From NCBI GenBank assembly GCA_013407085.1, contig JACCGJ010020294.1, forward strand, positions 1-64,000: a stretch of 64,000 nucleotides of DNA, written 5' to 3'. Origin of the DNA: Atriophallophorus winterbourni (Eukaryota > Platyhelminthes > Trematoda > Plagiorchiida > Microphallidae). Of this stretch, positions 1 to 64,000 are shown one piece after another (the stretch's first letter is position 1; each line of letters opens with the position of its first letter). The position numbers were made by a program, and so were the translations under genes. Below the pieces are notes generated by a model. The model was given only the letters and a program-made list of their open reading frames with translations. It had not been told where the DNA came from and ran no database searches.

Positions 1-1384
1 GACAGCATTACACCAGTAGCATGTACCGGATGCTTAACAGCTATACAGTCTTGAAAAAATCGTATAACATAGGTAGAAGTGTGGAATTTTGAATAGTGAG
101 TACAAACAAACTGGGACAAATTGTCCACCTTGAATGGAACGTGCATTTAATGAAGTTTCGTGAACGAGTAGACCATAATCAGGACGCAGCTTTTTTACAA
201 CTTTCATTTCTCTATGTATCATGGTTGGCATTCCTGGCCACTACAATTGACACCTCAAGAGTCAGCGAACCGAACTGAACACGGTTTTCGATACATTCCC
301 GTATCTGATTGCTGGACACCAGCCAGACTTTGGATGGGTTATTAAGCAAGGTCTCTAGCTGTTTATGCCAGGTTTGACCACCACGGGATCTACGCCAATC
401 GGAATGTAACATCGCATTAAGATCCATTTCGAAATTCGCTTGTCCAGCATCTGTAAAACGTGACAGAAGCAACTCAAGCTGTATCGGTTCACCTTCCGAT
501 TAATTGCAGTCTCGTGTTTTGTTTAGCCCACCATTTCCGGTTCGAAGGAAACGTCAGCCAACATTCGCATTATGAAAAATAGCCAACAAAGACAACTCTG
601 AACAACATATCGGTACAACTGTTTATATTGCAATGGAACTGTACAGTTCGCATTGAGAATGCTTTTTGGAAACAAAGGCTAGGCTTTGCAGGTATCATAG
701 TATCAGTCCCGAAGATGGGTTGTTTTTATCGCCAACTCGTACACTATTCATAAATTGAGACGGTAGTATGGTGGTATTTTGCAGTAACCGAAGACTGGAA
801 CCAGTTTAGAAGTCAAGGTACTCGAGATTCAAAGCGACAAGGTTCATGTTAAAAGCAATTTGTGAATTTTTAGAATGTATGCTTTCAAAATCAATGCCGA
901 AGAATGTCATTAATTAAAGCGAAAAAGATTTCTTTTTGATTTATCTACAGTAATTGAAGAAATTCTCTTGCTAGTTGTATGCTGTGGACCGTTCGAAAGC
1001 AGTTTGTTTGCATTTGGTGACGAAAAGTTATTACTATCTTCGATAAAATATTTAATAAAGCGAAACATTTAGGGGGTGTCTTCGCAATGTTCCGTAAACT
1101 GCAAGCTTGCGACGTCTGGGTATATGTAACTTTGCACAAAGAAGGATACGGCGCGAAATGATTCTTACCTATAGAATTGTGTCTGTGTGGTGAGAAAGTG
1201 ACACCCGATCATGCTTTATCCATTTTCATCTGTTGATGACATCTTTGCCATAAGTCCTATATTTTTCTGGAATTCCCAACCTCAACATGTGATGCACTCC
1301 CCTGGCATGGTGATATTCAAAGTGAAATTGGACTCAAATATGCAAACGAACATAACTCATGAACAATATATTTGATATAGTTCA
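1..1384. other. Unassigned AT-rich sequence
   Basis: No gene, repeat or recognisable mobile-element coding was identified on either strand. Open frames are all under 90 codons, overlap on opposite strands, and show no family motif that I recognise. Confidence 0.5.
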
Positions 1385-1985
1385 CTCGTTATATACTATG
1401 AAAGTCTGAAGAATGGCATGCAACGCGAAGCCGTGTACAACCCAGCAAGCCGCGTGCTAGGTATGCTGCGACGTATGATTGGACGTTTTTACCTTGAAAA
1501 ATTCCCCTTGATCCTATATAAGTATATTACCCCAGAAATAGATTACTCAGTGGCTATAAAAGGACATCAAGATGCTATAGAGGATTTATCACAGAGCAAC
1601 TAAAATGGTGGGCTGACTTCGCAACCCCCCATATAAGGGTCGAATCATGCAACTGGATTTGGATACGCGGGTTCGATTGGATTTAATCATCCCCTATAAA
1701 ATACTGAAATTAAATATTCATCCTCTGAGGCATCCATTTTGTCGTTACTCGAGCCATACCACACACTCATGACATGTATATTCCACATTCTCATCGAAAC
1801 TGTCGTCGGTTCTTCTATTAGGTGCGCGTTTGTTTCTCATGGAACTTCTTACCGTGAGACGTTTCACAATCATCTAGTGAAAGAATTCTCATTAACAAAC
1901 TAAATATTATTAGAAATTTTACCCTACAACCAGTTTATATAACTTAATTGAGCAACTTCACACTATATTTATCCCAACAAAATGT
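1385..1985 (+). mobile_element. Decayed CR1 ORF2 C-terminal fragment
   Basis: The translation at about 1400-1600 carries the CR1 post-RT signature: a 'SLKNG' start, then 'SRVLGMLRRM' and 'YITPEIDYSV'. At about 1580 comes 'RIYHRATKMV', which in CR1 follows the 'Q-W-KDI' motif. Downstream frames up to about 1880 match the C-terminal 'LFLMELLTVR' region where intact copies read 'CFAWNSLP'. Frameshifts and stops break it. It is the same subfamily as the plus-strand copy near 10.1 kb, whose wording over the shared 3' half is nearly parallel. No N-terminal EN or RT palm is present, so it is a 5'-truncated retroposed copy. Confidence 0.7.
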
Positions 1986-2381
1986 TTTTCTAAATGCAAA
2001 ACCGTCGGTCTTCCTAGTGCTCAATGTTTTGTAATATATTTATTCTCCTATGATGTTGCACAGATACAGGCTTTTTAATATAAATTTCTGATTCTTGACT
2101 CCATAATTTTTCACATTATCCTTAATAACGTAATCCTGTGGTGCAGTAAAATAATCGCAATTTAATCATTGATCCCTGAATCCTTGAATGTAGCTTGCGA
2201 ACAAGTTTCATTCTCTTCCTTATGTATGCTTTACCTATGTGGCATACGTATACGAGGCACCAATGGCTACCACCATCACAAGAATTCCTATGTTTGGCTC
2301 AATCAATCGATATCGGCCATAGATGTAGTACATCATAAGTGAATATCAGTTTCTTGATCAACGGTATTTAGAATAACTATG
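1986..2381. other. Unassigned sequence between LINE fragments
   Basis: AT-rich DNA with no recognised coding. It may include the 3' UTR of the preceding CR1 copy, whose exact end I could not fix. Confidence 0.4.
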
Positions 2382-2925
2382 CAAGATTCAAGATTCAAGA
2401 TTTATGGTTGAACAAGCAATTAAATTTACAATAATCATAGAGTGGAACTTTAGGCACAAATATATATATATATTAATTTGGGGAAAAATTCGGATTAGCT
2501 CACATATAATCGTCAAGTTTCGATTTGAATATAGATAAAATGCTTGAGCTTACCAAATCGGCACGTAGAGGATTCCAAACAAAGCACAGACGCACCGAAT
2601 AAAAATACCTGTGTCAGTTCCGTTTGGATTTGGTATTTCCAACCAGCAACTATGACCACGACTGTTACTGGAACTTCGAAGATAGAATAATAAGTCCAGG
2701 GGGTGGTAAACAGTAGTAAGTATTTTGTATGCGAGGAGGATATCACCCCGCATTCTCCATTGTGTCCTCAGCCCAAGTTGTCTGAGTTGCACGGCGAATA
2801 GTATATTTTCGAGTCCAATGACAAGCTTAGTTGCTCTCCGATATATGCGATGTAGAAGTAAGATGTCCTTTTGGAGCCATGGTGTCCAGGCGTGTGCGGC
2901 ATATCCTAGAATAGGCTAGTAGCAG
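2382..2925 (-). mobile_element. CR1 3' end, subfamily with TTGAATC-type tail
   Basis: Minus-strand frames encode the end of CR1 ORF2: 'WRMRGDILLAYKILTTVYHPLDLLFYLRSS', then the cysteine-rich stretch before the stop. The 3' terminus shows the tandem heptamer 'caagatt' (plus-strand view) three times at 2382-2405, the short-repeat tail typical of CR1-clade insertions. A TA microsatellite (about 2459-2476) lies in the 3' UTR. Two other copies of the same subfamily lie at 14162-14940 and 19556-20580. The 5' end is truncated at about 2925, directly against a fragment of another LINE, which suggests insertion into that older copy. Confidence 0.85.
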
Positions 2926-3030
2926 TCTGATTCGGGAGAAGCAATCTCTCCCGTACAAGGCTACAACGATAGACAGTAGTCGGACGAATGGCGGCAGTGG
3001 CATGCCGACGGCGTGATCTACGACTAACAG
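2926..3030 (-). mobile_element. Short fragment of a zinc-finger LINE 3' end
   Basis: About 100 bp parallel the segment at 7505-7605 on the same strand. Shared features are the 'gattcgggag' block and the 'gcgtgatctacg' block at matching spacing. In the fuller copies this segment encodes the C2HC zinc-finger end of a non-LTR ORF2. It is too short to translate usefully alone. The adjoining CR1 copy appears to have landed in it. Confidence 0.55.
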
Positions 3031-3559
3031 TGATTAAAAGTATTCATATACGCACTACTAATCAGACTGTATTTAAAGCAGACAGCGAAACTTTGCACGC
3101 ATTTCTAAAATTAACCATCAGCAAAATGTGCGCGATTTTTATTAGATTAAATAACGGGTAACATTATGCGTATATTTAGACTTATTTGAGTCTGCGTAGG
3201 CAATGCAATGTACACACAATGGAGCTGAATATGAACGTATCGGCTTTGTAAAGAGCCTACACACGTTGATTGATCAAGTTTGGCTATTTTCACAAGTAGA
3301 ACAAATGACGAAACATTTCAGAAAACATTTTTTAAAAGTAGTTGAGCAGATTTTGACTACGTTTTTTGCATAGTGCTCTACGTGACAGGATAAATCGTAG
3401 TAGTACGCGAACTTTATGCGGTATCAGCAGTGCCAATATAACTCTTTCTTTAATTATTCAATGGTAAGTAAATAAAAACGTATCATTGATAAGAAGGATC
3501 AACTAAGCGAGTTGACGTGAAGAGCTTGGGTTAGTAAATTGGCGAGTGCTTGACTGTCA
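3031..3559. other. Unassigned sequence
   Basis: No recognised coding or repeat. Confidence 0.45.
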
Positions 3560-5260
3560 CAACACCGAAGCCCGTTGCAACATAGTCGCAGAAAGACTTC
3601 AGTCAAACATATATCAGAATTCACGATTAGTTGCTGTACAACGGGCAAGGGACTTTCGATTTTAGTGCCGAAGTCGCAAGAAAAATGGATAGGGCAAAGG
3701 CACTCTGCTTGGCTTCAACACAGATATACCAGGACTGATGCTTCTTGGAAACAATTTTACAGAATTCGAAACAAATTGAACACTCAAGCAAAATTTCCAT
3801 TGCTTTCTGTCTTTGAAAATGGAAAGAAATCCTAAATTAATATCGGATTGCCAATGCTCGATCGGGCGTTCCCTGTGCTTACTGACAATGGATTAACAGT
3901 CTCAGGAAAGGAAACAGCTGAAGCTCTCGATCAATTTTATGCTATAGTATTTAGTCCGTTAACGATCAGATCGACTGAAGAATTACCGACATCAACTGTG
4001 ACGCAACAACTGACTGAAATTGAGATCAATCCAGTGATTATACAACAACATTTGTGTGGAATGAACCCTAGGAAATCCGGTGGAGCGGACGGAATCACAC
4101 CCTCTGTACCGAAATCCTGTGACCAGCAGCTGTGTGAACCATTAAGTGAATAGTTTAAACAACGGACAGCTACTAGTAAGTCTTGAAAGTTACCTCACTG
4201 GGCGCAAGTCAATCGTTAGAATCAACGGGGTACAATCACGGTTGATCGATGACTCTAGTGGCGTACCAAAAAGTTCTATCTTCGGACAGTAATTTTTTTA
4301 ATTTTAATGAACGACTTACCAGAGACGCTCTCTGTGCTGATGATATTAAAATTTGGACGCGGATAAAATCGACGGTGAACTGTGAACAGCTGCAAAATGA
4401 TTTAGTCGCTCTCCAGGAATGGTCGGTAAGGAATAAGCTACCATTCTATGTTTCCAAAGGCAAGTTACTGCAAATTGGTAAGCCATTCCTGTACCAATAA
4501 CACTGAGCAGACGATTTTGAGCTGGACCGTGTCGAAAAGTGATCTTAGATTCTGGGTATGCGACAGTGTAAAGAACTGCGTGGATTATGAGATCATCTAC
4601 AAGCGTGCTTCCAAGCTTCTAGGTATGTTGCGACGGATTTTCACAACCATCTCGACTGGAATGTTGCCCGCCATCATTGAAATCTACCTAATTCAAACCA
4701 TGGAGCATGCATCACAAGCTTGTCACCCTGGTTAAAAACGGATATACTATTGCTTTATAAGTTATACCATCGTTAAACCAAACTCGTGAGTGTTTTTGGG
4801 AAACTAACGTACGAGGAACGATTGCAGAATCTGAGACTCGCCACTTCAGTTCAAAGAAGCCTTCGAAGTGATGTGATACAAACATACAAAATATGAAATA
4901 CTCCATATTATCCTTTTGAACATTTATTCAAATACCGTGAGTCACAACATACATGCAGCCACTCAGCGGCACTACAAATTCCCCACTACCGTATCAGCTG
5001 TCGTTGATAATTGTATTGTGTACGTGACTGTTTTCTTTGGAATGCCCTCCCCGAAACTCTTGTCATGGCTCCCACCGTTGAAACGTTCATTCGAAATTTA
5101 GACTCGTATTTGTTGTATAACAATTTGAAGACACTTGCGTTATGTATTTAACTGGACTATACGTGACATTACATGACTATTTGTTATTTCTTTTACGTGA
5201 ACGAATATTTACTATGATATTGTAATTGTCGAGCTATGTGCATTCTTCAATGAATGAACA
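3560..5260 (+). mobile_element. Decayed CR1 copy: linker, partial RT and C-terminus
   Basis: Successive plus-strand frames give CR1 ORF2 in order. At 3690-3790 is the linker before RT ('KWIGQRHSAWLQHRYTRTDAS'). At 3848-4150 is the RT N-terminus, including 'MNPRKSGGADGITPSV', the RT 'KS-G-DGI-P' motif. At 4180-4480 are 'SYLTGRKSIVRINGVQSRL' and 'CADDIKIWTRI', the latter the FADD catalytic motif with Phe-Ala changed. At 4590-4730 is 'IYKRASKLLGMLRRIF', and at 4740-5130 the C-terminal 'FLWNALPETLVMAP' block. About 150 codons between RT motifs 1 and 4 are missing. Several frameshifts are present, so it is inactive. Confidence 0.85.
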
Positions 5261-6394
5261 AACATTTAGAAAAAATGTTCGAATTGATACTGCATCAGCA
5301 TCCGTCTGGAAAGAAGCAAACAAATCGGCAAACACAAAATCCTCCTGTTGTTTCAAGTTCAGATAGCGTCGCATGTACATGAAGCTTACTGACAGATCCA
5401 TACAACACGTAATGGTCACGCGATTGCACCCATGATATTGACCAACTGTTGTTCGCTCGACACCACCACATTCGCAATCCTGTTGGACTAAACAACGAGT
5501 GCACCTCGCTTTGTCAGTCTGACTGCACTTGACATAAACTTGAATTCCTCAAGTGAAGAATGAGCCTGAAATAACCATCGCAGTTTTGTGCAATGCTTTT
5601 CAAAATTGTGAGATCCAGAACCCCAATTCTCCGGTACAAGTGCTCCGCCTGTTTACTAAAACTCTGAAATTATGGCGATTCTATAAATGTTTCGTCTGTT
5701 TCGTTGCAAGCAATATCAATCGATGTACGAATACTGTCAATCACAAAACCATAAACATCTTAACTCGCTTTACACGAACCTGTTTGGCAAACATGATGAT
5801 ACTCCGCGACTTGTTCCGTTTACAATTCGCGCGTGTTTACGACTATGTTTTCAATTGATCCGCAATTAACCGGCAAGTTAATTCAGATGTAAAATTCGTC
5901 AACGTTTCACTAGTTGACCAGTTTAAAGTAAGCGGAGCCATTGTATCACGTGAAATAGACAGCGTCATCACAATTTTCTCGCTCTCTCTGTTGTTTTGAC
6001 TAACCATGTGCAATGGTCGGACGTCAATCGGCCCGTGAAATTTGCATGAATTCAATCAATCCAATCTGCCAACTCGATTTAGTGGAATTGGAAAAACGAT
6101 TAGCCAATTAAAATCGTCAAACTGAACACTGCTCCAACGGATCCTGGTTATTATCGATCCGTGCTTTGGCGGTTTGTTTGAAATAACAATGTTGCGTTTA
6201 ATACGATATGTTTACACTGGTTATTACTAACATAATCAATCGTTTTTTTTAATTACTTGGGTGTATGGTGGAATTACAGGTGGAAATCGCAATTATTCTG
6301 GTTGTTACTGGGATAAAACTTGTATATTATTAACAAATTGTGTGATCGTAAAACCTGATTAAATATTGATTAGATAAGCACTTGCGGTACACAG
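5261..6394. other. Unassigned sequence
   Basis: No recognised gene. Overlapping plus-strand frames at 5553-5869 are the only open stretch. They have no motif I recognise and no exon-like continuation that I could demonstrate. Confidence 0.4.
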
Positions 6395-6740
6395 ACGTTT
6401 TCAAAAGAGATATGAAAGCTATTGGCATTGACCCAGCGAGTTAGGAAGAACTTGCTCTTGACCGCTCACATTGGAGGCACTGTGTAATGCGTCGTCTGCA
6501 AGCTGGGGAGAAGCAGATACAGCTCTTGACTGCTGAGAGCAGATCAAGCCGCCGGGGTGCAACTGACGCAATACAACCGAGTTCTGACTTTCGTTGCCAG
6601 CGCTGCGGGAGAAATTGTTCCTCCCGAATCGGACTGTTTAGTCATTTAAAAAGCTGCAAAACTTGAGCATTCATGCGATTGTGATGTACATCCATGGTCG
6701 ACATCGACCGAAGGAGGCCAACAACAACAACAAGCACATC
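6395..6740 (+). mobile_element. LINE 3' end: zinc-finger ORF2 terminus with AAC tail
   Basis: The frame from about 6402 reads 'DMKAIGIDPAS', a stop, 'EELALDRSHWRHCVMRRLQ', an Arg-rich stretch, then 'CQRCGRNCSSRIGLFSHLKSC', a C-x2-C...H-x4-C zinc finger. This is the usual last module of several metazoan LINE ORF2 proteins, after the RT. The sequence ends in a CAA/AAC microsatellite at 6717-6735. Three other copies (2926, 7416 and 22540) are limited to the same 3' region. All are 5'-truncated pseudo-copies, so the clade cannot be assigned from this part alone. Confidence 0.75.
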
Positions 6741-7404
6741 AGCGAACTTCAACCATATTTGAACTGAAGCTGACAGGCAATATGCTGTTTTAGCTTGTCT
6801 CACCAATTGAAAATGGTCGTCTTCCATAGTAATGGTATTCATATTCTACATATAGTGACGGTCCCAAGATATCATATCTATATATCAAATTTACAGCCAT
6901 TTTCGTATTTGATTCTCTGAAACTAGATGGAACCACTCTTCTGTTAATACTCCAAACCAATTTCTGGATTTTTAGTGAAATCTCTTTTACTCAGCTGTAC
7001 AAGGACGCAGGAATAAATAAAATTTTAAGTAATCCTAAATTTCGATAACCGTGTGTAAATTGTTATGAACAACCTGAATATTTGAGATAAGGACGGTTGC
7101 TATTAGATGCTATTTATGTTAGATTGTGTCCAAAGCGTTTAGAATGGTTAAGTTAACTTCTTTTTCGAGTAAAATTCAATAAATGAAATTTTACTTGAAA
7201 ACAAGAAGCGAGGAATAGCAGTGCAGCAAATGTTCATCAGGAAAGCATCGCTTTCTCCCAAACTGAAGCATTTATTGATCCAAGTCTAGAGTTGATTGTT
7301 TCAGTTCAGCATTTCTTGAAAGAATCTCGGTCAATTCAATGACTTTTGATGTTGTAATATCTCAGATTTATTTTTACTAACGGATATGACCTAAACATTT
7401 GTAA
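6741..7404. other. Unassigned AT-rich sequence
   Basis: Spacer between two inverted copies of the same LINE fragment. No coding recognised. Confidence 0.4.
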
Positions 7405-7805
7405 TTTGTATATGTTGTTGTTGGCATCCTTCGGCCGATGTCGACCATGAATGTACATCACAATCGCATGAATGTTCATGTTCTACAGCTTTTTGAATGA
7501 CTAAACAGTCTAATTCGGGAGGAACAATCTTTCCCCCAGCACTAGCAACGATAATCAGAACTCGGTTGTATTGCAGCAATTTCACGCCGGCGGCGTGATC
7601 TACGTTCAGCAGCCAAGAGCTGTATCTGCTCCTCTTCAGCTTGCAGACGACGCCTTACACAATGCTTCCAATGTGAGCGGTCAAAAGCAAGTTCTTCCCA
7701 ACTCGCAAGGTCAATGCCAAGCGACGTCCCATTCGCTAAGCGGTCGATTGCCTTATTGAGCTCATCAAGAATAGGAGGGGTATCTAGATATTCAATAGCT
7801 GGCAA
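7405..7805 (-). mobile_element. LINE 3' end: zinc-finger ORF2 terminus (inverted copy)
   Basis: The minus frame at 7542-7805 reads 'AIDRLANGTSLGIDLASWEELAFDRSHWKHCVRRRLQ', followed in another frame by 'SSRIGL'-type zinc-finger residues and the GTT/AAC microsatellite at 7414-7424. It lies in opposite orientation to the 6395-6740 copy, about 670 bp away. The two could fold or recombine as an inverted pair. Frameshifts make it non-functional. Confidence 0.75.
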
Positions 7806-9364
7806 TGGTCGACATTTTAAAGTACATGAGGTAAAACCGTACTGTCCCTAGAGTAGAGAGGCGAGAATTGCTCTATCAATCTTTCTATCTGTTGAGTTTT
7901 TTCCACAATCGGGTCACCAGATACATTGGAAACATTTGGTTTTTAATTATCATTGTGAGGTTGGTTGTAGGAGTAATGTCGCTAGAGTATGTTATAGCTA
8001 ATGTGATTGGCAAACGAATGTGATTGAACAATTCGAGATTAAACGCGTCCATTTGATTTTTGATAATCGCAAGTTCAGAAACGCTACTCGTAACTCCGAT
8101 GCGTTGATATGCACTATTATAAATTCGATGAGACTCAAGGATGGTTGAACTAGAAAAGCAACAAGCTTGTCGCAGTCCACTTTGGTGATGAGTAGCTCAC
8201 ATCTACATAGCGTCTGTTCAGAGCATGTTTCCTAACCACGTTACTCATGCTACATTTGGACACATTCAAGCTACGCAGTCCATAATATCTGACACTAAGC
8301 TCCTTCGTTTTAGCGTAAAGGTATATTTGAAGATAAAAATCTCTGATCTGTATGGCCGCCCGTCTAGGACACAAACGCCGTTCTTTTGAAATCAGATTTA
8401 GCTATTATACGCAATCTATTATGTTTCAAACATTTAGATCCTGCTGACCGTTATTGATAAATTTTTCAACTTCTACAAATAACCGATGAGATAAATAAAA
8501 GGCATTTATAATTAGATTTTTCCAAATTGAAAATATCACAGATCCATATAATTTGGAAGACGCGTTTCTGGTGTCAGGGTTCCATGAAGAATTGTTCTTG
8601 TAATATCGACCTTAGCGATGTTTTCATTGTTTAACTCAGACCGAGTAATGTTTAATCATATGTCATCTCTAGCTCTAATCACTCAATCGTACGGACTTAC
8701 CGACCTTGTCTGTATTAGGTCAAGACAACGATTTTAAACACGTGATTTCGAAACGTAGGCATTCTTTACGCGGCTGAGCTAGAAAAGTTGTCTACCGAAC
8801 ATTCCAGTGAAGCATGGAGGGTTCGTTCACTTGGTCAGTTCAAATAAATAATAATTTCCATCAAGTGCATATTTTATGGTGTATTGAAATATTCGTATCG
8901 AGTCTCAGTGAAATTAATTTATCTTCACTTTGAACAAAAATGACGTTTAAACCGAATAATTGTGAAACATAATCATCTGCATACATTTCAACCACATGCA
9001 CTCACGACCATTTCCTGCTGTTTGCAATTGATTATGAAGTCAAATCACTGATGGAAGATTTTTAATTCCAGATCAACCCAATAGAGCAGGGTTTTCCAAA
9101 GAAGGAATCCTCGCACCCCTTGGGGCTGCGAGACAGCATTCCATGGGTTGCTTGTTCAGCTTTTTGTCTTGCATTGAGTGTTTTCATTTTCTGTGGATTG
9201 GTGTTTAATTGTTCAACGTATTCTGTGCGCCTGTGTCTTTAATAAACAGTTCTTCTTGTTACCTTTGTTCTAAAAACCTTTCTCTATATATTTCAGATTA
9301 TGATTTTGAAATTAGTTATTAACCCGAAAATTATATCACAGGGAAGACAATGGAATAATGATAT
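7806..9364. other. Unassigned sequence
   Basis: 1.5 kb without recognisable genes. At 9086-9140 a stretch ('gggttttccaaag', then 'cgcaccccttggggctgcgag') resembles the termini of hAT-type elements, but no partner end or target duplication was located. Confidence 0.4.
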
Positions 9365-9397
9365 TCAAGGTAATGTATTGTGGCGCTCAAATTCCCA

Positions 9398-9452
9398 TTC
9401 CTTACGCATCACTACCGGTTTCTGGCTGTTTGCCCTCATCAGGTGGAGACAG
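9398..9452 (-). ncRNA. Hammerhead-ribozyme-like motif (degenerate)
   Basis: On the minus strand CUGAUGA (plus 9436-9442) is followed by stem II GGC/GCC with an AAACA loop, GAAA (plus 9419-9422), and ACC/GGU plus A as the NUH cleavage triplet (GUA, plus 9413-9415). Stem I can pair CAC before the core with GUG after the cleavage point. The G10.1-C11.1 pair is replaced by G-A, so activity is doubtful. It sits in the same short element as the motifs at 16.6, 16.9, 17.2, 21.4 and 24.9 kb. Confidence 0.6.
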
Positions 9453-9499
9453 TAAGATCAGGTTCAGTAATTCAAGGTTTTTAATGGTCTAAAAAGCAA

Positions 9500-9860
9500 C
9501 AAGCTTAACAGTAATCATAAGATGCTGAAAATTTAAATATACTTATATAAATCAAAATAAGCAATTAGATTAACAGATGTATAGGTATTCGGGAAAAGAA
9601 CAATTCGATAAAATTCGTCTAGATTGCAAGTTAGTTGAGTTAGCAGAGGTAAAATGTAAACTGTTCCAAGTAAAACAGACACGAAAAGAATAAAAATACA
9701 TTTTAATGTTTCAGTGAGGTATTTCCAACGGATATTTATGGGCCCGATAATTGATAGCATCCCTTTGAGTGAATGATTCCTGTAATGGATTGTTTGGGGT
9801 ATGGAATATTTTGTGAAGTAGGATAAGGTATCCTCTATTTCATCGATATGGAAAGTCAAA
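9500..9860 (-). mobile_element. Highly diverged CR1 3' fragment
   Basis: An alternate minus frame ('IRWKYLTETLKCIFI...VSVLLGTVYILPLL') runs parallel to the same alternate frame of the better copies near 14.5 and 19.7 kb ('GWKYHIPNG...IFIRYVCALLGIPYLPIW'). This shows common descent of the DNA, although the ORF2 reading is broken. Confidence 0.6.
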
Positions 9861-9894
9861 CAGATTCCGTTGAGCTATCCTTCCTTTATAAGTC

Positions 9895-10725
9895 TTGTTT
9901 CAGATACTGAGAACAAGTTTTTTGAACGGTGATCGATTCAACGCTCAAGATTTACAACGGAATAACCTTCCATTCATCTTCAAAAAGTGCAAAAATACGA
10001 AACTTTTCCCATTCTCATACATCCTCAGATCGCAAAAACACAATAAAGTACAAAAGATAAACCTCGGCATACGGATTAATGGAAGTTCGAAGAAAATACA
10101 TGAAATGCAAGGCCGTTTACAAACGAGCTAGCCACATGCTAGGTATGCTTCGGCGTATTTATGGATGCTGCATCACTCTGATCATAAATACGAATAGTAA
10201 CCCATAGATGAATTACACAGTGCAAGATTAGGCACCATGGCTAGAAAAAAGACATCAAGATTCTCGAAAGGATTTATCACAGAGCAACTAAACAAGTGGG
10301 CTGCTCTTGGGACCTAGCTTATGAGGTTCGAATCGTTCATCTTAATTTGGATACACTACCTCGCAGGCTGGTTAGATTAGATCAATACTCACCTATAAAA
10401 TAATGAACTCAAAGATGCATCGTCTGATTCATCTATTTCGTCTATGGTGGAGCAATACCACACGCATTCACTCCATGGCATTGGATATTACACATACTCT
10501 CCTGAATTGCCGTCAGTTCATCTATTCAGCGCGCGTTTGTTCCGTATGGAACTCCTTACCGTGAGACGTTGTACAATCATCCAGTGAAAGGATTCTCAGG
10601 AACAAACTGGATTAATTTATGCTGAGTAATTTTATCCTACATCTCGTTTATATAACTTAATCGAGCAACTTCTCACTACATTTATCTTAAAGAATATTTT
10701 TTCCACCATTCCGAGACAATACATA
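9895..10725 (+). mobile_element. Decayed CR1 ORF2 C-terminal half
   Basis: It reads 'NNLPFIFKKCKNTKLF' (the RT thumb 'NKLPF-KC' motif) at about 9960. It then gives the linker 'INLGIRINGSSKK', 'YKRASHMLGMLRRIYG' at 10110-10160 and 'KDIKILERIYHRATKQVG' at 10250-10300. A C-terminal block to about 10600 resembles that of the copy at 1385-1985. Frameshifts are frequent. The two copies share a subfamily distinct from the minus-strand CR1 copies. Confidence 0.8.
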
Positions 10726-12349
10726 AAAGTTTTCTTCAAACTACAAAACTATCGGGCTTCCTAGTGCCTCGTTTTTTGGTATATATGTATTGTCCTTGTA
10801 CGAATATCCTATGGTGTTTAACAACTACGAGCTTTTTATACCATAAATCTTTTGAATCATGAATAGTGAATCTTACATGATGTGAGCTAATTATGTCACT
10901 GATGAATCTCCATTGTAGCTGATTGTGTTTGTGCTGCACTACTTTATCAGTTTCTTTGTCAGCTTCTGGCTTTACTCTCAGTTAAATAACTCAAGATCTG
11001 CGAAAACCGTTGTGCTTACTTTGTAATTTAGTTTACTCAAAAGTAAATTTGATGCAATCGGAGTTAAAAGAACTCTTTAAAAAACCGGTATTGAGAAGCA
11101 AGCGTTACAGGTCATATTGGTGATACATTAAATTCTTTGATTAAGGAGGAATCTTTCCAAAAACTAGCTTTTATCTTCTGACAAACCACTATTAATGTCT
11201 TTATACCACGAGGCGTATAAAGTAGCCAAATCTAAGAAACCCCGTACAGAAGAAGCGACTAGAGCCTATGAGAAAGACAAACATTTGAACGTAGTATATT
11301 AATTCAAAAATAGTTAGAGATGAAATTTCGTCAAGCCCACAATCCAAGAAGTCGACTTTAATTACAGAGAGTTTTGGCCACGTCAGCTCAAAATTTTAGC
11401 AACCATTTATCGTGAAACTAACTGAAGCCACCGAGTGAACTTATAATCAGAACATTGAGAACTTATCTTGAAATAACTGCACCTCACATTTTATACTATG
11501 AATATCGATTTTCCGGAACATTGATCATTAAAATTCATTATGCATCGATGACAATATAGACATTTAGTGAGTAATCAAACTACTGATCGAATATTTGTAA
11601 CGTCATCAAATCACGTAGCTAGAGGTCAATGGATTTTTAGCGCCATCAACGAGGCTGATTGTGATTTTAAAAAGAATTAATTCGTCAGAACGTGATATTT
11701 ACGCCGGTTCAAAGTATGAACACCGTATAACTGATGCAATGAAATTTGAGTGCAATCGGTTAGAGTAGTTTTTGGGTAACGTTTCACTTCTCACACAGAA
11801 GCTTCGTCAGACCAAGGGTGAAAGTCAGGACAGCGAACATGATTACGTAGTAGTCAACCCACCACCACTAATTTGACCTTACCGCTAAACAGCCTATAGT
11901 ACACCTACAGTGTGTCACATCTCGCTGGAATGACCAGGATCTGTGGTCCATTTTCCTCACAGCGTGTATCCACATCAATCTGATACAAGTGAACACGGTC
12001 AAGGTCAGTTGACACAGCTGCCCACATACGTAAAAGTACATTACTGACGGGGCTAATGCTATTTTTTGTATGTATAACTGATGTTTTAATAGCACGGAAC
12101 AAATAAATTCATGGAATTCACGTTGAATAGGGTGTAATGTTTTCGAAAAATTCGTACGTATTGAATTCATGAAATGACGATAAGAACAAAAGTAGCGGCA
12201 ATTTTGAAATTACACAGTTCTCCCCAATTGCACTCGTTACAGATTTGAAGCAGCTTGCCTATTTCGACGGAGACAGTGAGGTTTGGATGATTTCTGCTCC
12301 TCTAGACCAGTTTCTGACTGTTGGTATCAATGCTGGATGTTTGCCAGTG
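10726..12349. other. Unassigned sequence
   Basis: No gene or known repeat recognised. Overlapping minus-strand open frames at 11868-12170 have no motif, and both are probably chance. Confidence 0.4.
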
Positions 12350-12800
12350 GTTTACTTTTACTTTACTTTTGTGCGACTATCTCCTCCTGGAGGATGAGTC
12401 GGCTTCAAAGAAGAATCTTGGGAATTTGGGTACAAAGCGGCGTCCCCAGCACCACTCGGCGTTTGTTCGAGTCAGCTTCTCTAGCCTTTGCACACCAAGG
12501 GCGACCTGTCAAGGCACAGGGGTTGCCAGAAAGAGGTGGTCTACCAGACTCTGTTCCAGTTTTTTCCCAGGGTTTCTCTCCGAGCTTTCCCGATCGGGTG
12601 TCCCACAAGGCACGGAGGTTTAAATGAGGGTTTTTTCTCCTTAATAATGCCCTACCCGGGCTAACGAGCTACTCAGCCCGAAGCAACCGTTTGTCAGGCG
12701 CCAGTCCTCGCCCTCTGCCCCTTCTCCTGTTGTAGAACAGTTCCTCCGGAGCTTATCCCCACTGCCACCCCCGGCTATTACAACCTTTGAGGCCAGTGGT
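12350..12800 (-). mobile_element. Non-autonomous, internally deleted RTE element
   Basis: Read on the minus strand, it begins with the GC-rich 5' region also seen at 27305-27760 and 62050-62340. Shared blocks are 'agccgggggtggcagt', 'ggagaaggggc', 'actggcgcc' and 'gtgcaaaggctagaga'. It passes straight to the RTE 3' end ('cgcacaaaagtaaagtaaaagtaaa'), with an AAAGT-type tail at 12352-12373. All EN and RT coding is missing. The region is locally GC-rich compared with its surroundings. It would need an autonomous RTE for mobility. Confidence 0.75.
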
Positions 12801-12932
12801 TCGCAAACAATGTGCCATGACACATGAGTTTGCCAGTGAAATTTGAATTTCAAAATGCCTAATATCTTCCATTTAGACTTTCCGCGCATACCGCCGATAT
12901 CAGCGGTTCCCATCCATTTAGCCGCGAAACGA

Positions 12933-13760
12933 TTACTGACATGATGGGTTTGCCGTTAACATATAAGGAGCTGGATAGTGTGATGTGATATAAAAAATGT
13001 TAGAAACCACAGCAGTACGTGAATTACAATGGTCCTTGTAACTGAGGCCATGTGTGAACCAAGTAGTTTTGCTCACAATAGTCATTTTAATTACATTCCC
13101 CACGAAAATCGCAATTTGAAATACGAAAATAACTGAGGCGATCTCTGTTCTGCAACAAGATGCAGTTTCAAGGACATGCGAACCTATGTGATATGTGAAC
13201 TCTACTCGATTCCCCACAGTCATGATCCTGCATTTGTTGAAGTTAAACGGCAGTTTGTTCTCCAACGACCAGCTGTGAAGCGTATCAAGATCCTTTTGTA
13301 ATAGCAGACAGTCTTCTGGACTACGAATGCTGCGCCAAATCTTTATGTCGTTCGCAAATAACGAAATGTTACATCGAACAATTTCCGGTATTTCATTGAC
13401 ATAAACCAGAAAGAGGATCGGACCAAGGACTGAGCCTTGGGGAACTCTGCTAGTTGCTGCAATTGGTTTGGATAATGCACCATCAACACGTGCCTGGTTG
13501 GTGCGATTTGCTCTAAGGTAGTCATGTAGTCCAATTCAAGCAACTTCCCAGTGATTACCAGCCTTCAAACTTCTGATAGAGGGAAGGGCAACATCTATCG
13601 AATGCTTTTGAAATATCTAAGTAACACGCGTGTATTGCTTGTCCTTTATCTACCGATTTTGTCCAATCATCTAGCGTTACCAGTAAATCAGAGAAACAGG
13701 AATAATTTCGTCTGAATCCATGCTGGTTCCTCGAAAGCAATGATTATTCTCGAACCCCCG
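12933..13760 (-). mobile_element. Decayed CR1 reverse-transcriptase segment
   Basis: Minus frames give, from the 5' side, 'RNQHGFRRNYSCFSDLLVTL' and 'YLDISKAFDRC' at 13740-13555 (RT motifs A/2a). Near 13430-13350 come 'GSVLGPILFLVYVNEIP' and 'LFANDIKIW', where the catalytic FADD is FAND, with the first Asp changed to Asn. Then 'LENKLPFNFNKC' lies at 13270-13230. The order is right but frames change several times and the C-terminus is absent. It is an inactive relic. Confidence 0.8.
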
Positions 13761-14161
13761 ACCATCACCATTGTAGTCCCACGCATTACGAACTGGGTTA
13801 CCGTTCACCGTTTGACCGATCACAATTAAGCGTTCATGAAACATTCTCCAGATTGACACACATGAGTAGCGTTGTCTGCCTGACCAGTCGTTTGTTGTGG
13901 TCGCCCAACCGATCGGATCTCCATGTCAGGCCCTCCGATTGGACACAGTGTAAGCTAAGACGGATTAAATCTGTTTAAGCGTTTTGTGGAGTATACGATG
14001 TTTATGTTTGTGCAGTGGGTGATAATAAATCACCTTTGTAACACAAGTTAGGCCGGTCGAAATGTAGACATCTCGATTTCATCTTTCTGTAGGGTGGTGC
14101 TTTTGGAGTCCTGGAAATACAGAACATTGAAAAAATAAAAACGGAAACAAGAAACGGTCGT
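13761..14161. other. Unassigned sequence
   Basis: No recognised coding. The stretch separates two CR1 relics. Confidence 0.4.
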
Positions 14162-14940
14162 ATAGACTCAAGATTCAAGATTTATGGTTGAAAAAGCAAT
14201 TAACTTTACAATAACCACAGGGTGGAAATATAGGTACAAATGTATATATATATATATATATGTATATATATGTATAAATAAAATCAAAATCAATGGGACG
14301 ATGATAGCTTATTAATAGTTTGGGAAAAATTCGGATTAGCTCTCATATAATCGTCAAGTTTTGATTTGAATATAGATAAACTGTTTGAGCTTACCAAATC
14401 GGAAGGTAGGGAATTCCAAGCAAAGCACACACGTACCGAATAAAAATACCTGCGGCAGTTCCGTTTGGAATGTGGTATTTCCAACCTGCAACCATGGCCA
14501 CGGCTGTTGCTGGAAGTTCGTAGGTGAAATAATATATCCAGGGGGTGGGAAACAGTAGTGAGTATTTTGTATGCGAGGATGAGATCATCTCGCATTCTCC
14601 TTTGTGCAAGTGTCCTCATTTCCAGTCGTCTGAGTTGCCCGGCGAATGGCATATTTTCGAGACCAATGACAAGCTTAGAAGCTCTCCGGTATATGCGATC
14701 CAGGAGTAAGATGTCTTTTTGGAACCATGGTGTCCAGGCTTGTGGTAGTAGTGGTATATCTTTCATATAGACTAGAAACAGTATTGGTCCAAGCACTGAG
14801 CCTTGTGGAACTCCGCTAGTGACATCGATGTTCTTCGATAATAGGCCGTCCACACGGACTTGGATGTGTCTGTTGCTGAGGTAATCTCTCCGAGGTCATT
14901 TTCCTCTGTCGTCCACTCCAGTTGTCGGAAGCTTTTCCTT
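14162..14940 (-). mobile_element. CR1 3' end with internal RT deletion
   Basis: A 187-codon frame (14290-14853) reads '[20 protein letters not shown]', 'FLVYMKDIPLL' and then jumps directly to 'PQAWTPWFQKDILLLDRIYR'. The sister copy at 20.3 kb shows that the catalytic FADD block and about 110 further residues belong between those points, so the copy has an in-frame internal deletion. The C-terminus is otherwise well kept ('CFAWNSLPSDLVSSNSLSIF'). The 3' end has the 'gattcaagattta' tail at 14166-14185 and a TA microsatellite at 14244-14272. Confidence 0.9.
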
Positions 14941-15700
14941 CTATGACCAGCTACTCAATGTATCCAAATTGTTTTGTCCCACTTTTGACTTGATTCACAT
15001 CATCTGCACCAAAAGAGAAACTGATCAAGTACCGAACCCAGTGGGATCGCTAGTTGCTTCGTTGTCCATAAACATCACACCATTGATACTACAGGTACCT
15101 TACGATCAACGAAGTCGACTCTTAATAATTAATAATAGCCTCTTACAGCATGCCTGGGCGTATAGAATGGTCCACGCGATCAAACACCTTGAATAAGTCC
15201 AAGTAACACACATGCACTCAATCACCCTCATCTACTACCTCTGTCCTGTCGTTCATCGTCTCCATTAGATTAGTGAAGCAAGAACGAAACTTCTGAAATC
15301 CATGTTACTCACTGAACAACAAGTTTTGGGTTTCGAGATGACTCATGATCTTTTAGCACACGATTCGCTCTATTACTTTTGAGAAGAAGATTATCGGGGC
15401 GGTAATTTGCTGGGTCAAAAAGAGTGCTACCTTTGTAAATCAGTGTCATAATTCCTCTCTTCCAGTGAGCTGGTAGAACACCTTCCATCAAAGATTGATT
15501 AAATCACAGAGTGGTTCACACAATTGACTGTAGCATAACTTTATGATTGCAGATGTGGTTCCATCAGCTCCTGAGGACTTGTGGACATTCAAACTGCGTA
15601 GGTAGTGCCGCACTATTTCAGAATTGAAGCATATATCGCCTATAGACTATGGCACGTTTGGTTCTGACAATTCTGATGGCATTAATGTATTCCAGTATAT
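14941..15700 (-). mobile_element. Decayed CR1 RT N-terminal segment
   Basis: Minus frames give 'LNVHKSSGADGTTSAI' (about 15590-15540), then 'LMEGVLPAHWKRGIMTLIYKG' and 'DPANYRP' (15491-15405). Weaker palm motifs follow near 15200. It differs in sequence from the adjoining 14162-14940 copy, so it is a separate, older insertion. Confidence 0.7.
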
Positions 15701-15726
15701 ATCATGATCGGGAATAACATAATACA

Positions 15727-16170
15727 ATTGTGTATGGAGAAATTGACACGCGGACATACCCTATGCCACTACACCGCTTATTCGATTATCCACGTTGTCG
15801 TCTCCTTGGAGCTTACAACATATTGAATACCGCAAACCCCCAATGGGCTCAAATATTGACTCCAAGTGTCCCCAAGTTACAACTCAATTGTAAACGACAT
15901 CTTTGCCTTGTTTTACGTGTAACAATCTACCCGAGTGTGCTGTAAACTCAAAAAACATGTTTATGAAAAATCTTGATGCCTTTTTAGTCCATAAAACATG
16001 CGTCAAAAAACTATGCACCCTGACACCATGAATATACATGGTCTTGAATTGCTCAGTAAGCAGCAAAAACCCGTATTCGTTTGTTACCTTATTCGTATTT
16101 CCCATATTAATCTGTGGTTTTCTGTAAAGCGGTATGCATTTTATACCATTAAAATTGAGTTGAATTGCTA
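15727..16170 (+). mobile_element. CR1 3' terminus
   Basis: The plus frame at about 15930-16025 reads 'CAVNSKNMFMKNLDAFLVH', the last residues of ORF2. A 3' UTR follows ('gaattgctcagtaagca' ... 'attaaaattgagttgaattg'). The same UTR ends the copy at 22886-23300, which confirms the subfamily and the 3' end. Confidence 0.75.
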
Positions 16171-16544
16171 GGAAATAAAAAAACACTATGGAATAGGAAA
16201 AGTACTTCAGATTTATTATCTGGCATCAAGGAAATGAATAAATAAATAAATTCTTAATTAATTTTTTCGCACATGACGACGTGAAAAACAAAAATAAGAA
16301 ACATGCATGGTTGATTAATGGGGCAAAAACAAACAAATACAGCAAAATGGAAACACAATGTAGACTATGGACTCTGTTTGCTGGAAAGGTTGGACGCGGT
16401 TGATGGTGGTCGGTGGGTGACAAAATTAAAAGCGGCTGGCTTGAAAATTCCAATTCAATGGTCAAATCAACAATGAACCAAATTTTTCAGAACATAGCGG
16501 TATATATCGCCATATTTATAGTTCCACAAACATAGGCAACAGCA
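16171..16544. other. Unassigned sequence
   Basis: AT-rich, no recognised coding. Confidence 0.4.
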
Positions 16545-16563
16545 AATAAGTATAAGAATTAAA

Positions 16564-16665
16564 TATTCATTTGCATGCTTTTCCGTCATTCACACCTCAC
16601 GACCGGTTTCGTGCTGTTTGCACTCATCAGGTAGGGACATTAAGATCAGCATCCGCATGCGCTTG
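16564..16665 (-). mobile_element. 102-bp hammerhead SINE-like element with 19-bp target duplication
   Basis: A 19-bp perfect direct repeat ('aataagtataagaattaaa') occurs at 16545-16563 and 16666-16684. It brackets a 102-bp insert that carries a full hammerhead core on the minus strand. The length and perfection of the flanking repeats point to target-primed retroposition. Related inserts are at 21356-21467 and about 24890-24990. Confidence 0.8.
16588..16640 (-). ncRNA. Hammerhead ribozyme motif, best-conserved copy
   Basis: Minus-strand order: stem I strand, CUGAUGA (plus 16624-16630), perfect 4-bp stem II GUGC/GCAC closing an AAACA loop (plus 16611-16623), GAAA (plus 16607-16610), stem III ACC/GGU, and the cleavage triplet GUC (plus 16601-16603). 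All invariant core bases are present. Stem III is a 3+3 palindrome (ACCGGU) with no loop, so folding within one molecule looks impossible. Two molecules, or two tandem units, could pair there. Self-cleavage is inferred, not shown. Confidence 0.75.
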
Positions 16666-16686
16666 AATAAGTATAAGAATTAAACA

Positions 16687-16891
16687 AGGTTATACTTGTA
16701 TGCAAACTGTTATATAGGGTTCGTACAACGAACCACGATGTTCAGACACAGAATCACAAAGTGATTCTTGGTCAAAGCACTCAAGGCGCTTATGGATGAC
16801 CAAAGTAATGTGTTGCTCACGTCCCCTGAACATCGTGGTTCGTTGTACGAACCCTATATAACAGTTGGCATACAAGTATAACCTTGTTTAC
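16687..16891. repeat. Long inverted repeat (59-nt arms)
   Basis: The arm at 16687-16745 ('aggttatacttgtatgc' ... 'cgatgttca') is the reverse complement of the arm at about 16832-16890, with a single mismatch seen. It results from head-to-head joining of two units of the hammerhead array. A transcript would form a strong hairpin with a loop of about 85 nt. Confidence 0.85.
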
Positions 16892-16929
16892 CACCTTTAT
16901 CCACTGTTGCAAAGCTCACTAACCTGATC

Positions 16930-16985
16930 TACTGTCTCCACCTGACGACGACAAACAGCCAGGAACCGGTAGTGGTGTGTAAGGG
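16930..16985 (+). ncRNA. Hammerhead-like motif with broken core
   Basis: CUGACGA at 16942-16948 and stem III ACC/GGU with GUA (16969-16971) are kept. The invariant GAAA has become GGAA at 16962-16965, and stem II is weakened. It is predicted to be inactive. Confidence 0.6.
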
Positions 16986-17171
16986 ATGGGGATGTGAGCA
17001 ACACATTACTTTGGTCATCCACAAGCGCCTTGAGTGCTTTGACCAAGAATCACTTTGTGATTCTGTGTCTGAACATCGTGGTTCGTTGTACGAACCCTAT
17101 ATAACAGTTGGCATACAAGCATAACCTTGATTACCTTTAATCCACTGTTTCAAGGCTCACTGAACCTGATC

Positions 17172-17228
17172 TTACTGTCTCCACCTGACGACGGCAAACA
17201 GCCAGAAACCGGTAGTGGTGTGTAAGGG
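17172..17228 (+). ncRNA. Hammerhead ribozyme motif in tandem unit
   Basis: CUGACGA lies at 17185-17191, stem II is GGC/GCC around AAACA, GAAA is at 17205-17208, stem III is ACC/GGU, and the cleavage triplet GUA is at 17212-17214. Stem I pairs CCAC before the core with GUGG after the cleavage point, four consecutive pairs. The stem II closing pair is imperfect (C opposite A). Confidence 0.65.
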
Positions 17229-17479
17229 ATGAGGATGTGAGCAACACACTACTTTGGTCAAGTATAAGAATTGTTATATAGTTCGATCGATCGATAGATA
17301 TTTGTCATTCCTTCGTGGCGTGGTATAAATGAGTATCTCGGCTATTGAAGAAGGCATGCCTAATTCGTCAGGCTACATTTCGGACGTATATCATAGATTA
17401 AGCAACTACGCAAATCGTTGACGTTTTCCGAATAAATAGCTCTTCGAACGAAATAGCTCATGCGAAAGAAATAAGTCTT

Positions 17480-17700
17480 AATATCTATCAATACATTGTG
17501 GTGCTCACATCCCCTGTGTAAAGGATGGGGATGTGATGTAGTGGTGTGTAAGGGATGAAGATGTGAGTACCACAAAACATTGGTCTTTCATAAGCGCCTC
17601 GAGCACTTGGCCAGGAATCACTATGTGATTCTATATTTGAACATCGTGGTTCTTTGTAAAATAAACCTACTCCACAGTGGCATACAGGTATACCTATATC
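17480..17700 (+). repeat. Diverged outlying unit of the hammerhead repeat
   Basis: The sequence repeats the unit landmarks 'gatgaagatgtgagtaccac', 'aagcgcctcgagcactt', 'gaatcactatgtgattcta' and 'gaacatcgtggttctttgta', with more changes. No complete hammerhead core is left, although the 'gtagtggtgtgtaaggga' 3' flank is present at 17537-17554. Confidence 0.6.
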
Positions 17701-18499
17701 TTAAAATGTATATTAGTGAAATCTTGATTAGGATAGCAAATTAGCTAGACTAAACAAAGTAAATCGGTCTTACAAGCAGACACATGGATGGGCTGACACG
17801 TCAAAACCGCACGAAAACACGTGATAGACGGACGGCAAGTGTGGTCGATAGAGTAATTAAATCTTGCGGTCAACAAAGACGTGATATGATCGGTTCGTGA
17901 ACTCCATCAAAATGAACGCGCGTGCATTATCAACGAAAATGCACGGTTTTCTTAATTACGAGAGTGGCATATTTTAGTGAATTTTAAATAACACTTGCAA
18001 ATATATCAATGCATTGCCTTTCACATTCCGGAATTAAAACCGAATATAAGTATTGGAAAATTCTTCATCAAATTGTGAAAGAAATATTCATTCATGCAGC
18101 CTTCAAACGTTGGGTAGATGAGAAAAATTATCTCTTTGAAATCAGAGTTTGATGAGGAGGTTATGGAACGAAACGCTCATAAAAGACCAATCGCCCACAA
18201 TGGCAAATATTTCGTATGAACAATTCCAAAACCTGCTCCCTCAGTACGCGTGGTGCTAACATAATCTGCCTGAAAATATGAAAATTTCTCACGTAGTAGA
18301 TGCAGTCGTTTTCTAGCATAACTAATAACCAGCGTAGGTGGCGTCGTAGAAATTAGCTATAAGTTATTTGGAGACCAGGTATAGAAAGCACTTCGACAAT
18401 CTATAGCTTTTCTATCTACGAAATCTTCCAGATGTCGTTCGTGCCCTGATGGTTGCTTAAGCGAGATGAGTAAGGCCAGCAGAAAGATTAAGGTCAAAT
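17701..18499. other. Unassigned sequence
   Basis: No recognisable coding or repeat in 800 bp. Confidence 0.45.
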
Positions 18500-19110
18500 C
18501 TTTATTCAGATTCAAGGATTTAAGGTTAAAACGTTAACACTTTACATCTTCACAAGATTACAGCATCAATAAAAACAAAATATCAAAAAATAACAGCATT
18601 AAACGAGTAGAGTAAATTCAATGATGTTTGTTTGCATATATAAGTCCGATTTCGCTTTAAATACCGCGAGGAAAGAAGGGGTAGGTGTAGGGAATTTCAG
18701 AAAAACATATAGCATGTATAGCAAAAATATGACGCCAAAATCAATTCGGGAAATTGGGATGTAATGGGATAGGGTATATGCACACTCTTAAAACAAATTT
18801 CAGGTGGATGTCTTTCGGTAGACACAATTCTATAGATGAGAATAATATTGCGTCGTATCCTCCTTTGGGTAAAGTCACATAAACCCAGACGTCGTAATCC
18901 TTCAGTGTATGGAACATTGCGAAGACGAATCACTAGCATTGTATTTCTGTGATCAAATTTATCGAAAGGGTAGTATTTTGGCGGCTAAGTAGCCCAGAAC
19001 CATCCCGCATACTGCATCACAGGACGAAGATCGAGATTCATTATCCTTAGTAACGTTACCAGCAGAAATTTTCTAAATATTCTTCGAAAGCTACCTAACA
19101 AACAGCTATA
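18500..19110 (-). mobile_element. CR1 C-terminal fragment (CR1-D-like)
   Basis: Minus frame 18697-18939 reads 'VIRLRNVPYTEGLRRLGLCDFTQRRI' then 'IILIYRIVSTERHPPE'. This closely parallels the end of the full-length CR1-D copy at 46.8 kb ('LRNVPYTERLRRLSLCDFTQRR', 'ILTYRIVSTEGHP'). The 3' end shows the 'gattcaaggattta' tail at 18500-18525. It is 5'-truncated near the TA microsatellite at 19110-19127. Confidence 0.8.
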
Positions 19111-19555
19111 TATATATATATATATCCGACAAGCCAGCCGAAATATTCAAATTTTCACTCATAACTAATGCCGAAAAACATAAATTCTGTGCAAATTACA
19201 AATAAAATATTCTGTGAAAATATAAATATCATATCAAAAAGATAATCTTGACCGTGAATACTCAAAGCGAACTCCTTTTAACTAAGATATCTCGATGAAA
19301 ATGGAATATTTCCTTAATCTGTCTGCATGAAACCTTTGTGGAAGGTAATAAGATATACTTAAATCGAGCCTTTCAAGATGGTCGAAATTTGGTGAGAGAT
19401 GGTCATGCAGTGTATTCAAGCAAACTGTTTTCAACATTGCTGCGAGAAGTAGGACGACACTTGACAAGAAACTTTGGTCTCGTTGGCGCTACATTTCCCG
19501 TCAAAGCCACTGCACACAAACGTAATAATACGGAAAACAATTCCTGAGTTCCAAT
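19111..19555. other. Unassigned sequence with TA microsatellite
   Basis: A TA run lies at 19110-19127. The rest has no recognised coding. Confidence 0.45.
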
Positions 19556-20580
19556 TTCAAGATTCAAGATTTATGGTAGAAAAAGCAATAAACTTTACAA
19601 TAAACATAGAGTGGAACAATAGATATAATCGTCAAGTCTTGATTTGAATATAGATAAACTGTTTGAGCTTACCAAATCGGAAGGTAGGGAATTCCAAGCA
19701 AAGCACACACGTACCGAATAAAAATACCTGCGGCAGTTCCGTTTGGAATGTGGTATTTCCAACCTGCAACCATGGCCACGGCTGTTGCTGGAAGTTCGAA
19801 GGTGGAATAATAAGTCCGGAGGTTGGGAAACAGTAGTAAGTATTTTATACGCGAACATTCTCCTTTGTGCAAGTTTCCTCAGCTCTCTTCGTCTGAGTCG
19901 CCCGGCGAGTGGCATATTTTGGAGTCCAATGACAAGCGTAGAAGCTCTCTGATATATGCGATCTAAAAGTAAGACATCTTTGTGGAGCTATGGTGTCCAG
20001 GCTTGCGTTGCATATTCTAGAACCGGGTGTATATATATGTTCATCATGAGAGGAAAACACCGCGGGGATAAACGTCCAAATATCCGCCGTAACATGCCAA
20101 ACAGCCGAGATGCGCTTTTGTAAACGGCTTCGCATTGTAGACCATTTTTCAAACTACCGCAAATCCAAACACCCAGGTCCTTTTCTTCTTCCGTGTACTC
20201 CAGGTTTCTGATAGGAAAAGCCAAGGTCACGGCCGATTTGAACGATCTTCGACTTTTGCATATTCAATCACAGTTTATTTTCGGATGACCAGTTGTACAA
20301 ATCATTCAAATCGTTTTGCAGCAAAATACAATCATCAACATTGCTGATTCGCCTCCATACTTTAATATCGTCAGCAAACAAAACCATCTTACTCTCATTT
20401 GGTATTGGTATATCGTTCATATAGACTAGGAACAGTATTGGTCCAAGCCCTGAGCCTTTTGGAACACCGCTAGTGACACCGATTTTCTTCGATAATAGGC
20501 CGTCCACACGAACTCTGATGTGTCTGTTGCTGAGGTAATCACTCATCAATTTATATACTCTTCCAACACTCGGCACCATC
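19556..20580 (-). mobile_element. CR1 3' half with intact catalytic RT block
   Basis: Minus frames give, in order: 20582-20268 'SDYLSNRHIRVRVDGLLSKK', 'GVTSGVPKGSGLGPILFLVY' and 'MVLFADDIKVWRRIS', with the FADD catalytic aspartates intact. At 20230-19988 are 'YTEEEKDLGVWICGSL' and 'YKSASRLFGMLRRIFGRLSP'. At 19915-19595 is the C-terminus through 'CFAWNSLPSDLVSSNSL'. The 'gattcaagattta' tail is at 19557-19575. Relatively few frameshifts make it the youngest of the three copies of this subfamily. The 5' end is truncated inside RT. Confidence 0.9.
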
Positions 20581-21131
20581 ATTTATTATTTATGGCATTG
20601 AAGCTAAATCCTGAGAGTGAAAGTATACAACTTATAAAGATTCCTGCATACAGAAGTTGTCTGAAAAGTACAAAAAATCAATTTCCTACGTGGTTCAAAA
20701 TCGCCGTCGTCCATTACAAACGGCCGCCTGATGAGTAGAAAATACTTGATACACATTTAACTTACAAATGCCCACGAGTCTCCCATTTTACTAATAATAG
20801 CCGAGGAATTTTGGCTAAGCACAATCATTTTCCACTGTATATGTTTTCAAAATCTAAACATGTCCTTTAGTCCACGACTGTTATGCCTCTCGTTCCTCTG
20901 CGTGTTATCGCATCTCCACGATCGAATTATTTCTGTACCGAAAAATCTCAGCTGACATTTTTGTTTTCATTAAACGCTGGATTTTTTCCAGTCATATCGA
21001 TCGGAGAGATGTTGTCGCGAATATTACGACTGAAAATGACCAATTTATCATTTCAACAATAATCGCGGATGAATAATTGATTCCTTTTTAAGATCGATAC
21101 TAGAATTACTTAATTTTGAGCTTGACTGACG
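20581..21131. other. Unassigned sequence
   Basis: No recognised gene or repeat. Confidence 0.45.
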
Positions 21132-21461
21132 TTGGCACGAATATACAATCTCGAATTATTCATTATATTTTTGATCTATTCTGAGACAGCTGATTGGGGG
21201 AAACTGGGATATTCGTGGAAGTTTGCCCTATGCGCAAGTGCTGTCGACCAGTTTGTCGACTATCCAGATTGCGCTAAGTTCAAGCACTATGAACAGAAAG
21301 ACTGCTCTGATTATTTACACCAGTGTAATGTATGGCGTGCAATTAAAAAGCTGATGACGATCTACATACATTTCCATCACACACCCATACCAAACGACCA
21401 GTATCGTGCTGTTTGCACACATCATTTAGGGACAGTAAGATCAGGATCCGCAGGCGCTTAA
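21132..21461 (+). other. Unrecognised Cys-rich open frame entered by a hammerhead SINE
   Basis: The frame contains a stretch with five cysteines over about 45 residues ('CASAVDQFVDYPDCAKF' ... 'CSDYLHQCNVWRAIKKL') before it runs into a hammerhead-bearing insert at 21356. The spacing (C-x10-C-x6-C) does not fit a CHCH domain exactly, and I cannot name a family. A second open stretch (21476-21676) continues just after the insert in another frame. It may be a disrupted host exon or simply chance. Confidence 0.25.
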
Positions 21462-21467
21462 AATATC
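21356..21467 (-). mobile_element. Hammerhead SINE-like element, 8-bp target duplication
   Basis: 'aagctgat' occurs at 21348-21355 and 21468-21475, bounding a 112-bp insert. On the minus strand the insert matches the 16564-16665 element: 'gcggatcctgatcttac', then the AAACAGCAC stem II, then the GGTC triplet. The core is mutated (AUGAUGU for CUGAUGA and GAUA for GAAA), so the ribozyme is dead. Confidence 0.65.
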
Positions 21468-21699
21468 AAGCTGATCTTTTAGAAGAGGCAGCAACAATGG
21501 AATATCGACATGTAACCGATCCCGATGTAATCGTATCAAATCGTATGAGTTTGACTCAGATTCAATGCATTAATTGGCTCAACCAATGTAACAGACAACG
21601 CACCGAAGGACTCATCTTACGAACACTTCGAAAATCAAAAAAAACCCATGGAGCTTGGTATTTCAAATTGTTGTGAGAAAATCAAAAGAAACGTTTAGC

Positions 21700-22539
21700 G
21701 GATCAACCACCCTTTTTTCAGCTTGGTCACGATTGGCCATTGGAATTCAATATGATTTTATGTTAGATAATTAATCATGTAAAATCCATCTAAAATATGG
21801 ATTCATCCATCAAGCGAAAACAGTTCCAGTATAAACTGAATATACCATGAAACAAAATATTCGATTGCATGCTTTTCCGTCACGCACCCCACGAGCGCTC
21901 TTTGGATAAACCATTGTTGATGTGATGCAGCTCGCTTTGCATTGTATAAACCCGAATCCCCGAAAATCATGTCTTCCTCTGAAACAAATTTATTAACATG
22001 TAGGGTGAATTCAGTGTGATATCGAAAACACACAGAAGGACTGAACAATTTTCGATTTTGCCAGATGAAGAACAGGTGGCGTCAACTATAACCGGTTTCG
22101 GATATCACTACGGGATGAAAAATAGATCAATAATGTGCCCATTCCGGTAACAGGTCAAACAGTTCAGTCACTTAAAAACTTACTGGCAAGAGAAGCCAAA
22201 TTTTTGTAGCATGGAAAAGTAAGTTTAAAACCTTTTATGCTTAGTTTCTGGATTACATACAATGTCTGCCAATCACAGAAGAATTATAAATGCAAAAAGA
22301 AGAAATGAAAGCTTTCACGTGTCTTTCAGAATGAAACGCCGCCAAACTAAGTTGGAGTGTCTACTCCTCAGAAATACGCAAACAGCGATTAATTTGATTG
22401 AGTAGATACAGCTGCACGACACACAGAGCTGTTTCGTGATCTTCATCAGCAGGAGTCATACAAATGTGTCCTGGTCGTGAGAGCATACATGTTTAGTCAA
22501 ACACAAACATGAAATACGTACGTGAGGTCGTGTGGTGTT
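21700..22539. other. Mostly unassigned sequence
   Basis: At 21865-21893 a short piece ('gcatgcttttccgtcacgcaccccacgag') repeats the 3' half of the hammerhead SINE without its core. At 22310-22460 there is a stretch with CUGAUGA and GAAAC on the minus strand but without pairing stems. Nothing else was recognised. Confidence 0.4.
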
Positions 22540-22885
22540 GTTGTTGGCCTCCTTCGGTCGATGGCGATCATGGATGTACATCACAACCACATGAATTTCA
22601 TGCTCTACAGCTTTTGGAATGACTAAACAGTCCGATTCGGGAGGAACTATCTCTCCCGCTGCACTGGCAACGATGGTCAGAACTCGGTTGTACTGCACCA
22701 GTTGCACGCCGGCGGCGTAATTTGCGTTCAGCAGCCAAGAGCTTTATCTGCTCCTCCCCAGCTTGCAGACGAAGCTTTAAGCAATGCCTCCAAAGTGAGC
22801 GGTCAAGAGCAAGTTCTTCCCAGCTCGCGGGGTCAATACCAAGAGCTTTCATATCTCTTTTGCAGCGTGTGTAGCCACGTGTGAG
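22530..22885 (-). mobile_element. LINE 3' end: zinc-finger ORF2 terminus
   Basis: Minus frame 22598-22906 reads 'GYTRCKRDMKALGIDPASWE', 'LALDRSLWRHCLKLRLQ', an Arg/Ala-rich linker and 'SSRIGLFSHSKSC'. The zinc finger has lost one Cys (HRCQCSGRD instead of CQRCGRN). The 3' end has the GTT/AAC microsatellite at 22537-22546. It is the best open copy of this fragment family in the window. Confidence 0.8.
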
Positions 22886-23300
22886 TGAACCGGTTAGTTG
22901 TAACAATCTTATGCAACGGTGGCATACAAGTTCAAACGTTGTTTATCGTTCCCGACTCGAGACCAAACTGTCGAAGTTACTTTTATTCTGTACGTGTATG
23001 CTTTACCTGGAACTGCCTACCTTGTAATGCTGCACATTCACCCAACTTGGATATATTCAAATCGAATTTGGACAATTTTATGTTGACCAATTCAAACTTT
23101 GAACCTACATATTTTACACCATAAAAGCTTTGAACTTTGAAACCAGGTTCTGTCCAATGGATTTTTACTTGATTCCTGAACTGCTCAGTAAGCAAACAAA
23201 TCCCGTTTTTCTACCCATGTTTTTCGTAATTCTCATATTATTCTGTAGTTTTTGTCAAGTTATATGCTTTTTAGACCATTAAAATTGAATTGAATCGTTC
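22886..23300 (+). mobile_element. CR1 3' terminus
   Basis: The plus frame 22945-23124 gives 'RPNCRSYFYSVRVCFTWNCL' then 'NLDIFKSNLDNFML', the CR1 C-terminus. A 3' UTR of about 175 bp follows, ending 'attaaaattgaattgaatcg' at 23278-23297. It shares its UTR with the copy at 15727-16170. Confidence 0.85.
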
Positions 23301-23489
23301 CTCCACTGGTTCAACGCATGCGGATACTGATTGTAATGTCCTCGCCCGATTATTATTATTACACAAGTCTTTACAGACGATGTACCAACAAGTATACCAT
23401 GAAAAAGGTACATGATGAAAGAAAAAAGGGGATTTTTTGTCTGTTTACACATGCCGTTTTTGATCTTTTTTGGAATAAGGGAGGGTCAC

Positions 23490-23780
23490 TGATAAATGGG
23501 AACACAAGCACGGCAGGATTCTAGCCACTGGTTCCTTTCTTTTGCTATCACACCGAGTATTATCAGCCACATATCTTCACGGTCCCTCGGACCCCACCCG
23601 GGTAAGCGCGATGTTCCCACGATGGCTAGTGGAGCTGTTAGACGCTTGAGGGTCTTCCACCAGGTATTCCTTTGTCCGCCACGGCGACGTTTCCAATCAG
23701 GTCCAGCGAGAGCAAAAAGAGCTAGGCGAGGAAGGCGTCGCTCATCTATACGGAGAACATGCCCCTGCGGTCATGGGCTA
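23490..23780 (-). mobile_element. RTE-type LINE ORF2 C-terminus
   Basis: The minus frame reads 'RRGHVLRIDERRLPRLALFA', then 'GGQRNTWWKTLKRL', 'GTSRLPGWGPRD' and 'VIAKERNQWLESC'. These are the motifs that close RTE-clade ORF2 proteins (GHVLRM, GGQ-TW, LPGWGPRD, R-W). The stop is close to 23515. Only about 90 codons remain, from a different subfamily than the 25.8-30.9 kb copies. Confidence 0.8.
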
Positions 23781-24889
23781 TGAGGGTTTTTGTTCACACT
23801 ATTTTACTTTTGTACACCTGACTAAATGTGACGAATTAACCGCACTTAGGAATGTCTCGAATCATGCCAGTAACTATACGGTTAACGGCGACAACGTTGT
23901 ATTATACGCTACCAACTTTGAACACCTTAGACGGTACGTAGTCCCACGGACTCACATCCTTTCCAACGAACCAAGTATTCTTCTGACCAACTTGCAAATT
24001 TCACCAATTTTTGACGGGTCTATGGTCTAGGACAAGTTTCGCGAGCGGTAGGACTATCGCATGGGGGACGCGAAAATTCGATTGCAGGTTTTAAACATGG
24101 ATTGAAACTGAGGTACTCAGCAAAACAGCACTGGAACAGCAGCATTAGCTATTCGTTCACTAAATCGGACGCCCTAGGGTGTTCGGATAAATACAATACA
24201 ACTTGGGAATAAAGCCGCCAAATCGCACATAGCCAAAGCAAAACAAAGGAGATTGCTGTTTGGGAAACACGTTTTTAGTTTCACAACTAATCTCAGGCGT
24301 GTGCTGGTGACTAACAGTTGTAAAAACGCATAACTAATTTCTGTATTCACTCCATTTTCGCTCGAATATTGATTTTTCCAATAGCTTACAAGAATGATAA
24401 TCATGGCAATAGACAATTGCTGAAACCCCATCCTAATGAATAGGCTGTTCCGAATTTACCAAGGTTAAGATATATATCTAAAACCTTTAGCAGAGTACAG
24501 CAAGTAGAGGTTTGTCCACCCTGAATCTTGTAACATTCATAATGTGTCTTGATAAAAAGAACCCGCTTTGAAAGTCTTGGACAGGCATTTGCAATACGCT
24601 TCCAAACCGACGTAGTCTTTGTACGTTGAGCTGCTTCTTTCTACTAAATTATCACAACCAAAAATTTCAGTACGAATTGTATGGCAGTGCATGCGATGGA
24701 ACCAGGTGACATACATGGCGTTACGTAAACAGATGTTGTCAATTACTTGAAGTCGTGGGATGTGCAGTCTGCGTAAAGACAAACGTTTGTATTCTTACTG
24801 CAAAAAGCCTGCCGCTTTGGAGACTACTATTGCTCAACATGGGTTGGTGGTACCAAATTTATCCAAGTGACAAACCCTGTTTACTATTT
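23781..24889. other. Unassigned sequence
   Basis: No recognised coding or repeat in 1.1 kb. Confidence 0.4.
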
Positions 24890-24992
24890 TTTCAAGGCAA
24901 GTAGATCCTGATCGTACAGTTCTTATCTGATGAGCGCAAATACCACGAAACCGTTCGTGGGATGTGATGGAATGCAAATGAGGATCTTTGTT
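24890..24992 (+). mobile_element. Hammerhead SINE-like element
   Basis: The plus strand carries the same order as the other copies ('gatcctgatcgtacag', core, 'gtgatggaatgcaaatgagg'). Imperfect flanking repeats 'tgtttacta' (24879-24887) and 'tgtttatta' (24988-24996) may be the target duplication. Confidence 0.6.
24915..24972 (+). ncRNA. Hammerhead-like motif, core intact, stem II weak
   Basis: CUGAUGA lies at 24927-24933, GAAA at 24947-24950, and the triplet UUC at 24954-24956. Stem I can pair UCUUAU before the core with GUGGGA after the cleavage point. These are six pairs, including wobbles, that differ in sequence from the other copies but keep pairing. Stem II (GCGC opposite CCAC) has mismatches. 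Confidence 0.55.
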
Positions 24993-25840
24993 TATTAGTA
25001 ATCTTTTTGTCGAACTGCTAGTGTAGGCGACATTAAATTCGGATCTTTTAAAGGTTATAAAAATACGTATCATCACGTTATAAGCAAAAAATTGCTAAAC
25101 CGCAATATTTTCTACACGCTATGAGACTTGAGATCACCAAAGCACCAATTGAGCGACATTTATTCATTAAAGTTGAGTGTTAATAAGTTACACAAAGTTC
25201 ACAACTACTGGCGGTTATTAAATTGAAGCAATTACAGTAACAAAATGTTGACTTTAGACTACTTACAGAAGTGTAAGTAGTTTACAAATAATAGGTTATA
25301 AAACATTTTCGAATACAGTTTATTTGAAGTTCCATAATCAGGGTTTATTCGTTATGCTGAAAATATGATCGGTATCATTCGACATGTTATCGTACTCAAT
25401 ATACCATAAAGTAGAAATAACAGTGATGGGACTGATACGGAACGTCTAACACGTTGCGATCTTATAACCATAAAAAGGGTGCCCCAAATACAAAACTGCA
25501 GCACGTGAAACGAAAAAAGTGGAGTAATTTATCGTTGTATATTGTGCTTGACTCTTTCGAAAAAAGCACTCGATAATAAGCTTATATTACCCAGAGTTTT
25601 TTTCACATAGCTGATCCCAGGCGAGTAAACGATTATGCTGAATCGAGCGTAGAGTAATAGGCGTATCTATAATGAGAAATAATGTTTCGGAGGCCAAAAT
25701 AAAAGATCATTAGACCGCAAAAGCAATTGTCTTCATAAATGATGTTATATTCGATTGTGCACAACACACCAACTAACAGCAAATCAATATGAAGGAAGAA
25801 AAAACATAATCGTACAGGTGTAAATAAAGCATGTATTAAG
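24993..25840. other. Unassigned sequence
   Basis: AT-rich, no recognisable features. Confidence 0.45.
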
Positions 25841-25841
25841 A

Positions 25842-26305
25842 ATGCCTACTCATCGTTTACCGTACCGCGCCTTATTCGCAAAGCCTGACAGAAGCTGGGA
25901 GAAAATATGGGGTGGCCAGTTCATGACGTGGCATGTTGGGATGAAGAAACTCACCGTAGCGCTAGACTCATTTGGGCGTATTCGTTTGCCTGGGTGGGGT
26001 CCAAACGCTCCACCTAATAGTTGGCTGGAAACCTTACGCGATATGGCTACAAACCGAAGTCAGTGGCGCCAGTGTATTTTATTGTGTCATAATTTTTTAT
26101 CCGGTATTATTTTATATAAAAACAAAAAAAGCCAAAAAATCGCACGCAATAAAACTACATAAACAAGCTGCTTTTTGTGCATTTGCTTTTGCGTATTCCA
26201 CTTGCCTGCTTTCCCTTTTCCACGCGCTTGCTTATCTGCTTTTCCTGCTTCATATTGCTTGGTACTTTGTCTGGCTTCAGACTTGTGCTACATGATGATG
26301 ATGAA
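25842..26305 (+). mobile_element. RTE ORF2 C-terminus plus 3' UTR with ATG tail
   Basis: The plus frame reads 'RLPYRALFAKPDRSWEKIWG', 'GGQFMTWHVGMKKLTVAL', 'GRIRLPGWGPNAPPNSWLET' and 'LRDMATNRSQWRQCI', the standard RTE C-terminal order, almost undamaged. The 3' UTR (26070-26290) recurs at 29105-29335 and 30075-30275 on the other strand and ends in an ATGATGATG repeat at 26293-26303. RTE insertions typically end in such short tandem repeats. The copy is 5'-truncated. Confidence 0.85.
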
Positions 26306-26889
26306 AGAAAGCAGGAAATGAAATATGCAAAGCAGCTGTTTCCTCCAGTTTCATTTCATGCATTTTTTTCTTTTCCAAAGATAAGACAGCAAAATGGAAC
26401 AAAAATGTTGGCCCTTGCCGGTCGCTGTCGAGAATCGGTGCGCATGTGCTTTCCATGCTTCACGTTGGTCAACATGACCACAGTGCGATTCAGGTGTTAC
26501 CTCTCTCACAAATTGTTCACAATGATAAACACTACTAGATCGATTGCCAGGGTTCGCACATGGTAAATGAGATCTCTTCTCGGCAGACAAAAACAGCAGT
26601 TGTACTTCCCGAATACGAATAGAAAAAATAAAATGGCTGAGCACCAGTTATTTCCAGCTCCTAGAGTCAGTGTGAAACGCAAGTGCAAGAGACCCAAAGG
26701 TCGACTCTCTGATTCGAAGGCCAAGAGAATAAGCTTCCGTTCTAGTCTCGCGTGGATCTTCCAGGTTTCATTGCATTTAGTAAAGCATGTACGACACACA
26801 TACGCTGTAAAGCGTCATTTTTGCATTTATGATCAGCTTCCGGGTGCCTCAAACACGGTAGTTCAGAGGGGACAAAATGACAGCTCCTC
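26306..26889. other. Unassigned sequence
   Basis: Overlapping open frames exist on both strands (for example 26567-26962 plus, 26506-26799 minus), with no recognisable motif. Confidence 0.35.
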
Positions 26890-27010
26890 TTTGTTCTCTA
26901 TTTCTCATATTTGTCTAGGCCTGCGCAAACTGACAGTAATATCGCCCACGTGCAGCCTCTGACTGTGCGGCACTTTGCCTGGATCAGGCTTGTGCTTTCA
27001 TACCACACAT
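26890..27010 (+). repeat. 190-bp repeat family, 3' part
   Basis: The copy spans from 'tgtctaggcctgcgcaaact' to 'atcaggcttgtgctttcata'. The same block recurs at 28085, 28250 (inverted), 29020, 29700, 29820 and 29940 (inverted). No coding; a SINE-like or MITE-like family is possible. Confidence 0.7.
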
Positions 27011-27304
27011 CTGCTAACCCGTATATTAATCTCGGGGTCTATCGAGATTAACCACAATATATCAACACCGATACGTAAAATAATGCAACACGCTGTGGAC
27101 CGCTTAGCACTTGAAGCTTCAGAGTATGGCATGTGCTTCGCGCATAACCAGGAGTGGAGCGGCTCTCTCAACTCTAGCTGTGCATTGTCAGTCGTGAATT
27201 GGTCGACAGTTTTGTTTACCTCAGCAGTTGTATCGAGGTTGGCGGTTGTGTCGAGGACGAGATATCAAAATGCGTATGCACGGATGTGCAATCGTGCAGC
27301 ATTT

Positions 27305-27990
27305 CTGGTTGTCACAGCCGGGGGTGGTAGTAGGAATGAGCCACCTACTATCTACCAAATGCTCCCACGTGGCGTGCGTCTCAAATAGCCTCTGACAACC
27401 AAGTCCAACTCCTGACCTGCACGAGTGGCTTTCACAAGCCCGGCGGAACTGCTCTTACTGACAGGAGAAGGGGCGAAGGCGGGTGACTGGCGCCTTAAAA
27501 CCAGTTTTCTCCGGGCAGATTCAGCTCGTCAGCTACTGGCAATCCATCTAGGGGAAGGAAAACCCTGACCCCAAACCCCCACTGCCTTGTGGGTCACCCG
27601 ATTGCAGGAAAGGCTTCGGGAGAAAACCCCGAGGAAAAATCCGGAGAGAAGTCCCGTAGGTAGATAACTGGCGCACAGCGCGTTTATCTGCCAACTCCCT
27701 GCTGCCTTGTAGGTTGCACTTGGCTGTGCAAAGGCTAGAGAGGTGTACTCGAACAAACACCGAGTGGTGCTGGGGACATCACTTGTACACTACCCCCAAG
27801 AAACTTCATGATGATGTCTCAATGGGTCTGCGTACCGTCTACGGAGTTCGCAGGTGGGAACGAGACTGGATCACGATCTGCAACGATCTCGCCTCCGATC
27901 GACGTGCGTGGGCTGGTGCGATCCGAGACATCAATGAAGCCGGCTAATCCACCCGTGGAGCCAGCCGCACAAAAGTAAAGTAAAGAAAGT
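27305..27990 (+). mobile_element. Non-autonomous RTE derivative inserted in older RTE
   Basis: It holds the RTE 5' region ('agccgggggtggtagt' ... 'tgcaaaggctagagaggtg', 27320-27745), joined at about 27780 to the last 50 codons of an RTE ORF2. These codons read 'VRRWERDWITICNDLASDRR' then 'AWAGAIRDINEAG' and a stop at 27945. The end is 'cgcacaaaagtaaagtaaag' at 27967-27986. EN and RT are deleted. The copy at 12350-12800 has the same two ends with an even shorter interior, so the form looks like a mobilised family rather than a one-off deletion. Confidence 0.75.
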
Positions 27991-28442
27991 ACGGCTAACA
28001 TCGTGCTAAATTGATTGGCCAACGGTAGTGAGCTGCATGCTGAAACACGCTGGAGTCTCACTACAACTTCTATTTCCTTCCTCATATCTATCTAGGCCAG
28101 GGCAACCTGACAGTATATTGGCCCACGTACAGTCTGACTGTGCGGCACTTTGCCTGGATCAGGCTCGTGCTTTCATACCATATGCAAAGGGGGTGTAGCA
28201 TTTGCTAAGCTTCGCCTTCTGTGGCGCACACGCGATGTTTCACCCCATGGTATGGTAAGTCTGATCTAGGCAAAGTGCAGCACATAGTCGAACTGCACGG
28301 GGGCTAAGATACTGTCAGGCTGCCCAGGCCTAGACAGATATGAGAAAGGAAATAGAAATAGTTGTGTGACTCCAGCGTGTTTCGGTATGCGGCTCACTAC
28401 CGGTGGCCAATTAATATAGTACGGTGTTAGCCATACAGCACA
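27987..28442. repeat. Two 190-bp repeats in inverted orientation
   Basis: The plus copy 27987-28190 starts 'gtacggctaacatcgtgcta' and ends 'tgtgcggcactttgcctgga' ... 'gctttcatacc'. The minus copy 28246-28442 mirrors it, from 'aggcaaagtgcagcaca' back to 'gtacggtgttagccatacag'. They are about 55 bp apart, and the interval is an RTE coding piece ('AFAKLRLLWRTRD'). The pair could form a long hairpin. Confidence 0.75.
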
Positions 28443-28934
28443 GAAGTACTGAACATCCGTGTAATGAACGAGCGTACAACGCAGTCGCGCATGTTACACT
28501 ACTGTGGCTGTGAAACCCGGTCGATCGGAGCGGAAGATGCCCATCGACTTTCTGTTTTTGACACCCGTTGCCTGCGTATAATTACTCGCATTCAAGCAGC
28601 ATAGCGTTACAAATATAGATATCTGCAAACGTCTGTTAGAAGCAAGAGGCGACGAAGTGAGAGAAATGCTTATTCACAGAACCTGGTAGAAGCTAAGAAA
28701 GACAATAGGGTGGGCAGTCGATTACGTGGCGCGTTGGGATGAAGAAACTCACCGTATCTCAGTGGGGCGTATTCATTTGCCAAGATGGAGTGAGAAAGAT
28801 CCACCTAATAGCTGGCTTGAAACTTCACAAGATGTGGCTGCCTTTTGCTTTTGCATATTCCGCCTGCCCGCTTTCTTTTTAACGCGCTTTTCCTGCTTCA
28901 TGTTGATTGGCACATTGTCTGGCTCCAGAATTGT

Positions 28935-29105
28935 ACTTTATAATCCTCATCAGGCAAAGTGCCGCACAGTCATAGACTACACATAAACTACGATACTGTT
29001 ATGTTGCCATGTTTTTCTTTTCACATCTGTCTAGGCCTGGTCAACCTGACAGTATCTTAGCCAACGTGCGGCAGCTCGCCTGGATCAGGCTTGTGATTTA
29101 ATACA
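28935..29105. repeat. 190-bp repeats, truncated, opposite orientations
   Basis: A minus-oriented piece ('aggcaaagtgccgcacagtc', 28949-28968) is followed by a plus-oriented piece ('tgtctaggcctggtcaacct' to 'atcaggcttgtgattta', 29029-29100). The latter runs into a CATCATCAT tail at 29103-29114, shared with the next RTE 3' UTR. Confidence 0.65.
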
Positions 29106-29335
29106 TCATCATCATGAGGCACAAGTCTGGAGCCAGACAAAGTGCCAAGCAATATAAAGCGGGAAAAGCAGATAAGAAAGCGCGTGGAAAAGGGAAAGCA
29201 GGCAAGCGGAATACGCAAAAGCAAATGCACAAAAAAGCAGCTTGTTTTTGTAGTTTCACTGCATGAGATTTTTTGGTTTGTTTTTGTTTTTTTATGTAAA
29301 ATAATACCGGATAGTACATACAAACTACGGGTGTA
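29105..29335 (-). mobile_element. RTE 3' UTR fragment
   Basis: The inverted copy of the 3' UTR at 26090-26303 runs from the CAT-repeat tail at 29103-29114 to 'ataataccggatagta'. No coding is left. It is followed by unassigned sequence, and at 29575-29604 by a short RTE thumb remnant ('gatgtgcaatcgtgcagcat'). Confidence 0.75.
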
Positions 29336-29604
29336 ATGCCGCCCATTATCGTATAGCTCGGCTTGTTTTTTCAAACGGTTCAGTTTGAAAAGCTTGCCAT
29401 CACATCGCGAGCGTAGGCAAATAACTTCTGTTCTCGTCCTAAAAGCGTGCTTCGAGAGCAGAGCGAAGAAAATGCCTAAAGTGTGGGCGAGAACATAATA
29501 TTATTTAGCAACCCAGTGAATTTCATAAGCCTGTGCAATGCAGCTGGTGGAGTATGATATCTACTAATCACAAGCTGCACTGATGTGCAATCGTGCAGCA
29601 TTTG
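29336..29604. other. Mostly unassigned sequence
   Basis: Only the last 30 bp match the RTE 'CNRAAF' coding seen at 27290-27310. Confidence 0.4.
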
Positions 29605-30072
29605 TGCTGTACGGCTAACATCGTGCTAAATTGATTGGCCAACGGTAGTGAGCTGCATGCTGAAACACGCTGGAGTCTCACTACCATTTCTATTTTCCCT
29701 CATTTCTGTCTAGGCCTGGGCAACCTGACAGTATCTTAGCCCACGTGCAGTCTCTGACTGTGCGGCACTTTGCCTGGATCAGGCTTGTGCTTTCATACAC
29801 TACCATTTCTATTCCCCCCTCATATCTGTCTAGGCCTGGGCAACCTGACAGTAATATCGCCCACGTGCAGTCTCTGACTGTGCGGCACTTTGCCTGGACC
29901 AGGCTTGTGCTTTCATACATACAAATCACAAGCCTGGGTTAGGCAAAGTGTTATACAGTCACAAACTGCGCATGATCTAAGATACCGCCAGGTTACTAAT
30001 GGCTAGACAGATTTAAGGGAAAGTGGAGGATACTCCAGCTTATTTCCGTATGCAACTCGATACCGTTGGTGA
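29605..30072. repeat. 190-bp repeat cluster: 120-bp tandem plus inverted copy
   Basis: The plus copy begins 'gtacggctaacatcgtgct' at 29609. Its 3' 120 bp is tandemly repeated ('ctaccatttctatt' starts at 29681 and again at 29801). A minus copy (29930-30072) follows directly, so the tails meet near 29925. The cluster abuts the CAT tail of the next RTE. Confidence 0.75.
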
Positions 30073-30930
30073 ACTTATCATCATCATGAAGCACAAGTCT
30101 GGAGCCAGACAAAGTACCAGGTAATATGAAGCAGGAAAAGCAGATAAGCAAGCGCGTGAAGACAGGGAAAGCAGGCGTGCGGAATATGCAAAAGCAAATG
30201 TGCAAAAAGCAGCATGTTTTTGTAGTTTCAGTGCATGCGATTTTGTTTTTTATAAAACACCGGATAAAAAATTATGACTTCGTTTTTCAGCCATACCTCT
30301 TAAGGTTTTCAGCCAACTTTTACGTGGTGTTGGACCCCACCCAGGAAAACGAACACGCCCAACTGAGACTAGTGTTCGGGTGAGTTTCTTCATCCCAACG
30401 TGCCCCCGATCGTTTCTCCCAGACTTGGCGAATAAGGGGCGGTACGGTAAACGGTGAGGAACTACTTTAACACGATGTTACCTGTGCAATACAGAAGTAT
30501 TGTGCACACATGTAAAGACAGAGTTTAAGCATCCTCAATGGACTGCATACAAAATCGAGGATTTTGAAGTGCATCTCCTGTGAATGTAACCGAAAGCGTT
30601 GGTCAGATCAATAAAAACAAGGTGTACCGGCAGCTTTCTGAGCCAGTCTAGTGGATAACGTGCTCACAACAGATTCTCCCTAACGGAAGTCACACTGAAA
30701 TGGCAAGTACACTTATTAGCTAGTTCTGTAAAACTTTTGCTTAATTTGCCGATGACATTCAGAAGAGATTCTACGAAAATCATTGCAGTTCCTTCTCTCA
30801 CCCCAATTTTAGACACCATGGTATCTCGTATATCTTTTGGAACAGACTTCTTTTACCATAGCTGAAGAAGCTGATAAGCTCCAGTCGCATTCCATTGTCG
30901 CCCGGAGTCTTTACCCTCTCTTAACAGCCC
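30073..30930 (-). mobile_element. RTE ORF2 relic: RT piece, C-terminus and 3' UTR
   Basis: Read on the minus strand, 30870-30480 gives degraded RT: 'VPKDIRDTMVSKIGVREGTA', 'SLLNVIGKLSKSF' and 'LPVHLVFIDLTNAFG' (RT motif A; the AFD aspartate is Gly here). At 30475-30280 is the C-terminus: 'KKLTRTLVSVGRVRFPGWGP' then 'SWLKTLRGMAEKRSH'. The 3' UTR and CAT tail are at 30275-30075. The region between RT motif A and the C-terminus is deleted. Confidence 0.75.
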
Positions 30931-31835
30931 ATTGTGTTATTCAGCAAATCGATGGTAAGAGCTACTAGATGTAATTTGGTTGGCAGACTTTTAACAGTTT
31001 CAAGAGCACGGGCTAAAACAGTACACCCCCAGAGTAGAAGCGATCGACCCCTCTCAACTGCTATTTTTAAAAAATAGGTTACCAGAGAGAAGCAATATGA
31101 GCACTTTTTAGCTTCAGTAGATCAATGGCTCACTTGATCTTATCATGTAGTGAAGAAGCCTAATAAAGATATCATACATTTTGCTTTTATTTGAAAAGTA
31201 TGTTCTATTTTTAAATAACAATGTAACTGGGAGAGCTACATTTCGACGGAATTCGGCAAGCGAATTGAAATCGTGATGAAATTGCAGAAAATTAGCATTT
31301 TTGAAAACGTTTTGCAGTTCTATGTAGAAGTTAAATCGTTTAACTGATATTAAAAATGTAGCGAATCAATAAACTACACTGAGACCAGACTTCGACTTTC
31401 AGTAGTATCTACGGCCTTTTTTATCCGAATTACGCAAACATGTTTATGGCTGGATCTGTCACTTCTGCGTGCTACGTGAATGACAGCCTATCAAGATGTT
31501 TATTCTAGCCTATGACCAAGGCGCAGTACGGTATACGGAGATGAATTCATGAGGCATCTGCTAGCAGAAAAAGTTAATTACACCGAGCTGGCATCGTTCA
31601 ATGCACCGAATACCAGAGCGTTATGGATATTAAGTTACGAACAGAATAGTTAAGTATAATGATGAAAAAACAGCAATCACAATTGATTTTCAGCATCAAG
31701 TAGCATAAAGGATTCGCTGGGTGATGACCATAGGTGTTAACCGACTGACGACTGCGCTGAAAGTGACAACTCAGATATTCAAAATTAGCCAACGAAAACG
31801 CGGAAATTAAAAAGTCTAGGAGACCAAACAATTAT
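30931..31835. other. Unassigned sequence downstream of RPL35
   Basis: No recognised coding or repeat. It is the 3' flank of the ribosomal protein gene. Confidence 0.45.
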
Positions 31836-31841
31836 TTTATT
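31836..31841 (-). terminator. Poly(A) signal AATAAA overlapping the RPL35 stop
   Basis: On the minus strand the stop TGA is immediately extended to TGAATAAA, so the last base of the stop codon (31841) is the first A of a canonical AATAAA. The 3' UTR would be only some 15-30 nt. Confidence 0.75.
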
Positions 31842-32278
31842 CAGCATTTTACAGCATATATCCTAGCGGGATACGCTTGAGCTTTTCTTATAGACTTCGC
31901 AGAATGGATAGAGCGCTCCTTTTTAGTCAATCGACGGCGCATAGCCCTGGTTTTCTTTGGTCGTAGGTCTTTTGGGACATATTTTTTCGGACGATAGGCT
32001 TCTCGCTGGCGTAACTTTTGAGCTTGATGGATGACAGTGTAAACCCTAGCAATTGATTTTCTCAAAAGTAATCTAGAAATCAGGCTCATGATTATGTAGC
32101 TTACATATCCTTAGCCTTCGTGCTTGGACCTCCTCGGTGCAATTGAATGAATCGAGCGTTTGCAAGCTCTGTCTTCAATTCGACCAGCTGTTTTTTCAGC
32201 TCTTCTTCCGTCTTACCCCTTAATTTAGAAGCACTTATCTTCGTCTAAAAAATAAATTACTATACCAGAACATACCAT
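31841..32278 (-). CDS. RPL35: Large-subunit ribosomal protein L35 (uL29), spliced
   Basis: Joined exons 32276-32278, 32105-32244 and 31841-32072 encode 124 residues; human L35 has 123. The protein sits on the surface of the large ribosomal subunit, near the exit tunnel in known ribosomes. Family features in order: '[19 protein letters not shown]' (long helix), '[12 protein letters not shown]', '[16 protein letters not shown]', '[18 protein letters not shown]' and the C-terminal '[10 protein letters not shown]'. The last two blocks are near-identical to animal L35. Exon 1 contributes only the ATG, which is at the exon end in vertebrate RPL35 too. All splice sites are GT/AG. No frameshift or stop, so it is the functional-looking host gene of the window rather than a processed copy. 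Confidence 0.95.
32073..32104 (-). other. 32-nt intron 2 of RPL35
   Basis: The minus strand starts GTAAGC and ends TTTCTAG. Removal joins GAT-AT to A-TTA (phase 2) and restores the conserved 'KDI...LLRKSIARV' junction. Without splicing the frame meets the TAA of GTAAGC at once. Confidence 0.92.
32245..32275 (-). other. 31-nt intron 1 of RPL35
   Basis: The minus strand starts GTATGT and ends in a T-run then AG. It follows the initiator ATG directly. Removal gives ATG-ACG-AAG-ATA, Met-Thr-Lys-Ile, matching the family start Met-Ala-Lys-Ile. Confidence 0.9.
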
Positions 32279-33190
32279 AAGTACAACAGCACAAATCAAT
32301 CAAATTTTGCGCGTGAATAATCACCTAAACACGCGTAAATGCACATTGAGAATACTTTGATATTTGCAGTAGAGTTTAATGTCTCAGCAATGAGTATCTA
32401 TATCGAAAAATATTTTATTACGGAAAAGTGTGTTAATGCAGATTTTATCACATCTTGAATCTTGGCGCTTGGTTTGAATTTTTTAGGGCACATCGAGGTG
32501 TTCATATTTGACCAACAAAGAAGGTTCGCACACTTGCAAGTAAAAATCGAAACTTGGGGAAAGATGTTGCTGAACTGCAAGCTAGAAATCAAGGTAGATC
32601 AACACGGTCAAGAAATGTTTTTATCATGATGCATGGTTACAACTTTCAAACGAAACACAAAGGAAGGTCATCGACCTACTACTTGCTTTGGGCATGCACC
32701 CTACTACTCCGCTGAATCGAGTTCACTGTGTTGTCAAATGAAGAGGAGTCGCAAACGCATCTACCAGATTGTCGCAGCAGATTGTATTGGAGTTCACAAA
32801 GCAGTGCGATCGAGACAACTTTCTCTGAAAAGCTGCGAAACTTCACCTTGTTGTGTGTATGTGCGCGTTGCAATTTGACACTTCACCCCTCATGATAACG
32901 TCCAGCCCAATTAGAGCTAAAAAGTCGAAGTTAGGTCTCAATCGTAGATCACGGTATTCGCTTAAGAGGCGAAATTCTGTATATGACAGTAGTGTGACGA
33001 TGACGCTACCTCAAACAAATTTTATTTAAACATTGAGGATCGCCACGGTCGCCCTATATCTTTTAGAGGAGGAATCGTAATTGAGCTGCGGTGACTCGGA
33101 CCACGAATACTAACCTGGATAGCAAGAGCTGTCATCCGATTAAAAAACGAATGTTCTAACTCCTGATGAAATAAGTCCTTCAAAAAACGT
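32279..33190. other. RPL35 5' flank and unassigned sequence
   Basis: It contains the promoter and 5' UTR by position. No TATA box or other element can be assigned with confidence. An AG following a T-run ('GTGTTTAG' on the minus strand, about 32330) could be a trans-splice or leader-intron acceptor, which is speculative. Confidence 0.4.
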
Positions 33191-33191
33191 G

Positions 33192-33595
33192 AATTCTCTT
33201 CAGTTCAGTTCAGTTCAGTTTGCACAGGACAGTATGTGGCTAACGAGCCAATCGAGCGTTCTTTCGGTGGAAAGCTGCAGAGAAGCAACCACCACTGCCA
33301 AAGCGTTTTTCTTATTGTGATTTGGATATCCTTGACGATCGCGCCGCCAAGGGATAAGCCAATCGAGCGTCAAGAATTCCCATCTGTGGAAAGCTTCAAA
33401 GGAGCGCCCACCACTGCCAAAGTTGGTTCATTTTCCTCTGGTATCCTCGTCGTATGCGAAGGTACGTCCGATGTTTTCCAAGCCGTCCTTTGGTCCCAGA
33501 ATTTGTAGCTGCGACAGAGAAAAACGGAAAGGGTTTCTCTTCACCAAGCCGGTGAGAGGTTAGCTATGGAAAATTGGTGCGTACATTTAAAACAT
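33192..33595 (-). repeat. About 350-bp dispersed repeat with AACTG-type tail
   Basis: Plus-strand landmarks are a run of 'cagtt' repeats (33198-33219), 'gcacaggacagta', 'ccaccactgccaaag' (here twice), 'gacgatcgcgccgcca' and a hairpin 'ctcttcaccaagccggtgag'. Copies recur at 52011-52395 and 60961-61225. The pentanucleotide run at one end suggests a LINE-mobilised element oriented on the minus strand. No coding or clear Pol III boxes were seen. Confidence 0.7.
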
Positions 33596-33599
33596 GACA

Positions 33600-34350
33600 T
33601 TTAAAACGAGGCATTATATAACAGGATTTTTTTCAAAATTGTGGTCAAGACCATATAATTTCGAAATGAACAAAAAATGGACAATCCTGACGACAGACAA
33701 CCTGCATATTCACGGGAAAAAGTCTGGGAAAAGCCCAAGCCACAAGGCATATAAACCCCTTTTGAATGCACCTATTGATGTGCAAGCTATTAGTTCCTCA
33801 GGCAGCTTGTTCCAGAAGCTTACCACTCTTTCACTGAAAAAGTGTTGCCTAAGATTCAGGCGGCTGTGGTTTTTCGCGAGCTTCAATGTATGTCCTCTAG
33901 TTGAGGGGTTGATCGCTCGAGAGAACAGGATTTGACAGCCCTCGTCGCCTAAGCCTTTCAGGATTTTGAAAGTTTCTATGAGGTCACCCCGTAGACGCCG
34001 ACGCCGAAGGGAGAAGAGACCTAAACAAATTAGACGTTCTTCGTAGGGTTTCCAAAACATACCTTCAACCATTTTGGTAGCCAGTCGTTGGACTCTTTCT
34101 AATAGTAATATGTCCTTTTGAAAGAAGGGGCTCCAGGCTTGCACGCAGTATTCTAAATGCGGCCTGACAATCGCCGTATATAAAGGAATAAACACTTCCG
34201 GCGTTCTACATGTCAGAACGGAATTAAGCCTAAAGAGTTCTCCTCTAGCTCGTTGTGCAGCGGTGGCACACTGCGCAGCCCATTTAAAGTCCGCTGATAC
34301 GACTATACCCAAATCCTTAATCCTCTGAATAGATTGAAAGTCGATCCTAC
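33600..34350 (-). mobile_element. CR1-A, 3' part (continuation of 39235-42600)
   Basis: A 200-codon frame (33710-34312) encodes the CR1-A C-terminal region. It includes 'RIKDLGIVVSADFKW', 'RPHLEYCVQAWSPFFQKDIL', 'LFSLRRRRLRGDLIETFKIL' and 'FWNKLPEELIACTSIGAF', with a stop at 33710. It starts abruptly at an ATT/ATC microsatellite (34355-34385). This is just where the RT of the upstream CR1-A piece stops at 39235 ('VDRITVTAN'). In the sister copy at 53.1 kb these two stretches lie side by side. CR1-A was therefore split by the CR1-B and CR1-C insertions. Confidence 0.85.
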
Positions 34351-34648
34351 CGTTATAATAATGATAATAATGATAATAATGTATATTCTTGGATACACCA
34401 AGTCATGCCATGCATGATCATTTGTTTTCATGAATAAGTACATCAAATAAAACGGTAATTATACAAATGTTAAGGTCAAACATGAATAAAAAAATTTTTG
34501 TCAACAACCGTAAAAAAATAGTTTGATAACATTTGTACAGACGGTAGCTCGTTTGAAACATAAAGTTGATAGAATATCGGAAAAAGTAAATGATGAAGGT
34601 TCATGTTTTTAAAGAATACGACAGTAATTGTTTGAAATGGGTTAATTA
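34351..34648. other. Unassigned sequence with ATT/ATC microsatellite
   Basis: The microsatellite is at 34355-34385; nothing else recognised. Confidence 0.45.
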
Positions 34649-34649
34649 C

Positions 34650-36110
34650 TTCTTCTTCTTCTTCTTCTTCTTGATAGACGACAGGGGTCAAGCCATTGTA
34701 AGCCGCATCTCTTTATATCAGCAACTTAGTCCAGGAGAACCTCAGTTGAATAAATCCTGTCCAGTGTTGTTCAGCTTCGCCGTGATTACAGGCAACACCT
34801 TATCCAAAAGTTGCTTGAATTGGTTTTCAGAGCTCGCTGAGATAACCTCTTCCGGAAGCGCATTCCACAAGTTAACAATTATTGTTGAGAGCGTGAATCC
34901 CTGAGGTAGGCGTAGTGTCCTTCGCTTTTGAAGCTTTAGAGCATGGCCACGGGTTTTTGAGTCCGTCACGAGAGGGAAAAACTCGCGCAGATCATCACCA
35001 TAAGCTCCCAGTAGTATGCGACGAGTTAGCAGCAGGTCGTAGCGCACACGCCGAATACTGAGCGACATGAGGTTGAGGCGTTGAACTCTCTCCACATAAG
35101 GAATTGATTTCAATCCTTGTACTCGTTTCGTCGCCCGCCTTTTCAATTTCCCCAACTGGTCACGTTCTCCCTTAGTTTGAGGATAGGTGGCTGGCAAACC
35201 CTATTCCAAAACTGGTCTCACGTATGTGGAATAAAGAATGCGAAACATTTGTGGATTAATCGCCGAAAACGACCGACTAATAGCCCACCATGCGCGGTTT
35301 GCAGCAGCAGCTTTTCTGTTCGTATCCTCCTTCGATTTAAGCGTCCGAGTCACAATTGTACCCAGGTCACGTTCAGTATCAACCCACTTCAGTTGATGAT
35401 CCCCGAGGAAGTACGCACCTTCAGGCGTGCTTGGCGCCAAAAGCATTACAGCGCATTTCTGTCGGTTTACAGGAAGCTGCCATTTTACCGTCCAATCAAG
35501 CAATTTGTTCAATTCGTTCTGAAAAATGGTATTATCAGCAGAAGAGCTTACTGTACCCCAAACTTTCAGATCATCCGCGAAAAGTAGACAATTCGTATTT
35601 AATGAGTCGGGAGGTCATTAACATATACTTTAAAAAGTAACGGGCCGAGAACAGATCCTTGCGGAACCCCGGAAGTTGGACGTGTAACCTGCGATTTAAC
35701 TCCGTTAACCTCGACCTGTGTATGACGGTCAACAAGGAAGTCTTCAATCCAAGTTAGAACAGGTCCCCTTTACACCACGAGCACGGAGCTTGAGCAATAG
35801 ACGTTGAAATGGAACACGGTCAAAAGCCTTACTGAAGTCAATGAAGGCAGTGACTACCGGGTGACCCAGATCAAGTTCAGCACACCAGTGCTCGCAAGCA
35901 GTGATGAGATTGGATGGGCATGATCGTCTTGGCGTAAAACCATGTTGAGCAGATGTTAACTGACTGGTTGTAAGGAGAAAATCTTCAATCTGTTTCTTCA
36001 GCAGTCGTTCCAGAGTCTTCACAACTACCGAAGTGAGGGTAACCGGTCGGTAGTTAGCCGGATCACTGGTTTCACCGCCCTTATACATTGGTTTGACAAT
36101 GCCGTTCTTC
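34650..36110 (-). mobile_element. CR1-C, 5'-truncated, RT and C-terminus
   Basis: Minus frames: 36088-35744 'SDPANYRPVTLTSVVVKTLE', 'QHGFTPRRSC' and 'FIDFSKAFDRVPFQRLLLKL'. At about 35660-35560 are the '[11 protein letters not shown]' equivalent and 'LLFADDLKVW', with catalytic Asp-Asp intact. At 35512-35201 is 'LDWTVKWQLPVNRQKC'. At 35197-34742 is the C-terminus ('LKRRATKRVQGLKSIPY', 'LWNALPEEVISASSENQF'). One or two frameshifts break ORF2. The 3' tail is an AAG/TTC microsatellite at 34650-34674. It lies within the split CR1-A. Confidence 0.88.
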
Positions 36111-36299
36111 CAATTACAGTTAGGGTAGGTCTGGAACGCAATGTTTATTCATGTATGATGTTCCAAATGCAACTTCAAACGCAGATTATTGTATAAGGAT
36201 TCTACTTCATCGGGTCACGAAGATATGAGTTGCATCGCCCTTTCAAGAATTGCGAGAGTGTATTTTGTTGAATTTCAACAATTCTGAAAAGTAAATTCT
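36111..36299. other. Short unassigned interval
   Basis: About 190 bp between CR1-C and CR1-B. It could be the CR1-B 3' UTR. Confidence 0.4.
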
Positions 36300-39235
36300 G
36301 AAGAAAAAAGTTATGTCACTTTAGAATTTTTGTTGCTAAAAAATATTAAAAGCCTTTAATGCCGTATGAGTATAAATTATCTATAGTTGTATTAATTAGA
36401 AATAGCTTACCTAATGTTTCCGGAGATAAAAAAGAGTTGAGTTGCTTTTTGAATTCAGTTTGTGAAGTGCTTATTCTTATATTATTAGGAAGTAAATTCC
36501 ATAAACGAGAATATTTATAAATAAAGAAATCTTTTCGTATACGATTGTGGATTTTCGGTAAACATATTTTGTTTTTGTGTCGAAGATTATATACTTCAGA
36601 GTTTTTGAAATCTAATTGTAAATCAATGTCGATCATATCTTTTTTCAATATTCTGTAAAAGAGTATAAGATTTTGTTTTATTCTTCGAAACCATAATGGT
36701 TCCAATCCTAGGATCTGACATCTTTCTTTATATGAATGCTTGTCCGAACTGGTGGTAATGGATCGTGTGAAAGAACGTTGGATGCCTTCTAAAGCATAGC
36801 TATCAGACCGAGTAATGTTACTAGATATAATGTTGCAGTAATCTAATGAAGGTAGTGTATGTAACTTGTAAAGTTCCAGCTTGCACTGGGGCAGAGAGAT
36901 GTATTTATGAATTGAACCTATATTCTTTTTTTGTTTTGGAAATTAAGTAGCAAATTTGTTCATGAAATGTGAGTGATCCAGAATATCGATAACCTAAATC
37001 ACGAACACATTGTGCTGGTTGTAATGGTGTTTTATTCAGGATGATCGAATCTTTTGGTATAAAACAGTTGAAATTTATGAAAGTTGATTTATTGGTGGAG
37101 AACTCAAGACCGTTCCGAATACTCCATTGAAGTAGAGCATCCAGGTCTTGGTTCAATTTTGATATAAAGTCGTTAGTCTGGTTAGATGGAAAGGCTATGG
37201 CGACTTTTATATCATCTGCAAACAAAAAGATCTTACACTGTGTTATGACAGATAGTATATCGTTGATAAATATCAAGAAGAGTAGTGGACCTAGAACGCT
37301 TCCTTGTATGACTCCGCTTGGAATTGGCAAAGTTCTAGAACGGTAGCCATTTATATCTACCGAAAAGGTGCGACCAGTAAGAAAAGATTTGAACCACGAA
37401 AGTAGGTTTCCAGTAATACCTACAGCAGATAATTTTGCGAGGAGTAGATTATGCGGGACCCTGTCGAAGGCTTTCATAATATCAATGAATACAACTATGA
37501 CTCCAAGGTTTGAATCAATTGATTGTGTCACGTAATTCAAAAATTCTAGTTGACAAGTGACGCAAGATTTTCTGTTGAGAAATCCGTGTTGGTTTGATAT
37601 AAAATAGTTTGGTGTCAAGTATGCTAGGGTGGCCTGTCTGACAAACTTCTCAAATATTCTAGCTAGAAGTGGTGTGTGATTAATGGGTCGATAATTGGTA
37701 ACTGTATGTAGTGATCCGGACTTATGTCGCGGAATGACAACGGAATGTTTCCATTCTAAGGGGAAAAGTTCCAGATTTGATTGACGTATTAAAGAGATTG
37801 AGTAGTAATAAGAAGAAGTCTTCAGATCCAATTTTGCATATTGCTGGTACGAAACCTGTTTCATCAGGTTTGTAGGAGATCGCAACTTGATTACAAACTC
37901 TACGAATGTCAGAGGTATTAATTGTAATTGCATCTAACGTATTGCATGTGGAGTGTATAATTACCTCTGGATAAGAGTTGTTATTATATGAAGCATTAAA
38001 AAATAAAAGAAATTCTTCGCAAATAGCAAACGGCTCAGTTATTACTGTGCAATTATTACCATGTTGGTCCTGTTTAATGATGTAGTTTATCTTATCTGAA
38101 TTTTCCGATGCCCTGGCGTTCATTAATTTAGATAATGCTTTCTGTTTTTTACTAGACTTAAGGGCTGAAGACTCATCAGAAATCAGTTTATGATTCATAA
38201 TTTGTACTAGTTTGTCAGAAAGTTCATACGCGTGCAAGAGGGAAGATATGTCATGCTTATTTCGAGCATATGAAGTCAAATAAGCAATGCGTTTCTCTAA
38301 CTTATGAGCTTTATTCAGTTTAGGGTGTCTAGCATGTCTGGTTGTAGATTTCCGTAGTAAGTCACCAAGTTTATTATGAAAGATTTTTGAGATTACATTA
38401 AAATTGTCAAAAAGGAAAAATTCAGTCCAATTTTCGTTTCTAATGAGGTTTTTAAAGATTTTCCAATCTATGTGAGTAATTATATGTGGCTCTTTAACAC
38501 TAGTTATTATGCGATTGCAACTCAATTCAAAAGATATAATGTTATGATCTCCATTAAAAAATGACGGAGATACGTTCAGGTTTGAATGTGTGATATTCAA
38601 AGTAAAGACAAGGTCGAGGATATTTTTATTGCGCGTTGGTTTATCAACAAACTGTGTAAAACCTAATAGTTTGATGGTATTAGAAAAAGAATTAAGATTT
38701 ATGTCATTGCATTCTACCTGGTTGAATGAAGGCATGTTGAAATCTCCTGCAATTAATTTATAACGGCAAGGGTGGACAGAGGCTTCTATGAAACAATCAG
38801 TCAAGCGTTGAAGCGTCGAGGAAATAGTACCTGGTGGATAGTAGATGCATCCAAGTAGGAGATCAAAAGCCGGTAGTGCCAGCCAAATAGAATCTTCGAT
38901 ATGACCAAAGACGGATGAAATGATGATGTTAGCTTGGAGGTTAGAGTGAACATAAACAAAGCAACCTCCTCCACGTTTTGAAACGCGGTCTTTTCTAAAA
39001 ATGTGATAGTTTGGAATCAGAAGTTCACAGTCTGATTGTTCCTGTTTTGTCCAAGATTCAGTTATAAGAATAATATCAGCGGGATTAGAAAGAAGATATG
39101 AACGTAAAGCTAATATCTTGTTAGTTATGGATCGAGCATTGATAAGAATAAATCTAAGAGATGAGGGGCTATGATCAGAAAATGGCTTATTATGTATTTG
39201 ATTATTATGTGGAGCATGTTGGTTTATGTTCGCAG
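36300..39235 (-). mobile_element. CR1-B, AT-rich subfamily: endonuclease, RT, C-terminus
   Basis: APE-type endonuclease (39190-38500): 'LRFILINARSITNKI', 'DIILITESWTK', 'KRGGGCFVYVHSN', 'YKLIAGDFNMPSFN' and 'GDHNIISFE'. The last is the SDH motif, with Gly for Ser. RT (about 38050-36905): 'HKSGSLHTVTNYRPI', 'HGFLNRKSCVTCQLEF', 'FIDIMKAFDRVPHNLLLAKL', '[16 protein letters not shown]' and 'IFLFADDIKV', catalytic residues kept. C-terminus at 36705-36346 ('PLWFRRIKQNLILFYRIL', 'RLWNLLPNNIRISTSQ'). Frameshifts at about 37730-37930 and before 36705. It is clearly more AT-rich than CR1-A around it. It was inserted into the CR1-A RT. Confidence 0.88.
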
Positions 39236-40424
39236 TTACTGTAATTCTGTCGACTGCTGCAGACAACAGATGACATTTACTATAGTTCAGAGGAAGATCC
39301 CAATCCTGCGACCATTTAATGACCTTTTCAATATCGCTCAACAAATCACCGTGATCACTGGATCCGGTGAATTTGACATCATCAGCAAACATGTAGCAGG
39401 GACATGACAACTGCGATGCCAGATCATCGATGAAGATCAGAAAAAATATTGGGCCTAATACTGAACCTTGTGGGACCCCACTGGTAACTGTTGCGAATTC
39501 AGAGGTAGTATCGCCTACACGGACCTGAAAGGATCTATCACGAAGAAAACTGGTTATCCAGTCGTGAAGCTTACCAGATATGCCTTTGGCCGAGAGCTTC
39601 AGCCCTAGGAACCTGTGACTAACCGAGTCGAACGCCTTACTAAAGTCTAAGTAAAAGACCTCTACCCGTCCGCCTTCATCCAGTGTCTTAGAAACTCGAT
39701 CTAAAAAGCATAAAAGATTTGAGAGACACGACCTTCCTTTAAGAAAGCCATGTTGAACCATGCTTAATGATGAATTGTACACGAGGTGGATGCACAATCT
39801 ATCCCTGATAAGTCTCTCCAAGGTTTTACATAAAACACTAGTCAAGCTTACCGGTCGGAAATTCTTAACTATGTTTGCGCAACCTCCCTTTGAAATGGGT
39901 ACGACAATGGCTTTCTTCAAGTCATCTGGTAGGATGCCTTTGCAGAACGATTCGTTATATAACTCACATAGAGGCCCTGCTAGTACCGTAGATATTTCCT
40001 TTACAATTTTAGGATGCACATCGTTAGGTCCGGCGAATTTATTTCCGTCCAGAATCTTTAGGACACGTGCGACATCATCCGTGCAAAAAACTACTTCGCT
40101 TAGTGAGGCACCCATTTCCGTATTAAGAGTTGGGACTGAGTGAATCACATCCCCGCCATCCATTCTATGTACGCTTCGAAAATAATCCAGCAAAGCTGCT
40201 GCCTTTTCGGGGTCAGAATTGGCTTTCTGGCCATTGTCTAATATTAGGGTACCTATGTGCTCCCTTGTCGTACCCTTAGACTGAACATAACTATAATACT
40301 TCTTAGGGTACTTTTTAGCAGACTTCGCCAGGTAAGTTTCGTAGCATCGCTTAAGCTTCCGTTGTAGCTTTACTGTGTTGTTCCTCGAAGCCTTATAGCA
40401 CGACCAATTTCTATAGATTGGCAA
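37722..40424 (-). pseudogene. 900-codon chimeric frame: CR1-A RT joined to CR1-B endonuclease
   Basis: One uninterrupted frame starts in the CR1-A RT. It carries 'PNDVHPKIVKEISTVLAGPL' near the start, then 'FYLDFSKAFDSVSHRFL', '[20 protein letters not shown]' and 'CYMFADDVKF' at about residue 345. It crosses the nesting junction at about residue 395 (39235) and continues through the full CR1-B endonuclease (about residues 425-640) into the CR1-B linker, ending at 37722. It has no proper start: the RT piece continues from a CR1-A frame shifted at about 40455. The domain order RT then EN is the reverse of normal CR1 ORF2 (EN then RT). It is most simply a chance in-frame fusion. Confidence 0.8.
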
Positions 40425-40455
40425 GGCTGTGTATCTCCGCCAGTGTCTGTCGCGT

Positions 40456-41367
40456 CTAATAATGTTTGCGTCGCACCGCAGGAGTCCACCAAGGTGGCTT
40501 GTTCTTTAGCCGTATAGGTCGGAAAGGACAGTAAAGGTCTTGAAGACTTAAAATATTGCGCTTAATAACCGACCATTTACTTTCGATGTCATTGGTTTCA
40601 GAGTACCAGTCACATCGTAAAGCGGAAAGCCGTACAGCATTCCAGTCAACTCGATTTAGATTACGCCTGTATTTGACTGGTGGCTTATGAAAACAGAGAA
40701 TTGCCTGGAATAGTATGGTGACATGGTCACTTTTCCCTAAAGGTGAGTCGTAAGAGAGGTTTTGGACATCTTTAGGACCTTTAGACAAAAGTAGGTCCAG
40801 TGTAGATGGTGAATGTCCATCTCTGTACCTAGTTTTCTCACTTACGTGCTGATGAAGCGCACTGGAGTGCATCCAATCGAGATATACCTGGGAAATTCTA
40901 TCACAAGTTGTCTGAGTGTCCCAGTCAATACCCGGTAAATTGAAGTCACCTATTAAATAGACTCGTGGGGCAGTTTTGAGCAACCTGGTGAGAAGTTCCC
41001 TAAGTTGCTGGTCCTCCTCCTCAGAAGCGCCGGGTGCCCTCTATAAGCAGCCTAACGCAAAAGAAAGCTGACCGTCTGTGAAGATTGTCGAGACCAGCTG
41101 GATGCCGAAGGTGGCCATTTTGATGCCAGAGTCTTGGTATTTAATACCATGTTGTAGTAGTATTATAGCTCCTGCTCCGCGCCTACCATCTGGTCTATCC
41201 GATCTGATGGCTGTATATGTCGAAAGAAGATCAACTGGAATAATGTCTGCATCGTGAAGCCAGGTCTCTGATATACCTAGGATCCTAGATTTACTATTGA
41301 AGGCTTTCTGCATTAATTCCAGCCATTTACTACGCACGCTGCAAGCATTTGTGTATAGTATGCTCAC
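40456..41367 (-). pseudogene. CR1-A ORF2 N-terminal endonuclease, one nonsense codon
   Basis: The frame reads 'MSILYTNACSVRSKWLEL', 'ILGISETWLHDADI', 'RRGAGAIILLQHGI' and 'LSFALGCL', a TAG at 41041-41043, then in the same frame 'RAPGASEEEDQQLRELL', 'VYLIGDFNLPGIDWDTQ', 'SPSTLDLLLS' and 'PLGKSDHVTILFQA'. It ends at 40456. APE-endonuclease signatures (SETW, GDFN, SDHV) are all present, and the position of the stop matches the usual Tyr of 'GCVYRAP'. The frame then shifts by one base into the RT. The protein would nick target DNA to prime reverse transcription. Confidence 0.85.
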
Positions 41368-41503
41368 AGCATTTCGATGTACCCCGCCTAATTTCGGACA
41401 ACCCTCGGGCGCAAAACCCGAGGTATTACCAAGTTTTTTGGTATGTCCAAATTAGTGCTGTGTGGAGAATCTACGTCGCTGGAAGGTTGTGGCGTAGAGG
41501 TTC

Positions 41504-42542
41504 TTAATGCAGGAGCGTGAGCGCATACGAAGCGAGGCTTTCGTTTGCTGCATCACAACTTAGCCAAGATTCGTCCCCTATATTTTCTACCAGCACTTGA
41601 GCGTTCTTGATTGAAATATCCGCTGTTGCGGAGTTATTCAATCGGCGCTTATCAGGGTTGCTCTTCGGTTTTGCTACTTTGCTACCCGAACGCTGGAACG
41701 CAAAATAATTTGCTGAAACTGGGCGGCTATCTGGCACCAATCTATACAAACCATTTGTATTGGTATGTATTTGGTCGCCTTTAGAGAGAAACAGGTCTCT
41801 GTCTCTCTGGTTTCTGAATTCCACCAAGATTGGCCTTGCTTGGTTTCCTTTCTTATACAGACCGATTCTGTGTACCCGAACTATCTGTAGATTGGGCTTA
41901 AGGTCTGCCAGACGCAGTGAATTTTGAACGCATTCGCGATCTAAACTGCGTCGTGCTTCAGCTTCCTGCATAAAAAGCTCTTGCTCGTTATGGATCAAAA
42001 TGTTTCTGGTCCTGGTTTTCAAACTTTTCTCGGGAAAAGTGCCTTTTTTCTGCAACGCTCGCAATTCGCTCCGGATTGAAGCTAATTGCGAGTTAATCGT
42101 CGCTAAATTATCGAGACGCGGCTCGGTTTTTTACTTGTTGGAGAGCGCGGTAACTTTCGAGCTGGCTGGCTTTTTTTCTTACGCTGACTAACAACATTGT
42201 TGTTAGTTTTACCCTGACTTTCCCCGCAGATTTTCGTACATCCGCCGGCGTAAGCAAGATTGGTTTGTGCGATGCAGCAACTTGCGCGTAAGATCTTTGT
42301 GTTGGTTCCTTCAATGTTGCGAGTAATTGGGAAACTTGCTAACGATAAGCCTCCCGTGCAACTTCTTTGCATTTCATGCAGACAAATTCGAACCATGTAT
42401 GGGCTGCATATATGGTGTACTGGTCTTTTGGTATACCAGAGCACCTTTGGTGCGCCCAGCGTCTGCATGTACAACACTCAATACCTTTGGCTACATGCTT
42501 ACCACAACCAGCCTTTAAGCATGGAAAAGTAATTTGAGCCAT
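41504..42542 (-). pseudogene. CR1-A ORF1 with PHD-like zinc finger
   Basis: The first 67 codons (42542-42339) hold a Cys4-His-Cys3 arrangement: 'CLKAGCGKHVAKGIECCTC', 'RWAHQRCSG' and 'FEFVCMKC', a PHD-like finger known in CR1 ORF1. Basic linker frames follow (42314-42108, 'SYAQVAASHKPI'). A 186-codon frame (42064-41504) reads 'NLQIVRVHRIGLYKKGNQAR', 'PILVEFRNQRDRDLFLSKG' and 'GLYRLVPDSRP', the nucleic-acid-binding RRM/CTD-like part of ORF1 proteins. One or two frameshifts separate the parts. Confidence 0.8.
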
Positions 42543-42754
42543 AATGAAGATGTATGAAGTAAATATTTATATCTTAGTAATGCAGGTAATATAGATTGCA
42601 CTTTCACAGAATCGGCAAAATATCGTAATATTTAATCAGAGCGTGAGAAATACAACCAAGTTGAACGTACCGCGCAGTTCTCTTGGGGTACAATGCCCGA
42701 GGAAAAAGAGCTCTTGAGTAGTACTAACACTGGAGTCCGGCTACCATTTAATAA

Positions 42755-43090
42755 TGCATTATTCTTTTATACAAACATTTGTAGCATTAGAAATAAATCT
42801 GATGTGCTATTCTGTAGACTTGACGGCAGCCAATACAAAATTGTGGGTTTCACAGAATCATGAAGAAGAAGAGGAAGAAGAATGCTTGTCTCATGATGAC
42901 CATGTTCTAACTGAAATAGCTAACGGGTTTAGCGCAGTAAGAAGTGATCCAGTAATTGGTAAGCTGGTAGGAGGAGTACTGCTCCTTATTCAGTATCAGT
43001 ACCACAGGGTGATAGTCGACCAAGCAGAAACGAGTTTCCAGATAATTTCGGAGGTGTGCTTGAAAACACACGCCACTACCAGGATTAATT
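42755..43090 (+). mobile_element. CR1 endonuclease fragment
   Basis: The plus frames read 'FYTNICSIRNKSDVLFCRL', 'YKIVGFTES', then after a frameshift 'FSAVRSDPVIGKLVGGVLL'. These are the first three blocks of the APE endonuclease. A GAA-rich run lies at 42862-42885. The piece is oriented opposite to CR1-A. Confidence 0.7.
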
Positions 43091-43179
43091 CGTAGGGAGC
43101 ACTGGCGTATGTACCTGTGAATGGAAGATGTAAGAGGGCTCATCATCGAAAGGTGAGAGAGTTAATGCAAGGTGCATGT

Positions 43180-43805
43180 CCAATCGAATGAAAAGACGAT
43201 GAACAGCAGTTTATTTCAACAAATACGTAAAAATGAAAAAGAAACGGTTTTTTGTGTTTCAAAATGATTTTCCAAATATTTTTGTGGTTTTTGACCATAA
43301 ATATGGATGGTTTTAGTCTTGAGGGTAATGCTCCAGAAAGAGCACCTGTCACCGTTCATCCGCCCATTTTTGATAAGAATTACTGAAGTTACCGAGATTA
43401 GTTTTGCGGGAAGTGAGTTCCGCGCGTTAACTATACGGATGCGAAAGAAGTGCGTTCTGGATTCGAGCCTGGTGTGCTATTTACTTAGCTTAAAACTGTG
43501 CCCTCGTGTACCAACCAAAGGAAATAACCGAAAGAAGTCATCGAATTCGAGACAACTTAATCCTTTGACAACCTTGAAGGTCTCTATAAGATCCTCCTTA
43601 AGTTGCCTCCACCTAAGCGAGTTAAGTTCTAGTGCTAATAGACGATTTTCATAATTGGTGTATGCTTACCCCTAGATAATTCGAATGGCCAGCTTCTGTA
43701 CGTTTTCTAGCTGCACGATATCCTTCTGGTAATACAGCTTCCAAGCCTGGATACAGTATTCTAAATGTGGCCTTACTATTGACATGTAGAAGGGCAATAG
43801 CCAAG
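43180..43805 (-). mobile_element. CR1 C-terminal fragment left of the Tigger element
   Basis: Minus frames give 'SKATFRILYPGLEAVLPEG' (frame-shifted equivalent of 'RPHLEYCIQAW'), 'LRWRQLKEDLIETFKVVKGL' (about 43600) and 'VGTRGHSFKLSK' (about 43490). A degraded C-terminus follows. It resembles the CR1-A type and is cut at 43806 by the transposon end. Confidence 0.75.
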
Positions 43806-43807
43806 TA

Positions 43808-43999
43808 CCGTAAATACCCGCGTATATGACGCACTTTTTTCTTCATAAGTTGCCCTAAAAACCCAGGTGCGTCTTATACATGGATACTATTATTATAAAA
43901 ATTACCGTAAATACCCGCGTATAGGACGCACTTTTTTTCTTCATGAGTTGCCCTAAAAACCCAGGTGCGTCTTATCCATGGATACTTTTATTATAAAAA
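43808..43999. repeat. Tandemly duplicated left terminus of the Tigger element
   Basis: Two copies, starting at 43806 and 43903, share about 97 bp from the terminal repeat through 'ggtgcgtcttat' to 'attataaaaat'. They differ at a few bases (for example 'tatatgac' against 'tataggac'). The inner copy matches the right end better. Confidence 0.88.
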
Positions 44000-44053
44000 T
44001 TAAGCATTTATCATAATATCAAAAATTTATTTTATAAACCGGTACAATATTTA

Positions 44054-45355
44054 TCAATATTTATCCTCGTCGTCACTGTCTTCATTCAACAAAGCAGCCC
44101 ACTCCTGTTGTGTTATGCAATCATCATGATAGTCCAGCTCTTCCTCCCTTTCGTCGTCACCATCGTTGTCTGGGTCGTCCATCCAGAGAATATCGTCTTC
44201 CGTGCCGTCTAACATGTTGCTGATAGAACATTTCTTGAATCCCTTCACCACGGTCTTGATTGGCAATTCTTTCCAGGTATCTACTATCCATTGGCAGATC
44301 GTAGGCATGTCAACTTTTTTCATGTTGCCGCACTTGGTGAAAGTATGCTTACCATTAATCATCCATTCGGCCCATTTCTGCTTTAATGCTGCTTTGAATG
44401 GCTTATTCACGACGACATCCATCGGTTGCAGAATACTGGTCATGCCGCCGGGGATGACGACGAGGTCTGTATTGTGCCACTTCAATTTTGATTTAACATT
44501 GTTAGTTGTATGGCATCGGAAGGCGTCTAACACAAGCATCGATCGCTGTTTCTCCAGACCACCTTTGCGTTTCATCCATACTGTTTTCAGCCAATCGTCC
44601 ATTAAGCTGTCATTGAACCATCCGTGTTCTTGCACCCTGACTATCACACCACTCGGGAACTTGTCTTTAGGCATGGTTTTCCTCTTGAAGACGACGTACG
44701 GTGGTAACTTCGTGCCATCAGCCATACACCCAAGCATCACGGTGAACCGGTTCTTTTCATTTCCAGTCGATCGCATAGTGACAGACCTTGCACCTTTAAT
44801 GCTTATTGTGGTCTCGGATGGCAGGTCGAACGTCAGCGGAGTCTGATCGGCGTTTCCAATCTGGCTCATGTCGTAGTCGTATTTCTGACGCATCTTGATG
44901 ACATAACTTTGAAATTTCCTTAATAAATCCTCGTGATCGCTGGGTAGTCGCTGACTAATGGTAGTTCTTCGTCTTATTGATAGGTTATTTCTTCCAAAAA
45001 ATCTCCTGCACCAGTTCATCGAGGCCTTAAAATCTGCAATGCTCTGCTCTTTCGCCAATCTTAGTGCCTGTAAACGAACGGTAATGGTGCTGACCCCCAG
45101 ACTGTCTCGACGCGTATCTTGAATCCATTTAATGAGCGCCTTTTCCAGGTTAGGGTGGTGAGCCTTCGAGCCTCTGTTCGCCCTCTTCACCTTTCGCATT
45201 TCTTTAATGTTACTTTCGGCTTTTCTCCATTTTCTGATCATGCATTCAGTCGGACCAAATTGCCGCTCAGTTGCCCGGTTCCCGTGTACTTTCGCGTACT
45301 TGATCACTTCCATTTTAAAGTTTGAAGTATAGCTCTGTCGTTTTGTCTTCGTCAT
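44054..45355 (-). CDS. Tigger/pogo-like DDE transposase, intact
   Basis: 433 residues with no stop or frameshift. N-terminal helix-turn-helix (about 8-45: 'FKMEVIKYAKVHGNRATERQ', 'IRKWRK'). CENP-B-type second helix-turn-helix (about 70-130: 'ALIKWIQDTRRDSLGVST', 'WCRRFFGRNNLSIRRR'). DDE_1 catalytic core with Asp170 ('IGNADQTPL'), Asp277 ('MLVLDAFRCH') and Asp313 ('SILQPMDVVVNKPFK'), a DD35D spacing. The C-terminus is acidic (395-433), as in many family members. The ATG lies at 45353-45355 just inside the right end. The enzyme would cut at the terminal repeats and insert at TA. Catalytic residues and ends are intact, so recent activity is plausible. Alternative: a domesticated gene, but the matching terminal repeats argue against that. 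Confidence 0.93.
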   Translation of the reverse strand: MTKTKRQSYTSNFKMEVIKYAKVHGNRATERQFGPTECMIRKWRKAESNIKEMRKVKRANRGSKAHHPNLEKALIKWIQDTRRDSLGVSTITVRLQALRLAKEQSIADFKASMNWCRRFFGRNNLSIRRRTTISQRLPSDHEDLLRKFQSYVIKMRQKYDYDMSQIGNADQTPLTFDLPSETTISIKGARSVTMRSTGNEKNRFTVMLGCMADGTKLPPYVVFKRKTMPKDKFPSGVIVRVQEHGWFNDSLMDDWLKTVWMKRKGGLEKQRSMLVLDAFRCHTTNNVKSKLKWHNTDLVVIPGGMTSILQPMDVVVNKPFKAALKQKWAEWMINGKHTFTKCGNMKKVDMPTICQWIVDTWKELPIKTVVKGFKKCSISNMLDGTEDDILWMDDPDNDGDDEREEELDYHDDCITQQEWAALLNEDSDDEDKY

Positions 45356-45776
45356 GTTGAAGGGTAATAATGAACTGTATCTTCAAAATCATGAAAATGT
45401 AATATCAACCAATCATGGAGTAGTATTTGACTCTTATTGGAGCAGAAACTTTTCCTTAAAAATGTCATCCAATCATTCGACATGACGACCAAGAATGAGA
45501 AGTGCACTTTCCACGATAGTCTACATAGTCTAGACAGACATCTGCTGACTGACAGGATGAATGAGTCAGCAATCAGCACACACGATGATCATAGCGATTG
45601 TTTGGAGGTCACCGTGATTGACTTAAGTTCACCGTTTCTATAAAAATTAATGGAAATTAAGGACTAAAATTAGGATGCGTCCTATACATAGGTACACAGC
45701 TTTTTCGTCGTTTTTAGGGTCAAATATCCACTGCGTCTTATACATGGTAGCGTCCTATACGCGGGTATTTACGGTA

Positions 45777-46210
45777 ATCCTCTATCCAGGACAATGAGCT
45801 GCCATACATCCCTAGCTGCTTCAATTCCTGTAGCAGTATGCTGCGGTTAACACGTGCAAAAGCTTTATGCATATCGGAGTATCCATTTTCCACGACTCGT
45901 GACCAATTGTCAAGAGTTATGATAACATTTGTGAGGTAGGATTGACTCGTCCTAAATCCGTGCTGTGCGACAGGAATTATCTTATTTTGTTCAAAATGTT
46001 TGGTAAGTTCATCAGTTACAAATCGTTTGAAGTTGAGAGACCACTGCCAACAATGTGACTGGTTTGTATTTAGACACACCGGATCGGTTACCGCCTTTGT
46101 ATATGGGGGTGAATGATCCACTTTTTTAGCGAATAGGAACCTTGCTCCAACTTAGCGACAGTTTGGAAAAATCAGAGAGTGGTAAGAATAGATCATGAGC
46201 ACATTGTTTT
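45777..46210 (-). mobile_element. CR1 RT fragment right of the Tigger element
   Basis: The minus frame 46121-45777 reads 'RFVTDELTKHFEQNKIIPVA', 'QHGFRTSQSYLTNVIITLDN' and 'NRSILLQELKQLGMYGSSLS', then stops at the transposon border in 'WIEDY'. It is a CR1-D/E-type RT palm. It does not continue in the CR1 piece left of the transposon. Confidence 0.8.
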
Positions 46211-46464
46211 AGTAATGATTAATTTATTTATCTATTTATTTATTACCCAAACACGCTGTTATATCTGTGATGTGCTATTATCGGCCAAGCTTTGGAGTTT
46301 ACTGGACACAGCTGTAACTAAACTCGTGAATTAAACGAATGATGTTATGCTTAGTCCACTCAAACCCAATGTCATAATTCAAACACTTCCTAGTATGGAG
46401 ACAGCGGATAGCAGCGTTTCCATCCAAATGTGAGAAATTAATACATCAAAAAAGGTCGTATGTC
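46211..46464. other. Unassigned AT-rich sequence
   Basis: A TTTA-rich run at 46226-46245. Otherwise nothing recognised. Confidence 0.45.
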
Positions 46465-46509
46465 AAGGATTCAAGGATCCAAGGATTTATGGTTAAAAAA
46501 GTTAATAAT

Positions 46510-48195
46510 TTACAACACCACACGATTACGGTATGGATAAAACATGAAAATTACAATAGTATAAAAGCAATAGAGAATATCAAATGTAAGGCTCACGAAT
46601 GATGTTCGTTGACAAGTGCACGTCCAATTTTGCTTTACAAAAATCGCCAGGCAAAGGGGGTCCACCAAATGTTGGGATAGGGAATTCCAAAGAAATATAG
46701 CTCGTACAGCGAAAAAATGGCGCCGATAATCAATACGGGAACTTGGAACGTAAAGGGATAAGGTATGTTTGCGTGTTACTTTTCTATCACGTACATCAAG
46801 CAAGTGTTTCAGTGGATGTCCTTCGGTAGACACAATTCTATAGGTCAGAATATTATCGCGTCATATCCTTCTTTGGGTAAAGTCACATAGACTCAAACGT
46901 CGCAGTCTTTCCGTATACGGAACATTGCGAAGACCCGTCACTAACTTTGTTGCTTTATGATAGATTTTATCGAAGAGAGCAATATCTTTTCGCAGCCAAG
47001 GATCTCAGACCTCGACCGTAGACTCCATCGTAGGATGAAGGTAAACATTCATTATCCTTGGTAACGTTACCGGAGAGAATCTTCCAAATATTCTTCGAAC
47101 GATACCTAACAATCTGTTCTAGCAGTGCACTGTGCTCTTTAGGTTACCGCTAATCTACACTCCAAGATCTCTTTCTAACGAGCTCTATGCTAGGTTTTCA
47201 GTTCCCAATCGATATGTCCAAGGAACATTCTTGCCAAGATGGAGCATCTTACATTTCTGTGTGTTGAACGACATGTCATTCATGGCCGCCCAATTCGACA
47301 CACTGTCGAAATCCATTTGTAGTTTCTCAAAATCTTCTGCAGAACTAATCGACGTCCAAATTTACATATCATCCGTGGTGTTGAACGTTTGTGATAGCAC
47401 TCCGTTAACTTTAACTCTGGAGTCGCGATCTGACAGACAGTCACAAAACCATGAGAGGAGTGGTTCACATGTTCCTGAACGCATCAGTTTTTTGAAAAAG
47501 CAGATGATGATTGACTCTGTGAAAAGCTTTCGAAATGTTGAGGTAACAGACGTGGATGCAAGAACTACTATCAAACTCTTTTGTCCAGCCGTCTAATGCA
47601 ATGATAAGATTTGTGAGACAGGATCGGTGAGATCGAAATCCATGCTGTGTTGGCGGAAGAAATTAAGCGATTCAAAGATTGAAACTATTCTTTTCGAGAC
47701 TATACGTTCATTGACCTTGGTAATAACAGGTATAACGGGACGATAATTTGCAGCGTCAGAACGACAGCCGCCTTTGAAGATATGTGCTATCCCGCGGGAC
47801 TTCCAATCTTTTGGTACCACTCCCTTAAGCAACGAATAGTTAAACAGGCTGGAGAGCGGTTCACAAAGCTAACGGTGACAGAAACTGAGCACATCCGGTG
47901 TAATGCAATCCGCTTCTGGGGATTTTTTTACATTTAGTTTCAGCAAAAGACTTGCGACAATCACAGGATTCATTGAAATATCACACAATGTTTCGTTTCC
48001 TGTTTCGATTATATACTCAGAACGTTCCACTGAAACCTTTGGCACGAACAATTTAGAATAGTAAATTGCCAGAGCATCTGCGGTTTTCACCGATATTTCA
48101 GTTAGGTTTGCACCATTCTGAATGGGAAAAATACCTGGTGTGACTTTTGCTTTTACATTCATAGTTTTATATAGTAACTTAGGGTTGCGTTCCAT
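46510..48195 (-). pseudogene. CR1-D RT and C-terminus, FADD region deleted
   Basis: Minus frames: 48195-47869 'MERNPKLLYKTMNVKAKV' and 'LNVKKSPEADCITPDVL'. At 47832-47593 are 'LLKGVVPKDWKSRGIAHIFK' and 'SDAANYRPVIPVI'. At 47574-47362 are 'LLSWFCDCLSDRDSRVKVNG' and 'VLSQTFNTTDDM', then a stop and 'IWTSIS'. Comparison with sister copies shows that roughly 30 residues between the 'VTSGVPQGS' strand and the second half of FADDVKIW are missing at about 47370. At 46833-46510 lies 'IFLWNSLSQHLVDPLCLAIF'. It is inactive. Confidence 0.82.
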
Positions 48196-48343
48196 TTTTC
48201 GATAGAAGCATTAATTAATGCGCTTCCTTATCCTCTGGAATAAATGCAGTTACTTTGTTGCGTAACATACGGAAATGTTGCCAAGAAGTAGAAGTATTGT
48301 TGACTTTATGTTGCACCCACGCTGCTCGCTTCAGTGCTATCCA

Positions 48344-49259
48344 CTATTGTGTTCTGCTGCGGACAACAAAACGAAGTTCATGTACGCACCTTTTCTGAAC
48401 GATCTGCGAGTTCTCGTCGAACTTGAGTTTCAGAAAACCTACACGTTCGCTCCATCGCGAATCAGGGCTTATTTTGTACGTCTGAAAATGCGGAATCTGC
48501 ACGAGCGATTTACTCAGGGCCAGTTTATCTACCTGTCGACCCACCCTACTCGGAGCAAGCGATTGCTGAGTACTGCAAACATATTCGAACACAAGCACTG
48601 AATGGTCACTAAGACCCAGTGAAGCCTGGAATTCGATTGCTTCAATATATTGTTCTTCCGATGTCAACACCAAATCCAAAACTGAGGGGCAGTCAGAACC
48701 TCTCCTCCTCGTGCATTCGTGAACATTTTTGTATAACGGGACTGAATCTAGTACTTCTCTAAATCGGTATTCTAGTGTTTGTGGGGAGTGATCGTCACTA
48801 AGACGCGGACATAATAAGTGTCGTTGCTTGCTGTGTGTGAGTCAAGTGCTGGAGCACTTGGATCAACCTTTCGTTGTACAATTTCGTTGATGAAGGGGAC
48901 CGGTAGACCACGCCAATAATGCAAACTTCGCCAGACATCAGCGTTAATGGACACGAAATTGTATCTTCGAGCGTTAATTTTGTGTTGTCTATTGGATGGC
49001 ACTGAATTCGATTATGATAATAAACAGCAACACCACCACCACTACTCTGTCGGTCGTTCCTTATCAAATTCATATTTAGAATGGATATCTCCGTTTTATT
49101 CAATTGTGAAGAATACCATGTTTCTGTAATGGCGATAATGTTAGGTGAATAGCGCGAACATGTCTCGGTTAACTCAGCTAATTTGTTCGGGAGGCTTTGC
49201 GCATTTGTACATAAACATCTTATAAAGTTTGTGGGGTTCAAATCATGAAAAGTTATCAA
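48344..49259 (-). pseudogene. CR1-D endonuclease
   Basis: The frame 49259-48798 starts 'MITFHDLNPTNFIRCLCTNA', then 'IIAITETWYSSQLNK', 'RQSSGGGVAVYYHN' and 'GVVYRSPSSTKLYNERL'. The 48679-48344 frame reads 'MDLVLTSEEQYIEAIEF' and 'LGLSDHSVLVFEYVC'. TETW and SDHS are kept. The GDFN block between them is lost to a deletion or frameshift near 48790. Confidence 0.82.
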
Positions 49260-49394
49260 TGTGCCGACTCAGTTAGAGTCGCAATGCTCACGTTTTTGGA
49301 GCTATCGTTTGACATTCAGGTTGAACCTCATCACTAGGCGTTTGTGGGTCTGTACTATCCGTTTGCTTGCTTCCGGCTATTACCCTTGGTAAGC

Positions 49395-50583
49395 TCAACT
49401 CGACGTTTTGGGGTAGATTTTTTCTATTAGATTCCATTTACGTTTGATAGTATCGGTCATTTCGGTCGTGAAAAAGGTTAGCTTTAAAGGGCTAGGACCT
49501 TTCCCTTTATAGTTGGCAGACCGCGGTATCCTAAATACATACACAAGTATGGCATTTTTACTACCAATTGTTTCGGACAGATATTTCCACTGTTTGTGAT
49601 CGTGCTCAGACTTTTCTTGTGATGGTACGTCAGCAGCGTCTTCCAAGAAACCTACAATTACGACACTTCTTGGATTACTTCCTTCTCTAGGTTTGTGTCC
49701 GCTCCCACCATGGTAAGTCTGCATGAATACGACATGTAGTCTCTGGATAACCTCTAAGAAGGTAAGTATTTAAGAGTACGTTTTCCACGTCCCTTACAGA
49801 TTGCAGCGTTATTCTTAAAAGGCGAGGATCATCCTTGTGAGGAGAATTCAGGTAGTGGTTTAATCGAACTATTGATGAAGGAGTAACTGCGGCCAGTCTC
49901 ATTTGGCTACAGAGTTTATACCACTCAGATAAGTCATATTTTTGCTTAGCTTCGTACAGCGTATCCTGCGACTCGATCACGTTTGTGCATATAACACTGA
50001 GGTGTACACCTGCGAATTTTGTATAATAATTTGAGCCAGTCACTTTAGTAGTAGATTTTGTGAGTCCTTTCTCGTTCCCATTACGTCGAGAAGTCACGCT
50101 TTCCCGTTTTAGTCACCCTCTGTGCGGTTATCTGGGCAAATGTTGGCCTGTTCGAGTATGGTGGATTTTCTACCGGCTTCTCAGCAGTGACTTCTGAGTC
50201 GGGCAACAATGGTGCCTTTATGACATTGTTTATCAATTCGTTCAGTTTTTGCATACTGAATTCCAGTCTATTTAGACGCGTCTCAATTTCATTCTCAGGG
50301 ATTTTCGCCACCGAGAATGACGCTATTTTTTGGCCTTGCAAGCTTGGCAAATGTAACAAACACCGGGATGAACAACTCCATTAATAACCGATACTAAATC
50401 TGAGGTTAGCGATATGTTGCATTTAGCATGAACTTTAGACAAACAATCGTACCATGTGACAGACTTCGCCTTAGGACTTACCGACTTTTGGCAGACCGTA
50501 CACATGCAGCTCGGTGCGCTTTGGATCTTTTCCGGGGTCATTCGTTCAAGGTTGTGTGCAGAACTGTTCAGTGGTGTGTGCAC
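49395..50583 (-). pseudogene. CR1-D ORF1 with PHD-like finger
   Basis: Four minus frames in sequence. At 50583-50323 is a Cys-rich finger, 'CMCTVCQKSVSPKAKSVTW', 'KVHAKCN' and 'GVCYICQACKAKK'. At 50359-50081 is a coiled-coil-like stretch, 'IETRLNRLEFSMQKLNELI', then 'RPTFAQITAQRVTK'. At 50097-49687 is 'GVHLSVICTNVIESQ', then 'ETTCRIHADLPWWER'. At 49724-49395 is 'ILVYVFRIPRS' and 'PLKLTFFTTEM'. Relatives occur at 57347-58985 and at 59560-60500. Confidence 0.8.
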
Positions 50584-50640
50584 AGGCAGTGGTTCTGTCG
50601 AGCGATCGATGTTAAATATCGTGAGCGCGACGAAACGTGT

Positions 50641-51174
50641 TGTTCACCAATAAGGGCAAAATCAGAATTGATTCCGACGATACCCTTAGGCAGTTAAACG
50701 CACGATCTTGAATATATAACCAGTCGACGGCGAAGGATAAGATCTTTCCAATGACGTTAATCCAGTTGAGCACTTGAAGAGTGTTAACAGGCTTGCACGC
50801 CTAGGTCCAATATTGGAAAATCACTAAAAATCCAAATTTGCTCGTATTATCGAATACCGCTACGAGAGTGGTATATCCAGAAAGCTGATATAAAGCGGAG
50901 TCCAAAAATGTATAATATATCCACGTACGTGTAAGTATAAGAACAGTATATGCTGATAATCAGGAGCTCAAAATAACGCGACCGCACGACACGTATGACA
51001 ATGATCAAGGTCAGGCTCAAACCGAACCCTAATTGTCGATTTAAGTGGTCGGCGAACAATATGCAGCTCACATGTTTTATCATCTCAGACACTGATTTTT
51101 CAGAGGGATCCGTCATCAGACTGTTTAAAGCCTTGTCACATACCACATGATTCATCACTCCTTGTTAAGTTCGA
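50641..51174. other. Unassigned sequence
   Basis: Nothing recognised. Confidence 0.4.
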
Positions 51175-52019
51175 CTCCAGCGAACCCGGACAAATAACTT
51201 CAGTTTACTCCCCGCCATTACTCAAGGAAAATAAAATTAGGTGCATCTATGCAAACGCAAACAGCCTTTTCAACAAGTTAAACGAATAGTCAGAGATTTG
51301 TAATGAAACGGCGCCAGACAGTTACAATAAAAGAAGGAACATTATTCCATGCCTCATTGTCTGGTAATGAACTCTCTTTTCTCAGCATGTGTCTAATCGG
51401 CGTTAGCGTTTATTTGATGGCGGATCAGCAGCACTCTACGTCAAACAATCGTTTACCTGTAGAGCTATGAATGACCAGATCCTTGATATTACTGACACAC
51501 TTTGGTGCTCTCTGACTGAGTTCAGGAGATCAGTGCATTATTGGAGTGATCTTTAATTCTACAACAACAACTATTGACCTAAACGATAAACTGAATAATG
51601 CTTTGCACTATGTAACAACGCGGTACAATACTCAAATATGGATGAAGGGGGATTTCAACTTTCCCAAGCTCTATAGCCAAGATGATCATCCATCATAAAC
51701 ACTTGAATATGAACTTTGAGCAGTCTTGGATTACGCACCAATTTATAACCCCGTTTTTGGATTTACGAGTATGAGGGGATCAGACCAGCCGTCTACCATA
51801 GACTTAATACTTACATCAGATCCCACAGCTGTAATGAACATCGTTTATGAACCGTCAATCGGACTAAGTGATCACGTTGTCGTAGAATTCGAGTGCGTTT
51901 GTAGCGCTAGGCACAACGGTGACGGAACGAAATGCGTCAGAAGGGTTAACTACCGTGCTCTGTGTGCCGAGTTACAAAGCACTAGTTTCGCACAACTGGA
52001 TTACACCAGTTCAGTTTAA
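51175..52019 (+). mobile_element. CR1 endonuclease fragment
   Basis: Plus frames give a degraded N-terminus ('FLSMCLIGVSVYLMADQQHS', about 51380). Next come 'GDQCIIGVIFNSTTTTIDL' (about 51530) and 'MKGDFNFPKLYSQDDHPS' (about 51640, the GDFN motif). Then an intact 97-codon frame from 51726 carries 'DQPSTIDLILTSDPTA', 'SIGLSDHVVVEFECVC' and 'VRRVNYRALCAEL'. A 350-bp repeat cuts it at 52010. Confidence 0.82.
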
Positions 52020-52395
52020 ATCAGTAGGCACAGGACAGTAAGTGGCTGACAGGCCAATTGGGTGTCCAGAATTTCTTTCAGAGGAAAGCTGCCCGGAAGC
52101 ACCCACCACTGCCAAAGGGTAAATCCTTTTCATCGTGTGGAATCTCTGATGGTCGTAGGACTAGGAGAATGTAGTTGGGGGAGCACCGCGCTATAATCGA
52201 TGCACTGCCAAAAGGTAACTTTCTTTTTTTTCCGTTTGCGATTTCTCATGATCGCGGTGCCAGGCGATGTACCGGATAGTTGTGGGACAGCAACGCGCAA
52301 TAATCGATGCTGGAAAAAAGAAAAAGCAGTTTCTCCTCACCAGCACGGTGAGAGGTCAGCTGATGGAGAATCAAGAACAAGAAGATGCTGTTAAA
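52011..52395 (-). repeat. About 350-bp dispersed repeat, inserted in CR1
   Basis: It has the same landmarks as 33192-33595: 'cagttcagttt' (52009-52019), 'gcacaggacagta', 'ccaccactgccaaag', and the hairpin 'ctcaccagcacggtgagag' at 52338-52356. It interrupts a CR1 endonuclease frame. Confidence 0.72.
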
Positions 52396-52469
52396 TTGCT
52401 ACAATGAATAGCGAGTAAAATGTAGGACAACCTAAGAATGGTAATCATGGGATGTAATCAGAAAATAAC

Positions 52470-53522
52470 TTACCCCAGTCACGGTCTAAACCCAGCTTGA
52501 AAGTTGAGACGAAACTATAGGAGATTAGTTCTTCAGGGAGCCTGTTCCAGAAGTTGACCACCCTGAAGCTAAAATCCTAGAAATTCTTAGAATCTAGTCG
52601 ACATCGTTCCTTAGCAAGCTTGAGTGCGTGTCCGCGAGTGCCCAGCTCAGGACTTAAGGTAAAGATTTAATCTGGATTAACGCCGTTTAAACCCTTTAAT
52701 ATCCTAAAGGTTTCAATTAAATCACCTTTTAAACGACGACGATTAAGAGAGAAAAGACTCAGAGCCCATAGGCGATCAGCATAACTCTTTCCACGCTGAC
52801 CCTCAGTCATGCGTGGTGCTAGTCGCTGGACGCTTTCAAGTCGAATGATATCCTTCTGGTAGTGAGGACACCACGCCTGGACACAATATTCCAAATGCGG
52901 CCTGACTAACGCCTTATAAAGTGGCAGGAACACGTCGGGACTTCTGCTGGAAAGCACCGACTTCAATCGAAAGAGCACATGCGTGCACGTTGCGCTGCAA
53001 CAGCGCATTGGTCCTCCCATTCGAAGTCAGCACTAACTAGAACACCCAAGTCCTTAACCCGCTGTGTGGGGTCAACGCTAATAATAGTACCTGACACCTG
53101 GAATGTGATCTTGTCGATCAGAGCAGACAAGAGTTGGCACTTATTGAGGTTCAGTGGGAGGTCCCACCGTATAGACCAGTCAATTACCCGCTGGAGGTCG
53201 TGCATCAGAGTATCTTCATTCATTGAAACCACGAACTTGACGTCATCCGCGAAAATGAAGCACGGGCACTCCAAGATAGGCGACAAGTCATCGATAAAAT
53301 CAGACAGATCAGCGGACCTAGCACAGACCCATGAGATACCCCACTTATCACCTCCGTTTGGATCGACAATGCAGATCCTACTCGTACTCTGAAGGTCCTA
53401 CCAGTCAGGAACGATTTTATCCAAGCAAGTAAACTACCCCGTAAAAATCTGTGGTTGACGGAATCGAATCTTTGCTAAAATCCAGGTACAGTGCTTTGCC
53501 CGGCTTTCCTTCATCCAAACTA
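52470..53522 (-). mobile_element. CR1-A second copy, 3' part (continues from 59030-59410)
   Basis: The minus strand resumes CR1-A RT at 'LDEGKPGKALYLDFSK' (53512-53465). It continues with 'CPCFIFADDVKFVVSMNEDT' (about 53250, catalytic residues kept), 'DLPLNLNKCQLLSALIDKIT', 'TQRVKDLGVLVSADFEW', 'RPHLEYCVQAWCPHYQKDII' and 'LFSLNRRRLKGDLIETFRIL' (to 52667). Degraded C-terminal sequence runs to about 52490. Together with the piece beyond 59030 it forms one CR1-A copy split by CR1-E. Confidence 0.85.
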
Positions 53523-53656
53523 TTAAAGAATCAAGAATTAAGATTTCATGGTGAAAAAAGCAATTGCTTTACATGTACCATTGGATGACAACTATTACAA
53601 AAAAGAAAATGTAATCAAAAACACATTGTTGTATGTTTGCCTGGATTCATATTGAT

Positions 53657-55368
53657 TCAATACACAGGGCCGATTATTGGGTGTTTTTGGATATATGCAT
53701 CTAGTTTTGCTTTAAAAACATCAAATGTTGTTGCATTCACAACGTTTTGTGGTAGTGCATTCCATAGAAAGCAGATACGCACAGAGAAGAAATGGTGCCG
53801 ACAGCCAAGTATTGAGTGCGGTATTGCGAGGCAACTTGAGTGACTACGTGTATTCCGACGGGAGATTATTTTTATTAGATCTCTTAGCGGGTGGTTTTTG
53901 ATTCGCATTATTTTGTAAACTAGAATAACGTCGCTTCCCATTCGCCTCTGAGTAAAATCAGGCAAACCTAGTATGGCCATTCGCTCCTGATATGGGACGT
54001 GCTGCATCCCATCAACTAGCTTTGTTGCTCGGTGGTAAATTCTATCACAAAGGTTGATGTCTTGCGCAGCCACGGTGCACACGCTGGGATCAAATACTCC
54101 ATCGTTGGATGAATGTAAGTAATTATAATGCAGATAAGTGTTTTGGGCGTGAACCACGCAAAAATGTTCCTCAAGATTCCTAATATACCACATGCCCGAT
54201 TGAACACTTTTAGACAATGCATTTTCGGTTTCAGGTTATCAGTGATCCAAATCCCGAGATCCTTTTCAGCGGTGGTCCAAGTTAGGTTTTCGTGGCTTAG
54301 ATGATATGTGTGGTCGTAATTACGGCAAAGCTGTAACATATTACACTTGCGTAAGACGAACGGCATTTGATTTAATAGGGACCAGTGATACAGAGCATTC
54401 AAGTCCTGTTGTAACATCAAACAATCTTTAGTAGATCGGATTTGCTCCCATATTTTATGTCGTCAGCAAAAAACTAGCTTACAACGCACTATTTCAGTAA
54501 CATCATTGATGTATAACAGGAAAAGGATAGGCTCGTGTACTGAACCTTTAGGTACCCGCTCATGGCATCGGTACTTTTCGATAGCACACCGTCAATGCGA
54601 ACTCGCACATGCCGGTCGGTCAGATGATCTGTTAACCACGATAGTTGGTTACCCCTCATTCCACAATGCGCTAGCTTTTGCAGAAGCAGGCTGTGATTGA
54701 CCTTGCCGAAAGCCTTAGATATATCAATATAACAAGCGTGAACCGTGTAGCCTTGGTCGAGCGACATAGTCTAGTCTTTTAGTGTGATCAGTATATTCGA
54801 CACACAAGATCTGGTCCAGCGGAACACGTGTTGTGCTGCTGATAAAAGACCTCTTGATTCAAGGTGATTCACGATACATAGACTAATGATGCGCTCCATG
54901 ATCATTGAAATGCAGAGTAGCAGCGTTACAGGTCTGTAATTTGCTGCGTAAATTGGTGGTATCACACCCGCTTTCCATGCTAGAGGTACGCAACCTTTGC
55001 GAAGACTGGATGAAAACCGCAGCTAAGCTATGTGAAAGCTCTCTACATGAAAAAATGGCGAGGGTAATGTTGTCCTCCCCGTGGGATTTCTTCTTGTTTA
55101 ATCGTCGTAAGTGTGGCTCCACTACGAATTGATCTATTACCGGTTCACTTAGTGATTCAACTGTGTTTAATAATTCTCGATGCGATAATTGCTGTTTTGG
55201 ACAGAAGACTTGAGAGTAAAAGCACGCAAGTGCATCTGTCGTCTCTTGCACTGTGACGGTAGATCCTTCTTCTGTCATGATCGGCAAGACCTCTGGTTTA
55301 ACTTTGGTACTTTCATTCACAATTTTGTACAATAATTTTGGATTTTTTCCATTTGTTCCACCATACAT
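53657..55368 (-). pseudogene. CR1-E RT and C-terminus, frameshifted
   Basis: Minus frames: 55368-54883 'NPKLLYKIVNESTKVKPEVL', 'LRRLNKKKSHGEDNITLAIF'. At 54965-54771 are 'YAANYRPVTLLLCISMIME' and 'VFRWTRSCVSNILITLKD'. At 54767-54489 are 'ACYIDISKAFGKVNHSLLLQ', where the AFD motif has become AFG, and 'VRVRIDGVLSKSTDAMSG'. The FADD block near 54470 is destroyed. At 54420-54016 are 'LLNQMPFVLRKCNML' and 'TAEKDLGIWITDNLKPK'. At 54217-53657 are 'CDRIYHRATKLVDGMQHVPY' and 'CFLWNALPQNVVNATTFDVF'. Confidence 0.85.
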
Positions 55369-55724
55369 TGTTGGTACTGTTGTTTGTCCTGCCGAATGGA
55401 GGTGGTGACTTTGTTACGTATTCTGCAAAATTGTAACCAGGATGTAGGGGTGGCATCATTGCGATGAGTGGCCTAGGCTCGCCTTTTTAGTGAAATACAT
55501 TTTCCGGTTCTGCTGCGAACCGAGAAACGCAAAGTGTGGACATCTTTCCTTTGAACAAATCGTGAGTTAGACTGGATTTGCATCTGAAGGTAGTTCATCA
55601 AAGTATTGCAATGTGTATTTGAGTCACTAGAATCAAGTTGAACATCGCTTAGCTCAGAGAGTGCTTTCTTGTCTCCAAAAGTCTACTCTACGGATGACTT
55701 TCGATTCGTCACTGAGTCTGGTTG

Positions 55725-55948
55725 TGTTATGTCTGTTCTGCACTACTGTTGGCCCAGTCCATGTGGTCAGAGAGAATGCAACCGTCACTGAACTCGTGTA
55801 TTCACTGAATGCAGAGAGTATCACAATTGAGCAAATGTGTGAATATCACAGTGAATAAAATCACAATTGGAACTCACCATCGATCTTGATTGGTCGATTA
55901 ATTGATAGTTTGTTCACTGTCTATACGACAGAGAATGCCCTCCTAATA
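55725..55948 (-). repeat. 3' LTR of the gypsy-type remnant (224 bp)
   Basis: Its first 35 bp match the 5' LTR stub at 56543-56577, with a few differences. The termini are TATTA...TAACA; the 5' stub keeps the expected TGTTA. It lies directly after a polypurine tract. Confidence 0.82.
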
Positions 55949-56577
55949 CCTCTCCCTTTAAGCTTGGTAGCGTATGACTTCATTTTTGGATTCACTTGCA
56001 GGCGGGTTACTGTAATACGTCTTCGATCAGCCCCCTTCTTGGTTTGTATTCCACGAAATTAATTTGAGGCGACTCTTCTTCCGCTGAATTTCCATCTTCT
56101 GGGTTCTTGAAGGTGGCGAAGACAGGATAGGGATAATTGAACACTGATCTCTTAAATTTAGTTTGTGCGGCAGTAGTTTTCGTTATGTCCCTTTCTGTTG
56201 TAGTTCTGGCATCAGTGGGCGATAACGCGCAATATGCCATCCGTCACATTTACAACACTGGGATGGAAGCTTGGTGTCTTGATCGACACGATTATCATTC
56301 TGCCGGCTACTTTGGTGCTTGACGGCTAACACCACCGGCTTATTCTGGCAGGGGTTATGTTCGACCAGCGCAGTGTCACGCTTCAAATTAAGTAGCCTCT
56401 GGCATTCGGTTGTTATTGACGTCATGTTGATTTTCGGATTTTGATCGAGTAGTGACGCTAGTCTTGTGCGAATCTCTTGATTCTTCTTTGATTGCAGACC
56501 ACATACTTTTCCTGCATAAGTTACAAATTCGTCGCAAATTCATCACTGTTTATACGACAGAGGGTGCCCTCCTAACA
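55725..56577 (-). mobile_element. Miniature gypsy-type LTR element inside CR1-E
   Basis: The minus strand starts TGTTAGGAGGG at 56577, keeps only about 36 bp of the 5' LTR, and goes straight into a Gag-like frame (56543-56183). That frame reads 'CDEFVTYAGKVCGLQSKKN', 'TRLASLLDQNPKINMTSITT' and 'ECQRLLNLKRDTALVEH', then a damaged zinc knuckle 'CCKCDGWHIARYRP'. Protease, RT, RNase H and integrase are absent. A polypurine tract (AAAGGGAGAGG, minus strand, 55949-55959) precedes a 224-bp 3' LTR (55725-55948) that ends TAACA. Flanks CGTTG (56578-56582) and GGTTG (55720-55724) look like a target duplication with one change. Confidence 0.85.
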
Positions 56578-56599
56578 CGTTGCACTGCAGACATAATCG

Positions 56600-57245
56600 A
56601 ACACGAGCATCACATGGTCACTCAGCATCAATGGAGCTTCTTAGAGTATTGATTCAATGGCCGATTCGTTGGGAGTCAAAATCAGGTCTAGAACAGAGGG
56701 CCGGTCTGTTCCCTTCATTCGTGTAAGGTTGGAGACGTGGTTGTACTTCGCGAAATTTGTGTTTCACTGAGTTGTTGAGTGCTGATCTCTCGAGTATAGC
56801 TGCGGGAGGTTGAAATCCCAATAATCAGAAGTTGAGCGTGTAGTCGAGCGCTGATGCGATAAGTCTTTCAAAAACACATCGTTATGTTCTGCGGTCGAAG
56901 TTGTTGAGCGATATATAACCCCAATTGTACAGATGTCACCAGATTCCAGGTCAAGTGAGCACCAAAGTGTGTCGGTGAGTGGAAGTTCAGTATCTGCAAT
57001 GATATTTAACCTTGAATGGCTTGTGATAATACAATGCAACGCCACCTCCAGGCCCATCACGGTCTCGACGAATAAGTGTCATATTAGGGATAGAAAGTTT
57101 CACTGTCCGTCATACTCGACTGAAAGCAAGTTTCAGTCACAGCAATAAGATCAGGGGACTTTTCTACACACATATCAATGAGTTCCGCCAGCTTGTTGAC
57201 TAAACATTGAGCATTTGTATATATACATTTGATCGATACTGCTTG
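56600..57245 (-). pseudogene. CR1-E endonuclease
   Basis: Minus frames near 57240-57120 give the 'CLVNKLAELIDMC' and 'DLIAVTET' blocks. The 57060-56764 frame reads 'LPLTDTLWCSLDLESGDIC', 'TIGVIYRSTTSTAEHN' and 'DYWDFNLPQLYSRDQHST', where GDFN has become WDFN. Near 56620 'DHVMLVFDYVCSA' is the SDHV block, cut by the gypsy remnant. Coding resumes beyond 55720 as 'SKVIRRVDFWRQESTLSELS'. Confidence 0.75.
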
Positions 57246-57346
57246 ATGTAGCGATGAACCGTGTGGTATATGATAAGGCGTCAGGCAGTGTGCTACCCGA
57301 TCTGGCTTAACCGTAATTGATCGGGAGGTTGAAACTTGTGAGCTAC

Positions 57347-58985
57347 TTATTGCGCGCTGACAGTTTGAATCAACATTTGGGTCCCTGTATGACGTATTCG
57401 GTCCGATTCGGTTTGTGCCGGACCTACGACGTTTTTTGATGCATCGATTTCTTCCATTTCAGTGGGAACGCTACCATCTGCTGTCCCCAGACGAGGATGT
57501 GTTTCGATTATGGTACTTGGTTTAGGTGGACTAAGTCTAACGTCCGTCGGTAAAGCTCTTCCAGCTTTTTCCCATTCGAACTTTACAATCTCAGCCATGC
57601 CGTTGGGTAAAAACGTAATCCCCAGGTGTTCCGGACCATCTCCTTTAGATTTTGGCGAAAAAAGCACCCAAAAAGTGTCAGTAACCTCAACATTAGAAAT
57701 ATCAAGCGAACACGCAATGTAATGCCACTGCTTGAAATCGTGCTCTGCGGCTTCCTGAACCGATGCTTTAGAGGTATTTTCTTGTACCTCGAGTAGAACT
57801 ATAATTCGCAAGACCGTTTGTTCCTTATTGTTTAAAATTACCCTTTCTTTTCCACCATGGTTCATCGGGATATATCCGGCACTTTGAATTAAGATCCGTC
57901 TTTAGTCGGTACGAATTTAGCAGTATGTTCTCGATATCAGCATCGCACTTCAGTGTAAAATTTAGTGAGTGAGGTTGATCAATATGAGCTGAGGTGGAGT
58001 GGCGAGTTGAACGAATCAATTTGCCAGGAATAACATGCTAAATTTGCATTTGTTGACAAAGTTGAGACCATTTATGGAGATCGTTTTTGTGTTTCCTATC
58101 AAAAAGGCTTTCGTTGGACTCGCTAACATTCGTACATATTACGCTTAGTGCATTAGAATTCTTGTTGTGTGTCCGAGCGTCATTCTTTATAGAATGTGAA
58201 AATTTTTGATTAAGTATTCGTGAGTCAGGGGAAGAAGCTTTGGAGTGAGCAGCAGAGGTCGACTGCAAATGCCTTTTTCCGTAAGTATTTTCTACGACCG
58301 AATGCTGAATCGGGTCAAATAACACTAGGCGATTTATTTTTCGGGACAGCTTTGAATAATGGAGCATATGAAGTAAACGGTTTCGGCTTTAATGCCTTTT
58401 TAACAATCTCCTCAGTGTCGTGTAATAATTTAACCTTTCCAGGAGGTGAGGTCGAGCGTATGCGATTATTCAATTCAAATGTTTTAGTCTTGATTGTTGG
58501 TTTTAGAGTATTCTTCAAATTTGCAAGTTCCTCTTCCATTTTCGATAATCTATTTTCTATTGTATTGGTCTCGTTTCTAGCAGAGAATTGTGTACTCTAG
58601 CGATTACCATTCACTATTGAATTTCTACAGTCACTACAGGAATAGCAAACGGATGGGAGGTTTTTATCATTCATGATCCTTACACACTCATCCTTCAAAG
58701 TCTCATTGCAGGCTACGTGCACATGCATATCACAAAAATACATTTAACCAAAACACTATCATTGCATACCGGGTACAGACACTTTTCGCAGAGGTCAAGG
58801 TGGTTTGATGTCGCTGTCAGGGGAACAAGCGTCGTATGGAAACAATTATCGATCGCGTTTTTCGCCTGCGTGATGGATCTCGTGACTCGACCACACATTG
58901 TAGGCTGAATTGGGACGACCGGTTCAAGAATGGTCGTTTGTTCGACTGGTTGATTCAGCTGGGTTATAACTCTTGATTTGGCCAT
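57347..58985 (-). pseudogene. CR1-E ORF1
   Basis: The ATG at 58983-58985 begins 'MAKSRVITQLNQPVEQTTIL'. A Cys-rich finger follows ('LCEKCLYPVCNDSVLVKC', with further Cys pairs to about 58630). At 58539-58315 is a helical stretch 'MEEELANLKNTLKPTIKTKT'. At 58367-58038 is 'LSVICTNVSESNESLFDRKH'. At 57865-57347 is 'EHDFKQWHYIACSLDISN' and 'SPKSKGDGPEHLGITFLPNG'. The domain order matches CR1-D ORF1. Frameshifts separate the parts. Confidence 0.8.
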
Positions 58986-59029
58986 TTAACAAATAATCCG
59001 TGATAACTCGATAACGACACAAAGTAGAG

Positions 59030-59410
59030 CATGTTGAGCTACACTAAGTAGAGAACGCTGGCAGAGATGCTGGCAGATTTTGTCACGTATAAGTCTTTCC
59101 AATACTTTCGAGACGATGCTGGTCAAGCTGACTGGTCTGAAGTTACCAGAAATCGACCTGCAACCACCTTTGTGTATTCGTACTACTATGGCTTCTTTCC
59201 ACTCACGAGGAACCATTTCCGAGTGCAAACATGAATTGAAGAGCATACATAGTGGTTCTGCAAGCACAAAATGTTTAAAACATAAGCGATATTCAAGCAA
59301 ATAGAAATATGTTTTTTAACTACGGAGTAATCATCAGTACCAAGTCCTTTGAAATAATCACAAAGACGTTCAAAATGGTCCACTTTGAATAGTCACAGAA
59401 CGTAAAGAAG
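59030..59410 (-). mobile_element. CR1-A second copy, 5' part
   Basis: The minus frame 59300-59030 reads 'LAEPLCMLFNSCLHSEMVPR', 'EWKEAIVVRIHKGGCRSISG', 'NFRPVSLTSIVSKVLERLIR' and 'LLSVAQH', where CR1-E begins. Upstream, 'LCDYFKGLGTDDYS' (about 59370) is the pre-RT linker. Its continuation is at 52470-53522. Confidence 0.83.
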
Positions 59411-59439
59411 TAACACTCCACAATATCTATATGCTAGAA

Positions 59440-60560
59440 ATATGGCATAGCGTCACGCCTGACGAAGCACAACTGACTACTGTAGAGCTTCTTGGTTTTC
59501 CGATAGATTCAGTTATGATTGTTCTCTTTATGTCACCTTTATATCGCGTTCACGTTATTCATCATCGATCGCTCGACAGAACCGCTGGTTGTGCATACTC
59601 CACTGAACAGTGATGCTCAAAACCCCGGCCGGATGACTCCGAAAAGAAAACAAAGCGATCCGGGCTGCATGTATACATTTTGCCAAAAGTCAGCTAGTCC
59701 AAAAGCGAGGTCTCTCTCGTGGTACGCTTGTTTGTTAAAAGTGCATGCAAAATGTGACAAATCGCTGATCTGGAATTTGGTAGCAATTATTAATGGAGTT
59801 AATTGTCTCGGAGTTTTTTACGTTTCGCAGGCTTGCAAGGCCAAACCAATAGCGCCATCTACGGAGTCAAAACTGCAGTATGAAATTGAGACGTGTTAAA
59901 TGAACTGAATGAACTGTTAAGAAACGTCATAAAGACACCATCGTTACCCGACTTAGAGGTAACTGCCAAAGAGTCAATCGGAAATCCATCATGCATGAAC
60001 AGACCAACATTTGCCGACATAGCCGCGCAAATGGTGACTAAAACAGGTTAGTGTTTGTAGGGATCAGTGACTCTTCAACTTAACGGAAACGAGAAGGGAC
60101 TCAGCAAAACCAGTTCTAAAAAGACCGACAAAAATCATAAGCCAAACTTCACTGGTATAAACCATAGTAATATATGTAACGACGTGAACTACTCACGATA
60201 AACGCTGATCGAAGCTATATAAAAACATGACTTAGTTGAGTGTCATAAACTCTGAAGTCAGACGAGAATGGCCGCAGTTACTCCCTCATCAACCGCCACC
60301 TGAATTCTCCTCACAAAGATGATCATCGCCTCGTACGAATAACGCTGGAATGTGTTGAGGACGTGTAAAACGTATTCTTACATGTTTAAATTCTTGGAAG
60401 TGTTCCATAATCTAAATGTGGTATCCATGCAGATCTACCATGGTGGGAGTGAAGAAAGAAGAAGAAATGTTGCAATTTTGAAAAACCCTTCCCTTTCTCA
60501 TACACACATGGCAGTCACACGCTTGAGTGGAGTAAATCGCAGAAAGATCACGGTTTCTGG
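59440..60560 (+). mobile_element. CR1 ORF1 remnant (CR1-D family)
   Basis: A 126-codon plus frame (59519-59899) reads 'TPLNSDAQNPGRMTPKRKQS', 'CMYTFCQKSASPKARSLSWY' and 'KVHAKCDKSL'. It is a degraded PHD-like finger closely parallel to CR1-D ORF1. Later frames give 'SLPDLEVTAKES', 'RPTFADIAAQMVTKTG' (about 59990-60045) and 'MQIYHGGSEERR' (about 60430). The orientation is opposite to CR1-D. ORF2 is absent. Confidence 0.8.
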
Positions 60561-60960
60561 GTGTAATTAAATTTGAACAACCGCTTGCAATGCGAGTCCG
60601 TTTAGGAACATGTATCCAGGTTACTCAATATACTCAGACGAATTTTCGGACATTTTCCGCTAGTAAAACGGTGGCTGGATAGCATAATCGAACCTTTGAA
60701 TCTTGAATCATTAATTTTGAAAAACGTCAACTGTATTAAACAGTGAAACATTTCTAGATTTTCATTTCTATTCAAAACGTTTCGTGCAAGTTGAATCAAC
60801 GAACTTAAAATTCCTAATATTGTATACTCGTAAATGTTCGAATTACGATCCACAAGGATAATTTGTAAAGTATTGTAAACCTAGGTAACAAAAGATTTAT
60901 TTTTCATAAATTAATCTCATTCCGAAGCCGCCATCCGTAGAATATTTATATTGACGCAAG
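60561..60960. other. Unassigned sequence
   Basis: Nothing recognised. Confidence 0.4.
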
Positions 60961-61225
60961 TGTTCAGTTAAGTTTAGTATGGAAAGGACCGTTAGTGGCT
61001 AACGTGTCAATCAAGCGTCCAGAATTTCTTTCGGCGGAGAGATGATGAGAAGCTCACACCTTCGTTTAAACTTTTTTTTCTATTTGTCCATGTGAAATGT
61101 TAGACGATCGCGACGCCAGGTGATTATACGGAATCGGTTTAGGGAGCACCTTGTTATAATCGATGTTGGAAAAAGAAAAATCGGTTTCTCTTCAACAATT
61201 TCTAGCTAAATATACGAAACAGGTA
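60961..61225 (-). repeat. About 350-bp dispersed repeat, diverged copy
   Basis: It shares 'ttcagttaagttt', 'gtggctaacgtgtcaat', 'ccagaatttctttc', 'gatcgcgacgccaggtgat' and 'ttataatcgatgttggaaaa' with the copies at 33.2 and 52.0 kb. Confidence 0.65.
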
Positions 61226-61600
61226 ATATCGTCGAGAATTTCGAGTAGAGTAAGTCGGTTTTCAATATGTGTCTTAATGTGCCAATACAAACCTGTTCAC
61301 CAGTAATTAGTTCGTATAAATGATAAATTGGTCAATCATGGAATCTTACTAGTGTTTCCATTCTTGCAAGAAGCGGTAAAATCTTAATGGATTTATATAA
61401 CTACATTTTCAGGAAAACAGTACGAAGTAGCTTTTTATCAAAGAAAATACGTATCTCAAATACAAGACCACTTAGAATAAGATGCGATGCCTTGTCATGT
61501 AAGCCAAAATATTTTGATGTACAATACTAGCCAAATAAACAATTAACCATCTCTAAGTCATAAGTAAACAGGAAACAGCGAAACAGATACATTTTAGCAA
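61226..61600. other. Unassigned sequence
   Basis: Nothing recognised. Confidence 0.4.
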
Positions 61601-61603
61601 CAA

Positions 61604-62052
61604 TGACATCAAACGTTTACACGGAATATGTTGTCTACAACGATGAAATGCAAAAATGGATTCCAAATCTGGATGTCTCATTGAGGTTCGCTCCTACAAC
61701 ATTTTCTATGATAGAAATGAGGCAGCTAAGATCAAAACTGAGAGTTTCAACTACACGAGGATAAACCTCATGAGTATTCGAATTTCAAAAGGACGAAGCA
61801 AATTGCCAGTTTGGGTCACTCAGGGACGAATGTGCATACTGGGTGGTGCACTCTCTCGTCAGCAGTTACAAGATACATGCGCAATTGAAACATTTTTAAA
61901 ACTTAAAGATTTTCAAGGATTCAATGGCGCATGGCCCCTGCGCAAGGATGACACGCAAAATAGTAAAGCGTTCCATATTTTTGGTTGCAAGTTTGTTAAA
62001 GCCGGGGCGGTTTTGGAAATAAGCTCACAATTCCAAACATGCTTTATTGGCT
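61604..62052 (+). pseudogene. Coding-like tract of unknown family
   Basis: An ATG at 61604 starts 'MTSNVYTEYVVYNDEMQKWI', and a long overlapping frame (61656-62069) reads on for 137 codons. Switching frame near 61665 gives a continuous reading with 'GCLIEVRSYNIFYDRNEAA'. The start faintly recalls an EVH1-type domain (small N-terminal strand with K-W), but too few residues match to assign it. It ends where the RTE 5' region begins ('atagcctctgacaaccaag', 62058). It may be a host-gene fragment, a captured sequence or chance. Confidence 0.25.
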
Positions 62053-64000
62053 TCTCATATAGCCTCTGACAACCAAGTTTAGCTTCTGGCCAGCACGCGC
62101 GGTCCTATGTGGCCCAGCGCAACTGGTTCTACTGACAGGGGAAATAGCGAAGGCGGCTGACTGACAACTCAAAACCAGCATGCTTCGGGCAGGTGGAGCT
62201 CGTATGCCCATAAAGTCGGTCCACCTAGGGGAAGAAAACCCCTATCTCAAACCTCCACGGCGTTAAGGCTACATCCAGTCATGGAAAAGGCTTCAGGATT
62301 CAACCTCTACGAAAAATCCGGAGCCGGAGTCCCGTTAGCCAGTCCTAAGTTTCAGTCAACTTCGCCCTACCAACTCCTGCGACTGCATCGTTCTCCAAAC
62401 GTTTCAGCCTAGCTGTTCCTTTGGTTCAGGTAGTGCCGTGGAGAGGGAGCATTTGCTGCGTGGGCAACAGCTAGTTCTCCCCTTTTAACTGCCCTGGCGT
62501 ACATCACAACGCACCAATGGAGAGGACACTCCATTCCACTTGTGCGGATAATAACACGGGAAGCAGCAGATACCGCTTAAAAGCTATGGCTCGATTGGTG
62601 TAGAGCTCAGCGCCTAAGGTTGCTTTTGACGGTGGGAGAGATTTCATGTCTCATTGGCCGGATACCGCCCGCCTCAAGCTAAGCAGCCCCCAGTCAATAA
62701 GGTGCCGTCTCGCCACGGTCTGCTATCCTCACTGGGTGCATGGGGATTAGGAATCAACCGACAAGCAGACACTTTTATTCGCACCAGCAAAACGAACTAC
62801 TAAAAAACAAATGTCATTTCTCAAACTGCGAACCTGAAACGTCCGGTCCATGCTTCTTGAATTTCATGACGGCGACTAGAATATCAGAGGCGTAAGAAAA
62901 TCTGCGTGATTAACAATGAGCTCAAGAGGCTGAATGTGGACGTGTCTGCCCTGCATGAGACGCGATTACCAGACACTGGTATACCAACAGAAACAAATTA
63001 CACATTCTTTGTAAATAAAGGGGTTTCGATGAGCCTCAACTGCATGGAGTTGGGTTTGCCGTTCGAAAAGACCTACTAAAAGCAGTGGGAGCTAACGGAT
63101 TTTAACTCTAAATCTGAAGTGCATTACTGGTACTATTACGTCGGTCAACGTTTATGCACCGACACTCTCTGTGACACCTGGTGAAAAAGACGCTTTCTAT
63201 CATAACCTCTCAACAGTCCTCAAAAAGATGCCACAAAGAAACTGTGTAGTGAACTGGAGGTTCGGTGTAGGTAAATCCAATGAAAATAGACAAATACTTT
63301 TAGAATTGTGCACACAGTTCAGTCTTTGTGTAAGTAACACTTTCTTACGAACAAAACCACAGCATAATTTCTCTGAAAACATACTCACTATAAGCATTGG
63401 CGTCAGCTTGATCTTATTCTTCTTAGGCGCACTAATATAGGAAGCGTACTTCTCACCAGATCATATCAAAGCGCAGACTGTGACACTGATCATTCACTGG
63501 TCTGTGCAAAACTGAATCTTCACCACACGAGATTTCACGCATCAAATTGTCTGCTAAGCCTAGGATAGACGTCACTCACATGTGCGAAACAAATCTAGCT
63601 ACGCGATTTGCAAAAGCCTTCACAGCCGAGTTCAGCAAGATAACCCCACTCGAATCGGCTTCAAAAAACTGGGAATCGATAAAAAGCTGCATATGCCGAG
63701 TCGCACTTTCCACTTTCGGTCCGAAGAAAGCTCGAACGAGCGACTGGTTCGAAGCAAAAGCTTCTGATGAGAAACGGTCAGCATTCTTCAGGTTCAAAGT
63801 CATGCCAACAGATGAAAACTTACGACTTTTAAGAGAAGCTATAAATATGGTAAAACAGACTGCAAGGCGATGTGCAAATGACTATTGGACAGAAATTAGC
63901 CTAAGTATCCAAAAAGCTGCGGATACTGGAAATTTTCACTGTTTGTATGATGGGATCAAGAGAGCCATTGGTCCAAACAAACTTAAAACGGCTCCCATTA
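62053..64000 (+). mobile_element. RTE-type LINE, 5' portion, runs off the window end
   Basis: The 5' region at 62053-62800 is GC-rich and shares blocks with the deleted derivatives at 12.4 and 27.4 kb ('atagcctctgacaaccaag', 'aaaaatccggag', 'ggaaaaggcttc'). Endonuclease pieces follow: 'VINNELKRLNVDVSALHETR' (about 62910-62965), 'LSVTPGEKDAFYHNLSTVLK' (63165-63225), 'NTFLRTKPQHNFS' (63335-63370) and 'DHSLVCAKLNLHHTRFHA' (63490-63540). The linker before RT is a continuous frame from 63570 to the end ('AKAFTAEFSKITPLE', 'ARRCANDYWTEISLSIQKAA', 'YDGIKRAIGPNKL'). Frameshifts are frequent in the endonuclease. Confidence 0.85.

Follow-up and report, generated by a model that had tools for sequence, protein, structure and literature searches.

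Metazoan non-LTR retrozymes, as described by Cervera and de la Pena (2020; PMC7229834), are short and non-coding, their units (150-450 bp, low in GC) being repeated in tandem and equipped with a type I hammerhead ribozyme; they occur as dimers to long multimers in many copies, and have target duplications of more than 4 bp. In the published descriptions helix III is stable in most invertebrate hammerheads of this kind and very short in Penelope-like elements and the satellites of amphibians, and short helix III motifs that are self-complementary have been reported to work as dimers (PMC7229834, PMC7761336). Dimer action is also reported for the hammerhead satellites of newt and axolotl, where helix III consists of one pair and a palindromic tetraloop and the unit is 330-350 bp long (PMC7229834). 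Penelope-like elements and their pseudo-LTRs (pLTRs) show direct and inverted repeats, short target duplications and 5' truncation (PMC3846280, PMC11167929, PMC8969392), and a minimal hammerhead has been defined for them (PMC7761336). The Sm-alpha and Sj-alpha of schistosomes are small hammerhead retroposons too (PMC6155905, PMC8490949). How animal retrozymes return into the genome is unsettled; Penelope-type machinery has been proposed on the grounds of shared traits and co-occurrence (PMC7229834).

In the window analysed here, the 64,000 nucleotides at positions 1 to 64,000 of Atriophallophorus winterbourni contig JACCGJ010020294.1 (assembly GCA_013407085.1), a block of hammerhead sequence, block B, is quite probably one insertion of a non-coding, non-autonomous family with 243-bp units and a minimal type I hammerhead, moved as in the cycle proposed below. 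The unit length fits the retrozyme range, and the type I hammerhead, the low GC content, the series from dimers to long multimers and the many copies are shared with metazoan retrozymes as described in PMC7229834. Direct and inverted repeats, short duplications and 5' truncation are shared with Penelope-like elements and pLTRs, and the minimal hammerhead, as defined for the former (PMC7761336), is present in the unit; unlike Penelope-like elements, the unit is non-coding with a regular tandem period, and no reverse transcriptase or endonuclease ORF was seen in units or, among the 40 longest ORFs read by eye, beside them. Helix III, unlike that described for most invertebrate retrozymes (PMC7229834), is one pair with a CCGG palindrome. 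This does not exclude membership of the retrozymes, because amphibian retrozymes share the short helix. The initial annotation had presented tandem units, a type I hammerhead and a very short helix III together as the known layout of metazoan retrozymes; the first two agree with the published description, and the third is, in the sources cited above, a trait of Penelope-like elements and amphibians and mostly not of invertebrates. By description, the family resembles the newt and axolotl satellites, its unit being 243 bp compared with their 330-350 bp, and the schistosome retroposons. Two of its features, a pair of preferred 3' ends and head-to-head inserts, go unmentioned for metazoan retrozymes in the sections of PMC7229834 on which we draw; together with short duplications they constitute testable marks of the enzyme involved.

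A target apparently used twice

Block B (16681-17260) is made up of two arms joined 5' to 5', an inverted part-unit (146 bp) and a direct stretch of 434 bp. With phase 1 of the unit set at window position 16972, the first base 3' of the predicted cleavage site, the inverted arm (16681-16826, minus strand) covers phases ~16 to 162 and has its 3' end at T1, one of two preferred positions defined below; the direct arm (16827-17260, plus strand) contains 1.8 units, from phase 98 to phase 46, and has its 3' end at T2. The two direct units and the inverted part-unit of the initial annotation were both confirmed: at a spacing of 243 bp, 16826-16892 and 17069-17135 agree at 97%, and 16930-17017 and 17173-17260 at 95%, while 16681-16826 is 97% complementary to 16988-17133. 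The block is also bounded, as had been claimed, by two perfectly matching copies of the 13-bp repeat aagtataagaatt (16668-16680 and 17261-17273); mismatched flank pairs from the family share at most 8 bp (n = 182). The left copy lies within the right copy of the repeat flanking a neighboring element, A. The right flank of block B mildly resembles the unit, with a score that 2.1% of random 60-mers reach; the insertion target may have been an older member of this family, or the likeness may be due to chance.

Element A (16564-16665, minus strand) is a short A-type hammerhead copy of 102 bp, covering phases ~182 to 34 of the unit. It is flanked by the 19-bp repeat aataagtataagaattaaa (left copy, 16545-16563; right copy, 16666-16684), which had been annotated as a perfect target duplication. 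As sequence this repeat stands; the actual duplication probably measures 16 bp, the rest being an AAA native to A, because the last three bases (TTT in the sense of A) are native in relatives, which continue, in sense, as GAATA-TTTTGTTTCA. These three extra bases are native to A on one side of it and native to B on the other. An order of events with B inserted before A, in which the AAA of the 19-bp repeat was taken as belonging to B, is no longer preferred over the reverse, since the AAA of the other copy is native to A in relatives.

A search with element A gave 1217 candidates, and the 40 places scored, the window's own place included, were 95-100% identical to it. In 15 of the 17 relatives fetched with their flanks, native unit sequence extends beyond the piece on one side or both, which weakens the view of the 102-bp piece as a discrete mini-element; the one clear short copy of the A-type piece is L079, which has a 13-bp flank repeat, and another of the 17 (L063) belongs to a second contig that covers the region of the window. 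On the minus strand, element A, the middle repeat and the inverted arm of B follow one another without loss of register (261 nt for 262 phases), and the middle repeat is similar to native A-type sequence. An interpretation of A and the inverted arm as a single native unit is disfavored, as the identity of 16-19 bp with the left flank demands a duplication. As a copy of a related A-type unit, element A is truncated at the 5' end; it lies at the same target as block B, and the repeated use of this target is real at the level of sequence.

Hammerhead cores

The hammerhead of element A (16601-16630, minus strand; CTGATGA-GTGC-AAACA-GCAC-GAAA-CCGG-TC) has an intact core with predicted cleavage after GTC. 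Hammerhead cores 243 bp apart had been assigned to both direct units of block B, and this holds for the second, B2 (17185-17214, plus strand; CTGACGA-CGGC-AAACA-GCCA-GAAA-CCGG-TA), where the core is intact and cleavage is predicted after GTA; in the first, B1 (16942-16971, plus strand), the core is mutated, with GGAA instead of GAAA. One of the two cores in the window's block B is accordingly intact. Helix II of B2 has a C.A at its base, and helix III is one A-U pair closing CCGG, so that the six bases ACCGGU are self-complementary.

At Rfam gathering scores no hammerhead was found within the window. With relaxed settings over 16400-17800, Hammerhead_1 was matched only at 16595-16636 (minus strand), that is, in element A, with 25.8 bits against a gathering score of 34, and the B-type units of copy L016 gave no match even at E = 10. 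A search of the assembly for the strict core pattern CTGANGA-N8..16-GAAACCGGTH, which pools all hammerhead kinds with CCGG, revealed 18,854 matches (9357 forward and 9497 reverse), compared with six (4 + 2) for the reversed pattern; the family, taken with all these hammerhead kinds, is abundant. A search for exact cores in viral contigs found none. A LINE fragment gave no clear affinity either: its named hits were mainly in genomes of birds, at about 50% identity, and metagenome contigs reached 62%.

In the fetched loci 125 of 136 hammerheads recognised by a fuzzy pattern have an intact core, as do 117 of 193 distinct hammerhead sequences, a set in which decayed copies weigh more and which comes from loci picked for matching and is not a random sample. 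The pairs of helices I and II are mostly preserved across these 193 sequences, and a compensatory exchange in helix II, G-C to T-A (4 sequences), distinguishes A-type from B-type hammerheads. At the base of helix II, C.A occurs in 121 of the 193 and T.T in 32 (153 together), the former in the consensus and the latter in a subfamily; a U U mismatch has been reported at this place in the axolotl HHR_Amex2 (PMC7229834). Both oppositions should make for a weaker ribozyme, and their frequency raises the question of how weak a hammerhead can be and still serve.

Copies, ends and head-to-head inserts in the assembly

The assembly of the window comprises 537 Mb in 15,840 contigs. With the 243-bp unit as query, 40 of 2417 candidates were scored, giving 88 matches; the full-length matches among these 40 places are 89-97% identical to the query, and many lie in tandem arrays. 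Tandem copies of this period elsewhere, which the initial annotation had predicted, are therefore present, in arrays that range in length from 1.6 units to 24 or more; the fetched loci also contain copies shorter than one unit. A consensus of 243 bp was derived from 161 units with a mean identity to it of 97.6%, in a sample that leans young, the arrays having been chosen as best matches; because these arrays are young, the ends of inserts are readable. The consensus has a GC content of 0.449 and stops in all six frames, the longest open stretch being 65 codons, and carries TATATAA at phases ~127-133. The core varies less than the rest of the unit (1.2% vs. 2.5%, permutation p 0.02), with the qualification that the selection anchor overlaps the core. 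The predicted circular fold of the unit has -61.7 kcal/mol with 56% of bases paired and z -1.1 relative to shuffles for the plus strand; z is -2.3 for the minus strand.

The 3' ends of arrays are concentrated at two positions. Among 32 ends (34 minus two same-locus duplicates, from the set before later-fetched loci, with the window's inverted arm cut by hand at the 13-bp repeat and the old copy E omitted), 18 fall at phases 30-48 (T2) and 10 at phases 152-168 (T1), and the remaining four at 6, 131, 206 and 216. Two 19-nt windows hold 28 of the 32, compared with at most 16 of 32 in the best two windows for uniform random phases (500 trials). The 27 listed 5' ends, which include the merged A piece, copy E and 12 head-to-head arms, are spread over phases 17 to 242. 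Plain random truncation predicts no cluster among them, and 13 of the 27 crowd at phases 123-170, around and just past the TATATAA motif; transcription starting there might be the cause.

Flank repeats of 7-14 bp were found at 10 of 14 inserts with both ends covered, which is compatible in length with the duplications of more than 4 bp reported for metazoan retrozymes (PMC7229834), and no clear duplication was seen at the other four. L019, which is interrupted by N, and the second L027 copy, whose right flank is just 10 bases long, were excluded from this test. Repeats of at least 7 bp occurred in 3% of 182 mismatched pairs; repeats of at least 10 bp were present at 7 of the 14 inserts and in 0 of the 182 pairs, none of which exceeded 8 bp. 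Target duplications, combined with preferred 3' ends and a spread of 5' ends, form the signature of target-primed reverse transcription, known from non-LTR elements. Given the arrays, the two preferred 3' phases, the spread 5' ends, the flank repeats and the excess of pattern matches, the family is, on the evidence of its sequence, most likely a non-coding element spread by this process and with the build of a metazoan retrozyme.

The inverted junction, which the initial annotation had considered unusual, proved to be neither unique nor foreign to known elements: it recurs in seven inserts (the window block, L005, L031, L037, L039, L042 and L062), and a head-to-head inverted repeat is a described trait of Penelope-like elements (PMC3846280, PMC8969392). 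In L005 the arms are separated by 76 bp of simple repeat; in L031 one arm is just 43 bp long and the other runs off the contig; L062 was selected among the pattern matches for the divergent orientation of its two hammerheads. All four head-to-head inserts with both outer ends known have flank repeats, of 13 bp in the window and in L005, 7 bp in L037 and 10 bp in L062 (CTCACATATG). Their 3' phases pair T1 with T2 in the window block (162/46), L005 (153/46) and L037 (158/31), three inserts of four, which are too few for a rule, and this pairing is broken in L062 (~92/45). If the arms chose independently, about 35% of inserts would be expected to show it, given the 18 and 10 of 32 single ends. 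In a further locus, L056, two arms separated by 140 bp have their ends at 34 and ~8-30; no flank repeat was found by eye, and the arms are taken as separate old copies.

Several other hammerheads were noticed in the assembly. The first places listed by the strict pattern include a third hammerhead kind, whose helix II is GCGG-CCGC and of which two members are spaced by 308 bp, and a pair of A-type hammerheads 232 bp apart. In L060 (G000:C6:28300-31300), at ~439-1051, the third kind (GCGG-CAATAA-CCGC) forms a tandem pair, 98% alike and with predicted cleavage after GTC, directly upstream of a frame reading like a LINE reverse transcriptase.

Proposed cycle and rival explanations

The best reading of these observations is a retrozyme that would be moved by Penelope-type machinery. 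In the cycle that we propose, tandem copies would be transcribed into multimeric RNA, which the hammerhead would cut at unit length, probably as a dimer through the ACCGGU of helix III. A reverse transcriptase supplied in trans would use nicked genomic DNA as its primer and begin mostly at T1 or T2, a step suggested by the preferred 3' ends, the spread 5' ends and the target duplications. By reading around a circle, or along a multimer, it could generate inserts of 1.6 to 24 or more units, and where both nicked strands prime, the two cDNAs would meet 5' to 5' and leave the head-to-head structure. The enzyme would most likely be of the Penelope type: for PAc, a Penelope enzyme studied in vitro, cutting and extension of both strands have been described, with synthesis beginning at two neighboring internal positions of its RNA (PMC11167929), and rotifer Penelope inserts contain head-to-head inverted pLTRs, with duplications of 8-10 bp in the examples given (PMC3846280). 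Weighing against this reading are the C.A and T.T oppositions in helix II, the failure of Rfam to match B-type units, the z values of the circular fold, the four inserts with no clear duplication, the four 3' ends outside T1 and T2, the crowding of 5' ends, and the ORF and contig results given below. A more specific version, in which the enzyme can prime both cut strands, mostly with different RNA starts, T1 on one and T2 on the other, so that head-to-head inserts record a two-ended, two-site reverse transcription, is offered tentatively and seems to us rather unlikely; it is weakened by L062, which has no T1-T2 pair. If true, it would provide direct genomic evidence that Penelope-type machinery, hitherto proposed from co-occurrence, moves retrozymes.

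Since the layout of block B (one inverted and two direct copies, a short duplication, a minimal hammerhead and a TATA-like motif) is shared with Penelope-like elements (PMC3846280, PMC7761336), the units could instead be pLTRs of such an element, the block being an inverted pLTR with two direct pLTRs and the coding part missing. Fragments of Penelope type with GIY-YIG do exist in the assembly: 17 places pass E 0.001 for the Penelope-type endonuclease among 150 scored of 1370 candidates. The three of them that were fetched (L057, L058 and L059, at G000:C3643, C3257 and C13518) are a composite of two GIY-YIG fragments head to head, which, as read by eye, directly adjoins polymerase sequence like that of Gypsy LTR-retrotransposons. 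Near these three loci no hammerhead unit was found, and across the 345 kb of fetched DNA (overlaps counted) the genome's own form of the GIY-YIG motif occurred only in them. Moreover, no coding part was seen in the array loci examined, no Penelope ORF was recognised beside arrays among the 40 longest ORFs, read by eye, and in the arrays as many as 24 units follow one another head to tail at a constant period of 243 bp. We regard the pLTR origin as unlikely. Still less likely would be ordinary satellite DNA, maintained by unequal crossing-over and gene conversion, with the hammerhead as a relic. Long arrays of nearly identical units and the weak base pair of the ribozyme would suit it, but dispersed short inserts with target duplications and two preferred 3' phases are not expected from crossing-over, and the core is less variable than the rest of the unit, subject to the overlap with the selection anchor mentioned above.

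The head-to-head block could also be an assembly artefact of a collapsed repeat, a suspicion that arises from another contig, C12631, which contains A and the inverted arm and then departs from the unit at phase ~3. There, L063 (G000:C12631:59500-60600) is 99.75% identical to the window along 406 bases that span A and the inverted arm, after which an open frame reading like a LINE reverse transcriptase stands in place of the direct arm; the two contigs may represent different haplotypes, or one of them may be misjoined. The 13-bp repeat encloses the whole of block B, however, and six other head-to-head inserts were found, three of which (L005, L037 and L062) have flank repeats of their own, and we consider a collapsed repeat improbable.

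Four further copies were found in the window. Copy E (17497-17705) is older and decayed; a short inverted segment belongs to it on the 5' side, and most of the ribozyme is missing. Copy D (9368-9470, minus strand) is a short single hammerhead part with the flank repeat ACCTTGAAT, whose 9 bp are reached by 1.7% of random window pairs, and copy C (21355-21466, minus strand), short and decayed, has the flank repeat ATCAGCTT, whose 8 bp are reached by 3.6% of such pairs. Copy F (24885-24990, plus strand) is short and without a significant flank repeat. A decayed hammerhead-like piece with no recognisable boundaries lies close to copy D (8978-9025, minus strand). Two two-copy tandem repeats unrelated to the hammerhead unit were observed at 29679-29919 (120 bp, 92%) and 43806-44002 (98 bp, 95%), and a U6 snRNA match at 61885-61982 (plus strand) exceeds its gathering score with 51.2 bits.
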